Below, one piece after another: positions 1 to 64,000 of a stretch of 64,000 nucleotides of DNA. Source of the DNA: Rhodothermales bacterium (GTDB lineage Bacteria > Bacteroidota > Rhodothermia > Rhodothermales > Bin80); the NCBI GenBank assembly GCA_958296045.1, contig CATQHT010000003.1:1747246-1811245 (forward strand). Reading direction: 5' to 3'. The first letter of the stretch is position 1. Each line of letters starts with the position of its first letter. The notes beneath the pieces are model-generated. The model had not been told where the DNA came from. It saw only the letters and a program-made list of their open reading frames with translations, and made no database searches. Position numbers and translations under genes: made by a program.

Positions 1-2374
<2,374 letters not shown>

Positions 2375-2375
<1 letters not shown>

Positions 2376-2956
2376 TGCCCACACTCAACGCTATTACGGC
2401 CCCAGCCCCTGCAGCCATCGATGCACTGCACCGTCAGCAGGCGACCGCGCTGGCGCAGGCGGTCGGCATTGTGCTCTTTGCCACGCTCACAGCGTTTGGC
2501 GCGCAGGTGCGCATCTACCTCTGGGAAGTGCCGATAACGCTGCAGACCATCTTTATTTACGGGGGCGGACTCTGCCTGGGCGGACGTAACGGGTTGCTGG
2601 CCGCGCTCCTGTATCTGGCGGCCGGATTGGTGCTTCCCGTATATGCAGGCGACGGATTCGGTCTGAGCCACTGGATGAGCGCGCCAAGCGCCGGATACCT
2701 GTTGGGCATGCCCCTGGCGGCGCTGGTGGCAGGGTCCTTGGCGCGCCGCTGGAACACAGGCCCCGGCCGGGTATTGGCGCTCACCGCCGGGTCGCTGGCC
2801 CTCTTTGCATGCGGCGTCGTATGGCTCCACTTCGCAGCAGGCCACGCCTCGTGGCTGGAAAGCCTCGACAAAGGCTTTTTCCGGTTTGTGACGATCGACG
2901 CGGCGAAAATCCTTTGCGTGGCCGCCCTGTATCAGCTGCTGCGCCGCCTTGGGTAA
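2375..2956 (+). CDS. bioY: BioY, biotin ECF transporter substrate-binding subunit
   Basis: Integral membrane S component for biotin uptake, 193 aa. The sequence has about six hydrophobic segments and the BioY-like stretch VPITLQTIFIYGGGLCLGGR, followed by a glycine-rich loop and GYLLGMPLAA. The start chosen is the ATG that overlaps the metH stop; the frame is open further upstream but only as an overlap with metH. No ECF ATPase or T component is visible nearby, so it either shares an energising module encoded elsewhere or works alone. Its place behind metH may be just operon organisation. Confidence 0.9.
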
Positions 2957-4118
2957 GGCGCTATTGCTACTGGCGCTCCTCTGGGTCCATAGTCTGTGGC
3001 CCCAACCGGCCTGCGTGGCACAGCCCGCCGCCAGCGTGTTGGACGATCCCCAGGTGCGCCGCGTAGCAAAAGAGGGTCTGGACCTCCTGTACAACATGCA
3101 GTTTGAAGAGGCCGCGATACGCTTTGACTCTATCAGCACCCAGGTGGCGGCGCACCCCGTCGGACCGTTCCTTAGCGCACTGACGCTCTGGTGGGAAATC
3201 CTGATGGACCTGGCGGACACGCAGCACGATGAGGAGTTCTATGCCGCCATGACAGAGGTCATTGAGCGGTGCGATGCGCGCTTGGATGCGCAGCCAGACG
3301 ACTTTGACGCGATGTTTTTCAAAGGGATGGCGCTGGGTTTTCGGGGACGGCTGCGCTCAAACCGGCGCGACTGGATTCGCGCGGCTCTGGATGGCAAGCG
3401 CGCAATGGACTATGTGTTGGCGGTGGCACATGCAGATTCCACCAGTCACGACTTTGTGCTAGGGCCTGGGCTTTACAACTACTACGCGGCGCTCATCCCA
3501 AAGCGTTATCCAATTCTTAAGGCCATCACCACGTTCTTGCCCAAGGGGGACCGGGAGCTAGGGCTGGCGCAGATCCAGCGCGCAGCAACCCGGGGGTACT
3601 TCATGCAGACGGAAGCAATCTACTTCCTTCTGCAGATTAACTACCTGTATGAGTCCGACTACCGCGCCAGCGTCGAATATGTCTCCATGCTACGCGAGCG
3701 GCACCCGGGCAACTCCTTCTTTCATACGCTGGAGGGGCGGATCTATGCACATTGGGGCGACTGGGCCCGATCAGACACGATCTTTGCATCCGTGCTGAAT
3801 CGTTATCGTGAAGGCAGGCCTGGGTACGAGGCTCCGTCTGCGGAGCAAGCGCTGTATTTTCTGGCGCGCGGCAGCATGGCTAGGCGCCGGCATGATGAGG
3901 CGCTTAGCTACCTTTTGCCGCTTGAAGCATTGTCGGCGCGAAGCCAGGAAGACACGTATTTCAAAGTCCTGGGTCGTCTGCAGCAAGGTATGGCCTATGA
4001 TGCGCTCAACCTCCGCGAACGTGCCGTGGAGCGGTATGAGCAGGTGCTGACCATGAAAGACTGGAGACGCGCGCACGTACAGGCTAGACGCTACCTGGAT
4101 CACCCGTACGGGCTGTGA
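2949..4118 (+). CDS. Secreted tetratricopeptide-repeat protein
   Basis: A 389-aa protein with an N-terminal signal-like segment (ALLLLALLWVHSLW) ending near CVAQ, then helical pairs typical of TPR repeats, clearest in the C-terminal half (ALYFLARGSMARRRHDEALSY; RLQQGMAYDALNLRERAVERY). The best start is a TTG at 2949 overlapping the end of bioY, which makes it the third gene of the metH-bioY unit. Such proteins usually act as periplasmic or surface scaffolds. No enzymatic motif is visible and the partner is unknown. Confidence 0.75.
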   Translation: MGKALLLLALLWVHSLWPQPACVAQPAASVLDDPQVRRVAKEGLDLLYNMQFEEAAIRFDSISTQVAAHPVGPFLSALTLWWEILMDLADTQHDEEFYAAMTEVIERCDARLDAQPDDFDAMFFKGMALGFRGRLRSNRRDWIRAALDGKRAMDYVLAVAHADSTSHDFVLGPGLYNYYAALIPKRYPILKAITTFLPKGDRELGLAQIQRAATRGYFMQTEAIYFLLQINYLYESDYRASVEYVSMLRERHPGNSFFHTLEGRIYAHWGDWARSDTIFASVLNRYREGRPGYEAPSAEQALYFLARGSMARRRHDEALSYLLPLEALSARSQEDTYFKVLGRLQQGMAYDALNLRERAVERYEQVLTMKDWRRAHVQARRYLDHPYGL

Positions 4119-4247
4119 GAAGGATCCGATGCTATGCTAGGCTTCGCTCCCGGTAAGCCGTAACCAACCACCAGAGAACAGGATAGCCACATGACCGCCC
4201 GCAGCTATCGCCGTTGCGGGCCCCATCGCCCAAGAGGCTAGGAAGCT

Positions 4248-6503
4248 ATGAAGAGACTTTTCTCAAGCGCGGCGCTATGCCTGCTTTGTTGCCTTACGGT
4301 GCTGGCACAGCCGCGGACAGAGCCGATCCAGGTGACGGATCTGCTCAAGATTCGGCAGCTAAGTAGTGTGACGGCCTCAAAGGACGGACGCTACGTCGCA
4401 TACGTCGTGCGCAGCATAGTAGAAGACGAAGATGACGATTATCGGTACGAGTCACAGCTGTGGGTCGTCAACGTGTCCCGTGGCGAGGCGCCGCAGCAGC
4501 TCACCTTTGATCCGGCGGGCGCGAGCGCGCCGACTTGGCATCCAGACGGGGACCGGCTGGCGTTCGTCCGCCCGGTGGACGACGTACCGCAGCTGTTTTC
4601 GATTTCCATCTTTGGTGGCGAGGCGCGGCAGCTGACAAGCTTTAAGCATGGCGCCAGCCAGCCGCAGTGGTCGCCCGACGGCGAACGCATCCTGTTTGCT
4701 TCTTCGCTCGACGATGAAGCCATGGCAAGCCTTTCGGATGCCGCGCCGGTATGGAGCGACGAGCGGCCTGGGCGCCGGCGCGGTGACATTGCTGGGGCGT
4801 CACCTGATCCAGACGCGTCGCTCGCATCGGCGCGCGCCTGGCTCGAAAACAATGCAACAAAAGATAACCCGCGCATATTTACGCGCCTGGATCTGCAAGG
4901 CGAACATGCGCTCCAGACGGGCGGGCAATACAGCCACTACTTCGTCGCAGAGGCCGGGCCAGACTCTATGGAGGTGACCATGGTGACGGACGGATACCAT
5001 TCCTTCAGTGGCGCAGCGTGGCTCTCCGACAGTCAGCAGCTGGTCTTGAGTGGATACCCCGAGAACGGAACACATCCCGACAGAGAGCGGGACCGGGACC
5101 TCTTCCTCATAGATATCTACGACCGTGATCTGCACCTCTTGCTCGACATTCGGGGGTACAGCCTCCTGGCGCCAAACCTATCCCCAGACGGCAAGCAGAT
5201 ATCCTTCCTGGCGCGCGACCTGGATGACCCCGGCTACGCCCAGACGGAGTTGGGTCTGTTTGCATTGGATGGCCAGTCCTCGCCCGAGATGCTAACCCTC
5301 GACTTTGATCGCAGCGTGAGCCAAGTGCACTGGTCCGCAGATAGCTGGTATGTGTACTTCACTGCGCCTTCAGAGGGTGGCGTGCCGCTCTATCGGATCA
5401 TGGTCAACGAAAACCGTCCTGCCATGTCATCCGCGCAAGACACCGAAGAGGACACCCTGACGGTACCGACTTCTGCGGCCCGCAGCTCATACTTCCGGGG
5501 GGAGCTGGTGCAGCGGGGAGTGTCCGTCGACCAGTTGACAAGTCAGGAGCATGGCATCCGCAGCTATGACCTGACGCAAGCTACTGCCTTCCTGATACGC
5601 ACCGAGGTGCTCAACCCGTATGAGCTCTATTCGTCCACGATGGACTTCAGGGGGCCACGACGCCTGAGTGATCACAACGAGCCGTGGCTTCGCACAAAAC
5701 GGCTGAGCCTACCCGCTGCGCGCTACGTCCAGCGTGATACGCTACGTATCCAGTACTGGGTGATGCCGCCTACCAGCCAGACCTCACGATCCACTTACCC
5801 GCTCCTGGTGGCCATCCATGGCGGTCCCGCCTCGATGTGGGGGCCGGGTGAAGCCACCATGTGGCACGAGTTTCAGTTTCTGGCTTCCAAGGGGTACGGC
5901 ATCGTATACTGCAACCCGCGTGGCTCTGGAGGATACGGGCGCGACTACAAGGCCGCCAACTATCGTGACTGGGGCGACGGACCCGCCAGCGATGTCTTGG
6001 CGGTAGCTTCGGAGGTGGCCCGACGTCACCGGTGGGTCGATTCGAACCGCCAGGTCGTCACTGGAGGTTCCTATGCGGGATACTTGACGGCTTATATCGT
6101 GACGCAGGACCACCGGTTCAAGGCCGCGGTGGCCCAGCGCGGCGTGTACGACTTAGCCACGTTCTTTGGTGAAGGGCGCGCTTGGCGGCTAGTACCCAAC
6201 CACTTCGGAGGCTTCCCTTGGGAAGTGTCCTCGGTGCTGAGTGCCAACTCGCCGCAGGCGTCTGTGGATCAGATCAGGACGCCCCTCCTCATCATGCATG
6301 CCGACAACGATTTGCGTACCGGTGTGATACAAAGCGAGGTTCTGTACAAGAGCCTTAAAGCGCTGGAGCGCGCCGTAGAGTATGTACGCTATCCCAATGC
6401 AGGTCACGACCTGTCGCGGAGCGGGCATCCCAAGCAGCGCATGGATCGCCTGCTGCGCATCTGGGAGTTTATGGAGCGCTACGTAGGTAACAGCAGGCCG
6501 TGA
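4248..6503 (+). CDS. S9 family serine peptidase, secreted
   Basis: Prolyl-oligopeptidase/acyl-aminoacyl-peptidase type enzyme, 751 aa. It begins with a signal peptide (LFSSAALCLLCCLTVLAQP), then WD40/TolB-like propeller repeats (PTWHPDGDRLAFV, PQWSPDGERILFA, APNLSPDGKQISF) that would gate substrate entry, and a C-terminal alpha/beta hydrolase domain. Catalytic residues inferred by position are Ser608 in GGSYAGY, Asp688 in HADNDLR and His720 in NAGHDLS. It would degrade peptides in the periplasm or outside the cell. The next gene starts inside its stop codon (GTGA overlap). Confidence 0.93.
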   Translation: MKRLFSSAALCLLCCLTVLAQPRTEPIQVTDLLKIRQLSSVTASKDGRYVAYVVRSIVEDEDDDYRYESQLWVVNVSRGEAPQQLTFDPAGASAPTWHPDGDRLAFVRPVDDVPQLFSISIFGGEARQLTSFKHGASQPQWSPDGERILFASSLDDEAMASLSDAAPVWSDERPGRRRGDIAGASPDPDASLASARAWLENNATKDNPRIFTRLDLQGEHALQTGGQYSHYFVAEAGPDSMEVTMVTDGYHSFSGAAWLSDSQQLVLSGYPENGTHPDRERDRDLFLIDIYDRDLHLLLDIRGYSLLAPNLSPDGKQISFLARDLDDPGYAQTELGLFALDGQSSPEMLTLDFDRSVSQVHWSADSWYVYFTAPSEGGVPLYRIMVNENRPAMSSAQDTEEDTLTVPTSAARSSYFRGELVQRGVSVDQLTSQEHGIRSYDLTQATAFLIRTEVLNPYELYSSTMDFRGPRRLSDHNEPWLRTKRLSLPAARYVQRDTLRIQYWVMPPTSQTSRSTYPLLVAIHGGPASMWGPGEATMWHEFQFLASKGYGIVYCNPRGSGGYGRDYKAANYRDWGDGPASDVLAVASEVARRHRWVDSNRQVVTGGSYAGYLTAYIVTQDHRFKAAVAQRGVYDLATFFGEGRAWRLVPNHFGGFPWEVSSVLSANSPQASVDQIRTPLLIMHADNDLRTGVIQSEVLYKSLKALERAVEYVRYPNAGHDLSRSGHPKQRMDRLLRIWEFMERYVGNSRP

Positions 6504-7282
6504 ACCTCCGCCAGGAGTGGCGCGCGCTGCAAAGGGGCGTACGCACACTGGATCTCCAAACGGTCTGCGTGCTGCTACTGTGCGCCGCGCTAGTAGCCAT
6601 CCAATTCAAGGTCGGCAGCCGCCACTTCTTTTTTGCAGAGGTGCTGCCCATTCAGGTGACGGTACACCGCGAGCTGTTGTCCTGGGGCTGGTGGTTTGTC
6701 GTGCAGGGCGTCGCCGGCTTCGTACTTCCGGTACTGGTGCTGCGCCTAGCGTTCAAGCAGTCATGGAGCGCCATGGGGCTGGGGCTTGGGGACTGGCGGC
6801 TGGCCGGCGTGCTGGCGCTCCTCTATCTGCCGATAGTGACTATTGGCACATGGGTGCTATCCAATGGCGCAGCCTTTCAGGCGCAGTATCCGCACCTACG
6901 TGCGGCGGCGTTTGACTGGCAGTTGTTTGCTGTCTACCACGCGTTGTTTCTTTGCTACTGGATCGGCTGGGAGTATCTGTGGCGCGGCTTTGTGCTCTTT
7001 GGCACCCGCCACACGTTCGGGCTGTACGCGATACTGATCCAGGCCGTGCCCTTTGCACTGCTACATCTGCAGAAGCCCGTAGCGGAACTGGCGCTATCGC
7101 TAGTCGGCGCCGTGGCGCTGGGTGCGCTGGTATGGCGCTGCCGCGCCTTCTGGATCGCGGTACCTATCCACGCGCTCCAGATGCTGGTGCTGGACCTCTG
7201 GTGTGCACTGCGTCTAAGGACCAGCGCCGAAGGGATAGGGCTGGACGCCCTGTGGCTGGCTCTTACCGGTTGGCAATCATGA
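6500..7282 (+). CDS. CPBP-family intramembrane protease-like protein
   Basis: A 260-aa polytopic membrane protein. The CPBP (CAAX protease/bacteriocin-processing) motifs are present in order: WEYLWRG in place of EExxxR, so only the second Glu is kept, then FALLH, then HALQMLVLD as the third motif. The GTG start overlaps the stop of the S9 peptidase gene, implying co-translation. The 3' end overlaps the convergent M20 gene by about 20 bp. Because one of the paired glutamates is replaced by Trp, catalytic activity is uncertain. Confidence 0.75.
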   Translation: MNLRQEWRALQRGVRTLDLQTVCVLLLCAALVAIQFKVGSRHFFFAEVLPIQVTVHRELLSWGWWFVVQGVAGFVLPVLVLRLAFKQSWSAMGLGLGDWRLAGVLALLYLPIVTIGTWVLSNGAAFQAQYPHLRAAAFDWQLFAVYHALFLCYWIGWEYLWRGFVLFGTRHTFGLYAILIQAVPFALLHLQKPVAELALSLVGAVALGALVWRCRAFWIAVPIHALQMLVLDLWCALRLRTSAEGIGLDALWLALTGWQS

Positions 7283-8558
7283 AGTCCACTGCCAAGTTGG
7301 TCAGCGTTTTGACGCCGAGCTTCAAGGCATCCTCGTCGACATAGAAGTAAGGCGAATGGTTGCGTGGCGCTGTGGCCGGATCCATGTCGGGAGGCGTGAT
7401 GCCAAGGAAAAGGAACAGCCCGGGCACCTCATTGGCAAAGTAGGAGAAGTCTTCAGCGCCGGTGACCAGGTCCGCGCGTCGCACGTTAGCGTCGCCGGCT
7501 ACACGGCTGAGCGTGGGCAGCATCGCCTGCGTGAGTGCGGGGTCATTGACGGTCACCGGATAGCCGTTGATGACGTTGACCTCGGCGCTCGCGCCGCTGG
7601 CCGCAGCGATAGATTCCGCGGTGCGCCGTATCCGAGCCTCAATGTCGCTGCGCACGTCAGGCAAGAAGGTGCGGATAGTGCCGCGCATCTCCACCTCGTC
7701 TGGAATGATGTTGTTGCGTACACCCCCTCTGATAATGCCTACGGTGATGATCGACGGCGTGGCGGTGACAGGAAGCTGGCGGCTGGCGATGGTCTGCAGC
7801 CCGATCACGATCTGCGAGGCCACCACGATAGGGTCGACACCGCCCCAGGGCACAGCGCCGTGCGTCTGGCGCCCGACAACCTTGATGTACAGCTCATCGA
7901 CGCTAGCCATAACCTGCCCAGCCCGGTAGGACATGGTACCTACCTGCTCGGGCCACACATGTAGTCCGAAGACAGCATCAGGCTTGGGGTCGTCAAAAGC
8001 ACCCTCTTTGAGCATCAGCTCCGCGCCCCCTTCCTCGCCTTCTGGAGGTCCCTCTTCGGCCGGCTGGAAAATGAACAGCACCGATCCAGAAAGGCGGTCC
8101 TGGACAGCGGCCAGCGCTGTGGCCGCACCCAAAAGCATGGCGACATGCGTGTCATGGCCGCAGGCATGCATCACGCCCACCTCCTGGCCCATATATGTCG
8201 ACCGCACTTTGGACGCAAACGGCACATCGGCCAGTTCCGTTACCGGCAGGGCATCCATATCCGCGCGTAGCGCTACGACGGGTCCTTCGGTGGCGCCGCG
8301 CAAGAGACCGATGACGCCCGTATGCGCCACACCGGTGCGAACCTCCATGCCGAGTGATTCCAGGTGGGCGGCAACCAAGGCCGCCGTGCGAAACTCCCGG
8401 TTGCTGAGCTCGGGGTTGGCATGGATGTCGCGGCGCCACTCTATGACCTGGGCCTCTACAGCGTCGGCCTGCTCATCCAAAAGGGCGTGCAGCGTGGGCT
8501 GAGCTTCAGTTACAGTAGTAAGCATGATGCCAAGCCAGAGGAGCGGTAGGAATCTCAT
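7263..8558 (-). CDS. M20-family amidohydrolase, secreted
   Basis: Metallopeptidase of the N-acyl-amino-acid/IAA-amino-acid hydrolase type, 431 aa. It has a signal peptide (FLPLLWLGIMLTTVTEAQP), the metal-binding HACGHDTHVAML motif, a central dimerisation region and GAEDFSYFANEVPG near the C terminus, all usual for family M20D. It hydrolyses amide bonds of acylated amino acids or peptides, probably in the periplasm. The start lies 11 bp from the 3' end of the DUF5916 gene on the same strand, so the two are probably cotranscribed. Confidence 0.92.
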   Translation of the reverse strand: MRFLPLLWLGIMLTTVTEAQPTLHALLDEQADAVEAQVIEWRRDIHANPELSNREFRTAALVAAHLESLGMEVRTGVAHTGVIGLLRGATEGPVVALRADMDALPVTELADVPFASKVRSTYMGQEVGVMHACGHDTHVAMLLGAATALAAVQDRLSGSVLFIFQPAEEGPPEGEEGGAELMLKEGAFDDPKPDAVFGLHVWPEQVGTMSYRAGQVMASVDELYIKVVGRQTHGAVPWGGVDPIVVASQIVIGLQTIASRQLPVTATPSIITVGIIRGGVRNNIIPDEVEMRGTIRTFLPDVRSDIEARIRRTAESIAAASGASAEVNVINGYPVTVNDPALTQAMLPTLSRVAGDANVRRADLVTGAEDFSYFANEVPGLFLFLGITPPDMDPATAPRNHSPYFYVDEDALKLGVKTLTNLAVDFMIANR

Positions 8559-8569
8559 GAGCGAAAAAG

Positions 8570-10846
8570 TTAACGTAGGACGTTGATTAGGCGGCTGTAT
8601 TTAACGGTGATGCTACGGCTGAGCGACTGGTCAAACCCAAACTGCTGCGTCACATCGCTAACCTCATTGAATACGACAAACAGACCCGTGTTGGCCGTCT
8701 GAAGCCACCCGAAGCGGAGGTTGGCGGACCAGAGGTCCGCGATATCGTTGTACTGCACCAGGCTCTGCACAAAGATGCGCGGCGTAAACGAATACGAGAT
8801 GCGCGCCTGTACCAGGTGCGTCTTGAAGTCACCGCCCAACAGGCGTATATCGTTGTAGCTGAATACGACTTCGGTCGTAAACGCCTCGTTAGCGCGCACG
8901 CGCAAACTGCCAGACAGGTTGGTACGCGAGCCCCCGAAAAAGCCGCCCAGATAGCTGCGCAAGCTGAGACTCACCTTCTTGCCCTGGTTGGTGATAAGGA
9001 CTAGCTGCGCTTCAGCATGATCGTAGGTGTCGGGCTCGACCAACACATCGGGCGCGATAAGGAAGGGCCTCTTGACGCCTTCGCGCGTGAAGTTGATGCC
9101 GGTATGGATCTCGAAGCCGTCATTCCATTCGAAGTGGTTGTCAATATGCCAGCGGGCGGTCTGCTGAAAACCTTCAAGATCCCAATAGCTCTGGTAGCTT
9201 ACATGCGGCCTGAGTTCAAGTAGTCCGAACAGGTCTTCGGGTCGCCAGGCGTACAGCACCAAGCTAGTCAGTTTGCGGTACGCCACCCCACGTTGGAGAA
9301 AGCCCATCGCAGGGTGGAAGTCTTCTCCTACCTGGGTAAATGTGGCGTTAAGACGCCACTCGCTGTCGACGTAGCTCGCATTGCCGTTGTAAGCGTAGCC
9401 GGCGGTCTCGACCCCAGGCCTATACGTCCGTGCAAAGAAGCCCGAGACCTGCGTGTACGGCCCCAGGCCCAGCCTGCCATCCATCGCCACGGTCTGACCC
9501 TCCCGGTCAACCACCTTGGTGACTTTGTCCGTGGTGGACAATCGGTTGGTAACCATCGCGCCCAGGCTGCTGCGTCCGGGAAAGTCTTTGCGCACGCGCG
9601 CCACAGAGAAGTTTTCTGCTGGCAAAGGCCACACACCGTCCACACGCTGCGTCTGCATGTTAAGAAGCCCCACATTGATGCCGCTCAGCTGCCCAGAAAG
9701 GCGGGCCCCGCCCAGGATGGGGATGGGCTCGCCGCGTGGTCCAATGCCAATGCGGCGACTGAAAAACAGCTCCACCTCCTGGCCGCTGAACTCGGACACC
9801 CCTACGGAAAACAGGCCAGCATTTTCGAGAAAGAAAGGCCGCTTTTCGGGAAAGAAAAGGTTGAACCGGTCGAGGTTTATCTGCTGTTCGTCGACCTCCA
9901 CTTGCGCGAAGTCCGTGTTGTAGGTGACATCCAGCGTGAGCGCTGGCGTGATGCTGTATTTGAGATCCGCGCCCAAGTCGCCGGTATACTCACTTTTGTA
10001 CCCTTCCTTTGGCCCGGGCTGGCGCGCGCCTTGCCCTAGGAGGTAGGGCATCACCTGCAGGTTGCGTGCTTGGGGCACCTCGAGACCTTCCAGGCGTCCG
10101 GCTCGGGAGACGCGCGTGATACGGTACTGGCGCGGCAAGCGCGTCCAGTACGCGCGCTCGTTGCGCCGCCGCACATTGCGTTGAAAGTTCAGCCCCCAGA
10201 CCTGCGTCTTAGCACGCGGAAAGCGCAGCGTCCTGAATGGGATCTCAAACTCCGCGCTCCACCCTTGATCGTGCACGGTGGTGCGTACGTCCCAGGAGCC
10301 GTCCCAATTTATGTTGAATCCGCCGCCGCTGCCGCTCTGTTGGCGCGCTCCGAAGCCACCTTGGCCTTCATTACTTACTTGCGCGTCAAATTCAATGCCT
10401 GCGGGGTTGGTGCCAAACAGGAAGCCGTTCTGACCATCCAGGTAGGTGTCAAGGATCAGAATGAAGCTATCGGTTTCATTGAGCCCGGCGTCGCGGCGGC
10501 TGTCAGACACGATGATGGCTTCTGGGTTGCGGTCAAAGCAGGTGACGCCGATATAGAGCGCGCGGTCGGTATAGACGACGCGTATGTCGGTACGCTCCGA
10601 CGCGGCTGCACCAAAGTCGGGCGTTGTCTGCCAGAGTTCCGTAACCGGCACGCTTGCGCCGTAAGCTCCGTCGTTGATGACCTCGCCGTCGAGCGTCGGC
10701 GCCTCATCTACGCGCACTGCCTGCATATGCGGGCGTTCGGACACGGATTCATATCCTGCACCGGCGCCTTCGGCCCCTTGTGCAAAGCCTTTTGCGGGCG
10801 TCAGCATTGCGAGGGCTAAGATGATCAGGCACAGTCGGACACCCAT
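8570..10846 (-). CDS. DUF5916 outer-membrane beta-barrel protein with carbohydrate-binding-like N terminus
   Basis: A 758-aa secreted protein. After the signal peptide there is a CBM9-like beta-sandwich (APTLDGEVINDGAYG ... VVYTDRALYIGV), then alternating amphipathic strands rich in aromatics typical of the DUF5916 barrel (DVTYNTDFAQVEVDEQQINL, FFPEKRPFFLENAGLF, FFSRRIG). It ends with a membrane-strand-like SITVKYSRLI. In Bacteroidota such proteins are found with secreted hydrolases; here it precedes an M20 amidohydrolase. The substrate is unknown. Confidence 0.85.
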   Translation of the reverse strand: MGVRLCLIILALAMLTPAKGFAQGAEGAGAGYESVSERPHMQAVRVDEAPTLDGEVINDGAYGASVPVTELWQTTPDFGAAASERTDIRVVYTDRALYIGVTCFDRNPEAIIVSDSRRDAGLNETDSFILILDTYLDGQNGFLFGTNPAGIEFDAQVSNEGQGGFGARQQSGSGGGFNINWDGSWDVRTTVHDQGWSAEFEIPFRTLRFPRAKTQVWGLNFQRNVRRRNERAYWTRLPRQYRITRVSRAGRLEGLEVPQARNLQVMPYLLGQGARQPGPKEGYKSEYTGDLGADLKYSITPALTLDVTYNTDFAQVEVDEQQINLDRFNLFFPEKRPFFLENAGLFSVGVSEFSGQEVELFFSRRIGIGPRGEPIPILGGARLSGQLSGINVGLLNMQTQRVDGVWPLPAENFSVARVRKDFPGRSSLGAMVTNRLSTTDKVTKVVDREGQTVAMDGRLGLGPYTQVSGFFARTYRPGVETAGYAYNGNASYVDSEWRLNATFTQVGEDFHPAMGFLQRGVAYRKLTSLVLYAWRPEDLFGLLELRPHVSYQSYWDLEGFQQTARWHIDNHFEWNDGFEIHTGINFTREGVKRPFLIAPDVLVEPDTYDHAEAQLVLITNQGKKVSLSLRSYLGGFFGGSRTNLSGSLRVRANEAFTTEVVFSYNDIRLLGGDFKTHLVQARISYSFTPRIFVQSLVQYNDIADLWSANLRFGWLQTANTGLFVVFNEVSDVTQQFGFDQSLSRSITVKYSRLINVLR

Positions 10847-10965
10847 GGGAAGCGAAGTAGGTCAGGTCTTGTATAATACGCTCTTGTGGCGCTAATCGGC
10901 AACCATTGCTGGCCGCAGGCATCGGCCGCGTGGCATTTCTACACAACATTGTTGGGGCCTACGCC

Positions 10966-12375
10966 ATGGCAGAAGACAAGAGGATGTGGGGCGGCCGTTT
11001 TGAGAGCGCGACCAGCACCCATGTCGCGGAATTCACGGCATCGGTGGATGTGGACAAGAGGCTTGCTCTGGACGATATCCGGGGCTCTGTGGCGCACGCC
11101 ACGATGCTGGGTGCGCAGGGGATTCTAACTTCAGACGAGGTGAAGCGCCTGGTGGCCGGGTTGGAGGCCATTGCGCGAGACATACGCGAGGGGCGCTTTG
11201 AGTGGCGGACAGAGCTGGAGGATGTGCACATGAATATTGAGCAGGCGCTCACGGAGCGTATCGGCCCATTGGGTGGCAAGCTTCATACGGCGCGCAGCCG
11301 TAATGACCAGGTGGTGACAGACCTGCGCTTGTGGCTGCGGCGGGCAGTGCGTAGCCAAGTCCGCGCGTTGCGGGTCCTGCGCCTTGTGCTTACAGAAGTA
11401 GCCCAGAGGCACCTTAACGTGGTGATGCCGGGCTACACGCATCTGCAGGTGGCCCAGCCGGTGCTGTTTTCGCACCATATGATGGCGTATTACGAGATGT
11501 TTACGCGCGACCAGGCTCGTTTCCTGGGTTCGCTGTCGCGTGTGGATGTGTCGCCGCTGGGGGCGGGGGCGCTGGCTGGCACGAGCTTTCCTATCGAGCC
11601 GCGTACGACGGGCGAGATGCTTGCGTTTGCCAGCACGGCTTCCAACTCAATGGACGCGGTAGCAAGCCGCGACTTCTGTCTGGAGGTTCTCTCCCATTGT
11701 GCCATCGCTATGGTGCATCTGTCGCGCCTGAGCGAGGAGCTGATACTGTGGTCAAGCCACGAGTTCGGCTTTATCACCTTGCCGGACAGCCATACGACCG
11801 GGAGCAGCATCATGCCGCAGAAGAAGAACCCTGACGTGTGTGAGCTGGTGCGCGGCAAGACCGGGAGTGTGTGCGGGCACCTGATGGCGCAGCTGATGAT
11901 GATGAAGGGGCTGCCGCTGGCGTATAACCGAGACATGCAGGAGGACAAGGAGGGCCTCTTTGCGGCGCATGACACACTCTTAGCCGCGCTGCAGCTCTAT
12001 GCGTCCATGCTGCCAGCTATCGAGGTCCACCCAGCGCGTATGCGCAAGGCGGCGCGCGGCGCGTTTTTCAATGCGACGGACTTGGCAGATTATCTGGCGC
12101 GCAGGGGAATGCCGTTTAGGGAAGCGCACCATGTGACCGGCCGCCTGGTGGCGCTTTGTCTAAGTGAGGGCACCGCGCTGGAATCCTTGCCTTTGGCTCG
12201 GATGCAGGAGGTTTGTCCCCTGATAGAAGCGGACATCAACACATATCTACGCCTGGATAACGCAGTGGATGCTCGGAAACATTACGGAGGTACCGCGCGC
12301 GAACAGGTCGAACGGCAGATCCGTCAGGCGCGACAGGCATTGCAGGTCGACGGCGGCGGATTCAGCGAGCGCTGA
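10966..12375 (+). CDS. argH: Argininosuccinate lyase
   Basis: Last step of arginine synthesis: cleaves argininosuccinate to arginine and fumarate. The protein has 469 aa and the family signature GSSIMPQKKNPD, with other lyase-superfamily motifs TARSRNDQV and GYTHLQVAQPV. The frame is open 60 bp upstream, but MAEDKRMWGGRF matches the usual ArgH beginning, so the ATG at 10966 is chosen. It stands alone here, divergent from the DUF5916 gene. The GNAT at 28.0 kb may belong to the same pathway. Confidence 0.97.
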   Translation: MAEDKRMWGGRFESATSTHVAEFTASVDVDKRLALDDIRGSVAHATMLGAQGILTSDEVKRLVAGLEAIARDIREGRFEWRTELEDVHMNIEQALTERIGPLGGKLHTARSRNDQVVTDLRLWLRRAVRSQVRALRVLRLVLTEVAQRHLNVVMPGYTHLQVAQPVLFSHHMMAYYEMFTRDQARFLGSLSRVDVSPLGAGALAGTSFPIEPRTTGEMLAFASTASNSMDAVASRDFCLEVLSHCAIAMVHLSRLSEELILWSSHEFGFITLPDSHTTGSSIMPQKKNPDVCELVRGKTGSVCGHLMAQLMMMKGLPLAYNRDMQEDKEGLFAAHDTLLAALQLYASMLPAIEVHPARMRKAARGAFFNATDLADYLARRGMPFREAHHVTGRLVALCLSEGTALESLPLARMQEVCPLIEADINTYLRLDNAVDARKHYGGTAREQVERQIRQARQALQVDGGGFSER

Positions 12376-12425
12376 TGTGGCGCACTTCCGGGTCTGCGTG
12401 ACATGTGGTGGGCGACAGTGCTTTC

Positions 12426-13520
12426 TTAGGAAGGGTTCGGTGAGGAACGCCGAGGTTTGGGAGCGCCGCCCATGATTGCGGCCAAGGGGCGCAGACCGTT
12501 GACGTTCTCGAACATGATTTTTATGGTAGCCGTCATCGGCACGGCCAGCACCGCGCCGGCGATCCCCCAGAGCCAGCTCCAAAAGATGAGAGACACGATC
12601 ACCAGGAGCGGACTCAGATCCAGGTTGGAGGCCATAACCCACGGATCGATCCAGTTGCCCACCACCATCTGGATAACTCCCATGCAGAGCAAGGCGATTA
12701 ATGGGATCGTCAGCGAGCTAAACTGCAGCGCCGCCGCCAAGAATGCCAGAATCACCGCCGCGATAGACCCAATGTTGGGAATAAAGTTGAGCAGAAAGGT
12801 GAGAAAGCCCCAGAACACCGGGAAGTCAACCCCAAGGATCCATAGCGTAAGGCCGACCAGCACGCCGGTGAGCGCACTCACAAAAGTCTTTGCTGCTAGG
12901 TAGCGGCGCACGCCGCTGGTGATATTCTCGGTCACCTGCTGCACGCGTTCTGCGATGTCCGGTGGGTACGCCCGCTGCACTTTGGCCGAGAATTCACCAC
13001 TGCCCGCCAGGATGAACAGCATAAAGAGCAGCACCATGAAGGCGTTAGCGACGAAGGAAAGGAACGACCCAAGTCCGTTGGCGAGCAATGTAGACACCAG
13101 CGAGGCATCCACCACTCTACTGGCATCGAGGTCTTCCACATCTACGCCCAGGGGCGCGGCCAGGCGTCCAGCGGCGACCTCAATGTCCTCCACTATGGCT
13201 TCCACGCGCGACTCATAGTGGTCGATGGTGGTGCTGAGCGAACGGGCGCTCTGGAACACAACCAGCGCCACGAGACCGACGGCCAGCGCGAGCGCAACCA
13301 GGACCACAGTTAGCGTCAGATACGTGGGAATCCTCTTGCTTTTGAGCCAGACCACCAGCGGCTGGAACATGATCGACAACAGGAGCGCGATCGAAAAGGG
13401 AACCAGGACCGTCTTGAGCTCCAGCAGCGTGACGCCGACAAAGAATGCCGCGATGACCCCGATGAGCGACAGGGCCACCTTGCTTTCGCCAATAGCATCC
13501 TTAAGAAGCGCCAGGGGCAT
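12426..13520 (-). CDS. AI-2E family transporter / permease
   Basis: A 364-aa polytopic membrane protein of the PF01594 (AI-2E/PerM/YtqB) type. It shows paired N-terminal transmembrane helices, a soluble helical domain (residues about 85-140) and C-terminal helices with FLTFLLNFIPNIGSIAA and the NWIDPWVMASNLDLSPLLV region characteristic of the family. Members have been linked to AI-2 export or Na+/H+ exchange; the substrate cannot be told from sequence. It converges on argH. Confidence 0.88.
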   Translation of the reverse strand: MPLALLKDAIGESKVALSLIGVIAAFFVGVTLLELKTVLVPFSIALLLSIMFQPLVVWLKSKRIPTYLTLTVVLVALALAVGLVALVVFQSARSLSTTIDHYESRVEAIVEDIEVAAGRLAAPLGVDVEDLDASRVVDASLVSTLLANGLGSFLSFVANAFMVLLFMLFILAGSGEFSAKVQRAYPPDIAERVQQVTENITSGVRRYLAAKTFVSALTGVLVGLTLWILGVDFPVFWGFLTFLLNFIPNIGSIAAVILAFLAAALQFSSLTIPLIALLCMGVIQMVVGNWIDPWVMASNLDLSPLLVIVSLIFWSWLWGIAGAVLAVPMTATIKIMFENVNGLRPLAAIMGGAPKPRRSSPNPS

Positions 13521-14530
13521 GGCAGGGGCTCTTAACTGATATACACCATACCGGCTGCAAGGTAGGCAGTGGGCTGAATTTTGCGACGCGCTCGGCCGCG
13601 CTCCGCGGGCATCGGAAAAGGCCTTGCGCCCTTGGCGCCGGGGTCACGCTTTCAGCCGTCATACATGCGTCATTAAAGCCGCGCTACGCCACTTCGTTCA
13701 GGCTCATGCACCGGTCTTGGGATTCCACCAGCTGCGTTTGCTGACGATTGCTGTGCCGCTGGCAGGGCTGTGGTCACCGGTTTACCGGTAACGGGCGCCC
13801 TTTGTGACAGCGCCCGCAACATCAAGATGTGCGCATGTAGAGTATAACATCTGTCAGGATGGACCGATAGGGCGGAAGCCGTGGGCAGCCTTCCTTGCGT
13901 GCCACCTGAATGATGGGGCGTCTGGCTAAGGGCTCTTGCCTCATGGGCGCCTTCGCCATTGCCGTATCATGCTTCAGGCGGGATTTACATACAAGACTGG
14001 ATACGCCTGTGAAAAGTATGTAGCCAGCGGTCCTTTCGTGTTGTAACGCGCAGGCACATCGCGCAGCTGCGCGAGGAGTCCATCGCCATTGCTGCTCAGG
14101 CCGACTTGTCTGATAGGATGACGATGCCCGCTAATACCGGGATCGGGGCCATCCGACAATGGAAACGATCCCCGAACCTGCGGCTGCTGTTCCTTGCCGC
14201 ATGGCCACATAGGTCGCCAGTGGAGCTATGCTCGGAGCCTGACGTGACAGCCGTGAGTGGGGGCTCCACGGGTGGAAAATGCCAAGTTACAACCAGGTGT
14301 GACCGGGCAGGGGTACGCTGCTGTAGCGTGCATTAAATGCCGGAGCATTGCTCTGCATACGTTTCGGTGCGAGGCCTTATGGTTCTTCAGCAACTTCGGC
14401 TTGAGGCTGGTCGGGGCGGCTGTAGCTGATAACACCGCGCAGGTGTTGGTACTTCCCGATGTTCTTTGGGAGGTACATTGTGGCTGCTGGCAATCTTCTA
14501 ATGAGGGAGTATCAGGTCCACGAGTGAGCG
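13521..14530. other. Non-coding stretch of about 1 kb, no gene recognised
   Basis: Short open frames exist but none has a recognisable domain or a convincing start. One perfect 7-bp stem with an 11-base loop lies at 13792-13816 (CGGGCGC / GCGCCCG) without a following T run. The stretch lies between the AI-2E permease gene and the decayed methylase/helicase locus, so it may contain unrecognisable debris. Confidence 0.5.
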
Positions 14531-17500
14531 CTAATGCGGATGTAGCGCGCTTAGCATCGTGGGCTTAGACCACACAGAGCCATCATGTGCGCTCGCCAGG
14601 CCAAGGCACCGGTATGACTCGTTCGTGATGCCCGAGGTGGAGAAAAACCCGGCGTGCGGGAGAAACTGAAAGAGATTCATCATTAACAGGAATCCATTCC
14701 AGGCGCGCTTGAATTTGCCTTCGTTTCGCAGAGCGTCATCAATGAAAACCGCAAGCTGCAACTCTTCCACATTCAGGTTTATGATCCCGGCAGGGCTGGT
14801 ACGGACCCGTGTAATGACTTCGTGCGACCCGTCTATGGTTGCTTTGGACTCGCGTACGATACCCAGTTGCTGCTCGGCGGGCTCCGGCAGGGGCCATGGC
14901 GGCGTATCAACGTCCTCGGGAGCTTGGCCGGTCCTGACATGCAAAAGCGCGTGGCGCAGCGCAAAGAAGGTCAGTCGCGTGGCATCGAGCTTGCCAAGCA
15001 CCGCCATCAGCAACGGCAGGCTGCCGTTGCGGCGGGCATTCTCCAGATCGTCCAAAGAGCCTACCTCCCTCCGAATGTAGTCGTCGATGGCACCCAAGGC
15101 AGCCTCTTTTGAGGTGTAGTCTTCGCAGTGCCTCGGCGGGTCCGCAGGGCAGTCTAAATCATTCCACGTAATGGACCATACACGGTACCTGCCTGAACGG
15201 ATGATCGCATTGCGTTTGGCCGTGTCATCCGCCAAGCGATCGAGGTGATATGCAAAACCATCAATATAGACCGCAACTGGCAAGACCTTCGAAGGCTCGG
15301 TCGGCACAATGAGAAAATCCGGCCGCGTCGGGAGGGCTACCCCTTCCTCGGTGCCCAGCGGCACCTGGCAGTGAACCCGCCACTGCAGGTCTCCAATAGT
15401 GATGTCGTAGCATGACTTGCCGTATTCACTCACCTCTTTGAAGGTACCGCCTGGAATCGCTTTGACTTGTTCCTTAAGTACCGCAAGAAACTTGTACTCA
15501 GCTTCGCTCTCTACCAGCGGATTCAGATCGATATTATCCAGCTTTTTGGATTTCTTCAGGGCACCGCCCTTTTCTAGAATCAGCTTCAGCAGGCCAAGCG
15601 CCGCGCTGCGCGAAATGCGGTCACGTGCGTAGCGGTTACCGTACGCATACAGACAACGGTAGCAGCCGTCACGGTTGATATCTTCCTGGCATATGCACTC
15701 CGCGAGCATATCGCGGGCTTCACGGAGGAGGTCCAGGATGGTGTCGCGGCTGGTGAGCAGGTCCTTCAGGTACCCTGTCCCGCCCGGTACCGTGTCATAC
15801 AGATACACAAACTGCTTGCGTCCCGCATGATTCTGGATCGGCTCATCCTGGAGTGTAGTCCGCAGATGGTCCATCCTGCCGCGAAAGTGCTTCTTCAGGC
15901 CCATGTGGAGCGCAGCGCAGAAGGATTCGATCTTGGTCGCCGCGTCCTGGCCGGAAACGACCGGCACCAGAATCCTGATGGCCTCCGACTCAAACTCGTG
16001 GTAGAGAAATATGGAGCGGAAAGCCAGCTGCACATCATTGCGACTCCTGCAGCCCGGGGCGTGCCGGGCCTCGCCTTTACGTCTTGAATCCACCTTGCCG
16101 CACGTAGGGCAGCATTCAAAGCCACATGCGCTGAACTCCCTTCCGGCTATCGTGTGGGGTGCGTCTCCAGACCTTGGCGGACCGAAGTTGATTTCACGAA
16201 ACGTCACTTTGCGGGCGAATTCGAAGCCGAACGGTACGGTAGCCTCCGTAGATGCGAAGGACGCCTGGACAAACCGGCCGTCGACGGAGACTTGTGTCCG
16301 CGTGCGGTAGAATTTTCTGTTTCGTTCATCGGATTCGTCCAGCGACAGGCTTCGGCGCGCATTCGACACGGCTTCCACACGTTCCATGCGTGCCATCTCG
16401 TATCTGCGACCCGAATCGGTCCAGTTCGAGCTGTGGCATCGTGGGCAGCGAGGCTGGTCGGCTTCAGCATCCAAGGAGCACCAGGCGCAGCTGTCGCAGA
16501 AGCGCCACGGTGCGATGGGCGCGTTGTCCAGGTTGACGCGGGAAACCACCACCTTGCGTCCCTCGGCGTAGAAAGTGTTACCGGGAGCAAGCTCCCTGAC
16601 CGCCATCATGCCGGGGCGCACGTATTCTTTGGTGACCGGCTTGCGCCCACGGTCGGCTGCATCGCTCCCAAGAAGTACGGACTGCAGCTTCGTTACGTGC
16701 TGGGGGAAGGCATAGTTGGGTAGCAGGCCTTCATCGCACATGAAGTTGAAGACGTCCGTGTCGGTGATGTCTCCGGCAATCTTTGCGAGCATCGCTTTGT
16801 TCGCGAGCAGCGCCTGCCTGTCCGTTTCGTAGTTGCGATCTTTCGGCCCTTTGTCCAGGTTCTTTATGTCGGTACCGATTCTGCGGCTGCGCTTCCTCAA
16901 TTCTTCTCTCTCCTTGAGTCGGAGCTGGAAGGGCTTCAGCACAGCCTGCCGCAGGGGTCCGTCCAGGAAGCCCACGACCATGTCTTTAGATCTCTCCCCG
17001 ATATCGGATTCAAACAGCTCCAGGAATCCTTTCTGCAGCGCACTGGCATTACTATCTGCAAAGGCCAGCCAGTTGTAGGGGAATCGCGACGGGTTTTCCT
17101 TTTTGAAAGTTGCTTTGAATCGTTCGAAGTGCTCCCAGGCCTCCGCATAGTCTTCTTCGCGGTCCATGCGGTCGAAGGGCGCCTCGTAGGTGATGGTGCG
17201 CTGTCTGGGCCCGCCCGGCAGCGTGTCGTCGGCAATGCTCCATCCGACGCTGCTATCCTGCAGATCTTTGACGTCTTCAAAGCCGAGCGCGGTGTCGAAG
17301 GCTACCCGCGCAGGGCAAATAATGCTGTAGCATTTGTCTCGGCTTTGCTTCGTTCTGGGCAGTCCGCCTTCGCCCTTTTTGGTGGAGAAGATGATGCGGT
17401 CGTTGCGGTCGTACCATGTGCTGTTTTCGTAGTCGCGTAGCACAGGAAACTGCGTCCGGTAGACGGTCTGGAGCTCATTCAGGGTGAGTCCAAGCGCTTG

Positions 17501-17557
17501 GGCTGTGAGGACGTCAAGCTCCACCAGCGCCTGCCTTCTGGCGAGGTCCGTGCGCAA
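14531..17557 (-). pseudogene. Chimeric remnant: methylase C terminus joined to DUF1998 helicase C-terminal half with nuclease-like tail
   Basis: Open frame of 1008 codons that looks like a deletion product. Residues 1-147 resemble the C terminus of an Eco57I-type adenine methylase (ELDVLTAQALGLTLNELQTVYR, YDRNDRIIF, DREEDYAEAW). After about residue 148 the sequence changes to the C-terminal half of a large DEAD/DEAH helicase: zinc ribbon CDSCAWC/CPRCHSSNW (about 354-379), a second CxxC block near 482-503, and the DUF1998-like LYDTVPGGTGYL with CYRCLYAYGN (586-640). Residues 680-800 look like a Vsr/DUF559 PD-(D/E)XK fold (ESEAEYKF, RPDFLIVP, VYIDGFAYH). No helicase Walker motifs remain. The frame is continuous with the fragment at 17582-18069 through an in-frame TAA. 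Confidence 0.7.
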
Positions 17558-17581
17558 CGGGCTGGGCCACGCCCAGCGATC

Positions 17582-18069
17582 TTACTGTCCGTCAAACCAG
17601 GCGTTGTCTAACCTCGGGTCGGCCTTGGCCCATGGGGCTATAGTTTCCGGGATGCGGGTATCGTTCCAGAGCGCCAGATAGTCCCGAGTGAGGCACACCA
17701 GGCCTCGTGCGCGGGCCGTGGCACTGGTGTCCGCAGCCAGCACGGGTAAGGAGCTGAGCATTCCCGGGTTTACGGCGGTCTTTCCCGAAGTCTTGCACCA
17801 GAGGTCTGCCATGATAGAGAGTGTGCCCTGCAGGACTTTGAACAGCAGATCCAGATATGCAAAGGCAAGGGTGCTCACCGTATCAATATGTCCTGCCCCG
17901 GGAGGAACTACGGTTGGAATAAGGGTACGCTCCATTGCAGGGCTGAGCATGCGCCGGAAGCCCAAACGGTAATGATTCGTAACTGGCGAATCCCAGCCGG
18001 TGCGGGGCACCAGGTCTGCGTATTCGCCAAGCGATGTTGCTGGCACATAGTTCGTGCGCGGCCGGTAGT
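17582..18069 (-). pseudogene. DNA methylase fragment (between IS21 insertion and nonsense codon)
   Basis: Continues the methylase frame on the far side of the IS21 insertion: RPRTNYVPA, as expected after the DLT...LPEDY stretch of Eco57I-like adenine methylases, then a helical target-recognition-like region. It ends at TAA (17582-17584). The downstream frame (DRWAWPSPLRTDLARRQALVELDVL...) stays in register, so the stop is a nonsense mutation within one gene. Confidence 0.7.
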
Positions 18070-18166
18070 TGCGTATTCCGCTTCAAATCGACCAGTGGTT
18101 CCACGGGAAATCGACCACCGATTCCACGGGAAATCGACCAGTGGCTCCACGGCTAATCGACCACCT
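18070..18166 (+). repeat. IS21 left-end multiple terminal repeats
   Basis: Four tandem-like copies of the pattern ATCGACCA-n-TTCCACGG between about 18085 and 18166, next to the terminal TGCGTATTCC. These are expected transposase binding sites. Confidence 0.8.
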
Positions 18167-18340
18167 GAGCTGGCGCGCGCCGACCGGTGGCGGCGGGGTG
18201 TAGGAGGTCGGTTAACGGGCCTGCCAAATTGGCAGTCTGGCGGAGTTAGAAACGGGTTATTGTTGCCTGTCGCGGGTGATGGCGGCAGGTCAAGCGCAGG
18301 TGGTATCGTACCCTCTTTACTTACCAAAAGAGGGGTACTT

Positions 18341-19903
18341 ATGCCAAACAAGAGGGTTGTTATGCGTGTTTTGTGGGACGTTCTGCGGTTGTCTGCGGAG
18401 TCTGATTTGAGCGTACGTGGTATCGGTCGTGCGCTGGGAATATCGCACAGCACGGTACTTGGTTACTTGCGTCGTGCTAAGGCAGCGGGTGTGCATTGGC
18501 CTTTGCCCGAGGGTATGCCGGAGGCCAAGTTGAAGGCATTGCTTTATGGTCCGCCGGAGGTTGCCAAGGAGACGCGTCCGTTGCCGGACTGGTCCGAGGT
18601 GGAGCGTAAGATGCAGGTCAAGGGGTTCACGCGGCGCCTGATGTGGGAGCGGTACAGGCGGGACCACAGCGATGGTTACGGCTACAGCAAGTTCTGCGCT
18701 CTTTACTCTGCCTGGAAGAAGGAATTTGGCCAGGTGACGGTTCCGATGGATCATCCTGCGGGTCATTCGGCCTTCGTGGACTATGCAGGCATGCGCCTGG
18801 AGGCGATAGACCAGCTTACGCGTAAGCGGCGTCGGGTGGAGACCTTTGTTGGTGTGCTGGGATTCTCCAATTATCTCTACGTTGAGGCGACGTGGACGCA
18901 GCGTCTTGGGGACTGGCTGGGCTCGCATCGTCGCATGTTCGAGTATTTCGGGGCGGTGCCTTCCTATGTGGTCTGTGACAATTTGAAGAGTGGCGTGCGC
19001 AAGGCCCACCGATACGATCCGGAGATCAATCCGTCGTATCAGGACCTTGCGATGCACTACAAGACCGTGGTTGTGCCTACGCGTCCCGGGAAGCCCAGGG
19101 ACAAGGCCAAGGTCGAGCAAGCCGTGTTGCATGCAGAGAGGCGCATTCTGGCTCCGTTAAGCGATAAGCGTTTCATCGGTCTAGCGCACGTGAACCGGCA
19201 CATTCGTGTTCATCTGAAGGAGCTTAACGAGCGGCCTTTTCAGAAGCTGGAAGGCAGTCGTAAGAGCTGGTTTGACACGTGGGAGCGATCAGCGATGAAG
19301 CCCTTGCCAGCGGAGCCGTACGAGCACGCGGAGTGGCGCAAAGCCAAGGTGCACAGAGATGCGCACATCGAGGTGCGCTGGCACCGTTATAGCGTTCCTT
19401 ATCGATATGTAGGGCGTTCGGTACAGGTTCGCCTTACAGATACCACCCTTGAGGTATTTTTTGACGACAAACGGGTGGCGACGCACCCGCGTAGCCACCA
19501 GAAAGGGGTCACCACCAAGGATGAACACATGCCGGACGCCCAACGCCAAATGAACGATATGAGCCGCTTCGTAACCGAGGCCGAACGCATCGGGCCGGAC
19601 ACACACAATATCGTGCGGCAGATCATCGATGCTGAGCGGCACCCGCTGATTCGTTACCGCACGCTCATGGGCCTGCTCCGCTTGGCTCGCATCTACGGTA
19701 AGAGCCGCATGGAAAACGCGTGTACGCGGGCAATCGCTATCGGCACCCGCTCGTACAGGAGCATCGCGTCCATCCTGAAGAATGGACTCGACAAGCATCC
19801 GCTGGACTCGGTGTCTCCGCCTCCCATAGACCATGACAACATCCGGGGCCCAAGCTATTACGACACCAAATCGGATTCTCCTCACCAAACCTCGAAGGCC
19901 TGA
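18341..19903 (+). CDS. istA: IS21 transposase IstA
   Basis: DDE transposase of 520 aa. The ATG at 18341 (MPNKRVVMRVL) is chosen rather than the longer open frame because upstream bases belong to the terminal repeats. N-terminal HTH (SVRGIGRALGISHSTVLGYLRRA), then the RNase H-like core with FVDYAG (first Asp), VVCDNLKSGV (second Asp) and KPRDKAKVEQAV (Glu). The C terminus is a beta-rich region (HIEVRWHRYSVPYRYVG) usual for IstA. The stop overlaps the istB start (TGATG). It appears intact and is nearly identical to the truncated copy near 49 kb, so the spread was probably recent. Confidence 0.95.
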   Translation: MPNKRVVMRVLWDVLRLSAESDLSVRGIGRALGISHSTVLGYLRRAKAAGVHWPLPEGMPEAKLKALLYGPPEVAKETRPLPDWSEVERKMQVKGFTRRLMWERYRRDHSDGYGYSKFCALYSAWKKEFGQVTVPMDHPAGHSAFVDYAGMRLEAIDQLTRKRRRVETFVGVLGFSNYLYVEATWTQRLGDWLGSHRRMFEYFGAVPSYVVCDNLKSGVRKAHRYDPEINPSYQDLAMHYKTVVVPTRPGKPRDKAKVEQAVLHAERRILAPLSDKRFIGLAHVNRHIRVHLKELNERPFQKLEGSRKSWFDTWERSAMKPLPAEPYEHAEWRKAKVHRDAHIEVRWHRYSVPYRYVGRSVQVRLTDTTLEVFFDDKRVATHPRSHQKGVTTKDEHMPDAQRQMNDMSRFVTEAERIGPDTHNIVRQIIDAERHPLIRYRTLMGLLRLARIYGKSRMENACTRAIAIGTRSYRSIASILKNGLDKHPLDSVSPPPIDHDNIRGPSYYDTKSDSPHQTSKA

Positions 19904-20757
19904 TGCTCCTACACCCTACCCTTGACAAGCTCGAGCAGATGCGTCTGCATGGCATGGCGCGCGCGCTGCGTGATCAGCTTACCCAACCGGAAATGGAACA
20001 GCTCCCGTTCATGGACCGCCTGGGCCTATTGGTTGACCACGAGGAGATCGTGCGATACAACAATCGCCTGCGGTCGCGCCTACGCCGCGCCCGGTTACGC
20101 CAGGAGGCCTCCATGGCCGATCTGGACTATCGTCGCGGTCGCAATCTGGATCGGCGCCTGATGGCCTCGCTTTCCACCTGCGACTGGGTGGGCAAACATC
20201 ACAATGTGATCATTACCGGACCCACCGGTGTCGGCAAGAGCTTCGTGGCGTGCGCGCTGGCGCATAAAGCCTGCATGGAGGGGTTCACCGTACGCTACCA
20301 CCGACTGCATCGTCTTCTGGAAGATCTGCAACTCGCGCACGGGGACGGACGCTTCCTGAAACTGCTGAAGCAGTTGACGCGCTTCCACCTACTGGTTCTC
20401 GATGACTGGGGGTTGTCACGAATCAGTGCGCTGCACCAGCGGGATCTGCTTGAGCTCATCGATGATCGGTATCAGAAAGGATCCATCGTCGTTACCAGTC
20501 AGATGCCTGTGAGTGTGTGGCACGAAGGCATGGAAGACCCAACACTCGCTGATGCTATCCTGGATCGCCTCATTCACAATGCACACCACATCGCGCTGAA
20601 GGGAGAGTCCATGAGACAGCGTCTGCCAAAATGGCAGAACCTTCCAGAGAAGACAAGCGTAACTGACGCCAGACAGCCGAGAAAATGGTACCCAGAACAG
20701 TCACGATGCAGCGCTATCCAGCGCGGACTCAGCACGCCGAATCAGGTGGTCGATTAA
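19903..20757 (+). CDS. istB: IS21 helper ATPase IstB
   Basis: AAA+ protein of 284 aa that assists IstA in target capture. Walker A is GPTGVGKS, Walker B is HLLVLDDWG, and DLLELIDDRYQKGSIVVTSQ is the sensor region. The open frame runs about 30 residues past the usual IstB end (after MRQRLPKWQNLPE), into the right terminal repeats. Coupled to istA by a 1-base overlap. Confidence 0.94.
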   Translation: MLLHPTLDKLEQMRLHGMARALRDQLTQPEMEQLPFMDRLGLLVDHEEIVRYNNRLRSRLRRARLRQEASMADLDYRRGRNLDRRLMASLSTCDWVGKHHNVIITGPTGVGKSFVACALAHKACMEGFTVRYHRLHRLLEDLQLAHGDGRFLKLLKQLTRFHLLVLDDWGLSRISALHQRDLLELIDDRYQKGSIVVTSQMPVSVWHEGMEDPTLADAILDRLIHNAHHIALKGESMRQRLPKWQNLPEKTSVTDARQPRKWYPEQSRCSAIQRGLSTPNQVVD

Positions 20758-20816
20758 CCGTGGAATCGGTGGTCGCCATACCGTGGAACGAGTGGTTTTT
20801 TTCCGTGGAATATGCA
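20744..20816 (+). repeat. IS21 right-end terminal repeats
   Basis: Inverted counterparts of the left-end units (GGTGGTCGATTAACCGTGGAA, then CCGTGGAA twice), ending in GGAATATGCA at 20816 directly before the GTAGT duplication. Confidence 0.75.
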
Positions 20817-20821
20817 GTAGT

Positions 20822-21720
20822 CTTCCGGCAACACGGTCAGGTCCATTCGGGAATAATCGCCTTTGGTCTTGCAGCCCTCGTTGGGTGTCTTGAAGTACGG
20901 GTTTCCGATGAAAAAGTGGGGCCCGGAGAGTATCCAAGGTGCCCCGGCATTCGGGAAGGCGGTATGTCGGCGAATGATACCTTGCTTCTGGGCACCGGAT
21001 TCATGCCACATGGCAGAGTAATGGAAGTCGTCACCAAAGTCCTGCAGCCGTCGGGGCCCCTCCGACAACATTCTTAGTACCTCTGCAGCATCTTCTGAGT
21101 GAACAGCCGGAAGCTTGGCCCCGGCGGGATCAGTGCCCGGATCGTAGAGCTCGGCATACATGCGTAGTTCTTCGGACGTCGTTTGTACCAGGCGCCGTTT
21201 GTGTCCGGCTACGACCCAGTGGTTTTCGTCGTCTTTGATGCCAGGTACGGGTCCGCCCCCATCATGCGCAAAGGCCTGTGCCACCGTGCTGGCATGAAAC
21301 AGGTTGAACATGCTTACAAATCGGGGTTCTGCCCGCTTAGGACCGTATACATTGATACTGTATAGGACTCTGTGGCCGATTTCAGGGAAGAGCATGAACT
21401 GATTGCTGAAACGGAAGTGGTACCGCAGCCGTCGGTAGAGCTCGCGGCGCAGACTCTGCCCTCTGGGATCGTCGAAGAGGCTATGGGGGTGAAGCAAGCC
21501 AGTGGCCTTGGTCTGCAGGTTCCATGCCTGCAAGACAAAGGTCTTATAGACGTTCGAGGCCACCCCCTGCAGCAGAGGGTAATTCTGCTAGACGTTCATG
21601 AAATTGTTCAGCGCTGTAGGCGCTTCGTAGGCCGCCAGGTAGTCATCCACGTTCCTCTGGATACGTGGCTGGCTGCATCTTGCCCCAAGTACATGCTTCA
21701 GGCTGCAACCGCCCAATAGG
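20822..21720 (-). pseudogene. DNA methylase fragment (upstream of IS21 insertion)
   Basis: Central part of the same Eco57I-like methylase as at 17.6-18.1 kb: MLSEGPRRLQDFGDDFHY, then GPHFFIGNPYFKTP and SRMDLTVLPEDY, which matches the family stretch before PRTNY. Upstream the frame continues through an in-frame TAG at 21588-21590 (...NNFMNV*QNYPLLQ; a Trp is likely there originally) to about 21720 (SQPRIQRNVDDYLAAYEAP). The catalytic N-terminal part with the NPPY motif is not found, so the 5' end is lost next to lysAC. Confidence 0.65.
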
Positions 21721-21881
21721 TAAGAACAACGTTGCCGCGCATGCACCTGCAGAATCGATAGCTTTCCGGGAGTTTTCTGCCAGCAATGGTGCCACAGCGC
21801 CCAGTCGTACTAGGAATCACACCAGAATCAGCCCATCGGTGGTAACGTTACAACAGACTTGTCACCCAACCCCTTGGCGGC

Positions 21882-23147
21882 TTGAACAAGCCCCGCGTAA
21901 TTCTAAAGTTTGGAGGCACCAGCGTATTCACGCTCGCGCATTGGAACGCGATCGCCCATGTCACGCGCAGCCGCTTGGCTCTTGGCCAACATCCAGTGCT
22001 GGCGTGTTCAGCCGCAACAGGCATCTCTCAGCACCTCGAAGCGCTCTGCGACGCCACGCGGCAAGGCCCGTTTGAGGCCCCGCTCCAAGCAATAAGAGAG
22101 GACTACCTCAACTTAGCACAGGAGTTGGGGGTAGATGGTCCGCGCCTTTTGGAGCGCTATTTCAAGCGGCTGGACCACTGGGCGAGCGATCTGGCGCAAA
22201 AAGACGAGGTCGGGCCCGCCGAGCGCGCGTGCTTTATTGCCGTCGGCGAGGTGATGGTCACGAAGCTTGGTGTCGCCTTTCTTCAGGCAGAGGGCATTAA
22301 TGCCACTTGGCGCGATGCACGATCGCTCCTGTCCGCCCACTGCAACCCAACGCAGGACCGCGCGCTGCAGCACCTGTTGGCGAAAGACATCGTCACCTTG
22401 ACGCAAGGCTCTATCGCACGGAACGTGCACGGCGCAACCGTTCTGTTCCAAGGCGGCTCCGATACAGCCGCTGCCTGTCTGGCTGCCAAGCTTGGCGCCA
22501 AGCATGTTATGAAATGGACCGATGTGCCTGGCGTCTTCACTGCCGATCCGCGCCGGGTACCCTCAGCACGCCTGCTCACGCGCCTTAGCTACAGCGAGGC
22601 GAAAGCAATCGCCCACAGTGGCGCCCATGTGCTGAGCCCGGGTAGCATCGCCCCCCTGCATACACACGGCATTGCCCTGCACATCCGCGGCATCAATACT
22701 CCAGACACCGAAGGCACCGTCATTGTCCCGGACCCAAAGTCGGAGCCGACAAGGGCCCAGGTCGTGGCGATCTCGCTATTGCAAGGCATCACGCTCGTCG
22801 CCATTAGGCCTTCGCACCGCTGGTATGCTGTCGAATTTTTGGCACAGGTCTGTGCCGAACTGGCGCACAGCGCCTATTGCATACGGTTTGTGGCCACGTC
22901 CACTGCTGGCGTCACGCTGTCCATAGGCCCGGACCCTGGCAAACCAGCAGACCCCGACTCGCTAAGAGATCTGCTCTTTGACCTGTGCCCACCAGATCGC
23001 ATCCAGGTCGTGCCATCCTGCGCCGCCGTAAACCTCGTCGGACGACACCTGGGCGCCATCCCTGACGGGCTGGGGCCGGCGCTCGAGGCGCTTCGCGGAC
23101 AAGTGGAGATTCTGGCGACACACGCAAGCCACGACACATCGCGGTAG
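21882..23147 (+). CDS. Aspartokinase part of an interrupted bifunctional lysAC gene
   Basis: Phosphorylates aspartate at the head of the lysine/threonine/methionine pathway. TTG start, KFGGTS motif at the N terminus, QGGSDTAA and MKWTDVPGVFTADPR of the kinase core, then a regulatory ACT region. The frame ends at 23147 because of a group II intron relic. The last ACT strand and helix lie beyond the intron: without bases 23144-23844 the protein reads on as SRSLTFIVQASKAHRLV and straight into the decarboxylase domain. As it stands the kinase is 421 aa with a slightly truncated ACT domain; it may still be active with altered feedback control. Confidence 0.92.
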   Translation: MNKPRVILKFGGTSVFTLAHWNAIAHVTRSRLALGQHPVLACSAATGISQHLEALCDATRQGPFEAPLQAIREDYLNLAQELGVDGPRLLERYFKRLDHWASDLAQKDEVGPAERACFIAVGEVMVTKLGVAFLQAEGINATWRDARSLLSAHCNPTQDRALQHLLAKDIVTLTQGSIARNVHGATVLFQGGSDTAAACLAAKLGAKHVMKWTDVPGVFTADPRRVPSARLLTRLSYSEAKAIAHSGAHVLSPGSIAPLHTHGIALHIRGINTPDTEGTVIVPDPKSEPTRAQVVAISLLQGITLVAIRPSHRWYAVEFLAQVCAELAHSAYCIRFVATSTAGVTLSIGPDPGKPADPDSLRDLLFDLCPPDRIQVVPSCAAVNLVGRHLGAIPDGLGPALEALRGQVEILATHASHDTSR

Positions 23148-23844
23148 CCCCAGGGTTTCCCCTGGGGCCCCGCACAGATCCGTGCGTGCGCGGTGACGCA
23201 CACGGCTCCTCCCGCAGGTCGCGCTGTCGCGCATGACGTTAGGAAGTGGGGATACCCACCTCCAGCCGTAAGCGGTACACCTGCGCCCCGACTGTGGCTC
23301 TGAGTCCACAGCCATTTGGACAAGATTCACGAAATCCGGCCCAGAGTCCGGCATGAATCCAGCTTCCCGCTTTCCCCTTGGGTGCGACCCTTGGCTCCAC
23401 CGGCTCCGCCCCGTGGTCATCCACGCGTTGTTCGCTGTCTTCGTAGCTACTATGGTCACATCTGACTTCTCTCCACCGTACATCCTCCGATCAGCATTTA
23501 GCCTACGCTTTGGCGACCCTCCCCGAAGGGATGGGTAATGGAGAGACCTCCCAGGTCCCGATGCAGTACGTACGTGCGTGCCTGGGTTCTTGGACACCGC
23601 GGGACCCTCCTCCGCCTCACCATTAACGGCAAAGAAGGTGTTGCCTTCGACCAAGCAGAAAGCCTCGGCATCCCGGACTATAACATTTTCGGTGCTCATT
23701 AGCCCTGCCCACCCGCACCTCTACCGACGCTTCGCTGGCACCCTCGCGGGTACCAACGCACGGCTCGAGGAGATGCGTGGATGGTTAATCCTTCACATCG
23801 GGAGACTTTCACTCCCTGTACTGGCACCAGTTAGCCTGGCGCAC
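23144..23844 (-). mobile_element. Group II intron relic, no reverse transcriptase, antisense inside lysAC
   Basis: On the minus strand the element starts with GTGCGCC (23844 downward), has the GAGTGAAAGTCTCC stretch typical of domain I, and ends with a domain V hairpin (GAGCCGTGTGCG...CGCACGCACGG near 23165-23215), a domain VI-like hairpin (CCCCAGGGGAAACCCTGGGG) and terminal CTAC. Weak, frameshifted similarity to the start of an intron-encoded protein (MYGGEKSD, AEPVEPR) remains in the middle, but no RT or maturase motif. Length 701 bp. Because it is antisense to lysAC it cannot be spliced out of that mRNA. Confidence 0.85.
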
Positions 23845-23887
23845 CAGCCTCACATTTATCGTCCAAGCCTCCAAGGCTCATCGTCTG

Positions 23888-25126
23888 GTGACCCGCATGC
23901 ACAACCACCTCCTTGGTCACCGCACCCCAGGCACCGGCTTTGGCCCCACGTATCATGCGCTCCTAGGCGAACCCCCGGTAATCTCCCGCTCCCCATGGTG
24001 GCGCCGTAAGCGCCAGGCACTGTTGCAAATAGCCGGCGAGGCGTCTCCCTGCTTCGTATACGACGAAGCCAGCCTCCACGAAGCAGCAGAGCAGATGCTG
24101 CGCCTATCCGCCATTGATCGCTGCTTCTATGCTATCAAAGCCAGCCACCACCCGTCCGTACTGCGCGCCTTCTATCAGAAAGGGCTGGGGTTTGAGTGCG
24201 TCTCATTGGGAGAACTGGAACTTATTCGCCAGCACTTTCCCAAACTCGACCCCGAGCGCATCCTCTTTACGCCCAACTTCGTGCCGCAAAAAGAATACGA
24301 GACGGGATTTGGATACGCTGGGCATGTGACCCTGGACGGCATCCGCCCACTGGAGCTCTGGCCCGAGACATTTGCCAGCCGCCACATCATGGTCAGAGTT
24401 GATCCGGGGCGCGGACACGGACACCACCGCCATGTGCGCACCGCAGGTGCCCAATCCAAGTTCGGCGTGGTACCCGAAGCGCTGCCCAGAGTGGCGCACC
24501 TGGCCAAGCGCGCAGGCGCAACCGTCGTCGGCCTGCATGCCCATGTGGGTAGCGGGATCCTGCAGCGAGAGACCTGGCTGGAAACCGCCCGCTTTTTGGC
24601 CTCATTTGCAGAGCAGTTCAGCCAAGTGCGGCTGCTGAACATAGGCGGCGGCTTCGGCGTGCCAGAGCACCCCGGCGCTGTGGCACTCGACCTGGATGCC
24701 CTCAACAGCGAGCTGCTGGAGTTTCGGAAAGCGCACCCCCAGCTCAGTCTTTGGGTGGAACCCGGCCGCTACTTGGTCGCCGAAGCAGGGGTGCTCCTGG
24801 CGCGCGTCACCCAAATCAAAAAGAAAGGTAATACGCGATACGTGGGCATCGAGACAGGCATGAACTCCCTGATCCGGCCCGCCCTGTATGGCGCCTGCCA
24901 CCGCATCGTTAACCTCTCCCGCCTGGGGGAACCCTGCACCATCACCGCCGAAGTGGTAGGCCCCATCTGCGAAACCGGAGACACGCTGGGCCACGCACAG
25001 CGGCTACCGCCTACCCAGGAAGGTGATGTACTCCTTATTGCCACTGCCGGAGCCTATGGCCGCACCATGAGCTCCGACTACAACCTGCGGCCACCGGCCA
25101 CAGAGCGCGTCCTTAGGCGCCGCTAA
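23888..25126 (+). CDS. Diaminopimelate decarboxylase part of the interrupted lysAC gene
   Basis: PLP enzyme making lysine from meso-diaminopimelate. The annotated GTG at 23888 is the first start after the intron relic; the frame is open from 23845 and encodes the aspartokinase tail before the decarboxylase domain. Motifs: CFYAIKASHHP (PLP lysine), HAHVGSGI, NIGGGFG, WVEPGRYLV, GPICETGDTLG and AGAYGRTMSSDYN. The pieces together would form an 847-aa kinase-decarboxylase of the kind known from Xanthomonas relatives. A separate start may still allow expression as an independent enzyme. Confidence 0.92.
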   Translation: MTRMHNHLLGHRTPGTGFGPTYHALLGEPPVISRSPWWRRKRQALLQIAGEASPCFVYDEASLHEAAEQMLRLSAIDRCFYAIKASHHPSVLRAFYQKGLGFECVSLGELELIRQHFPKLDPERILFTPNFVPQKEYETGFGYAGHVTLDGIRPLELWPETFASRHIMVRVDPGRGHGHHRHVRTAGAQSKFGVVPEALPRVAHLAKRAGATVVGLHAHVGSGILQRETWLETARFLASFAEQFSQVRLLNIGGGFGVPEHPGAVALDLDALNSELLEFRKAHPQLSLWVEPGRYLVAEAGVLLARVTQIKKKGNTRYVGIETGMNSLIRPALYGACHRIVNLSRLGEPCTITAEVVGPICETGDTLGHAQRLPPTQEGDVLLIATAGAYGRTMSSDYNLRPPATERVLRRR

Positions 25127-25971
25127 AGCATGTCCCCACAGTTGTGGCAGTAGAGGGCATTCTTCGGATGATCCGCCTGGTAGCATCGGCCACAGACCTT
25201 ACCAGCCGTATAATTGCGCCGCATCAAAGCGAACTCCGATGACACGATCCCTGTGGGAACCGCAATGATGGCATAACCGATAATCATCACGACGGCCGCC
25301 AATGCCTGTCCAGCCGCCGTGGAAGGCGAAATGTCTCCGTACCCTACCGTAGTTAGCGTCACGATGGCCCAATAGATGCTCCGCGGTATGCTGTCATACC
25401 CGTTTTCGGCGCCTTCGATAAGATAGATGAGCGAGCCCAGGATTGTAACCAACGCAAGAACGGCGATCATAAAGACCATAATCTTTCGCCAACTCGCACG
25501 CATCGCTTCGTACAGGATGTCCCCGGCATCGTAGTACTGGACAAGCTTTAGCACGCGGAACACGCGCAACATGCGCATGAGGCGTATGACCAGCAACGCT
25601 TGGGCCCCAGGAAGTAGTGCGCTCAGGTAGGTGGGAAGAATGGCCAACAGGTCGATCACCCCGTAGAAGCTGCGCGCATACGGCCCCGGCCTTTTGGCAC
25701 ACATCAACCGCAGCACGTACTCAATAGTAAAGATGGCTGTAAAGCCCCACTCCAGACCGAGCAGCAGACCGCCATAATTCCTCTGCAGCTGGGGGATACT
25801 CTCTAGCATAACGACCACCACACTCGCCAAAATGGCGATGATGACCGTTACGTCAACGGCTTTGGAGGTCGCCGACACGCCCCCGAAGAACTCATACTGC
25901 AGCCTCCTACGCCATCTCCCGTACCGGGTCAGGAGGGGACCAGCCCGCCTTTCGCCTTCCCTCTCTGCCAT
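25123..25971 (-). CDS. Voltage-gated potassium channel-like protein with C-terminal zinc ribbon
   Basis: A 282-aa membrane protein of the ion transport family. It has four N-terminal hydrophobic segments including an Arg-rich S4-like helix (LLVIRLMRMLRVFRVLKLV), a pore loop with the K+ filter TLTTVGYGDISP and a last pore helix. The C terminus adds a CxxC...CxxC zinc ribbon (CGRCYQADHPKNALYCHNCG), which is uncommon in simple channels and may sense or assemble. Its end overlaps the lysA stop on the opposite strand; 2 bp separate it from the NUDIX gene, so cotranscription is likely. Confidence 0.9.
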   Translation of the reverse strand: MAEREGERRAGPLLTRYGRWRRRLQYEFFGGVSATSKAVDVTVIIAILASVVVVMLESIPQLQRNYGGLLLGLEWGFTAIFTIEYVLRLMCAKRPGPYARSFYGVIDLLAILPTYLSALLPGAQALLVIRLMRMLRVFRVLKLVQYYDAGDILYEAMRASWRKIMVFMIAVLALVTILGSLIYLIEGAENGYDSIPRSIYWAIVTLTTVGYGDISPSTAAGQALAAVVMIIGYAIIAVPTGIVSSEFALMRRNYTAGKVCGRCYQADHPKNALYCHNCGDML

Positions 25972-25973
25972 CC

Positions 25974-26555
25974 CTATTCCGCGCCGGTACCCAGGACCTG
26001 TCCCTTAGTCCTGATGCCGCGCATATACAGGTCCAGATAGAATAGTCCCGCAAGCGTGATGCCGTGCCAGAATTCACCTTCTGCCACCATACGCAACAGC
26101 GCAGCGACCGGCACAGGGACTACCTCAATATCTTCGGCCTGGTCCAGATGCTGCCGGCTGACCAGCGTCGCACCGCGCGCTAGAAAATAGTGGCAGGTAT
26201 TATTCTGGATGGCCGGATTGGGGCGCATGGACCCCAGGTGCACTAGGTCCCGGGCCACATAGCCGGTCTCTTCTAGCATCTCGCGGCGGGCAGCCACCTC
26301 TGGTAGCTCCCCCTTGTCGATCAGACCTCCTGGAATCTCCAGTGCTGCAGACTGCGTGCCGTGCCGATATTGGCGGACACAGATCAGCTCGCCATCGTCG
26401 GTGACCGGCAGGCAGTTCACCCAATCCGCAGACTCCACCACATAAAACCGGTGCGGCTTACCTGTTCTTGGCGAACGAGCCCGGTCTTCGCGAACGCGGA
26501 AGACTTTATAGTCGCCGCGCAGCCGGGTTTCAACACGTTCCCATGGACGGACCAT
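25974..26555 (-). CDS. NUDIX hydrolase (ADP-ribose pyrophosphatase-like)
   Basis: A 193-aa enzyme with a complete NUDIX box, G-x5-E-x7-REMLEETGY, within GGLIDKGELPEVAARREM. The preceding VRQYRHGTQSAALEIPGG is typical of the ADP-ribose/nucleoside-diphosphate-sugar group. The ATG at 26555 (MVRPWERV) is chosen because it overlaps the upstream stop in an ATGA arrangement; the longer frame would overlap the RoxA gene. Confidence 0.9.
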   Translation of the reverse strand: MVRPWERVETRLRGDYKVFRVREDRARSPRTGKPHRFYVVESADWVNCLPVTDDGELICVRQYRHGTQSAALEIPGGLIDKGELPEVAARREMLEETGYVARDLVHLGSMRPNPAIQNNTCHYFLARGATLVSRQHLDQAEDIEVVPVPVAALLRMVAEGEFWHGITLAGLFYLDLYMRGIRTKGQVLGTGAE

Positions 26556-27712
26556 CACTCCGTAGCACTTAAGCACCCCCTGTTGACCAGTTCCGTGACG
26601 ATGCCCAACATGACGGGCATCGCAAGGTACGGCTTGAGCGCCTGATACGTTAGCCGCTCGGTGCCGGTGAGCAACCGACAGGCGCCTGCAGCATGGCACG
26701 GTAAGACATACTCCTTGCCATCCGCGTACAGCAGGACGCGGTCTGGATGCTCGATATATGCCAAAATACTTGGCGACACGCGCCGGAAACCGTGCCCCCG
26801 CTTAAGGTACCTCTGCACCGCCTCAGACGACATTCGCGGGCTGGGGCACACAAGCCCGCTGGCGGACCGCGTAATGTAGGTGCCAAACCAGCGGTCCAGC
26901 TCCTCGCCCCTGAGCAGCCAGGTGCGTAGCGTCTGGCGCACCCACGCCAGATCCGTATCCTCGATGCGCCCCGGCGCCGCCGAAGGCGCACGCCCGCTAT
27001 CACCAAACAGCGGGGCACCGTGGCACCGCTCTGTCGTCTCTTCTAGCACCCCGCACACGATGTCCTGCGGGCCAGGCGCGCGAAACCCCACCGAACAGGT
27101 CATGCAAGGATCCAGCGCCACACCCAGGTGAGGCAGCCGGGGCGGCAGATACAGCAGATCTCCAGAATCCAGAATCCACTCGTCGTCGGGCGCAAACTCC
27201 TTGAGGATAGCTATGTCCGCATCCTCATCCCATGCTACATCCTCGGGGGCAGGCGTGCGGCTGATCTGCCAGCGACGGCGCCCAAAGCCTTCAATCAGGA
27301 ATACATCGTAGCTGTCCACATGGGGACCGGCATTGCCACCAGGCGGCGCGTAGCTGATCTGCAGGTCATCCATGCGCCAGTTGGGCAGAAAGCGAAAGTG
27401 GTCCAGCACCCGGGCGGCCGCCGGCACATGCCGCTCTGTGCCTCCCACTAAGAGCGTCCATCCCTTCGAGGGAAGCGACCGGAGCTCCTCCTCTTCAAAT
27501 GGCCCCACGCATAGCTCCCACGGATACTGGCCAGCGTGCTCTAGAACCAAGCGCGACGATATCCCCTCGGCGCAAGCCAAAGATAACAGCGCCTCTGGCG
27601 TCAAAGGAGAGGTGAACCCCGGCAGAGCCTGGCGCACCAGAAGTGGCTGCTTCTGCCAGTAATCAGCAAGGAATGTGGCCGGCGTCATCCCACCAAGTAC
27701 CTGGAGTCCCAT
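26555..27712 (-). CDS. Cupin/JmjC ribosomal oxygenase (RoxA/YcfD-like)
   Basis: Fe(II)/2-oxoglutarate oxygenase of 385 aa resembling YcfD/RoxA, which hydroxylates an arginine of ribosomal protein L16. The metal triad is His131 and Asp133 in GPHVDSYDVF and His195 in LPHLGVA. The N terminus WQKQPLLVRQALPGF and the region LDSGDLLYLPPRLPH follow the family. The C-terminal winged-helix-like region (PRMSSEAVQRYLKRGHGF) is also present. First gene of a run with NUDIX and channel genes. Confidence 0.9.
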   Translation of the reverse strand: MGLQVLGGMTPATFLADYWQKQPLLVRQALPGFTSPLTPEALLSLACAEGISSRLVLEHAGQYPWELCVGPFEEEELRSLPSKGWTLLVGGTERHVPAAARVLDHFRFLPNWRMDDLQISYAPPGGNAGPHVDSYDVFLIEGFGRRRWQISRTPAPEDVAWDEDADIAILKEFAPDDEWILDSGDLLYLPPRLPHLGVALDPCMTCSVGFRAPGPQDIVCGVLEETTERCHGAPLFGDSGRAPSAAPGRIEDTDLAWVRQTLRTWLLRGEELDRWFGTYITRSASGLVCPSPRMSSEAVQRYLKRGHGFRRVSPSILAYIEHPDRVLLYADGKEYVLPCHAAGACRLLTGTERLTYQALKPYLAMPVMLGIVTELVNRGCLSATE

Positions 27713-27718
27713 TGCACG

Positions 27719-27910
27719 TCACCTCAAGGCCGATAGCACAAGGTCCAGAATCCAAAGCGTCGCCACGCCTAGCGCGACCCACATCACTACCCGATACTTC
27801 CCGCTGCGGCCCGGAAATTCATACTCGCAGTAAGGGCATTCCGCGGGTCTGCCCTCAACGGGCAGCGCGCACGAAGGACACTCCGTTTGGCCTTTTCCCG
27901 CTTGCATCAT
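27719..27910 (-). CDS. Small zinc-ribbon membrane protein
   Basis: A 63-aa frame with two CxxC knuckles (CPSCALPVEGRPAECPYC) followed by one transmembrane helix (VVMWVALGVATLWILDLVL). The order ribbon-then-helix and its place directly upstream of the RoxA gene on the same strand suggest a real gene. Function unknown. Confidence 0.65.
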   Translation of the reverse strand: MMQAGKGQTECPSCALPVEGRPAECPYCEYEFPGRSGKYRVVMWVALGVATLWILDLVLSALR

Positions 27911-28026
27911 GCCCTGTTAACGCCAACGTGTGCTGCACGTTCGACGCCTAGAGAACCTCTTCGGGAAACAAGTCACCCCGTTGCGCCTTTGTAGGGGATT
28001 GCGGTGCAACGAGAGACAGTATCGAC

Positions 28027-28620
28027 GTGAGTGTGACGGTTGAAAGCACGCTAAGCCTGCCGGTGATTCCGCGCAGTGCGGCTGCGGGGGTAGAGGTGCA
28101 GGTGGCCACATCGCAGCACTTTGACTTGGCTGTGCGCATTTCCTCGCTGATCGAGAAGGCCGCGGCCGCGCGCGGCACTGGCATTGCGCGCCGTGATCCG
28201 GCATATATACGAGGCAAGATGGCCGAAGGCAAGGCGGTCGTCGCGCTCGGTCCAAAGGGCCAAGTGGCGGGATTCTGCTACATCGAGACGTGGAACCACG
28301 GCAGATACGCGGCCAATTCGGGGCTGATTGTTGCTCCCGCATTTCGGAGGATGGGGCTGGCGCGGCGCATCAAGCGCTGCGCTTTCGAGCTATCGCGAGC
28401 CCGTTACCCTAAGGCGAAACTATTTGGGATCACCACCAGTCTGGCGGTGATGAAAATCAATTCGGAGCTCGGGTACCGGCCGGTAACGTTCTCAGAGCTG
28501 ACCGATGACGATGTGTTCTGGAACGGTTGCCAAAGTTGCCCCAACTTTGACGTGCTCACCCGCATGAAGCGCAAGATGTGCTTATGTACGGGAATGCTCT
28601 TCGATCCAGATGCCGAGTAG
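28027..28620 (+). CDS. GNAT N-acetyltransferase with Cys-rich C terminus
   Basis: A 197-aa acetyltransferase from a GTG start. The acetyl-CoA loop is VAPAFRRMGLARRIKRCAF, and a later helix is followed by a conserved-looking CQSCPNFDVLTRMKRKMCLC tail. GNAT proteins with this tail stand at the head of arginine clusters in Bacteroidota, so it could supply N-acetylglutamate; that role is inference. It lies directly before priA. Confidence 0.8.
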   Translation: MSVTVESTLSLPVIPRSAAAGVEVQVATSQHFDLAVRISSLIEKAAAARGTGIARRDPAYIRGKMAEGKAVVALGPKGQVAGFCYIETWNHGRYAANSGLIVAPAFRRMGLARRIKRCAFELSRARYPKAKLFGITTSLAVMKINSELGYRPVTFSELTDDDVFWNGCQSCPNFDVLTRMKRKMCLCTGMLFDPDAE

Positions 28621-28668
28621 CCGGCATTCAGTTTGGCTGGGCATGCATCCTGGGCCACCCACCCCCTG

Positions 28669-30924
28669 ATGACCGTCGGCGTTGCCCTGCCTTTTCCGGT
28701 AGACCACGTGTATCACTACCGGGTGCCGCCCAACCTGGAAAAGGTCGCGCACGTGGGGTGCCGCGTAAGCGTACCCCTGCGCAATCGAACCGTCGTGGGC
28801 ATCATCACCGATCACTCGGGCCCTCCTGAGGGCGTGCGGTCCCTCCGCCTGGTCCGCAAGGTACTAGATGACACTCCGGCCGCCAGCGAGCAGCTTCTGG
28901 CGCTGACCCGCTGGATTGCCACCTATTATGTCTGCGCATGGGGTGAGGCGCTACGAGCCGCCCTGCCGGGCCAAAAACAGGGCACGCAGCAGCCCAAGAC
29001 CGTACGCTTTCTGCGCCCAACGCTGGCATTCGCTTCGGCCGCTGGACTCAGGGATGTTATTGAGCAGTTGCGCGGCCACAAGCAGCGGGCGCTTATCCGC
29101 ACTTTCTTGCGCTACATCACTGCAGGGAGGCCGTTTCCCGCCAAAGCCACACTCCTGGCTGAGTCGACAGCCTCAGCCGCTACAGCGCAACGCCTGGTAG
29201 CTAAGGGCATCCTCGAGGAGTCCGAAGAGGAGGTGCTGCGCACCCCAGACTACGGCAACATCCCTGACAGGCTTACGCGTCCCCCGACGCTCAATGAAGC
29301 CCAGGCGCATGCGGTCGCCCGGCTTGATGTAGCAGTCCAGGCCCAGTCCTTTAGCACCTTTCTGTTGCATGGCGTCACTGGGTCTGGTAAGACCGAGGTT
29401 TACCTGGCGGCCCTTAAGGCCACGATGGCCCTGGGCAAGGGCGCTATAGTGCTGGTGCCGGAAATCGCGCTAACGCCACAGACCGTACAGCGATTCCGGG
29501 CTAGGTTTGGCGACCAGATCGCGGTGTTGCATTCACGCATGAGTTATGGGGAGCGGTACGATGCGTGGCGCCTGTTGCGTACGGGTCGTTGCTCCGTTAC
29601 GATCGGTCCGCGCTCCGCGGTGCTGGCTCCGGTGTCCAACCTTGGCCTCATCGTGGTGGACGAAGAGCATGACTCCTCATACAAACAGCATGATCCGGCT
29701 CCGCGCTACCATGCGCGTGATGTGGCTGTGATGCGGGCCAAGATGGAGGGTGCCGTCTGCATCCTGGGATCGGCCACCCCTTCATTGGAGAGCCTGCACA
29801 ACGCCCGCGCTGGTCGTTACCAGCTGCTGCAGATGCCTGAGCGTATTCCAGCACCGGGTGTGCGGGCCGTGCCACTGCCCGACATCCGTCTGGTGGACTT
29901 GCGTCGGGAAGCGCGCGTGGGCTTGCATCGGGTAGCCTTGTCCAAAACGCTGCGCGGTGCCATCGCCAGGCGACTCAAGCGCGGTGAGCAGGTGATCCTG
30001 CTTCAGAACCGGCGCGGATATGCCCCGGTCTGGGAGTGCCAGCGCTGCGGATGGCTCCCGGAATGCACAGACTGCTCCGTCTCACTAACCTTTCACAAAG
30101 CCACCGACGCACTGCGCTGCCACTATTGCGGATTTGCCCAGCGCCCGCCAGACGTCTGCCCCGAGTGCCGTATGGACGACTTTGCCCGACTGGGTACGGG
30201 CACGCAACGGGTACAGGAAGAGCTTCGGCGCTTCTTCCCAGGGGCCCGCATCCTACGTATGGATCAGGACACCACCCATCGTAAGGACGCCCATTATACG
30301 ATTCTGAGCAGTTTCGGCAGAGGCGATGCCGACATCTTGATTGGCACGCAGATGGTGGCCAAAGGGCTGGACTTTGACCGCGTCACGCTGGTCGGCGTAG
30401 TGAGTGCGGATGTCGGTATGGGGTTACCTGACTTTAGGGCAGAAGAGCATTCAGCGCAGCTTTTGATGCAGGTAGCTGGCAGAGCCGGCAGGCGGGCGCT
30501 TCCTGGCAAGGTGCTACTTCAGACGCGCCGCCCAGAGCATCCCATCTTCCATTATGTGCAGCAGCACGACTATACCGGGTTCGCCACGATGCTGCTCGAG
30601 GCGCGCCAACAGCTGCGCTACCCGCCCTACGGGCGTCTGACGAACGTGGAGATCCGGGGACCAGACGTTAAGCGCGCAGCGAAACTCGCCGACCGCTGGG
30701 CCGAGACGGCCCGGTGCAGCTTGCCCAAAGAACTGGCCATGCTCGGACCCGTACCGGCCCTGGTGGCGAAAGTCAAAACTCAATACCGCTTCCATGTGTC
30801 CATCAAAGCGCCGCGTTCCGTGCGCGGACTCAGCGACTGGCTGCGAAGTGTACGCACAGAATTCGGTGCGCCGCCCTCTGGATACCGGGTCGCCATCAAC
30901 GTGGATGCAATCAGCGTCTTCTAA
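28669..30924 (+). CDS. priA: Primosomal protein N' (PriA helicase)
   Basis: Restarts stalled replication forks; 3'-5' helicase of 751 aa. The ATG at 28669 (MTVGVALPFPVDHVYHY) fits the family start. Motifs: GVTGSGKTEVYL (Walker A), VDEEHDSSYKQ (DExH), GSATPSLES, two zinc-binding Cys clusters (CQRCGWLPECTDC and CHYCGF...CPEC), LIGTQMVAKGLDFD and QVAGRAGR. Complete and apparently functional. Confidence 0.97.
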   Translation: MTVGVALPFPVDHVYHYRVPPNLEKVAHVGCRVSVPLRNRTVVGIITDHSGPPEGVRSLRLVRKVLDDTPAASEQLLALTRWIATYYVCAWGEALRAALPGQKQGTQQPKTVRFLRPTLAFASAAGLRDVIEQLRGHKQRALIRTFLRYITAGRPFPAKATLLAESTASAATAQRLVAKGILEESEEEVLRTPDYGNIPDRLTRPPTLNEAQAHAVARLDVAVQAQSFSTFLLHGVTGSGKTEVYLAALKATMALGKGAIVLVPEIALTPQTVQRFRARFGDQIAVLHSRMSYGERYDAWRLLRTGRCSVTIGPRSAVLAPVSNLGLIVVDEEHDSSYKQHDPAPRYHARDVAVMRAKMEGAVCILGSATPSLESLHNARAGRYQLLQMPERIPAPGVRAVPLPDIRLVDLRREARVGLHRVALSKTLRGAIARRLKRGEQVILLQNRRGYAPVWECQRCGWLPECTDCSVSLTFHKATDALRCHYCGFAQRPPDVCPECRMDDFARLGTGTQRVQEELRRFFPGARILRMDQDTTHRKDAHYTILSSFGRGDADILIGTQMVAKGLDFDRVTLVGVVSADVGMGLPDFRAEEHSAQLLMQVAGRAGRRALPGKVLLQTRRPEHPIFHYVQQHDYTGFATMLLEARQQLRYPPYGRLTNVEIRGPDVKRAAKLADRWAETARCSLPKELAMLGPVPALVAKVKTQYRFHVSIKAPRSVRGLSDWLRSVRTEFGAPPSGYRVAINVDAISVF

Positions 30925-30965
30925 ACCGTGTGGAACCTGCTCTAGCGAAGGGACGTTACTATGAG

Positions 30966-31072
30966 CGGAAGGGTGAGTCCCGTACGGTCAGCTCCCTCTG
31001 AACCCCGTCAGGGCCGGAAGGCAGCAGCGGTAGGAGGTCGTAGCGACGCGATGCGGTACGCTTGCCCTTCTT
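30966..31072 (+). ncRNA. ffs: Signal recognition particle RNA (4.5S type)
   Basis: Contains the universally conserved apical region: GAACCCCGTCAGGGCCGGAA followed by GGCAGCAGCGGT. The GGAAGGGTGAG at the 5' side pairs with GCTTGCCCTTC at the 3' side, giving a short hairpin RNA of about 105 nt. It binds Ffh and guides membrane protein targeting. It sits between priA and yajC, the latter also a protein-export gene. Confidence 0.85.
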
Positions 31073-31076
31073 TTTG
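31060..31076 (+). terminator. Probable end of SRP RNA transcript
   Basis: The closing strand of the SRP RNA hairpin (GCTTGCCCTTC) is directly followed by TTTTT, as in an intrinsic terminator. Confidence 0.5.
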
Positions 31077-31173
31077 TGCACCACAAACGCTTCGCAACCT
31101 TGTGCGATTGCAGCGGCAGCATTGTATTTTCAGCGGCTGACAGGATCCTCCCTAGAAAACGATCTCAAGCTCC

Positions 31174-31479
31174 ATGGACCTTTCATTAGTGCTGCTTCAG
31201 GCAGCAAGCGGGCAGGGCAGCATTTTCCCGATGCTGTTGTTCCTCTTAGCCCTGTTCCTGATCTTCTACTTCTTCATGATCCGTCCGCAGAAGAAGCGTG
31301 AGCAGGCGCGCAAGGCGATGATCGCGGCCGTACGGAAGCAGGACCGTGTCGTTACCGCAGGTGGCATTCACGGCACCGTGCTGCAGGTTGATGACGACAC
31401 CGTGCTGCTTGATGTGCATACGAACGTCAAGATCCGCTTCGACAAGAGTGCGCTGGTCTCTGTAAAGAACAAGGGATAA
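31174..31479 (+). CDS. yajC: Preprotein translocase accessory subunit YajC
   Basis: A 101-aa protein with one N-terminal transmembrane helix (FPMLLFLLALFLIFYFFMI) followed by RPQKKREQARKAMI and the compact VRKQDRVVTAGGIHGTV core of YajC. Works with SecDF at the Sec translocon. secD/secF are not adjacent. Confidence 0.94.
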   Translation: MDLSLVLLQAASGQGSIFPMLLFLLALFLIFYFFMIRPQKKREQARKAMIAAVRKQDRVVTAGGIHGTVLQVDDDTVLLDVHTNVKIRFDKSALVSVKNKG

Positions 31480-31551
31480 CCCTACGTTGCGGCGCGTACC
31501 CCCTGCCGGCTGGCGAGCCGCCAGGAACCACACCGGATTCTACCGCCTGCT

Positions 31552-32793
31552 ATGCCGCGCGACACTTTTGACACTATCGACGATGCGATAGCCGACGTTC
31601 GCGCTGGTAAGCTCGTCATTGTCGTCGACGATGAGGATCGGGAAAACGAAGGAGACTTTGTCGGCGCCGCGGAGACTATCACACCCGATCTGGTCAACTT
31701 CATGGCCATGGAGGGGCGCGGCTTAATCTGCGCCCCCATGTCGGCGGAACGCATCCGGGAGCTGGAGCTCAGCATGATGCCACAGCGTAATACAGCCGAG
31801 CGCAAGACGTATTTCACCGAGTCGGTAGACTACTGGCGCAACACCACGACCGGCATCAGCGCATCAGATCGCGCAACAACGATACGTGCACTTGCGGATC
31901 CAGCATCTGGACCCGACGACTTTACGCGCCCGGGCCATATGTTTCCGCTGCGCGCCCATCTGGGGGGTGTGCTACGGCGCGCGGGCCATACCGAGGCAAC
32001 GGTGGATCTCTGCACAATGGCGGGGTTTCAGCCCGTGGGCACGCTCGTGGAGATTATGCGCTCGGACGGCAAAATGGCGCGCGTGCCGGAGCTGATGCGT
32101 ATAGCCGATCGTCACGACATGCGCATCATCACCATCAGCGACCTTATCGCGTATCGCATGCAGCGTACGACGCTGATTCGGCGCGTGGTCGATGTGAAGC
32201 TTCCGACCCGCCATGGTAGCTTCCGGCTGGCAGCCTTTCAGGACAAGATCACCGAAGAGGTACATATGGCACTGTACAAAGGAACATGGGCCGAATCTGA
32301 GCCCGTGCTGATCCGCGTACATTCGCAGTGTGTGACCGGCGACATCTTCGGATCCTGCCGTTGTGACTGCGGCGATCAGCTTCACCAGGCAATGGCAAGA
32401 GTCGAAGCCTCGGGCACCGGCGTAATCCTCTATATGAAGCAGGAAGGACGCGGCATCGGTCTGCTGAACAAGCTGCGAGCATATGAGCTGCAGGAACGGG
32501 GGATGGACACGGTGGAAGCCAACGAAACGTTGGGGTTTCGGATGGACCACCGCGACTACGGCATCGGGTGTCAGATTCTGCGTGCGATGGGGATCCGGCG
32601 CTTGAAGTTGATGACCAACAATCCGACCAAGCGGGTCGGCCTGCAGGGTTACGGGCTAGAAATCACCGAGCGTGTACCTATTGAGGTGTCCCCCAACGCC
32701 GCCAACGCTTCGTATCTTCGCACGAAGCGGGACCGGATGGGCCATATCCTGCCCGACCTGGACAAAGGCATTCCGCCGCGTCGCACCTCCTAG
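31552..32793 (+). CDS. ribBA: Bifunctional DHBP synthase / GTP cyclohydrolase II
   Basis: Supplies both precursors of riboflavin. N-terminal RibB half: VVDDEDRENEGDFV acidic loop, GRGLICAPMS, and RPGHMFPLRA. C-terminal RibA half: RVHSQCVTGDIFGSCRCDCG zinc cysteines, QEGRGIGLLNKLRAY, and TNNPTKRVGLQGYGL. Both active sites look complete; 413 aa is the normal length. No other rib gene is adjacent. Confidence 0.97.
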   Translation: MPRDTFDTIDDAIADVRAGKLVIVVDDEDRENEGDFVGAAETITPDLVNFMAMEGRGLICAPMSAERIRELELSMMPQRNTAERKTYFTESVDYWRNTTTGISASDRATTIRALADPASGPDDFTRPGHMFPLRAHLGGVLRRAGHTEATVDLCTMAGFQPVGTLVEIMRSDGKMARVPELMRIADRHDMRIITISDLIAYRMQRTTLIRRVVDVKLPTRHGSFRLAAFQDKITEEVHMALYKGTWAESEPVLIRVHSQCVTGDIFGSCRCDCGDQLHQAMARVEASGTGVILYMKQEGRGIGLLNKLRAYELQERGMDTVEANETLGFRMDHRDYGIGCQILRAMGIRRLKLMTNNPTKRVGLQGYGLEITERVPIEVSPNAANASYLRTKRDRMGHILPDLDKGIPPRRTS

Positions 32794-32893
32794 AAGCCAA
32801 TGGGTCGGTCCGGCTGGTGCCGAGTCTTGGGCAGATAAGGGCCGCCTTGTCGAGCGGACGCGACGCTACGGACCAGAATTATCCCTTCACGCA

Positions 32894-34735
32894 ATGAAGA
32901 ATCTCAGATACCTACCATGGGCGTTTTGTATTGCGCTGCTCATGCCGCTTGAGACCACAGCTCAACGGACCGTCAAACCCGTGCTGCACGGCCGGCACTG
33001 GGTAGCTATCACTGGCAAGCCCTTGGGGGCCACCGCGGGGGCGCTTATGTTTGCCAAAGGAGGCAACGCGGTAGACGCGGCATGCGCGATGCTGGGCGCT
33101 ACCGCCACCATGTGGGATGTGCTAAGCTGGGGCGGAGAAACCCAAGCGCTGATCTATAACCCAGAAACCGGCAAAGTCATCGGCATCAACGCGCTCGGTG
33201 TAGCGCCCACCGGTGCCACCGCGGCGTTCTTTAAGGAAAAGGATATGCAATATCCACCCGAATTCGGACCACTGGCTGCGGTCACACCGGGAACCCCTGG
33301 CGGACTGATGGTGATGCTGGCAGAGTACGGAACATTGAGCTTGGCCGAAGTGCTGGGCCCTTCCATAGAGATGGCCGAAGGGTACCCCATCGAGGCGCAG
33401 GCGTCGCGCAGTATTGAGCGGGAGAAGGATCGGCTTAAGGAATGGCCGTATTCGCGCAGCGTGATGCTCCCCAACTTCGGACAGGATCACGAAGCGCCAC
33501 AGCCTGGAGAACTTTTTCGCCAGCTCGATCTGGCGCGCACGCTAAAGAAGCTCGTCGAGACGGAAGACGAGGCGTTAGCAGCAGGTAAGTCGCGTAAAGA
33601 GGCGATTTATGCAGCCTATGACCGCTTTTATCGGGGCGACGTCGCCGAAGAGATCGTACGCAGCACGCAAGAGCAGGGCGGCCTCCTCACTATGGAAGAT
33701 CTGGACCAGTGGCAGGTGTACCAGGAAGAGCCCGTCATGACGACCTACAAGGGGATTGAAGTCTATAAGCTCACCTCTTGGGTACAAGGCCCGGTGATGC
33801 TGCAGGCGCTAAACATGCTTGAAACGCTAAACTTAAAGGGGATGGGCTATAACAGCGCACGCTACATCCACGCGCTGTATCAGGTGATGAATAGAGCCTT
33901 TACGGATCGCGACTTCTATTATGGTGACCCATACTTTGCGCCCGAGGAGCCCATAGAGGGTCTGCTGTCCAAAGAGTATGCCCAGTCGCGCATTGACTCC
34001 ATCAACTGGGAGCAAAACGATCCTGACGTCAAGCCAGGCGACCCGTACCCATTTCAGGGGGAGGAGAATCCATTCTTGCATTACCTGGAGGCATGGACAC
34101 CAGCGCCGGGCACCGAGACAGGTGACGCGGGCTTTGAGACTAGCGACTTCTATGCGGGGACGACCTCTATTCAGGCGGCCGACGCAGAGGGCTGGGTCGT
34201 GTCAATAACCCCCAGCGGCGGCTGGATACCCGCTGTCATCGCTGGTCGTACGGGCATCGGCCTCAGTCAGCGCATGCAGAGCTTCGTGCTAGACCCTGAA
34301 GAGAATCCATACAACGTGGTCGAGCCGGGCAAGCGGCCGCGCGCGACACTCACGCCCGGCATGGCGCTCAAAGACGGCAAGCCGTACCTCTCGTTTGCCG
34401 TGCAGGGCGGTGACAGCCAGGATCAGAACCTGCTGCAGTTCTTTCTCAACATGGTGGAATTCGGGATGAATGTGCAGCAGTCTGCAGAGGCGGCCAACAT
34501 GAATAGCTTCCAGATGCGCGCGTCATTCGGTGAGCACGAGACCTCGCCCGGGCTCATGCTTTTGCAGGATGCGACGCCGCCATGGGTACGCGCTGAGCTG
34601 CGCGCGATGGGCTATAATACCTTTTTCAATGCCCGTACGTCCGGGCCCATCACCGCCATCTATTTTGACCGCGAGCATGGCACACTCTGGGGCGGCGCCA
34701 GCCATCACGGAGAGGATTACGGAATCGCCTGGTAA
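32894..34735 (+). CDS. Gamma-glutamyltransferase family protein, secreted
   Basis: Ntn hydrolase-type enzyme of 613 aa. The ATG at 32894 begins a signal peptide (LRYLPWAFCIALLMPLETTAQ). N-terminal large-subunit motifs GKPLGATAGALMFAKGGNAVDAA and the AGTTSIQAAD processing site, where Thr423 is the predicted nucleophile, are present. Sequence after the site (GWVVSITPSGG, TPGMALKDGKPYLSFAVQGGD) follows the small subunit. The usual TTH is TTS here, as in several secreted homologues, so substrate may differ from glutathione. Confidence 0.9.
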   Translation: MKNLRYLPWAFCIALLMPLETTAQRTVKPVLHGRHWVAITGKPLGATAGALMFAKGGNAVDAACAMLGATATMWDVLSWGGETQALIYNPETGKVIGINALGVAPTGATAAFFKEKDMQYPPEFGPLAAVTPGTPGGLMVMLAEYGTLSLAEVLGPSIEMAEGYPIEAQASRSIEREKDRLKEWPYSRSVMLPNFGQDHEAPQPGELFRQLDLARTLKKLVETEDEALAAGKSRKEAIYAAYDRFYRGDVAEEIVRSTQEQGGLLTMEDLDQWQVYQEEPVMTTYKGIEVYKLTSWVQGPVMLQALNMLETLNLKGMGYNSARYIHALYQVMNRAFTDRDFYYGDPYFAPEEPIEGLLSKEYAQSRIDSINWEQNDPDVKPGDPYPFQGEENPFLHYLEAWTPAPGTETGDAGFETSDFYAGTTSIQAADAEGWVVSITPSGGWIPAVIAGRTGIGLSQRMQSFVLDPEENPYNVVEPGKRPRATLTPGMALKDGKPYLSFAVQGGDSQDQNLLQFFLNMVEFGMNVQQSAEAANMNSFQMRASFGEHETSPGLMLLQDATPPWVRAELRAMGYNTFFNARTSGPITAIYFDREHGTLWGGASHHGEDYGIAW

Positions 34736-34782
34736 GGCTAAGCCTGCCCGTTACCCATATAGTGACCTAGTCTGACGACTCT

Positions 34783-34822
34783 GCGGGTGCATTGGACCTA
34801 TCTTCAGGCCCAGCAATAGTGT
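34783..34822 (+). repeat. Left inverted repeat of Tn5-like element
   Basis: About 40 bp, matches the reverse complement of 37387-37426 with a dinucleotide mismatch after the first eight bases and a mismatch near the inner end. Confidence 0.85.
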
Positions 34823-34887
34823 TCAGGTCTGCCCCCGGCCCATAGGGATGACTTGACTTTTTAAGTCGTGTTGCTTACCATAGCAGC

Positions 34888-37200
34888 ATGTTCGAGCAGA
34901 ATCAGATTTTGCGGACTCTCAGTGCTCCCCGGGGGCGCATTCGCTTGAAGAAGAGGCTCTCTGACGAGAGCCTTCCCAATCGCACCGCGATTGCGCGCCG
35001 TGTATGTGAGGACTTTGGCTTTGTAGATGCCAAAGGCAGGGCACAGGTAGCTACCTGCGCGAAAGCCCTCTTGAAGCTGGAGGCACGGGGTGAGATCACG
35101 CTGCCAGCACCGCTCAACAATCATGCTGCGCAGGCGTCGCCCCGCCTGTTGGACGAGGCGGTTGCTCCACCGGTGGCGATGCCAGCGACTTTGGGTGAGG
35201 TGGAAGGTCTTGCAGTGGTAAGAGTTCGGACCGCAGCACAGCGTGCGGTGTGGAATACCCTGCTGCACCATGAGCATCCTCGTGGTACGACCACCCTTGT
35301 TGGTGCCCAGCTGCGGTACCTGGTAGTGAGCGCACATGGATATCTGGGCGCGGTAGGTTTTTCCGCCCCGGCCTTGCGCTTGGCCGCAAGGGAACACTTC
35401 ATGGCATGGAGCGATGCCCAACGCCAAGCGCACCTCCACCGCATCTTCTGTTTGAGCCGCTTTCTGATACGCGGCACCTGCAAATACCTGGCCAGTCATG
35501 TACTCGGCAGGGTGTTGAAGCAGTTACCTGACGACTGTTATGCGCTTTATGGATACCACCCCTGGTTGATAGAAACGTATGTGGAACCTCCATGGAAAGG
35601 TACCTGCTTCAAGGCGGCCAATTTTCTGTCCATCGGCTATACTGCTGGGGGCAAGCGCCACGCACATTCCAAAGAAGAAGCGCCGAAGGCCTTGTTCATG
35701 TACGCAGTGTTCCGCCGGTGGCGCTCGTACTTGGGCGTACCCGAGGTGGCGCTGCGTCCGGTCAGGCAACCGCACGAAGGCATGGACGACTGGGTTGAGG
35801 CAGAGTTCGGAGATGCTCCGCTGGGAGACAGGCGGCTGTCCACGCGGCTGGTGAAGAACGCATCGTTGTTGGCCGATGTGATAGGAAAGCCTATATGCTC
35901 CCATATGAGCCATGATAGGGCGGCGGTGAAGGCCCATTACCGGCTTCTGAGCAGCAAGCAGACCGACGTAACGCCCGAAAACATGCTGGCGCCGCATCGC
36001 AAACGTACGATTGAGCGGATACGGAGTCAGAAGGCGGTACTCTGCATACAGGATACCACCAAGCTGAATTTCAGCACGCGACCCGCCTGTGAAGACTTGC
36101 AGGTCATAGGTACCAACCAGACGAAAGTAAAATCCCGTGGGATGCCCCTTCATGCCACGCTGGTTACTACTACCGATAGCCTGCCCCTGGGGATATTACG
36201 TTGTAGTTATCGGGATCCAGATACGGGACCGCTCAAACCTCGATCGCAGCAGTGGTTAGACGGATATCTGGACATCTGCGAAGCAGCAGAGGAGATTCCC
36301 AAGCAGTGTCGCCTCATCTGCGTGATGGACCGGGAGGCGGATAACTTTGCGCTATTTGCCGCCCAGCGGGCACAGGATCGCGTGGAACTCCTGGTCCGCG
36401 CCCGTCATGACCGGAGACTGGCGAAGAATACCAAGCTGTTTGCGACGCTTCGCAGCGGTCCTGCCGCAGCGAAGGTGCAAATAGAGATCCAACGGGTCAC
36501 GGCGCGTCCGAAGTCTTCCAGGAAGAAGGTGCGCCGCGGGCGCAGTCACCGTATTGCTCAAGCCGAAATACGCTACCATTGCGTACAGCTGCCCGCCACG
36601 CAGCAGCAAGTGGGATCCGCAACGATGTACGTCGTGCACGTCCGGGAGATCGCGCCCCCGAAGGGAGAGAAGGCGGTGGAATGGTATCTGCTGACCAGTA
36701 TGGCGGTGCACAGCGCAGAAGAAGCGGTGCAGATCCTGACTTATTATACCCGGCGATGGCGTGTTGAAGACTTTTTCCGTGTGCTCAAGAGTGGCTGTAA
36801 GGTGGAACGCATGGCGATGCGTTCGGCAGCGCGCCTGGAACGTGGGTTGGCGGTGTACTGCGTGATCGCCTGCTATGTCATGATGCTCACCTTACTGGGG
36901 CGTGCCGTCCCTGGATTAGACGCCGAGCTGATATTCTCCCCGATGCAGTTGATTGCTCTCTCCTTTTATGCTAAGAACGTGAAGCAGCCGGTACCCCGCA
37001 CCCTGGAAGCGGCGCTTCTGCTAGTAGCAGTAATGGGCGGCTATCAGAATCGAACCCGCGATGGACCGCCCGGCTTTCAGATCATGTGGCGCGGATTAGA
37101 GCGACTATCCATTTTTTGCATTACGTACGAAATGGTGTCGGCAGCGTATCGAGAAGGGCTTGGTTGCGACTATGGCCATGGGAGCAGCATACTTTCTTGA
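34888..37200 (+). CDS. DUF4338 (DruA-like)-Tn5-type transposase fusion
   Basis: A 770-aa protein. The N-terminal 260 residues resemble DUF4338, the domain of Druantia protein DruA: QRAVWNTLLHHEHPRGT, VGAQLRYLVVSAHG, SRFLIRGTCKYLASHVLGRV, WLIETYVEPPWKGTCFKAAN. Residues about 300-770 are a Tn5/IS4-type DDE transposase: DWVEAEFGDAPLGDRRLSTR and KAHYRLLSSKQ (N-terminal domain), CIQDTTKLNF (first Asp), CVMDREADNF (second Asp), TYYTRRWRVEDFFRVLKSGC (Glu region). The domain likely adds DNA binding or a second nuclease-like step to transposition. Reading frame intact. Confidence 0.88.
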   Translation: MFEQNQILRTLSAPRGRIRLKKRLSDESLPNRTAIARRVCEDFGFVDAKGRAQVATCAKALLKLEARGEITLPAPLNNHAAQASPRLLDEAVAPPVAMPATLGEVEGLAVVRVRTAAQRAVWNTLLHHEHPRGTTTLVGAQLRYLVVSAHGYLGAVGFSAPALRLAAREHFMAWSDAQRQAHLHRIFCLSRFLIRGTCKYLASHVLGRVLKQLPDDCYALYGYHPWLIETYVEPPWKGTCFKAANFLSIGYTAGGKRHAHSKEEAPKALFMYAVFRRWRSYLGVPEVALRPVRQPHEGMDDWVEAEFGDAPLGDRRLSTRLVKNASLLADVIGKPICSHMSHDRAAVKAHYRLLSSKQTDVTPENMLAPHRKRTIERIRSQKAVLCIQDTTKLNFSTRPACEDLQVIGTNQTKVKSRGMPLHATLVTTTDSLPLGILRCSYRDPDTGPLKPRSQQWLDGYLDICEAAEEIPKQCRLICVMDREADNFALFAAQRAQDRVELLVRARHDRRLAKNTKLFATLRSGPAAAKVQIEIQRVTARPKSSRKKVRRGRSHRIAQAEIRYHCVQLPATQQQVGSATMYVVHVREIAPPKGEKAVEWYLLTSMAVHSAEEAVQILTYYTRRWRVEDFFRVLKSGCKVERMAMRSAARLERGLAVYCVIACYVMMLTLLGRAVPGLDAELIFSPMQLIALSFYAKNVKQPVPRTLEAALLLVAVMGGYQNRTRDGPPGFQIMWRGLERLSIFCITYEMVSAAYREGLGCDYGHGSSILS

Positions 37201-37386
37201 CCCTGTCGCGCATCGACGCACGAGCCAGAGGCACGCCACCACGGAGCAACACTGGCATCGTAAGCAGCGGATACCCCTAGCATATCTGAACGCACATTGA
37301 GTCACGGCATGTCGAAACCTTACGGACGGCGAAGTGCAAAAAGTCAACAAGGGTGCTCCGCATGATCACTCATCGCTGCGAACTGA

Positions 37387-37426
37387 GCACTATTGCTGGG
37401 CCTGAAGATAGGTCCACGGCACCCGC
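37387..37426 (-). repeat. Right inverted repeat of Tn5-like element
   Basis: Inverse of 34783-34822; borders the IS256-type relic on its right. Confidence 0.85.
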
Positions 37427-37429
37427 TTG

Positions 37430-38005
37430 GGGGGAGAAGGGGATTTTGGGGTTTGGCAGTCGGGTCCTGGCCTTCATAAGCGCCTTTCGGAGCTTGAGCA
37501 GGTGTTGGTGATTGGGGATGGTTTTCAGTGTGGGTTCTGCATACATGAGAGTCAGCGCCATCCAGCGGTGGACCTGTGCCGAGTTGTTCCAACTGCAAAC
37601 ATTGCGCGTCAATCTGCCGAGGGTACTATTGAGATTCTCAATACAGTTGGTGGTGCGCAGGCTTTGGCCGAGCTCTTTGGCTATTGCGAGCCTTTGGATC
37701 GTGAGCGTGTCCTCCATGCCCTCCTCCAGACTCTTCATGGCCTTGAGTTGGTTGGAGGCTTCCAGGTCGTCCTTGATCGATAGGAGCTCCGCCTTAGCGT
37801 CTCTCTAGTCTGGAATGTGATAGGCTTTCTGCAGGCGCGCCCGATATACGAGCTTATCTTCTTTGCTCATGTGGGCCACGACGTTTTCCCGCTTGTGCCA
37901 ACAGCAGCGCTGCACCTGCACGAAGCCGCCGAAGACCTCTTTGAAGCGGCGTGGGGCCCTTTGGCGCCATCGAAGTCGTCAGACTAGGTCGCGATATGGG
38001 TAAAG
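37430..38005 (-). pseudogene. IS256-family transposase remnant
   Basis: The minus strand encodes RRFKEVFGGFVQVQRCCWHKREN, then AHMSKEDKLVYRARLQKAYHIPD, an in-frame stop (about 37808), then LEASNQLKAMKSLEEGMEDTL and RTTNCIENLNSTLGRLTRNV, all typical of the second half of mutator/IS256 transposases. The first half is missing and the 3' end abuts the Tn5-like element. Confidence 0.8.
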
Positions 38006-38049
38006 GGCAGGGATAGCCTTTCGCTACACGCCCAGAGAAGCCGTACGGG

Positions 38050-38280
38050 TTACGCCACCGGCGGCAAACCGTGATGCTCGAAGAGCAGATTGAGCGCATC
38101 GGCCAGCAAATCCTGCTGATTGCGGCCCGTGGTGACTTTAAGCATGGCCAGCTGCTTTGAAGCCGCCGTGCGGACACGAAAAGCCTTCAACTTGTAGGGT
38201 GGGTCAGGATCCGATGGGGGCGCAGTCGATGGTCGAGGCACCTTGAACTGTGTCAGATCAGGCATCTTGGATTTGGGCAT
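38050..38280 (-). CDS. Small ribbon-helix-helix protein paired with ParA
   Basis: A 76-aa protein with a Pro-rich N terminus and a C-terminal RHH-like segment (KAFRVRTAASKQLAMLKVTT then RNQQDLLADALNLLFEHHG). It begins 4 bp after the parA stop on the same strand. In ParF/ParG-type partition systems such a protein binds the centromere and the ATPase; that role is inferred from pairing. Confidence 0.75.
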   Translation of the reverse strand: MPKSKMPDLTQFKVPRPSTAPPSDPDPPYKLKAFRVRTAASKQLAMLKVTTGRNQQDLLADALNLLFEHHGLPPVA

Positions 38281-38284
38281 AGAG

Positions 38285-38896
38285 CTATAGTTGGGTAAGA
38301 AGCCATTGCCAGGTGGCAGCTATTTCCCGGGCTGCCTTGCTATGCGGTTGCAGCTCCACTGCTACGGCACCCTCAATAAAGGCATCCACCAAGACCGCAC
38401 GACGCATCACCGGTACCGGACATACCGGCAGGCCATACTGCTGCAGCACCTTCCTGACTTTTTGGTTGATGCCTGAACTGTGGCGGCCCTGATTAATGAC
38501 CAGGACGCAAGGCCTACTGTGCGTGGCCGCTAAGGCTATCGTAGAGGCCAAAGCCTCGATGTCTAAGACAGAAGGACCGCACGGGATCACACACAAATCC
38601 GCCAGGCGAATCGCCATCGCGCTGTTAGCACGCGGCATCGTGTCCAGAAAGACCCAGGACATGCCCTCGCCCCTGCATGCGGCCACAGCCTCTTTGGCCC
38701 TGGATGCATCGGCTTGCCGTACGAGCGGATGTTCCGCCTCACGACGTTGATACCACCGCACCGCTGAAGCCTGCACATCCAAATCCAGGATCGCCACCGG
38801 GTCGGAATGCTGACGGTGCGCTTCCACTGCCCAATGCAGCGCAAGCGTGGTCTTGCCCACACCGCCCTTCTGCAACACGACACTCAGAACCTTCAT
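38285..38896 (-). CDS. parA: ParA-family partition ATPase
   Basis: A 203-aa deviant Walker ATPase without an N-terminal HTH, that is of the short ParF type. Motifs: LQKGGVGKTTLALHWA (Walker A), ILDLDVQASAVRWYQRR, VFLDTMPRANS and PCVLVINQGRH. Together with the downstream RHH protein it forms a plasmid-type segregation module, so this part of the accessory region may derive from an integrated plasmid. No replication initiator is visible. Confidence 0.88.
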   Translation of the reverse strand: MKVLSVVLQKGGVGKTTLALHWAVEAHRQHSDPVAILDLDVQASAVRWYQRREAEHPLVRQADASRAKEAVAACRGEGMSWVFLDTMPRANSAMAIRLADLCVIPCGPSVLDIEALASTIALAATHSRPCVLVINQGRHSSGINQKVRKVLQQYGLPVCPVPVMRRAVLVDAFIEGAVAVELQPHSKAAREIAATWQWLLTQL

Positions 38897-38903
38897 AGCA
38901 ATG

Positions 38904-38913
38904 TAACTAGTTA
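38904..38913. promoter_or_regulatory. Palindrome upstream of parA, possible operator
   Basis: The 10-bp perfect palindrome TAACTAGTTA lies 7 bp before the parA start, between parA and a divergent integrase fragment. RHH partition proteins often autoregulate from such sites. This is position-based inference. Confidence 0.3.
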
Positions 38914-38941
38914 GCTACGGTTGTTAACAAGATAGGAAACT

Positions 38942-39049
38942 ATGTCGAATCTCTCTGCACCCGTCATAGGGCCATCCAAGCTCGCTGCAGACACCGACGA
39001 AGCGGTGCTTATCCAGACATGGCTGCACGGCAAAGCCCAAGGCCCCTAA
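38942..39049 (+). pseudogene. Tyrosine recombinase N-terminal fragment
   Basis: A 35-codon frame (VIGPSKLAADTDEAVLIQTW then LHGKA, stop) that resembles the first residues of XerC/D-like recombinases (LAADTDEALV..WLHG). The rest is missing. It is divergent from parA. Confidence 0.45.
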
Positions 39050-39239
39050 GACGGCTATCGGCACGATGTGCCCCCTCCTGGAAAGACGGTGACGACAAGG
39101 ACTGTGCACGCTCACGCTGCCACAACTGCAAGCCTGTGTTGAGCGACAACTAGAACTGCGGGGGAAAGAATCGGTGAGATGCGCGTGTACGGGCAGGTTC
39201 GTTCACCTATCAACAGGCATGCAGCATGGTTACCGATCA

Positions 39240-39540
39240 GTAAGTTAAGCTCCTGTTCAAGCTGGTTAACGTGGAGAGGGGGCCCGGGCAGCGGCCGCGG
39301 CGAAGGCTGGTATGCCCGAGAACACCGCGCGCAGGTACTTGCGCGCGGGCAAACTGCCGAACGCGATGAAGACCCCGCGAACGTATCGCACGTGTCTGGA
39401 CGTGTTTGCGGATGTATGGGGCGAGATTCTGCCCTTCTTTGAAGACAATCCCGGTCTGGTGGTCAAGGCCGTGTTCGAGGACTTTCAGCGCTGCTACCTT
39501 GGCCGATTCCGTTCGGATCAGCTGCGCACATTGCAGCTTT
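39240..39540 (+). pseudogene. IS21-type IstA N-terminal fragment (different subgroup)
   Basis: After a frameshift near 39265-39290, the plus strand encodes AAAAAKAGMPENTARRYLRAGK, then KTPRTYRTCLDVFADVWGEI and GLVVKAVFEDFQRCYLGRF ending RSDQLRTLQ, the start of an IstA protein of a subgroup distinct from the 18-20 kb element. It ends abruptly at the group II intron fragment. Confidence 0.7.
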
Positions 39541-39591
39541 AATAGCGGAGGACTTGCACCCCCTGTACTAACGCCAGTTAGCCTGGCGCAC
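39540..39591 (-). mobile_element. Group II intron 5'-end fragment
   Basis: About 52 bp on the minus strand starting GTGCGCCAGGCTAACTGG and continuing with GTACAGGGGGTGCAAGTCC, closely similar to the 5' end of the relic at 23844. The rest of the intron is absent; its inner end touches the IstA fragment. Confidence 0.7.
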
Positions 39592-39803
39592 TCCAACGGC
39601 GTCTTCGCCAGCTCAATGGTCTTGAGCGTTTTCTGACGTCGAACTATCTCCGCATCCATGGTGCTGCCTTCTGGAACGTCTACCTCCAGCGGCGGAGCAG
39701 ACTTCGGATCCTTAGAGCGGTCCTCATCCCCAGTGGCGGAAACACCATCGCCCCAGCCACCCGTTGCCTTCAGGCTCGGTTCTGCTGTGTGATCGTTCCT
39801 CAA
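39592..39803 (-). pseudogene. Unrecognised ORF interrupted by the intron fragment
   Basis: About 71 codons (starting MRNDHTAEPSLKATGG) run into the 5' end of the group II fragment and then lose any similarity to a gene. It includes MDAEIVRRQKTLKTIELAKT. Not recognised; it may be the upstream exon of the former intron insertion site. Confidence 0.35.
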
Positions 39804-39891
39804 CCATGCGGCCCAAAGGCAAGCTCCCTGAACCTCTACAGTGCGTACCGTGCCGTTTGCAAATCACTCTCTTTGATGCAGCTTCTCTCGT

Positions 39892-40503
39892 TTATGGTAA
39901 TGTTCTCAATTGGGGCAAAGGCAAGCCTAGTTCCAGCCATTCTTTAATTTCAACTAGCCCCACTTTTCTTGCTATTACCTCTTGTCCCAGTATTTGGAAG
40001 CGTTCTCCACTATTGCTAGGTACAACAACAAATTGGTCTACAACAACGACTTGAGGAGTAGATGGTACGCCTGGGAAATCAGTCCAGATATACTCCATTA
40101 CTCCCTTGTTTATCCAACTGCGTCCAGCCATAATCTCGTCAAACATACCAAACTTAGCAAGGTGATTAGTCCCGGCATTTGCAACCCAGTCCTTTGCAAT
40201 CCCCACTGTTGTAAAGGCTCTGCCTCGCTTGACAGCCTTTGTTTCTAACATCAACTTTATCGTTTCTACCATCTCTGGCAAAGCGCTATTATTAGAGGCC
40301 ACGCATCCAGATGATCCAATAAATATCAATGCCAATTCCGCGCCGTTGTTTGCAACATAGTTCGGTTGATACCGGTCCCTGTCTTGCAGGTGCCATGTAA
40401 CTGATATCTTGGGCAATACAATTACACGGAAGTACGCAAGTGCAAAGGCGATGCAAAACAGACCTACATAAATAAGTAACGCATATCTCCTTAACATAAT
40501 CAT
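39892..40503 (-). CDS. Membrane-anchored thioredoxin-fold-like protein (copy 1)
   Basis: A 203-aa protein starting at ATG 40503 (MIMLRRYALL), 19 bp after the propeller stop. One N-terminal transmembrane helix (LLIYVGLFCIAFALAYF), then a soluble part with AELALIFIGSSGCVASNN, which looks like the beta-strand/active-site turn of a thioredoxin fold but has a single Cys instead of CxxC, and STPQVVVVDQFVVV with the cis-Pro-like TPQ. This order resembles the protein at 45183-45758, which also follows a propeller gene. Redox function is inferred. Confidence 0.6.
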   Translation of the reverse strand: MIMLRRYALLIYVGLFCIAFALAYFRVIVLPKISVTWHLQDRDRYQPNYVANNGAELALIFIGSSGCVASNNSALPEMVETIKLMLETKAVKRGRAFTTVGIAKDWVANAGTNHLAKFGMFDEIMAGRSWINKGVMEYIWTDFPGVPSTPQVVVVDQFVVVPSNSGERFQILGQEVIARKVGLVEIKEWLELGLPLPQLRTLP

Positions 40504-40522
40504 TGCGTATTGAGAATCTAGT

Positions 40523-41713
40523 CTATGATTTTGGTGAAGGCAAACTGATTTCATGAATTACGACCTGAGGAAAGGGGGTGTTTGTAGCCGCATACACACG
40601 TCCGTGCCCAATATAATAAATAAAGGGCAGCGAATCGTTGACATACAATCCATTCCCAGTGCGTATATCAAGTATGTACGTAAGAATGGCTCCATAATCC
40701 TTGAGCGCTAATACGCTCTCGGGTGTTTGCCTAGCAACTTGGACAATCACACTGCCAAAAGCAACCTGAATATGCCTGATCTCGTCAGAAAAGCCATCGG
40801 CATTAGTGTAGAATCCAAGCCCCCTTTCGTCTTGATTTTCTGTAATTGTAAGGGATTGAAAATCTGAGAGCGTTGTTATCCACTGCGTAACACCTTGTCG
40901 AGAATAGGCAGTAACTACTGGAAAATAACGAGAGGCAAACACTACTGTATTTGTCCCTGTATCGCAGGCGATGTTGCCCAAAGATAGAGAGGATCGCACT
41001 AGTGGACTGTTAGAGGAATATGTCCCTCTAAATGAATGAATCCGAGCATCCGCCATCCCTATGGCGTGGATGACCTTGTCTCGTTCCCTCCATATGGCAT
41101 GTGCAAAGATGTCAGAGTCAAATGCGCAACCATTTAGCATTGCGAATGGGACATGCACAGTTGTGTCTAATACAACAGTGGAATCCACATGATCGAAAAC
41201 CGTGATTGCCCGACTGTCCATGACCATCACTTGCCGTTGGCTGGTTATAGCGAGACTATGTGGCCTCCAGAATTCGCCTGGTGCTTCACCAGCACGGCCA
41301 AAAGATGTGATGAAACTGCCATCCGGATGGAAGATGCGTACATTAGCTCTTCGAGAATCGAGTATGAAAATATTCCCGAAATGATCCACGGCAATATCGT
41401 CTACACGACCTAACATCTCGTGATCATCACCTTCGAGAACACCGATAGTGAGTAGTTCTTTTGTCGTTAGCAAAGCTCGCGCAAGTTCGTGAATCTCATC
41501 TCTGCCGTGAATCCCATCGCCCATTGGGATGGTATGTGTAACTTCCGATCTGCCAGGAAGATTGTCCTGAGTTGGATGGCTGATGCTGCGTGCCATAGAT
41601 GGGGCCGCACGCTCTTCCGAGTTCTTGCAAGCAGGAAGTATTAACATGAACAGCATCAATCGCAGGAGAAACCAACGCCGGGGGTGTGCTGCTACTCGGT
41701 GCAGCGTACGCAC
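40523..41713 (-). CDS. 6-bladed beta-propeller lipoprotein (copy 1)
   Basis: About 396 aa from GTG 41713; ATGs at 41656 or 41647 are possible shorter starts. The lipobox is MLILPAC, predicting an outer-membrane or periplasmic lipoprotein. NHL/TolB-like repeats follow: GRVDDIAVDHFGNIFILDSR, IFHPDGSFITSFGRAGEAPG, FWRPHSLAITSQRQVMVMD. Proteins of this class are common in Bacteroidota beside small Cys-bearing peptides and thioredoxin-like proteins. Here the order is peptide (42940-43176), group II intron relic, this gene, thioredoxin-like gene. Confidence 0.78.
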   Translation of the reverse strand: MRTLHRVAAHPRRWFLLRLMLFMLILPACKNSEERAAPSMARSISHPTQDNLPGRSEVTHTIPMGDGIHGRDEIHELARALLTTKELLTIGVLEGDDHEMLGRVDDIAVDHFGNIFILDSRRANVRIFHPDGSFITSFGRAGEAPGEFWRPHSLAITSQRQVMVMDSRAITVFDHVDSTVVLDTTVHVPFAMLNGCAFDSDIFAHAIWRERDKVIHAIGMADARIHSFRGTYSSNSPLVRSSLSLGNIACDTGTNTVVFASRYFPVVTAYSRQGVTQWITTLSDFQSLTITENQDERGLGFYTNADGFSDEIRHIQVAFGSVIVQVARQTPESVLALKDYGAILTYILDIRTGNGLYVNDSLPFIYYIGHGRVYAATNTPFPQVVIHEISLPSPKS

Positions 41714-41858
41714 CGGCGGCGGCGGTGCCGTACGACCACCACAGCCACTAGTCTGGGCACATACAGCACGGAATGTACCCACGAGCGTGACACACGATTT
41801 CGAGTCGGGGTAGGGTAGCATAGCATTTCGGGTTGGATGTCGGGAAGTTGGCTGTTGA

Positions 41859-42900
41859 GTAGCGCGGGGGACCCTCACCGCTAGGCTCTCACCTCACACG
41901 GCTCTTCTCGTGCAGCCTCTTGGATTTGAACAAAGAGGGTCCGTGAAGCTCCGACCAGTGAACGAACAGGTTCGGGTTTCGGTAGGCCATAGACCTTAAC
42001 CAGCTGTATGCACGGCGCTTGCCGCGTGGCAACCGCTTGTATTTGCGGTCGGGCCCATACCGCCAGATGGTGATCTATGGATCGCAGCACGTAGTACAGG
42101 ATCCACTTGTTGTAGGTCCCCCAGACTTGCTCTATGGAGACTGGAAACGGCTTTGCCTTCTTCATCTGAGTCATCCCCATTTGAGGTTGCCCCGATGATT
42201 CCAGCAGCACGAGCTGTCCCCGTCGCTCCGAGCCCTTTACAGGATCATCCCCGCTATTACGAGACAGTCCGCCCCTGTGGAGTGCATTGGTACTCTGTGA
42301 CTTGTGGGTATTGCCCACTTGCCAGGCTCCCTTAGCATCACTCCGACAGGTTCTCACGTTCCACGCAAGGGCCTGAGTCGCGCTCTCGCCGCCTGTATGC
42401 CGGATGCCGATCGGACAAGCTTCAGGACCCCTCCGACCTCGTCCCAGGACCAAATCCCTACCCTGGTTTTGGCATCGTCCGTGCTTTTTGACACGTCTTC
42501 AACGGTTCACTCTCGTTCGACTTCACGACTCGCACCTGACGGGGTACTTCCCCGCCTTTTCCCATCTTGCTAACCACCACGCCTCTTAAGCGCAGCAGCA
42601 GTGGGCGGTTTGCAGCCTCCACCTGACTGGTGGCTGCGGAGGGCCTACCTCCATCCCTCACGCAGTTATCAGGCTCTTTTTCCTACCTCATACTTTCACC
42701 TCCATGCCTGTACGTGACACACGGATAGCGAGCAGAAAGGAGTGCTGGAGTCCTGGTTAGCACACCGGAGTCCGAATCCGACAGTCTTCGGGTATCCACC
42801 AAAACATCGCCGAGCTGCTTTAGGACGGATGCCTTCGGCTTGGTGGAGTTGCACACGCGCCACGACCCTCCTTCCAGAAACTCGCTTTCTCCTCCCGAGG
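41859..42900 (-). mobile_element. Group II intron relic with internally deleted reverse transcriptase
   Basis: The minus strand shows 5' RNA features of the LtrA-type introns (GAAGTACCCCGTCAGGTGCG then GTCGTGAAGTCGAACGAGAG near 42500-42580; GGGAGCCTGGCAAGTGGG-like stretch near 42320), then a shrunken intron-encoded gene, then a damaged domain V (GAGCCGTGTGAGGTGAGAG) and a CTAC-like end near 41859. The 5' boundary is approximate. It separates the peptide gene from the propeller gene on the same strand. Confidence 0.7.
41884..42165 (-). pseudogene. Intron-encoded protein: N terminus fused to maturase C terminus
   Basis: Starts MKKAKPFPVSIEQVW as LtrA-type proteins do, but jumps within a few residues to the GIIM maturase region TYNKWILYYVLRSIDHHLAVWA. 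After a one-base frameshift near 42055 the frame continues RKYKRLPRGKRRAYSWL and NPNLFVHWSELH. The reverse-transcriptase domain is entirely deleted. Confidence 0.8.
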
Positions 42901-42939
42901 TGGGGCACTGACGGCTAACCGGCAGGCAGACCGTTCTCG

Positions 42940-43176
42940 CTAGCAATCAGTTACAAGGCAGCCGATGTCGCCGTTTTGAAGTCGCACCCTTTTGCAGTTG
43001 TATCGGTCTTCTGGAGTCGCAGTGACGTCACACTGCGTGCCTACACACCAATTGAACTCACAACCGGCTTCTTCCTCCTCCGTGGTTAAAGCAACCGTAC
43101 CGCTTACGGCACCTATTCCCAGCGCTAGAAGCCCTATGGCAATCGGGATGCAGAATCGCTTGATGTAGCGTTTCAT
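42940..43176 (-). CDS. Secreted Cys-rich peptide precursor
   Basis: A 78-aa protein. Basic start (MKRYIKR), hydrophobic helix (IPIAIGLLALGIGAVSGTVA), an acidic EEEE stretch, then a mature-like part with six Cys at 39, 44, 49, 61, 73 and 78 ending in Cys. The layout (leader, short acidic region, Cys-bearing tail) recalls NVEALA-type peptides encoded beside 6-bladed propeller lipoproteins in Bacteroidota. It lies upstream of such a gene, separated only by the intron relic. Function unknown; three disulfides are possible. Confidence 0.65.
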   Translation of the reverse strand: MKRYIKRFCIPIAIGLLALGIGAVSGTVALTTEEEEAGCEFNWCVGTQCDVTATPEDRYNCKRVRLQNGDIGCLVTDC

Positions 43177-43325
43177 AGCAAGAGTGGTCTGGTGACAGCG
43201 GAAAGGTAACCACCAAGAGCATCTAAGTCAAGCAGTTTGAGAAACTGGGTGCGATGACAAACATCCGTTAATTGCCCTTAACGGATCTATTACCGCAGCG
43301 GCCGCGTTGACAAACCATCGTTCAC

Positions 43326-44283
43326 TCGACCGAGGCCCCCCATCCAGGACCCTGTACTAGCTCCCCTTGCGGCCACCCCCGACGTCAGCGAAGCCACCCA
43401 ACGGGCCCTGCGCCACGCCCACGCGCCGGAAACCCGCCGCGTCTACGCCCTGCACCAGCAAGCCTTCGAAGCCTGGCTCCAACAAGAGCTGCTCGGTGCC
43501 ACACCCGTAGAAGTGGCCAACTACCTGGCCGGCCCCGGCCGCGCAAAAAGCCACAGCTGGCGCGCACAGGCCACCGCCGCCCTGAGCTGTGCCTTCCACG
43601 AAGCCGGCTTGCCCTCGCCGGCCCAACACCCGGGCGTGCGGCGAACCCTGCGGGGATTGCGCCGACAACGGCCACATGCGCCGCAACAGGCCGCCCCCCT
43701 CACCGAGACCGCCATCGCCGCCATAGAAGCCACCGCCCTGTTGCCCCGCACCGGACGCGGCGGACACCCCGAATCCCCTACCACCGCGCGCCAGCGAGGA
43801 TGCACCGACATCGCCCTCGTGCGCACCATGCGCGATGCGCTGCTCAGAAGAAGTGAAGCCGCACGGCTTACGTGGAAAGACGTGTCCTTCGAAGCCGACG
43901 GCAGCGGAAGACTCCACATCGGTGGACCCACCAAAACCGATCCGGAAGGCAGCCAACCCCACGTCGCCTACCTTACCCGCACCACCGTACAGGCGCTTCG
44001 GGCCATCGAACCCGCCGTCGGCGACCCCCAGGCGGCCCTCTTCGGACTGGGCTCCCGACAAATCGCTCAACGCATCCAGGCCGCCGCCCAAGCCGCCGGA
44101 CTGGACGGCACATTCTCCGGACACAGCGGACGCACCGGCGCCGCGCACAGCCTCGCCAAACGTGGCGCCACCCTCGTGGAACTCCAACAAGCCGGACGAT
44201 GGCAATCACCCCACATGCCCGCCGCATACGCCAGAAATGCACGCGCCAAACATAACGCCGTAGCACGACTGCTGGAATCGTAA
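43326..44283 (+). pseudogene. Tyrosine recombinase copy 1, start codon lost
   Basis: XerC/D-like integrase frame. SAM-like N domain (LRHAHAPETRRVYALHQQAF), catalytic domain with Arg in MRDALLRRSEAARLTWKDV, HSGRTGAAHS (HxxR), GRWQSPHMPAAYAR (His/Trp and Tyr). Relative to the inverted copy at 50.2-51.1 kb it lacks six bases (GCGGTG) containing the GTG start, and no other start precedes the N domain; the first is a GTG at 43513 inside it. The catalytic part is intact, so a truncated product is possible. Confidence 0.75.
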
Positions 44284-44707
44284 TGCCGAGCGCCACCAAG
44301 ACGCGGCGAGCTGCGCATCTGCGGCCTACGCGCATGGGGGAATCGCGGCCGAGGCAACCTGGGAAGTCGAGCACCGCGACGTCGATGCACTGCAACCGAC
44401 TCTGGGCCCTAGTGGGGTGAGCTAGCGTGTTTGGCAAGCTGACCGACGACAACTTTCCGCACAGCAGGCAGCTAAGAGCGCTGGTCTGATTTAACGACGT
44501 CCACAGCGGCCCGTAGCGACCGTTGCGGGCCACAACCGGTACCCAAAGGCCCCACGGCCTAGGCGGGCCGTACAGGGGCGCTCAGCGTCTGCATCGGTTT
44601 TGCTCGCCCCCAACGGCGTGTTGTGGCAGGCCATCCGCACACTCCCGATACGCGCACGCACGATCCCACGACGCCATCAGAAACTATCTGGCGCTCTGAA
44701 GCTCGCG
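44284..44707. other. Non-coding stretch, one hairpin
   Basis: No convincing gene. A hairpin GGCCCG...CGGGCC at 44508-44531 resembles one at about 4197-4221 (CCCGCA...TGCGGG), both with a GC-rich stem around a short TAGCGAC/CTATCG loop. Confidence 0.4.
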
Positions 44708-44920
44708 TCAGCTCGCCTCCCGAGGGCGCCCACAAGCATAGCAATGTCCGGGAGGTGTAACCGGCTTTGGCGGTAACGTAATGTATTCCCGATTCGAAGT
44801 AGCTTTCATGGCCCTCAAATCATCGAACATGGCACGCACATCATAATTGAACCGGGCTGCACGTGCCTCCCGAATCGCCCGTATTTCAGCGATGATCGGA
44901 TCCGTTTCTGGTACTTCCAT
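44708..44920 (-). CDS. Antitoxin-like small protein partnering a PIN toxin
   Basis: A 70-aa protein. DPIIAEIRAIREARAARFNY followed by DVRAMFDDLRAMKA resembles the small proteins encoded next to PIN-domain toxins of the VapC type. A CYACGRP knuckle is added at the C terminus. It overlaps the PIN fragment by 35 bp. Since the toxin is truncated it is probably an orphan. Confidence 0.55.
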   Translation of the reverse strand: MEVPETDPIIAEIRAIREARAARFNYDVRAMFDDLRAMKATSNREYITLPPKPVTPPGHCYACGRPREAS

Positions 44921-45158
44921 AAGAGGCCTCCATCAAGTCATCAGGCGTGCAAATCGCCACTGGCGTATAACCCATATGCCGGCGTATACGCTCGATTCTG
45001 GAGCGCTGATATACATTTGCGATGTGCTTCAAGTTCCATGTCACCAAGCAATCTACGCTGTTGGTAACAGCGATAGCAATATGAGCAGCATCATCTGCAG
45101 CCCGGCGTGGTACAGCACCATGAACCAGCAATTCATCTTCCCGACGGAGGGCGGCCAT
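44886..45158 (-). pseudogene. PIN-domain (VapC-like) toxin, N-terminal part missing
   Basis: The 90-residue frame covers only the second half of a PIN domain: AADDAAHIAIAVTNSVDCLV, TWNLKHIAN, then GYTPVAICTPDDLME. The first Asp and N-terminal strands are missing; immediately upstream is the thioredoxin-like gene. RNase activity is unlikely. Confidence 0.65.
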
Positions 45159-45182
45159 TGACCGGTTGGTGTAGCGTTCGGG

Positions 45183-45758
45183 TTACTGCAGCACCGAAGA
45201 AGAGTTGAAACTCGTCGTCTGATCGAACACATGCGTGATGACCTGCGACTCGGTCAAGACCACTTGCGGCGTACGGATACCCATGGTACGCAGGTTAAAG
45301 TCCGGATTTTGCGATACGAGGAAAGGAAAGTGGGCCTGACTGACGCGCCGCAAGCGTAACGATTCGTAAGTCCCCTGCTCAACTCCCACCAAGGGATCAG
45401 CGTAGATAGCCAGAACAGGGAGATCCGGCAAATTAACTTCTGGTTGCTGCTCTGACCAATAGCGGAGCAGCTTCACCTGATCGGATGAGCAGCTCACACC
45501 GCCCAGCAGTATTATCAGTGCCGTGTCGGGCATGACCAAGCTCTGCTCTGCCAGCGGTGCACGGGACTTTGCTTCGATCAGGTCACTCACGGGAATATCA
45601 ACTCCCAACAGAGCTGATGAATCTGGCAAGGAACGCGGCGTGACTGATTGTGGCCCTGGGCCTGTGGATGTAAGCCATATTTGCGCACCAGCGAGCACTG
45701 CAAACGCTATTGCAAATGTCCCTGCAAACCATAGTATGAGTCGGATGCGGTTAACCAT
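45183..45758 (-). CDS. Membrane-anchored thioredoxin-fold-like protein (copy 2)
   Basis: A 191-aa protein. The ATG at 45758 (MVNRIRLILWF) overlaps the propeller stop by 8 bp. One transmembrane helix (FAGTFAIAFAVLAGAQIWL), then DTALIILLGGVSCSSDQVKL with a single Cys at the position of the active-site turn, and MGIRTPQVVLT with the TPQ motif. Same architecture as 39892-40503 although overall identity is low. The coupling to a propeller lipoprotein is repeated. Confidence 0.62.
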   Translation of the reverse strand: MVNRIRLILWFAGTFAIAFAVLAGAQIWLTSTGPGPQSVTPRSLPDSSALLGVDIPVSDLIEAKSRAPLAEQSLVMPDTALIILLGGVSCSSDQVKLLRYWSEQQPEVNLPDLPVLAIYADPLVGVEQGTYESLRLRRVSQAHFPFLVSQNPDFNLRTMGIRTPQVVLTESQVITHVFDQTTSFNSSSVLQ

Positions 45759-46800
45759 CGGCGCTTTCAGGTCGGATGAATCGGTAGCGAACAATTACCG
45801 GATTGCCCAATTCACCATCTGCTAGGGCCTCATGAGGCCCTAAGACGTAGAAAAAACCGTTGGTAGCGGCCCGGGGATAGACAGACGATATCGTGCTACG
45901 ACCAGTAAAATGCCCAGCGTTGCTGGCGATGTTTAGGCCCACCATTATTCGCGATTGTGTGCCGTTAAGGTGCCACCGTTCATTCAAGTTGCCAAATACT
46001 GTCATACGCGTTAGGCCATCGAGCGCGAAAATTGCCACTGCGGACGGATACTCGTCTGACATTGTGGAAAGGACTTGTGCACTAGCACCCTTGGGCAAGT
46101 CATCCAGACGCTCCTCAAAAAAGTCTGGCTGAAATCGCGGGCCGCTTGACCATGCAGCCACCCCGTCCATACTCTCGGCATAGATATAGTACGGTCCGTC
46201 TTCAAAGCATTCGAGGGATCGGCCCGGTTGTCCTTGAAAAAACTGATTCAGGAGAGCAAAGCGTGGCGGATCTATTTGCAATTTGCCCAATGCTTCCAGC
46301 GACGGTGAATACACTCCGATGGTGGCTTCGTCCCGGACGTAGACGCGGTGCAAGTACAAGGAGTCGTGGCGTGCACAAATTGCCTTTGACAATGCATCCA
46401 GCCGCCTAGTTGCGCTGACGCAGTTGCCTTCGGCATCAAAAAAGGCAGCGGCACGTCCAAATGCAAAAGTCATCACCTCCGAGTCGCCGATGAAGCGGGA
46501 GCTCCCGGGTATGAAATTGGCCTCGTCCGGTAAACAGCCTAGCGTAGTATACGAGTTCAGATGACGGCCTGAAGGAGAGAACCGGTGTATGCCTCGTCCA
46601 ATTTCGTCACTGACCAAGAGCTCCCCGCGAGCGTTAACGTCCAGGTACCCGATACTGCCAATGAGAACGGAAGAGTCCAGACGCACGGTGTCGTGCGTGG
46701 CGAATAGCTCCGCGAAGGGGACGATTGGGGAACGCTTAATTTCCTGTTCTGGCTGAGCGGAACTGCATGCGGCTGCAAGTATAGCCAGCAAGACCAGCAT
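45751..46800 (-). CDS. 6-bladed beta-propeller lipoprotein (copy 2)
   Basis: 349 aa from ATG 46800; the open frame runs 25 codons further upstream but that part lies mostly in the IS3 end. The start gives a compact signal with lipobox AILAAAC. Repeats include IGYLDVNARGELLVSDEIGR then IHRFSPSGRHLNSY, and a FAFGRAAAFFDAEGN blade. IS3 ends 14 bp upstream of the ATG and so has replaced the native promoter and any upstream peptide gene; expression would depend on the IS. Confidence 0.75.
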   Translation of the reverse strand: MLVLLAILAAACSSAQPEQEIKRSPIVPFAELFATHDTVRLDSSVLIGSIGYLDVNARGELLVSDEIGRGIHRFSPSGRHLNSYTTLGCLPDEANFIPGSSRFIGDSEVMTFAFGRAAAFFDAEGNCVSATRRLDALSKAICARHDSLYLHRVYVRDEATIGVYSPSLEALGKLQIDPPRFALLNQFFQGQPGRSLECFEDGPYYIYAESMDGVAAWSSGPRFQPDFFEERLDDLPKGASAQVLSTMSDEYPSAVAIFALDGLTRMTVFGNLNERWHLNGTQSRIMVGLNIASNAGHFTGRSTISSVYPRAATNGFFYVLGPHEALADGELGNPVIVRYRFIRPESADG

Positions 46801-46871
46801 TCCGTTGGCGGAATGTGCCAACGTTTTTGCAACACATTTTGGATTGGGATTAGGGAGTATTGAAGGCGTGA

Positions 46872-48011
46872 TCATGGCTGGTTGGGGTTGTTCTGCTGGG
46901 CGGTTCCGGGGCTTGATCCGGGTTGGCTTTGTCGTCGGTAAGGGTGCGGGTCTTGCGGCTTGTTGATCCAGGCGGCTTTAGGTGGCATGGGCACGAACGG
47001 CACGCCGTTTGGAAAGCGTTCCGGATGCTTTTGGTATGCCTCTCGGAGCGTCTTTTGCCGTCCAGCCCGCACCGCTTCTACTTCGCCGTAGTGCACAATG
47101 GCAGGGCGCATCAGCGCTAAGCCTGTATGATAGTGCTCGTGATTGTACCAGTCGAGGAAGCGGCTGGTCCAAGCCTTGGCATGTTCCAGCGAGCCAAAGT
47201 GTTTCGGGTAGGTCGGCCGATACTTCATCGTCTTGAACTGCGCCTCTGAGTAGGGATTATCGTTGGAGTTGTACGGACGCGTGAGCGACCGGTCGACACC
47301 CAGCTCGGCCAGCAGTTGGGCCACCGTTTTTGACGTCATGGCACTGCCACGGTCGCTGTGGATGATCAGCTGGTTGGGCTCAATACCCTGTCGGAAGCAT
47401 GTCGTCTCGATCAGCGTGCGTGCGAGCAGGCCAGACTCACCTGGCGCAATAGCCCACCCCACCACGTAACGGCTGTAGACGTCCATGATCACGTATAACG
47501 CATAGTGAACCCACTTCTGTGGCCCGCGCAGTTTTGTGATGTCCCAAGACCATAGCTGGTTGGGCGCCGTCGCCAGCAGCTCCGGCTTGCGGTATGGTGG
47601 GTGCGTTCGCTGATGGCGTCGCTCGCCGACTTCATTCCGCTCTGCCAGTATCCGGTACATGGTTCTCCAGTGACACAGATAGCATGCTTCATCCAACAGC
47701 GTCGCGTAAATCTGACGAGGCGGCATGTCGAAGAACCGGGCACTGTTGAGTATGGCACGGATCCGTTCGCGCTCCGCCGAAGGTATACGGCGGAGCCCTG
47801 CGCGCTTCTTGCTGGGACTTGACGGTGACTTCGGATTCATGGCCCGATACAACCACCACCGGGATACCCCCATCCACCTGCAAGCCTCGGCCTTCGGGAT
47901 CGCCGGTGTACCCATGGTTAGTAACTGCATCATGGCTATTCTCCCGGGCCGATCTCGTCGGTCCCAAACAGCGCGCAGAGTTTTTTTGGACATCCATGAT
48001 CGTTTCCGCAT
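46872..48011 (-). CDS. IS3 transposase orfB
   Basis: DDE integrase-like protein of up to 379 aa. HTH_21-like RRIPSAERERIRAILNS, then LWSWDITKLRG (first Asp), YVIMDVYSRYVVGW, IIHSDRGSAMTSK (second Asp), and NDNPYSEAQFKTMKYRP (Glu). It is read by frameshifting from orfA at A7C (47990-47997). The stop overlaps the ATG of the longest propeller frame. Confidence 0.93.
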   Translation of the reverse strand: MRKRSWMSKKTLRAVWDRRDRPGRIAMMQLLTMGTPAIPKAEACRWMGVSRWWLYRAMNPKSPSSPSKKRAGLRRIPSAERERIRAILNSARFFDMPPRQIYATLLDEACYLCHWRTMYRILAERNEVGERRHQRTHPPYRKPELLATAPNQLWSWDITKLRGPQKWVHYALYVIMDVYSRYVVGWAIAPGESGLLARTLIETTCFRQGIEPNQLIIHSDRGSAMTSKTVAQLLAELGVDRSLTRPYNSNDNPYSEAQFKTMKYRPTYPKHFGSLEHAKAWTSRFLDWYNHEHYHTGLALMRPAIVHYGEVEAVRAGRQKTLREAYQKHPERFPNGVPFVPMPPKAAWINKPQDPHPYRRQSQPGSSPGTAQQNNPNQP

Positions 48012-48348
48012 TCGCCAACTGTCGCTTCAGCCGCTTGATTTCCACTTTGTGCTGCCGCAGTGCCTCCGTATGCCTTTTGCAAGACCCGCATTCTTGTTGG
48101 GACCCCTCAGACGAGGCCCGCAGTTGACGCCGCCATCTCGTTAGTGCGGAACTGTACAGTCCTTCGCGTCGCAGCAGAGCGCCGATCTGCCCTGGCTCCG
48201 TACAAGATTCCACCTCCTGTAGGATCCGCCGCTTATACGCCATGGAGTAGCGCCGCCGCTTCGGACGTAGGGGAACCTCAGTGGGCGGCACGCCAGGGCG
48301 GCTATGCTGGGCGGTTGAATCAGGCTTTTTCATGGTTGTTGCATTCAT
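47689..48348 (-). CDS. IS3 orfA with programmed -1 frameshift site
   Basis: HTH_Tnp_1-like protein: RRRYSMAYKRRILQEVESC, SALTRWRRQL, then a leucine-zipper segment EIKRLKRQLANAETIM. At 47990-47997 (minus strand) the slippery A AAA AAC sits just after the zipper and allows a -1 shift into orfB, the usual IS3 mode. The zero frame happens to stay open for another 100 codons, longer than usual for orfA. Confidence 0.85.
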   Translation of the reverse strand: MNATTMKKPDSTAQHSRPGVPPTEVPLRPKRRRYSMAYKRRILQEVESCTEPGQIGALLRREGLYSSALTRWRRQLRASSEGSQQECGSCKRHTEALRQHKVEIKRLKRQLANAETIMDVQKNSARCLGPTRSARENSHDAVTNHGYTGDPEGRGLQVDGGIPVVVVSGHESEVTVKSQQEARRAPPYTFGGARTDPCHTQQCPVLRHAASSDLRDAVG

Positions 48349-48612
48349 TTAGTGGACGAGGAAATCCAGCCGCATACCCGTCGCGCCATGTGCAATGCTG
48401 CATAATCGCTGAGTCACAAAGTGTTGCGCATATTATAGGCACACAGAGCGGCACGCCAGGGCGGCTATGCTGGGCGGTTGAATCAGGCTTTTTCATGGTT
48501 GTTGAATTCATTTAGTGGACGAGGAAACCCAGCCGCATACCCGTCGCGCCATGTGCAATGCTGCATAATCGCTGAGTCACAAAGTGTTGCGCATATTATA
48601 GGCACACAGAGC
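48287..48612. repeat. 163-bp tandem duplication of the IS3 orfA end
   Basis: Units 48287-48449 and 48450-48612 are nearly identical; each starts GGCACGCCAGGGCGGC and ends GGCACACAGAGC. The unit contains the orfA start region and the terminal GGCACA of IS3. The second unit abuts the truncated IS21 copy. Confidence 0.9.
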
Positions 48613-49606
48613 ACTCCGCGTGCTCGTACGGCTCCGCTAGCAAGGGCTTCATCGCTGATCGCTCCCACGTGTCAATCCAGCTCTTACGACTGCCTTCCAG
48701 CTTCTGAAAAGGCCGCTCGTTAAGCTCCTTCAGATGGACACGAATGTGCCGGTTCACGTGCGCTAGACCGATGAAACGCTTATCGCTTAACGGAGCCAGA
48801 ATGCGCCTCTCTGCATGCAACACGGCTTGCTCGACCTTGGCCTTGTCCCTGGGTTTCCCGGGACGCGTAGGCACAACCACAGTCTTGTAGTGCATCGTAA
48901 GGTCCTGATAAGACGGATTGATCTCTGGATCGTACCGGTGGGCCTTGCGCACGCCACTCTTCAAATTGTCACAGACCACATAGGAAGGCACCGCCCCGAA
49001 ATACTCGAACATGCGACGATGCGAGCCCAGCCAGTCCCCAAGACGCTGCGTCCACGTGGCCTCAACGTAGAGATAATTGGAGAATCCCAGCACGCCAACA
49101 AAGATCTCCACCCGGCGCCGCTTACGCGTAAGCTGGTCTATCGCCTCCAGGCGCATGCCTGCATAGTCCACGAAGGCCGTATGACCCGCAGGATGATCCA
49201 TCGGAACCGTCACCTGGCCGAATTCCTTCTTCCAGGCAGAGTAAAGAGCGCAGAACTTGCTGTAGCCGTAACCATCGCTGTGGTCCCGCCTGTACCGCTC
49301 CCACATCAGGTGTCGCGTGAACCCCTTGAGCTGTATCTTACGATGCACCTCGGACCAGTCCGGTAACGGACGCGTCTCTCTGGCACTCTCCGGCGGACCA
49401 TAAAGCAATGCCTTCAACTTGGCCTCCGTCATACCCTCGGGCAAAGGCCAACGCACACCCGCTGCCTTAGCACGACGCAAATAACCAAGTACCGTGCTGT
49501 GCGATATTCCCAGCGCACGACCGATACCACGTACGCTCAGATCAGACTCCGCAGACAACCGCAGAACGTCCCACAAGACACGCATCGCAACCCTCTTTTT
49601 TGGCAT
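48596..49606 (-). pseudogene. istA, 3'-truncated
   Basis: 336 codons; MPKKRVAMRVL start, same HTH and DDE motifs as the complete istA (FVDYAG, VVCDNLKSGV, KPRDKAKVEQAV). A few substitutions separate the copies. The C-terminal beta domain is missing; the last codons come from the IS3 duplication. Confidence 0.9.
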
Positions 49607-49831
49607 AAGTACCCCTTACCTGGTAAGTGAAGAGGGTACGATACCACCTGCGCTCGACCTGCCGCCATCACCTGCGACAGGCAACAATAACCCGTTACTA
49701 ACTCTGCCAGACTGCCAATTTGGCAGTCCCATATGCCGCCCTCCTACACCCCGCCGCCACCGGGCGGCACGCGGCGGATCAGGTGGTCGATTAACCGTGG
49801 AATCACTGGTCGATTTGGAGCGGAATACGCA
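48613..49831 (-). mobile_element. Truncated second copy of the IS21 element
   Basis: Nearly identical to 18070-19335 in the opposite orientation. The left IS end is intact (...GGAATACGCA at 49822-49831, with the same ATCGACCA repeats), but istA stops after ...EPYEHAE at 48613, where the IS3-derived duplication begins. istB is absent. Confidence 0.9.
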
Positions 49832-50164
49832 TCACGGCTTCACTTGTGAAACTGGGTGCCCAGTTAGGGTATGCCGAAGCCCAACCAAACCGCAGTGAAA
49901 TGCGAAACAGTTACCTCGGATTCAGCCTGGTGCCTGGCGGGCGCGCAACGTATGCGCCCGCTTTGGCCATGAGTCCAGACGTGATGCGGCAGCCCGTGAT
50001 GCGGCTGAAGCTGGACGAGCACGGCATAGCTCGCGCCCTGGCAGGCATACCAGGCGGCACTGGACGCGGCTTACGTCGCGAACGAAGCGTTGCAGGTCGC
50101 GAAGTACCCGCCCGGCTAAAGAGCCGTATCCGGGGTGCCCCCCTCCCCTGATTATCGTATTTCG
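49832..50164. other. Unassigned stretch with a possible decayed coding segment
   Basis: Between the IS21 end and integrase copy 2. On the plus strand, near 50050-50126, one frame reads AYQAALDAAYVANEALQVAK, a pattern like the helices of TolC-type outer-membrane factors, but stops surround it. Too weak to name. Confidence 0.3.
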
Positions 50165-51091
50165 TTTCCAGCAGTCGTGCTACGGCGTTGTGTTGGGCGC
50201 CTGCATTTCTGGCGTATACGGCGGGCATGTGGGGTGATTGCCATCGTCCGGCTTGTTGGAGTTCCACGAGGGTGGCGCCGCGTTGGGCGAGGCTGTGCGC
50301 GGGGCCGGTGCGTCCGCTGTGTCTGGAGAAGGGGCCCTCGAGTCCGGCGGCATGGGCGGCGGCTTGGATGCGTAGGGCGATTTGCCGGGGGCCCAGTCCG
50401 AAGAGGGAAGCCTGGGGGTCGCCGACGGCGGGTTCGATGGCCATGAGCGCCTGTACGGTGGCGCGGGTAAGGTAGGCGGCGTGGGGTTGGCTGCCTTCTG
50501 GATCGGTTTTGGTGGGTCCGCGGATGTGGAGTCTTCCGCTGCCGTCGGCTTCGAAGGACACGTCTTTCCAAGTAAGCCGTGTGGCTTCACTTCTTCTGAG
50601 CAGCGCATCGCGCATGGTGCGCACGAGGGCGATGTCGGTTAATCCTCGCCCCCGCGTCCGGTGCGGGGCGACAGGGCGGTGGCTTCTATGGCGGCGATGG
50701 CGGTCTCGGTGAGGGGGGCGGCTTGTTGCGGCGCATTCGGCCGTTGTCGGCGCAATCCCCGCAGGGTTCGCCGCACGCCCGGGTGTTGGGCCGGCGAGGG
50801 CAAGCCGGCTTCGTGGAAGGCGTGCCTCAGGGCGGCGGTGGCCTGTGCGCGCCAGCTGTGGCTTTTTGTGCTGCCGGGGCTGGCCAGGTAGTTGGCCACT
50901 TCTACGGGTGTAGCGCGGAGCAACGCCTGTTGGAGCCAGGCTGCGAAGGCTTGCTGGTGCAGGGCGTAGACGCGGCGGGTTTCCGGTGCGTGGGCATGGC
51001 GCAACGCCTGTTGGGTGGCTTCGCTGACGTCGGGGGTGGCCGCAAGGGGCACCGCAGCTGGTACAGGGTCCTGGATGGGGGGCCTCGGTCG
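50165..51091 (-). pseudogene. Tyrosine recombinase copy 2, frameshifted
   Basis: Inverted copy of the 43.3-44.3 kb integrase, homologous from TCGACCGAGG to the last codons. GTG start at 51052 (MPLAATPDVSEA). Around 50640 a deletion of roughly 30 bp plus substitutions creates RGGED-stop; the catalytic part continues in another frame (MRDALLRRSEATRLTW, HSGRTGPAHS, GRWQSPHMPAVYAR). The stop codon of the C-terminal part is also lost and the frame runs on to 49911. Confidence 0.8.
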
Positions 51092-51093
51092 AA

Positions 51094-51380
51094 TTGAAGA
51101 GGGCTCGTCAACGTGATTCTTTGCGGTCCCTGCAGGCAGGGCTCAAGAAGCTCCGTATGCCGGCGATACGTGCTTGCTTCAGGGAGAAGGCCGATACGGT
51201 CCGCCGGGAGGCCATGAGATTTGAGCGCTTTCTGCTGGAGCTGGTGGAACAGGAGCGCCACAACAATCGCATTCAGCGTTGGCTGCGTGCGTCTCGGCTG
51301 CCGCTGGAGAAGACGCTGGACGCGTTCGATCGTGGCCGGTTGCCCCTGCGGATGGACGAAGCCACTCGCGCAGCGCTAAC
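51094..51380 (+). pseudogene. IstB N-terminal fragment
   Basis: SLRSLQAGLKKLRMPAIRAC, then EAMRFERFLLELVEQERHNN and RASRLPLEKTLDAFDRGRLP match the N-terminal domain of IstB-like helper ATPases. The AAA+ core is missing. It differs from the istB at 19.9 kb and could belong to the same lost element as the IstA fragment at 39.3 kb. Confidence 0.7.
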
Positions 51381-51382
51381 TA

Positions 51383-52528
51383 CTATGACAAATCTGGCAC
51401 CGAGTAGCGAACAATCATCGGGATGGGACTGTGGAAAAGTGCGTACAGTTCACGCCCGTCAACTGATACGGCTATTTCGACGGGATCGCCCCCAAGGTCC
51501 AGAACGGCAATTGGCGTCCCGGTCCACGTGAATACAATGACATCAGCTTCTTTGGTAGGCCGGCCGAGTCTGTCCGTACCAGAATACAAGCCAAAAATCA
51601 GTTCGTCCGTTACGCTTAGCCCCAAGTAAGCTATACGCGTTTCCTCCGGTTCCAAGGCCAGCCATGAATTTCCCTCTGAACCATAATATGTGTCGTAGAC
51701 AGGTTCATAAAACCCGGGGCCTCGTACCAGCGCTTGCAACTTCCCACGACCATAGATCTCAAGGCGGTCCGTGTATAGGTTCGCAAGTGCTATCCTGCGG
51801 CCATCCATCGAAACCTTCAGTGTGGCCAGGTATGCCTGGTGACGGACATGTATCGGGGTGCTCGTTCCACCTGGCGGGCTTGGGCCTATCATCCGGTGAA
51901 ATGTACCGTCTGCGTCGTACAGAGCCAGCCTGCCTGGACCATAGAAACCCATACTCACAATGCTATCTCCATCTATCCAGGCAGGACTTACTGGAGTTCC
52001 CGCAGCATCATCGAGTCTTACCGCCCTGCCGGTCAATGACTGCGTCTGAACCAGTTCATCGACGTCTACATGATGCAGCCACCGAGAATTTAAATCGAAG
52101 GCCCACCCCTGGTCACGGCCATGCCGGAAATTTAAATTTCTCAGCGAGCCGACTTCTCCAGGACCTTCCCCGAACGCACCAGCCGAAGTAATCAACGCTC
52201 CCGTCTTCCTGTCGAAAACCCAAAATGGTCTCCGTACGTTTCTATCCTCAACGAGGATGTACTTCGGACCAACTGCTATGTCCGAGGGTACTCCAAGAGA
52301 ATCTGCGTCGGCGAGTACGTCCCCTCGTAGAGAATATGATGCCAGCGAATCGGTAGAAAATCGTATCGTCGGCGCAACGTCGTCCAGTACAAGCACATCC
52401 GTCGAACACGACACACCCACGAGCGTGACCAGCCCGAAATACAGTACAGAGCATGACCGAAAGCATGGCAGCAGCAACCCTAGTTTTAGCCGTATCCTAC
52501 GACATCTATATCGTTTTACCTTTCTCAT
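51383..52528 (-). CDS. 6-bladed beta-propeller lipoprotein (copy 3)
   Basis: 381 aa with a basic start (MRKVKRYRCRRIRLK), a hydrophobic segment and lipobox TLVGVSC. Propeller-like repeats: SDIAVGPKYILVEDRNV, FDRKTGALITSAGAFGEGPG (a signature seen in TolB-like lipoproteins), WAFDLNSRWLHHVDVD. No thioredoxin-like gene follows; the IstB fragment lies 3 bp downstream, so the original neighbour may have been removed. Confidence 0.75.
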   Translation of the reverse strand: MRKVKRYRCRRIRLKLGLLLPCFRSCSVLYFGLVTLVGVSCSTDVLVLDDVAPTIRFSTDSLASYSLRGDVLADADSLGVPSDIAVGPKYILVEDRNVRRPFWVFDRKTGALITSAGAFGEGPGEVGSLRNLNFRHGRDQGWAFDLNSRWLHHVDVDELVQTQSLTGRAVRLDDAAGTPVSPAWIDGDSIVSMGFYGPGRLALYDADGTFHRMIGPSPPGGTSTPIHVRHQAYLATLKVSMDGRRIALANLYTDRLEIYGRGKLQALVRGPGFYEPVYDTYYGSEGNSWLALEPEETRIAYLGLSVTDELIFGLYSGTDRLGRPTKEADVIVFTWTGTPIAVLDLGGDPVEIAVSVDGRELYALFHSPIPMIVRYSVPDLS

Positions 52529-53095
52529 AGCAGATGTGCGTTGCAGTGTCAGTTAGCCCGTAACAAAGGTTAGCACATGTATACGGTAAAAGCAAGGATA
52601 GCCAAAAACGATTCTCCCTTTGCCCGACTTCGCCACTTTCCAGCCTTCGCGGCCGCAGGCTGGCTTGACCTGCACCCCACAGGGCCGGAATTGAGCGATA
52701 TTTAGTCGTTTTGTCGACAACTGTCGCACAACATCGCACGCCAAGCAGGGGCAGGTGCGCTGGGGTTACCGCCTCGTGCGTTCGAATAGCTGCGCTTCTT
52801 TGTCGGTTAGCCCTACCCGGTAATCACTCCAGCAGCTTAACAACGACCCTCAAGGTGCATAGGGCCGGCAGATCATGGCCCTTAGCCACGCGGTTACCCG
52901 ACAAGAAAAGCATAGCCCTCGTAGCGGGAGGCCTGCGCTTCGCGCTGGAGGTGAATGTTACGCTATTCTAAGTGGTAGATGCGAAGGGTCAAGGCTATTC
53001 GCGTAACGAGCGTGAGTTAAGGGTGTATGCGCCGACCGCGACGGGCGCGTATATTCCCCTCGCTTTGCGGGCATGCACCTTGCCCCAAGTTTGTC
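52529..53095. other. Stretch without a recognised gene
   Basis: Upstream region of propeller copy 3. A plus-strand frame (about 52890-53110) with SIALVAGGLRFALEVNVTLF and, after a stop, VVDAKGQGYSRNERELRVYA could be debris, but has no recognised family. No Cys-rich peptide was found here. Confidence 0.35.
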
Positions 53096-53175
53096 AATGT
53101 AGTGGATTTTTTACGTGAGGTAACACATCCCTGACATACAGGGATGGTCAGAAGGGCGGGTTTTACCCGTGTGTT

Positions 53176-54317
53176 TTACATGTTCGCGTGCCCTTTAGCG
53201 GGGCGTCTTGCTTTCATTCTGCGGGTGTACGTGCCGGTTTTGAGCCCCATCGCGCGGAAGACTTTACGGTGGAACGGCTTGAGGTCCTGGTCTTTCTTGA
53301 GCAGGGTGCAATGGGTTGCGTTTTGTGGGAGCACGGTTGTTACACGATGCATCTGGTTGAGCTTGACCTTGAGTGTGCCCCAGCTGCTGTGGATGTCGAC
53401 GGTTCTCAATAGGCTGCGTATCAGATGCGCTGCGTGAAAGGCGAGAATGGACAGGAAAAGGTGGGCTTCTATGCGAAGGTCCCGACTGTGGTAGATCGGA
53501 CGTAATCCGAGATCGGATTTCATGGTGCCCAACGTGCGTTCGATCTCTCCTAGCTGCCAATAGGTCTGTGCGATTTTCTTGACCGACCATTTGGCGTGGC
53601 TGGTGCGCAGTACATACCCGCCGAGGGCCTCCGTACATGCCTCGTAGGCAGGCCTCTGTGTGAGGCAGATCTTTTCGGCGTGGGTGCTGCCAGCCTTCCT
53701 GGTCACTTTAACATCATACTGGTAGGCCACCTGCTTGTACTTTTCTATGAGTCGGCCCACCCGGATCTGCACCTTATCGAAGTTTTTCAGACGTCTGGGC
53801 AGCGCAAGTCCCGCGTTCAGGTGCGCGATGGCCTCCTCGAATTTCACACGCTTTGCTCCAACAATCTGGTCGCTGACTGCTTGTCGGGCTTCGCTGTGCA
53901 GATACACGCGCCGTTCTCCTCCTTCGTCTGGGAGTGCCCAGGCACGCACGTCGACATCGCTGGCGGTTTTGAAGACTTGATCCGGTGCGTCTTTGGGTAC
54001 CGGCGGGGACTTCGTACGCTGCACGCAGATCCAGTCCAGATCCTGTTCGTTCAAATACGCCAGATTGGCCTCTGTAGCGATGCCAGCGTCCATAATCACC
54101 GTGGGCTTGGCTCCGTTCAGCTGTGCAATGGCCTGGTGCAACGTGGCAGGCTCACTGGCATTGCCCGGGAGGATTTCCGCCGTGCGGGGGAACCCCGATG
54201 CATCCATCATCAAGGCCAACGTCACCAGTGGGCAATCAGACCGTTTTTCCTTGCTGCGACCATGCCGCAGCAAGTCCCCTTTCTTGCGGCCCGTGTAGAA
54301 CACATTGGTGACAACAT
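53176..54317 (-). pseudogene. IS1634 transposase, C-terminal part
   Basis: VTNVFYTGRKKGDLLRHGRS, PTVIMDAGIATEANLAYLNE (second Asp region), YVLRTSHAKWSVKKIAQTYW then LGEIERTLGTMKSDLGLRPI (Glu region) and FLSILAFHAAHLIRSLL. Continues the frame that stops at 56494 once the inserted element is removed. Confidence 0.88.
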
Positions 54318-54414
54318 GGAATCAAAAAGACTGCTGCGGCTGGATCGTGTTTTCGCCCGGCCCTAGTGATGGATCATTTGCATATGATCATATAGTTTTG
54401 GTATTATAGGATGC

Positions 54415-54735
54415 ATGAAACGAGCCACACTGACGGAGCGCGCCGAGCGCGTGGCTGCAGCCAAGGTGCTGTGTCGGGAGCACAGCGCCGCAGAAGCGGC
54501 GCGCATGCTTGCCGCACGGTTCGATCTCTCCCGGGTGCAGGCTTCCCGTTACGTCCGTGCGGCGCGCGAAGCGGATTCTTCGCTGGCTCGGGCGGAGGCT
54601 ACCGCGCCCCTGAGTGTCCGGATTCCCGTGGCTCTGCTTGCGCGTGCGCGGGCTCGTGCACGCCATACCGGTGTGAGTCTGGGGGCGCTGGTGGCTCGAG
54701 CGCTGGCGCGTCTTTTGGACAGCGATTCACCGTGA
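54415..54735 (+). CDS. Small HTH/RHH-like protein of the serine-recombinase element
   Basis: 106 aa. N half: RAERVAAAKVLCREHSAAEA then ARMLAARFDLSRVQASRYVR, a helix-turn-helix-like pattern. C half: LSVRIPVALLARARARARHT then GVSLGALVARALARLL, typical of a ribbon-helix-helix. Likely a DNA-binding accessory or regulator of the recombinase. A TATAAT-like AT-rich region precedes it. Its TGA touches the next ATG. Confidence 0.65.
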   Translation: MKRATLTERAERVAAAKVLCREHSAAEAARMLAARFDLSRVQASRYVRAAREADSSLARAEATAPLSVRIPVALLARARARARHTGVSLGALVARALARLLDSDSP

Positions 54736-54924
54736 ATGCGTCCCATCCGCCTGACATACAAACCGGACCGGGCTGCGCAGCAGCGCATAGCCCAGACCTA
54801 CGAGCTGTTGGTGCAGCCCTGGATTTCGGACAACAATACATTCTCGCATGAAGCAAGAAGAGAAGATCGCGGCCGTGTACGTGCGCGTATCCAGCGAGAG
54901 CCAGCGGCGCCAGCAGACAATTAA
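54736..54924 (+). CDS. Small protein overlapping the recombinase start
   Basis: 62 codons starting directly after the previous stop and overlapping the recombinase by 77 bp. LTYKPDRAAQQRIAQTYELL is a plausible amphipathic helix; the overlapping tail is Arg-rich. Not recognised; the tight spacing argues for translation. Confidence 0.45.
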   Translation: MRPIRLTYKPDRAAQQRIAQTYELLVQPWISDNNTFSHEARREDRGRVRARIQREPAAPADN

Positions 54925-56650
54925 CAGTCAACTGGAGGCCGTGCTGATGAATGCGCGTGAGCGTGGCTGGGCCATCGATAAGCAGCAGATCTTTGCTGAC
55001 AACGGCTACAGTGGTGCCACCCTCGCTCGCCCCGGATTGGACGCCTTGCGCGACCTGGTCGCCCACGGCGTCCTGGCGTATGTGTTGGTCTTGTCTCCCG
55101 ATCGGCTCAGTCGTAAGTTCGCCTATCAGGTTCTGCTTCAGGAAGAGTTTGAACGATACAACACCCGTATCGTCTTCGTAGAAGAGCCCGATAACGCGAC
55201 GCCGCAGCAGGTACTGCTGCGCCAGATTCTGTCCGTCCTGTCAGAGTATGAGCGTACGCAGATTGCTGAGCGCTCTCGCCGCGGCAAACTCTATCGGGCC
55301 CGCCAGGGCTCTCTGAACATGATCAGCAAGCCCCCTTACGGTTATGACCTGATCCGTAAGACGGAGACCTCCGGCGCACGATTGGTGATCAATGCCTCCG
55401 AAGCGGCGGTCGTGCGTCTGATTTTCAAGCTTTATACCGAAAAGGGCGGCACCATTCCGGTAGTGGCACGGAAACTGGATGCACTGGGCCACAATCCCCG
55501 ACACGCAAAGTACTGGGGCATCTCCACCATTTCCAGCATCCTGCGCAATGAGGCTTACATTGGTAAGGCGGCGTATCAGAAGACGATGACATCGGAGAAA
55601 CGGGTTCGGCACAATCGCACCGGACGCAGCAAGAACGGCGCCGTGCGGAGATTGTATTCACGAACGGCTCGTCCACGAGAAGAGTGGATTACCTTGCGCG
55701 TGCCACCAATTGTTGACGAAGCAACCTTCCAACGTGCCAAAGAGCGGCGCAAACATAACCGTCGCTTTTCGGTGCGAAACACGCGTGCGCCAAGTCTTTT
55801 GCAGGGGCTATGTATCTGCGCGCATTGCGGATATGCGATGGGACGGCTCCAACATAAGAACAGCCGCAGAAAATACTATCGGTGTAATGGGACGGAGGGC
55901 TGGCGGTTTCCCGAAGGCGCCGTATGCGACAACCCCTCCGTCAACGCCGAAGATCTCGACGTAAAGGTGTGGAAGGCGGTGGTGGGATTGCTGGAAGCTC
56001 CTGAACTCATTCAGGCCGAGATTGGTCGTCGAACCAAAGCGGCACGGAACAAGGGCCCGGCGCAACGGCGCAAGGACGAGTTGCAAAAGGAGCGTCTGAG
56101 CTGTGGAAGGCAAAGCCGCCGACTGGTGGATGCATACCAGCAAGGCCTTATAAATCTGGACGAGCTGCGCGATCGAACCGGACCGCTGCAAACGCGACAG
56201 CGGGCCATTGAATCCGAGCTCAGGGCACTACAGGCCGATCGGATGGACGCCGCGTCTACCTTGACGCTCGCCCACAGTGTTCAGAAATTTGTGGCGCGGA
56301 TGCACGAAGGCGAAAAGGACCTGTCCATCACGGAACGGCAGCAGTTGGTTCGGCTCTTGGTTCGCGAAGTACGCGTCGGCAAAACTGAAGTCACCGTATG
56401 CCATTGCATTCCGCTGGCACCCTCAGCAGACCCCAAGCAACGCTCCGACACGCCCCTGGCCTCACCGGCCAGCGAAAACGACTTTTTGATTCCACGTCGT
56501 GGTCAGGTCAAAGAAGGCAATGGTTTCGCTGAATCCCAAGAGCTCCTTCGTGGTGCCGAAGAGTGCATCCATGATCGACTGACGGTGCTCGTAGAGGGCA
56601 TCTCCGATACGGTAAAGGCTGCTCAGACTGGGGAGGTCGCAGTGCAGTAA
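54848..56650 (+). CDS. Large serine recombinase
   Basis: 600 codons. Catalytic domain: AAVYVRVSSESQRRQQTINS (nucleophile Ser in VRVSS), FADNGYSGATLARPGLDALR, VLVLSPDRLSRKF. Then the recombinase domain (SKPPYGYDLIRKTE, GISTISSILRNEAYIGKAAY), the zinc ribbon (CICAHCGYAMGR...YYRCNG...CDNP) and a coiled-coil. The frame crosses the right inverted repeat (ending at 56493) and gains about 52 codons from antisense IS1634, so its last residues are not native to the element. Confidence 0.92.
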   Translation: MKQEEKIAAVYVRVSSESQRRQQTINSQLEAVLMNARERGWAIDKQQIFADNGYSGATLARPGLDALRDLVAHGVLAYVLVLSPDRLSRKFAYQVLLQEEFERYNTRIVFVEEPDNATPQQVLLRQILSVLSEYERTQIAERSRRGKLYRARQGSLNMISKPPYGYDLIRKTETSGARLVINASEAAVVRLIFKLYTEKGGTIPVVARKLDALGHNPRHAKYWGISTISSILRNEAYIGKAAYQKTMTSEKRVRHNRTGRSKNGAVRRLYSRTARPREEWITLRVPPIVDEATFQRAKERRKHNRRFSVRNTRAPSLLQGLCICAHCGYAMGRLQHKNSRRKYYRCNGTEGWRFPEGAVCDNPSVNAEDLDVKVWKAVVGLLEAPELIQAEIGRRTKAARNKGPAQRRKDELQKERLSCGRQSRRLVDAYQQGLINLDELRDRTGPLQTRQRAIESELRALQADRMDAASTLTLAHSVQKFVARMHEGEKDLSITERQQLVRLLVREVRVGKTEVTVCHCIPLAPSADPKQRSDTPLASPASENDFLIPRRGQVKEGNGFAESQELLRGAEECIHDRLTVLVEGISDTVKAAQTGEVAVQ

Positions 56651-57178
56651 CTCCAGGATGCTGGATCGTTCGTGCATCCATTCATGCGTATGTCGTTCAC
56701 TGCCGGGCAAGAGCATGCGCCCGACCACCAGCGCCGTCGCCAGGTGAATCTGATCTTCGCGCAACTTCAGCATTCGCAAGGACTTTGCGAATCCCAACAG
56801 CTGCAACGCTTTCAGAGCCACACGTTCGCCTCCGACGGTACGAGTGTCGGAATGATGGACTTCATCAATGATGACAGCATCCCGGTCGTCGCGTGGGTCG
56901 TCCACGTTGTAGCCCTTTTCCAGCAGCTTCTCAACGATGGTCTCGCTGGTATGGCGGAGGCCTTCACTCTCAAACGCTAGGCGGCTCTGTCCTCGCAAGC
57001 CCTCGTCAATATGGAGGATCAATGCGCGCCATTGTTCTTTGGGGATTGCGAAGGATTGGCCCAGGTTGAGGACAGTCCGCTGTTTAGGAGCGCCCTTGAT
57101 ACGGTGGCATTCGACCAGCGCGTAGCTGGTGGCCTTGGCACCTGATTTAAGGATGCGTGTTTTGGCGCGGATGTACAT
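56494..57178 (-). pseudogene. IS1634 transposase, N-terminal part
   Basis: Start at ATG 57178: MYIRAKTRILKSG, SYALVECHRIKGAPKQRTVL then NLGQSF, typical of IS1634. Ends at SETIAFFDLTTT, the first catalytic Asp, where the serine-recombinase element is inserted. Confidence 0.88.
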
Positions 57179-57299
57179 GCGTATGAGCGTGCGGGTATCG
57201 GGTGCCCATGCGTCTATATACGGCTTTGCAGCGAAATGGTTCTGGACCATTCCACTACATTGGGTATTTTGAGAAAAAAAAGGTATCAAAGCCATATGG

Positions 57300-57687
57300 A
57301 TCATAGGTATAACACATAAATTGAGGCCATATTGCCACAATATAAGTCCCGATGTTGCTGCGCATGGGGCGCATTTGACAAACTTGAGATAGGCTCCGCC
57401 CACGGAACCGACACGGTGCGCACTCCATGCTCTGAACATGCCACGCGGGGAAGTAGCATAACCACCATAGTGCGATACCCGCACAGATCCAAGTGACGCC
57501 ATTGCCGAGGACGGTGATCATAGCCTGGAGACGGTGAGCCACACTCTGGACAAGGAAGCTGATGGCCGTCCTCGTAGGATACATGGATCCACGCTTCTCG
57601 CTCCTCATGCTCAAAGGTCACGTCGGAAACCTCCCAGGAAGCACGGATGCCCAACAGATAAGCGATATTCTTCTTCAACTGCGACAT
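57300..57687 (-). pseudogene. ISL3-family transposase N-terminal fragment
   Basis: From ATG 57687 (MSQLKKNIAYLLGI): QLPCPECGSPSPGYDHRPRQ, WRHLDLCGYRTMV, RVACSEHGVRTVSVPWAEP, the zinc-finger and linker region of ISL3 transposases. The DDE domain is missing after about 57390. The upstream terminal repeat region is duplicated (57672-57989). Confidence 0.82.
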
Positions 57688-57989
57688 AGCGTTGATGGGG
57701 TTGGAGTACATGGATGCCATTGCGATGATCGTCTGGAAACAAACCAGAAACAACTGTGAATCCGCATCGTCTCAAATCGGTTCCCGGTGGTTACAACATC
57801 GGACCCATCCAATTAGAGGAAGGGCCTTTTTCTTCAACTGCGACATAGCGTTGATAAGGTTGGAGTACATGGGTACCATCGCGATGATCGTCTGGAAACA
57901 AACCAGAAACAACTGTGAATCCGCATCGTCTCAAATCGGTTCCCGGTGGTTACAACATCGGACTTATCCGAATAGGGGAAGGGCCAAAC
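57672..57989. repeat. 159-bp tandem duplication of the ISL3 5' end
   Basis: Units 57672-57830 and 57831-57989 match with few differences; each runs from TCTTCAACTGCGACATAGCG to GAAGGGCC. Each contains the transposase start region and the outer IS end. Confidence 0.88.
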
Positions 57990-58112
57990 ATAAGATGGCC
58001 ACATGGCCTACATTTGATGCTCTCTACGGGACGCTTACAATAGCAGCGCTCATTGCCGCAAACTTTCTGCATGCATCCCACAGCATGTTGTCTTGCCACC
58101 CGCTATTCATCG

Positions 58113-59546
58113 TTACCGCATCTCGTGCTGCAGACGCTTCGCTAGGTTCTGCACCATCAGAAACACGCGCCGTGCTAATGCATGATCCTCCATCCATAGA
58201 TCCTCTTTGTTCTTAATCCACAAGCCATTCAGCGTGTACTTATGTTTCTTCTTGATGTTACACGGCCTACACAACAGAATCCGGTTGTCAATTGTATCTT
58301 TGCCACCATCAGCCTTGGGGTTGATATGGTCCATATCCAAGAATGGCCCCTCAAGGGTCCGACCACACCCGGCGCACAGGTAACGCTCACGTACGTGTGG
58401 ATGCTTCTGAGCACTTAACAGCTGCTTCCGCATAGCACCCTCAGGAACCCTCTCCCATGGCCTCTTCTTCCTCTTACCATAGCCAATCAGGGCTGGCAAC
58501 TCCATGGCTGCCAAATCACCACCGTCGGTACGCCGCGGCAACTCGCTGGTGAACACGAAATCCGCCGTAAACAACGAAGTTCTTGCCGTACCCCCTTGTT
58601 GTAAATGGTGATCATGCAGGGTCACTTGTCGTTCCATGCGCTTAATGACTACATCGTGAGCGCCTTGCCAAATATCTACGCCCACCCACTGCCTGCCAAG
58701 CCTCTCCGCAGCAATACAGGTGGTCGCGCACCCAGCGAAGGGGTCAAACACAACATCACCTTCGTTGGAACTGGCCTCGATTATCCGCTCATACAATCTG
58801 AGAGGTTTCTGAGTCGGATATCCCGTGCGTTCTTTACTAGTGGACGATAACGACGCGATGTTCCACACGGTATCAAATGGCTTGCCTCCTTTCAGATAGT
58901 ACTTCTTACCGTATGACACCATGTAACGTCCCTTATCGTCGTGGTGACGGTATTTGGCGAGCATCTGCTTTGTGGGCTCACCACGCTGGACGTTGAAGGT
59001 ATGACTGCGTTCGTAAGACTTGGTGTAGAACAGCAGAATGTCGTGCTTGCGCGGATACCTGGAAGTGGCTCTGAACGCACCTAATCCATAGTGCCAAATG
59101 ATCTCGTTTTGAAATTGCCTGGCGCCAAAAATCGCATCCAGGCATGCCTTCAGGTAGTGACTTGCCGTCGGGTCGCAATGCAGATACATGCTCCCTGTCG
59201 ATTTCAATACCCTGTGCATCTCCATCAGGCGCACCGACATGTAGCACAGATAGGCACCCATGGAAGGCGAATGCGCTTCTACGCCGCTCTCGATTACCTC
59301 CACCAGAGCAGACCTATGTTCCCTTAATTGCTTCACCCAGTCCTCGTGGACATGCTCTTTCCAGCTCCAGCGATCGTGAAACGAGGCACCCTTCGCTAAG
59401 CTATCTGGCGTAGCGTGGAAATCCTTGCTTCGGTTAAACGGCGGATCAGTAGCGATCAGGTCTACCGACTCCGAATTCATGTTGCGCAGCACATCCAAGT
59501 TATCGGCATGGAATAGCGTGCGGTTCTTCCAGTTAGGTTCAGCCAT
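58113..59546 (-). CDS. DNA methyltransferase-HNH nuclease fusion
   Basis: 477 aa. N-terminal amino-MTase of the beta-type arrangement: LIATDPPFNRSKDF (catalytic DPPF), GSMYLHCDPTASHYLKACLD, TGYPTQKPLRLYERII and DPFAGCATTCIAAERLGRQW (SAM-binding). C-terminal HNH: YLCAGCGRTLEGPFLDMDHI, then NPKADGGKDTIDNRILLCRP with CNIKKK. It could be a self-contained modification/restriction protein or an orphan phage-type methylase. A 72-aa gene ends 4 bp upstream. Confidence 0.9.
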   Translation of the reverse strand: MAEPNWKNRTLFHADNLDVLRNMNSESVDLIATDPPFNRSKDFHATPDSLAKGASFHDRWSWKEHVHEDWVKQLREHRSALVEVIESGVEAHSPSMGAYLCYMSVRLMEMHRVLKSTGSMYLHCDPTASHYLKACLDAIFGARQFQNEIIWHYGLGAFRATSRYPRKHDILLFYTKSYERSHTFNVQRGEPTKQMLAKYRHHDDKGRYMVSYGKKYYLKGGKPFDTVWNIASLSSTSKERTGYPTQKPLRLYERIIEASSNEGDVVFDPFAGCATTCIAAERLGRQWVGVDIWQGAHDVVIKRMERQVTLHDHHLQQGGTARTSLFTADFVFTSELPRRTDGGDLAAMELPALIGYGKRKKRPWERVPEGAMRKQLLSAQKHPHVRERYLCAGCGRTLEGPFLDMDHINPKADGGKDTIDNRILLCRPCNIKKKHKYTLNGLWIKNKEDLWMEDHALARRVFLMVQNLAKRLQHEMR

Positions 59547-59550
59547 GGCT

Positions 59551-59769
59551 TTAGGCCTCGTGAGCCATATCAGAAATACGGTCCGGGGTCAGCGGCGCCT
59601 CCCGGTCCAAGGGCGTTACGGCCACTGTGATGTGCTCGGGGCGGTCAGGAATCCATAACGATCGGCATTGTGCACGTAGCTGCCTGGCGACCCGCTCAAT
59701 CATTTGCCAGGCATCCTCTACGACTATCGTACCCTGCCCCAGCACACCAGTGACGACATCATACTGCAT
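59551..59769 (-). CDS. Small protein upstream of the methylase-HNH gene
   Basis: 72 aa (MQYDVVTGVLGQGTIVVEDA start) with a central IPDRPEHITVAVTPLDREAP stretch. No known domain. The stop lies 4 bp before the methylase start, which suggests one transcript. Confidence 0.5.
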   Translation of the reverse strand: MQYDVVTGVLGQGTIVVEDAWQMIERVARQLRAQCRSLWIPDRPEHITVAVTPLDREAPLTPDRISDMAHEA

Positions 59770-60113
59770 TTTCGGATCGGGAACGTCCTACGCATGGGCT
59801 CTGGGTGCAGTTGGGACAAGATTCGGTTCCGCCTAGCGCTAGACTGACGTTGTGCGCCACTGCTCAGCGTTCGTCCAGGTCGGCCCCGATCCTGAGGTCG
59901 GGCATGCTTACGGGCATGCAGCGCCCCATAGCACACCAATCTGCATCCAGATTGCACACCTCATTCGCAGGTCGCGCCTGCAACGGAAGACAATGGCGGT
60001 GCCCAAGTACCCTGGCCTGGCCTCATACCTTCCATTGCTTGGACCTCATCCGTGCGCTTCCGCCCACTGCGCTGGCGCATGTGACCGGTTGTATAGACCT
60101 GTCGAGACCGGGC
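59770..60113. other. Stretch without a recognised gene
   Basis: Between the large lipoprotein gene's 3' end and the small gene above. Short frames only; no structured RNA recognised. Marks the edge between accessory DNA and the conserved 60-64 kb genes. Confidence 0.4.
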
Positions 60114-63100
60114 TCATGGCATCTCCACCACCATCGTCCCCTGCATTAGCCGCCAGTGCCCAGGAAAGGTGCAAAGGTACGGATAGCGCCCAGCCTCGGC
60201 TGGTACCTCAAAGATCACCGATACGGACTCGCCCGGACTCAGCATCGGCGTAGCGAACATGACCGACTCCATCTCAGGCACATATTCGGGTCCGGTGAGC
60301 CGATCCGCCACCATGCCGACCGCCTCCTGGTCACCTGGCCTCACAAACACCGCATTGTGCGCCATATCTCCCGGATTCGAAAACTGCAGGCGCACCCTGG
60401 TCCCTGCAGTCACCGTGAAGCTGGAAATGTCAAACCTCAACAAACCTGGCAGCACCGAGAGTGCGACGGTTTGTGCCACACTCGCATCTTCGCTGCCTGC
60501 AGCGTCGCCTTCTGCATGACGGGCTACAAACTGCGCCGCAAAAGGAAGGTGTTCGCTAAGGTCCGCCTTCTTGCCTCCTAGATACTCCGCCTCCACCCGA
60601 TACCGCCACATAGCAGCAAGCATCAGGTCTACGCCGCCACCGCGCAGGTACAGATCCTCTGGCGCACCGCGAAATCCGCCATTCCCAAAGATGTCCTCCA
60701 CGCGGACCGCAATCACGTTTGAGCCTTCGCGAAGCACTTCCGCTGGAACCGCATAGGCACGTTTAGTAGCATAGGCGCGCTGCGATGCCCCCACCACTGT
60801 GCCGTTGATATACGTCACGTCGCTGTCATAAATCCCGCCAAGCCCGAGCTCCATGGACGCCGTAGGAGGCGCAGGCAGCAGCACCTCCTTCCTGAACCAT
60901 ACGACGCCATCAAACGACTGAAGATGCTCCGTACGGCGCCACGCCATAGGGAGCTCCATCGTTCGCCATTCTGAATCGTTCAGATCGGGATCCGACCAGT
61001 CCGCAGGATGCCACCGGTCACCACCGCCTACTTCGTCCCCGTCATAGAGGGCACCCAGGAAGCCTTCCTGGTGCGTACTCGCCGCGATATAGAGCGCCTC
61101 AGAAAGCCACACATCACCGCGCACCTCAGGGCTGATACTTGCCGCATAGAGCGCCTGGCCCGCCGCCACCGAAGCCGGCATCTCGCTCAAGGCCAAAAGG
61201 GCCGCCAGTCGGACTAGCGGATCCGCGTCCCTTACCATCGCTCGCTCTAGGATCACCTCCAACGACGCGGCATCGCGCGGCAACACACGCAACGCATTCT
61301 TGCGCACTCCAGAAGCCGGGTGGACGAGCGCACGATACGCGGCTTCCCTTCCTGAAGACTCCGAATCTTCGAGCAGCCCTAGACCCTTGAGTGCCCAAAG
61401 CGCGTGCACCGCCGGACTGCTCAAACCCACCTCGTCCATGTGGCGAGACCTGAGCAAACGGACCAGGTACGACTCAACCTCTGCCCGCTGCCCCTCCACC
61501 AGAAGCCGCTGCGCCACCAATCGCCAAAACATGTTGGTATGACCCAACGCCTGTACCATACCTTCGGTGTTACTAAGGTCGGGGTACGCTGGCAGCGCAG
61601 CCCCCTTGTCGTAGGCAACGCGGTAGATGCGCCCGTGCTGCTTGTCACGCAGCACGTTGATGTGCGCATTGCCCTTACCGGTTCCAAAACCCTCCGGCGT
61701 CGGGTTGTGCTGAACAATAAAGTTGTACCAGTCCAAAACCCATACCGCGCCGTCGGGTCCGACCTCGGCCGCTACCGGTGACACCCATTCGTCCGCGCTG
61801 GCTAATAAATTCCATCCATCCCGCTCCTGATAACCCGCGCCGCTAGGCTCTATGATCGCCCGGTGCACAAGGTGCCCGGTCGGCTCACTGACAAAAGCGA
61901 TGCGGTTCCAGTACTCCTGCGGAAATTCCCGAGCCGTATAAAAGCTGTGCCCGGCTGCTGCCGTGAGCCCGTTCCACACATCCACCTGCCGGATGTTGGG
62001 CGTTACTGGCCGTATCTCATAGTGCCCGTCAAGCTTGACCTTCCCATTGCCCGACAGTCCAGTGATACCATCGTAATAGCGGGAAGCAATGGCGACAAAT
62101 ACACTGTGCTCGTTATTAGCCGTGGAGCCAAAAATGTCAAACGTCTCCGAAAACCCGAGCCCCCAGGTGTTGTTGGTAAACGTGGCTACAGGCTCCAACA
62201 GGCCGCCTGATGGCGTAAACCGGAACACACTCTGCCCCAGCTTAAAGGAATCTGCGCCCACCACACCATCAAAACCGGCATAGCCCACCGTGCCCCAGAT
62301 CCAACCGTCAAAACCGTACCGCAGGTTGGACGGACCCGCATGCGTGTCAAAGGTGCCGAATCCGGTGAATAAAACCTCCCTCACATCGGCCCGGTCATCA
62401 CCGTCCGTATCCTTCAGAAACAGCATGTCTGGCGCCTGTGCTACAACCCACCCGCCATTCGCGTGCACCAAGCTTGTCGGCACGCTCAACCCATCGGCGA
62501 AAACCTTTACCGTGTCCGAACGCCCATCGCCATCCAAATCCTCCAGAATCTTGATCCTGTCCCGACCATCGGGCCCGTCTGTACGCCTATTGGGGTAATC
62601 AACCGTCTCAATGACGAACAACCGACCGGCGTCGTCCCAAGCCATCGCGATGGGATTCACGATGTCCGGCTCCGAGGCAAAGAGCGTCAGCTCAAATCCC
62701 GACGGCACCTGGATATGCTGCTGAGACTCTGCTGGAGACAAAGGCAGCTGAAACCGCGGCGGCGGATCACGCTGCTCGTAGTTGGGGATGCTGTCATGGG
62801 TGACGTATTCCAGCGGGGATATCTCATACTGCCCAACTAGCGCGCGCACCCGATCTCCGACAGCCCAAAGGATGCCACTCCGCATAAGCGCATGAAACCC
62901 CGGATTACTCCATGTGCGCTCGTCGTGGCCATACGCCGTATAGAATACACGGCCTTTGCCGTGCGTGCGTACCCAGGTCCAGGGCTCGGCATGGTCGCCC
63001 TCTTTGCGCTCCATCAGGATCGTGCGATCCGCCGCATGACGCGTATGGACATACGTTTCGTCCCACGTTTCAAACGGCTCTACAAGTTCCATGGCAGGAT

Positions 63101-63548
63101 GCTCTACATCAACGATTTCGGCTGTGAATGCGTCCTCGCCATGGCTCTCGAACTGCGCTCCCACCAAGCTGACGAAGGCCTCGGAATTGCGAAAACAGTA
63201 ACTGGCGGCATGCACCGGCAAGAAACCCTTACCACTGGCGACAAAGTCCAGTAGCGCCCGCTCCTGCGTAGCCGTCATAGAATCGTGGTTGGCATACAGG
63301 ATGAGCGCGTCAAACCGGCTCAGATTGTCAGCATCAAGCGACGCCACCTCATTGGAATACGAAATGTTGATGCCATCATGCGCCAATGCAGACGCCAGCA
63401 TCGGCGCATAAGATTGCGCATCGTGGTGACGGCTGCCGTGTCCTAGAAACAGCACCTCTATGCGGCGTGGCGCCTCATCGGCCGGCTGCGGCGACCGGCA
63501 GGAAACCACCACAAGCAGCATCAGAATCAATAGCGTCGGACGATTCAT
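60114..63548 (-). CDS. Multidomain lipoprotein: ThuA-like, membrane-bound-dehydrogenase propeller, repeats, cupredoxin
   Basis: 1144 aa, lipobox LLVVVSC. Residues about 28-240: ThuA-like trehalose-utilisation domain (EVLFLGHGSRHHDAQSY, GKGFLPVHAASYCF, GRVFYTAYGHDERTW). About 285-650: PVC-type dehydrogenase propeller (LFASEPDIVNPIAMAWDDAG, RDRIKILEDLDGDGRSDTV, DWYNFIVQHNP). Then HEAT-like repeats, a galactose-binding-like beta-sandwich (GVVWFRKEVLLP) and a C-terminal cupredoxin with copper ligands in MAHNAVFV and YLCTFPGHWRLMQG. Likely a surface sugar oxidoreductase. Confidence 0.88.
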   Translation of the reverse strand: MNRPTLLILMLLVVVSCRSPQPADEAPRRIEVLFLGHGSRHHDAQSYAPMLASALAHDGINISYSNEVASLDADNLSRFDALILYANHDSMTATQERALLDFVASGKGFLPVHAASYCFRNSEAFVSLVGAQFESHGEDAFTAEIVDVEHPAMELVEPFETWDETYVHTRHAADRTILMERKEGDHAEPWTWVRTHGKGRVFYTAYGHDERTWSNPGFHALMRSGILWAVGDRVRALVGQYEISPLEYVTHDSIPNYEQRDPPPRFQLPLSPAESQQHIQVPSGFELTLFASEPDIVNPIAMAWDDAGRLFVIETVDYPNRRTDGPDGRDRIKILEDLDGDGRSDTVKVFADGLSVPTSLVHANGGWVVAQAPDMLFLKDTDGDDRADVREVLFTGFGTFDTHAGPSNLRYGFDGWIWGTVGYAGFDGVVGADSFKLGQSVFRFTPSGGLLEPVATFTNNTWGLGFSETFDIFGSTANNEHSVFVAIASRYYDGITGLSGNGKVKLDGHYEIRPVTPNIRQVDVWNGLTAAAGHSFYTAREFPQEYWNRIAFVSEPTGHLVHRAIIEPSGAGYQERDGWNLLASADEWVSPVAAEVGPDGAVWVLDWYNFIVQHNPTPEGFGTGKGNAHINVLRDKQHGRIYRVAYDKGAALPAYPDLSNTEGMVQALGHTNMFWRLVAQRLLVEGQRAEVESYLVRLLRSRHMDEVGLSSPAVHALWALKGLGLLEDSESSGREAAYRALVHPASGVRKNALRVLPRDAASLEVILERAMVRDADPLVRLAALLALSEMPASVAAGQALYAASISPEVRGDVWLSEALYIAASTHQEGFLGALYDGDEVGGGDRWHPADWSDPDLNDSEWRTMELPMAWRRTEHLQSFDGVVWFRKEVLLPAPPTASMELGLGGIYDSDVTYINGTVVGASQRAYATKRAYAVPAEVLREGSNVIAVRVEDIFGNGGFRGAPEDLYLRGGGVDLMLAAMWRYRVEAEYLGGKKADLSEHLPFAAQFVARHAEGDAAGSEDASVAQTVALSVLPGLLRFDISSFTVTAGTRVRLQFSNPGDMAHNAVFVRPGDQEAVGMVADRLTGPEYVPEMESVMFATPMLSPGESVSVIFEVPAEAGRYPYLCTFPGHWRLMQGTMVVEMP

Positions 63549-63952
63549 GGCGCGTGCGGCAGGATAGTCACATCGGGGAGGGCTCGGAGCACCTGTTCCT
63601 CGCCAGCAGGCGCGTAAATCACCAGGAGGCGCAGCACTTCGTCACTCGTATTCTGGGTTCCGTGATAGATCCCTCTCGGGATATAGATGCTGGCTCCCTG
63701 TCGTACGATAACAGGGGGCTTATCGTCCAACATCTGCAAGGCCGTCCCTTGGACCACATAGATGATCTCATCCGACCCGTCGTGCTTGTGGCGTCCGTGG
63801 CCTGTGCCAGGCTGCACTTCCACCTCTGCAAACGTCATGGTGGAACCCCCGGTCAGGACAGGTTCCGCCAGTATTTTGATGAAGCCCCAGTCAAACGTCA
63901 GCGTCTCCACTTCGGAGCTGTAAACGACTTTGCAACTGCCGACGGTTTGCAT
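63545..63952 (-). CDS. Cupin-domain protein
   Basis: 135 aa single cupin: GRHKHDGSDEIIYVVQGTAL gives the HxH...E metal ligands and PRGIYHGTQNTSDEVL the final His. The stop overlaps the ATG of the large lipoprotein gene (ATGA), so the two are translationally coupled; a shared sugar-related role is inference. Confidence 0.85.
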   Translation of the reverse strand: MQTVGSCKVVYSSEVETLTFDWGFIKILAEPVLTGGSTMTFAEVEVQPGTGHGRHKHDGSDEIIYVVQGTALQMLDDKPPVIVRQGASIYIPRGIYHGTQNTSDEVLRLLVIYAPAGEEQVLRALPDVTILPHAP

Positions 63953-64000
63953 AGCTAAGATAGCCTTGGTCTATGGCGCGGCCTATCGATGTGGTACTGC

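Follow-up and report, generated by a model that had tools for sequence, protein, structure and literature searches.

The window (the whole 64,000-nucleotide stretch of Rhodothermales bacterium DNA analyzed here) carries two copies of a cassette of envelope genes. In copy 1 (39892 to 43176, minus strand), the gene for a secreted peptide of 78 aa comes first, followed by those for a propeller lipoprotein and then a thioredoxin-like (Trx-like) protein; copy 2 (45183 to 46800) has a propeller gene and a gene for another single-Cys protein. The features are as follows.

39892 to 40503, minus strand: Trx-like protein 1, membrane anchor plus predicted TlpA-derived thioredoxin fold; GSSGCVAS (C84) and STPQ motifs
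40523 to 41878, minus strand: propeller 1, six-bladed beta-propeller lipoprotein (PF17170, propeller profile, paralogs)
42534 to 42652, minus strand: group II intron D1-D4 ribozyme segment (RF01999, 101.8 bits)
42940 to 43176, minus strand: exported peptide, 78 aa, hydrophobic leader plus six-Cys mature part
45183 to 45758, minus strand: Trx-like protein 2, membrane anchor; GGVSCSSDQV (C102) and RTPQ motifs; adjoins type-2 propellers
45751 to 46800, minus strand: propeller 2, lipoprotein, native start MLVLLAILAAAC inside a 374-aa open reading frame (ORF); propeller profiles
46809 to 48448, minus strand: IS3-family element (99% copy in L055)
51383 to 52528, minus strand: third propeller lipoprotein, TolB_like/BF3164 type (PF15869), outside any cassette

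The Trx-like ORF of copy 1 spans 39892 to 40554 and, with a start at Met18, begins 19 bp past the propeller stop; that of copy 2 spans 45183 to 45794 and, with a start at Met13, shares its first 8 bp with the end of the propeller gene. With these starts, the gap, the overlap, and the gene positions given by an earlier sequence-only reading were confirmed, as were its third propeller at 51.4 to 52.5 kb and its 78-aa peptide with six mature Cys upstream in copy 1, with a group II intron intervening between peptide and propeller 1. Judged by sequence inspection and comparison with L036, the 3' part of this intron seems to extend to about position 41880, and the initial codons of the 451-aa propeller 1 ORF seem to come from it. 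This ORF has an LPAC lipobox at residue 84, and its true start is uncertain. The IS3 insertion parts copy 2 from its upstream region, where six paralogous units of the same genome have a peptide, and the first 67 bp (residues 1 to 23) of the propeller 2 ORF (45751 to 46875) are IS3 sequence. Many copies in the window's genome are flanked by IS elements, an intron, and pseudogenes, which would fit a high-turnover trait.

Propeller 1 matched PF17170 (DUF5128; E value, 4e-10) with 39.7 bits, above the gathering score of 22.9. Propeller 2 had no Pfam match and thus did not reach the PF17170 gathering score; it was matched by propeller profiles and is kin to the PF17170 type through intermediate propellers. 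The third propeller matched PF15869 (TolB_like; E value, 3e-7) and had neither a peptide nor a Trx-like gene beside it. The propeller profile matched NHL propellers in the PDB, and across 15 propellers only D174, G187, and P200 were invariant. Within the window's genome, no peptide was detected at about 11 of the 25 propellers of the cassette's propeller family.

Both Trx-like proteins have, as the sequence-only reading held, a single Cys in the active-site turn and a TPQ motif, and the turn Cys is invariant in each of the two families. The thioredoxin-like fold that it had proposed for both was supported for the copy 1 protein, which AF2 predicted with a pLDDT of 87 (pTM, 0.70). Its top Foldseek matches were thioredoxin folds of the TlpA, ResA, and SCO types (probability mostly 0.9 to 1.0; best E value, 1e-3; TM scores low, 0.3 to 0.5), and its family aligned with TlpA in hhalign (E value, 3e-7; probability, 93%), C84 falling on the first Cys of CxxC. 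By these models, the protein is a TlpA-derived thioredoxin fold without the second active-site Cys: the copy 1 protein has CVAS, and the second position is mostly Ser or Ala in the family, with Cys in only 12 of 33 relatives. The copy 2 protein obtained no such support; AF2 on two sequences reached a pLDDT of 40, hhalign found no match to TlpA, peroxiredoxin, or the copy 1 family, and Pfam and the PDB gave no match. The order of a propeller followed by a single-Cys protein occurs twice, as the sequence-only reading described; the two Trx-like proteins have no recognizable relation to each other (hhalign probability, 3%). PDB sequence matches of the Trx-like profile to RIG-I-type helicases (E value, 1e-4) were rejected as spurious because they lie in an unrelated region and conflict with the fold search.

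The mature part of the peptide has the pattern CX4C-X4-C-X11-C-X11-CX4C (Cys 39, 44, 49, 61, 73, and 78), with Cys9 lying within the leader. All six mature Cys are invariant across 22 aligned relatives, and the mature-Cys count is even in 31 of 34 peptides. In the type-2 units, the peptide stop overlaps the start of its propeller. No family, relative, or description of the peptide was found in Pfam, NCBIfam, the PDB (by sequence), or the literature searched. In one tandem pair (C2_811k/C2_813k), dN was 0.06 for the leader, 0.27 for the core, and 0.08 for the propeller; core dN/dS was 0.86 in this pair and 0.4 to 1.0 overall. Values above 1, indicating diversifying selection as expected, though not strictly required, of an arms race, were not found on peptide cores.

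Recurrence was examined from both ends of the cassette. Among 46 loci retrieved with the Trx-like protein alone, a propeller directly adjoined the Trx-like gene in 40, and the commonest spacing was a 4-bp overlap (47 upstream cases). A genome-wide search of 146 genomes with the peptide profile gave matches in 23; 29 of the 30 loci checked had a propeller within 1.5 kb of the match (28 on the same strand), and the thirtieth had a Trx-like gene. The peptide pattern was counted 27 times in the 74 kb that precede propellers and 5 times in 1.3 Mb of other sequence, where all 5 instances likewise lie in module loci. The sequence-only reading had named the lack of a recurrent association as a result that would overturn it and had suggested looking for short Cys peptides upstream of other propellers; both the association and the peptides were found. 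The propeller/Trx-like pair was present in Rhodothermota, Balneolota, Gemmatimonadota, and Acidobacteriota, with no peptide found in the Acidobacteriota loci. One cultured carrier of the Trx-like and propeller genes is Fodinibius salsisoli (L140).

Cassette composition varied. Five loci (L086, L087, L091, L123, and L124) each have two peptides, two propellers, and one Trx-like gene, and peptide-to-propeller counts are uneven in L110 (3:1), L119 and L136 (2:1), and L097 (0:2). Peptide-propeller pairs without an intact Trx-like gene were seen in L048, L105, and L251 to L254 (the last four within the sequence examined). A signal peptidase I gene (PF10502) lies inside four cassettes (L094, L110, L126, and L130). 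The genes flanking the cassettes include no recurrent exporter, regulator, or TonB-receptor family, and PADLOC models found no known anti-phage defense system at an E value of 0.01. An ABC-type permease cluster near the Trx-like genes of four loci was set aside as coincidence; of two inspected, one was on the opposite strand.

Propeller and Trx-like distances were strongly correlated (r = 0.80). Peptide and propeller distances were correlated more loosely (r = 0.28, P = 0.005), a correlation that did not persist when the Trx-like distances, to which both are tied, were controlled for (partial Mantel r = 0.07, P = 0.23). Propeller sites specific to a core class numbered 8 against 5 and 2, without clear enrichment. 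The matching tests thus show nothing beyond shared descent.

The succession of peptide, propeller lipoprotein, and Trx-like genes, their tight coupling, the invariant Cys, and the occasional signal peptidase I are the observed basis of our main reading, to which we assign a probability of about 0.5: a multi-copy cassette makes a disulfide-bonded exported peptide and its binding partner. The peptide would exit by Sec and lose its leader to signal peptidase, and three (or four) disulfides would form in the periplasm with the aid of the membrane-anchored Trx-like protein. The latter, a putative CxxC or monothiol enzyme, may make or reshuffle disulfides or keep the peptide as a mixed disulfide, and one such protein could serve several peptide-propeller pairs. 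The folded peptide would then bind its co-encoded propeller lipoprotein, and the pair would be held at the envelope or released from it. Weighing against this reading are the matching tests, which gave no direct sign that peptide and propeller meet, the uneven peptide-to-propeller counts of some loci, the missing support for a thioredoxin fold in the copy 2 protein, and the peptide-free propellers of the window's genome. The terms "disulfide-bonded" and "processed" in the sequence-only reading fit this scheme, as far as sequence can suggest, given the six invariant Cys, the even Cys counts, the putative TlpA-derived partner, and the signal peptidases. More tentatively, these multi-copy cassettes across Rhodothermota, Balneolota, and Gemmatimonadota could form a cell-surface system of disulfide mini-protein families, each with its own propeller receptor or neutralizer and a shared monothiol Trx-like folding enzyme, for recognition or antagonism between neighboring cells.

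A bacteriocin with immunity is an unlikely alternative, in which the peptide hits related bacteria, the propeller lipoprotein neutralizes it by binding, as a lipoprotein of the NisI type does with its lantibiotic, and the Trx-like protein acts as a dedicated folding enzyme. Variable cores behind a more conserved leader in the tandem pair, the five loci in which peptides and propellers are equally numerous, and the multi-copy, partly pseudogenized, IS-rich loci of the window's genome all favor it, but core dN/dS stays below 1, many propellers lack a peptide, and no exporter gene recurs alongside. The one NCBIfam match, to fulvocin-related proteins, was at chance level (E value, 0.11; one member), and a fulvocin-like bacteriocin was rejected. 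We consider it improbable that propeller and Trx-like protein form a redox unit of two polypeptides, an envelope complex with a substrate cleft, in which the peptide serves as a regulatory lid or as a structural subunit and not as a released effector. In human NHLRC2, a Trx-like domain and an NHL propeller of six blades are fused, and a conserved cleft lies between the two (PMC9259100); the NHL matches of the propeller profile and the strong propeller/Trx-like correlation point the same way; however, the extra peptides per cassette, the fast-changing cores, and the signal peptidase are left unexplained, and several peptide-propeller pairs have no intact Trx-like gene. An extracellular signal (the peptide as ligand) with an envelope sensor (the propeller) is less probable still: private channels would be consistent with the paired numbers and the variable cores, but with no recurrent regulator or TonB-receptor family, no signal route is seen. 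That the genes are chance neighbors amid many IS elements, or that the peptide ORFs are not real genes, is scarcely credible, for although the window copies are interrupted by IS3 and an intron, the cassette recurs across phyla, its Cys are invariant, and the peptide pattern has no independent background in 1.3 Mb.

Lipoproteins with no annotation other than '6-bladed beta-propeller' are multi-copy in the window's genome, and no role is described for DUF5128 or BF3164-type propellers in the literature searched. For a subset of them, the constant pairing with an exported Cys-rich peptide and a dedicated Trx-like protein offers a specific hypothesis that can be tested. The peptides also form a family of putative disulfide mini-proteins that neither Pfam nor NCBIfam contains. 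Should they act between cells, the cassette would provide recognition or antagonism in phyla with few such systems known; otherwise, it would still be a natural setting in which to study how monothiol proteins with a thioredoxin fold take part in disulfide formation.

Several known systems resemble parts of the cassette. NVEALA peptides (PF14055) of Bacteroidales are short exported Cys-containing peptides that are said to lie near propeller lipoproteins; this identity was rejected, as PF14055 matched 0 of 22 cassette peptides (E values up to 1) and no sampled genome of the window's class. The propeller profile also matched peptidyl-alpha-hydroxyglycine lyase (PAL; PDB 3fvz; E value, 2e-6), an enzyme with a propeller fold whose substrates are secreted peptides, but PAL chemistry needs a conserved His set, which the 15 propellers compared do not have because only the three residues named above are invariant. 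Propellers 1 and 3 match PF17170 and PF15869, respectively, whereas neither model reaches the more distant propeller 2. The copy 1 protein resembles TlpA/ResA-type oxidoreductases in its alignment with TlpA and differs in its mostly substituted second Cys and in a gene tied to a peptide and a propeller. With NHLRC2, the cassette has in common that a Trx-like fold is paired with an NHL-type propeller of six blades, a likeness of architecture; the cassette has two separate envelope proteins (separate genes in the loci examined), mostly one active-site Cys, and, in addition, a Cys-rich exported peptide.

The 4.78-Mb genome carries, in the window (C3:1747246-1811245), two copies of a cassette in which a six-bladed β-propeller lipoprotein adjoins a thioredoxin-like (Trx-like) protein, copy 1 also having a Cys-rich peptide, and a third propeller that stands outside any cassette.

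42940-43176, minus strand: copy-1 peptide, first gene of copy 1
40523-41878, minus strand: propeller 1 of copy 1, matches PF17170
39892-40503, counted from Met18, minus strand: Trx-like protein 1, last gene of copy 1
45751-46875, minus strand: ORF of propeller 2, matches neither PF17170 nor PF15869
45183-45758, counted from Met13, minus strand: Trx-like protein 2, behind propeller 2
51383-52528, minus strand: propeller 3, matches PF15869

The spacings between propeller and Trx-like gene given by the sequence-only reading (19-bp gap in copy 1, 8-bp overlap in copy 2) are correct. Pfam and NCBIfam gave no meaningful match for the peptide or either Trx-like protein; the closest relatives of Trx-like protein 1 among named records are from a Rhodothermales MAG.

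The sequence-only reading had proposed a repeated module, and gene-neighborhood counts bear out a recurrent association. The Trx-like protein 1 profile matched in 21 of 296 sampled genomes of the phylum (13 genera), and a genome-contig scan for this protein gave 17 named loci. Among the Trx-like ORFs of at least 400 bp at these and the own-genome loci (n = 56), 50 adjoin a propeller, directly upstream in 47, where the commonest spacing is a 4-bp overlap. Where the Trx-like protein itself served to fetch the locus, a propeller adjoins in 40/46, and two of the six loci without an adjoining one lie at contig ends. Peptides sought by a strict six-Cys arrangement plus hydrophobic leader numbered 27 in 74 kb upstream of propellers versus 5 in 1.3 Mb elsewhere, all five being module members beyond the set distance. 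As a neighborhood-independent test, a profile built from propeller-adjoining peptides, which holds no positional information, matched in 23 of 146 genomes of the window's class; of the 30 loci examined, 29 had a propeller no more than 1.5 kb away (same strand in 28), and the remaining one has a Trx-like gene nearby instead. A look for Cys peptides upstream of other propellers, as proposed in the sequence-only reading, found one, intact or decayed, at about 14 of 25 family propellers in the own genome, some without a Trx-like gene.

At five loci (L086, L087, L091, L123, and L124) a single Trx-like gene accompanies two peptides and two type-1 (copy-1-like) propellers. This suggests that the unit is peptide plus propeller and that the Trx-like protein is common to several. 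Peptide and propeller numbers differ at L110 (3:1:1, peptide:propeller:Trx-like), L136 (2:1:1), L097 (none:2:1), and L119 (2:1, peptide:propeller). A signal peptidase I gene (PF10502) directly follows the Trx-like gene at L110, L126, and L130; at L094 it separates peptide from propeller. The genomes concerned belong to the window's class and to Gemmatimonadota. Among named loci, the Trx-like/propeller pair occurs in Rhodothermota, Balneolota (L140), Gemmatimonadota, and Acidobacteriota (L135); the peptide is present in Rhodothermota and Gemmatimonadota loci and in other genomes of the window's class, and was looked for and not found at L135 and L140.

The start Met and six Cys (CX4C ... C ... 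C ... CX4C; residues 39, 44, 49, 61, 73, and 78 in the window peptide) are the sole residues common to 22 aligned peptides. Mature Cys number is even (6 or 8) in 31/34 peptides, as expected if every Cys is paired. Type-2 (copy-2-like) peptides, seen with type-2 propellers only, have 7 or 8 mature Cys, and most end CLYCGP. Peptide cores are variable (dN in a tandem pair, 0.27, versus 0.06 for leader and 0.08 for propeller), with diversifying selection not proven at a core dN/dS below 1. Secreted-type Cys-rich peptides unlike both main types lie directly upstream of propellers at L048:5239-5547, L105:3166-3468, and L052:5087-5356, where an intact Trx-like gene is absent.

A thioredoxin-like fold had been proposed for both Trx-like proteins and stands for the first. 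Trx-like protein 1 gave a confident AF2 model (pLDDT 87). Most of the top Foldseek matches to it were TlpA/ResA/SCO-type thioredoxin folds, with scores that were modest (TM, 0.3 to 0.5; best E, 1e-3). Compared by profile with TlpA homologs of related genomes (E, 3e-7), C84 of family 1 falls on the first Cys of CxxC; all 31 sequences compared share C84, E140, G144, and P167, the proline of TPQ, and the second-Cys position is Ser (16/33), Cys (12/33), or Ala (4/33). The single-Cys state looks derived, because two propeller-free relatives that keep CxxC cluster together beside the midpoint root, a rooting that is not firm. Family 2 (11 sequences; C102 invariant) is confined to the window's own family (6/296 genomes); it resembles redoxins in its TPQ motif and in the predicted order of strands and helices, and profile and structure tests gave no confirmation of the fold. 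Shortened type-2 Trx-like ORFs (83 to 87 aa, anchor and linker only) lie beside propellers in several genomes (L159, L164, L168, and L171; also L042), a near-equal length odd for random decay.

Both window copies are interrupted. Copy-1 peptide and propeller 1 are separated by a group II intron ribozyme (42534-42652; RF01999, 102 bits), and the annotated GTG start of the propeller falls inside the apparent 3' end of the intron; a different group II intron ribozyme (RF02005, 175 bits) lies at 23585-23809 (minus). A second copy-1 unit (C3:42.0-43.8 kb, 98% identical over 1.4 kb) has its peptide broken after ~43 codons and only the first codons of its Trx-like gene left. In copy 2 the break comes from an IS3 element (46809-48448; L055 has a 99% identical one), from which the propeller-2 ORF takes its first 23 residues. 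This insertion very probably cost copy 2 its peptide, since in all six type-2 paralogous units of the own genome (L038, L039, L040 [twice], L041, and L042) the end of a Cys-rich peptide gene overlaps the start of the propeller; in-frame stops occur in some of these units. Identical type-2 peptide genes at distinct genome sites (L040:6775-7077 and L041:6870-7172) have a common in-frame stop in the leader; either a single dead gene was recently duplicated, or translation begins further in. Also seen in the window were a 165-bp direct tandem duplication at the IS3 end (48285-48612, 98.8% identical); a recombinase-like ORF region present twice, in inverted orientation (89.6%), on either side of the module (43305-44284 and 50159-51113); a short antitoxin-like ORF with a PIN-domain fragment (44708-45158, minus; PF13470, E 0.02, below cut-off), by this score and motif reading a possible decayed toxin-antitoxin pair; and a small SRP RNA (30964-31071, plus; Rfam Bacteroidales_small_SRP, RF04183, 92 bits) in this Rhodothermales-like genome.

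To the observed gene order, coupling, conservation, Trx-like protein 1 fold, and signal peptidase association we would fit a mechanism, given a probability of about 0.5, in which the peptide would be exported by Sec and its leader then cleaved, the membrane-anchored Trx-like protein would form or reshuffle its disulfides, and the co-encoded propeller lipoprotein would bind the folded peptide. A test for specific peptide-propeller co-divergence was negative after allowing for shared descent. Antagonism with immunity, compatible with this mechanism, is a rather doubtful use; an NHLRC2-like redox unit of two proteins, with the peptide as subunit, is improbable; and signalling, likewise compatible, is more improbable still.

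The peptide gave no match as NVEALA (Bacteroidales peptides). The propeller profile, which matches NHL propellers in PDB, also matches PAL (E, 2e-6), a peptide-amidation enzyme that is itself an NHL-type propeller, but the cassette propellers are without any invariant His. In the literature searched, no description of a peptide/propeller/Trx-like cassette was found, and by the tests made the cassette belongs to no known system. The nearest described pairing of both folds that was found is human NHLRC2, which combines a Trx-like domain and a six-bladed NHL propeller and has a conserved cleft, ligand unknown (PMC9259100); NHLRC2, however, is a single polypeptide without peptide, whereas the cassette has separate genes and a peptide. 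The libraries searched contain no description of the peptide family; the cassette, of putative function, is made of variants of known folds.
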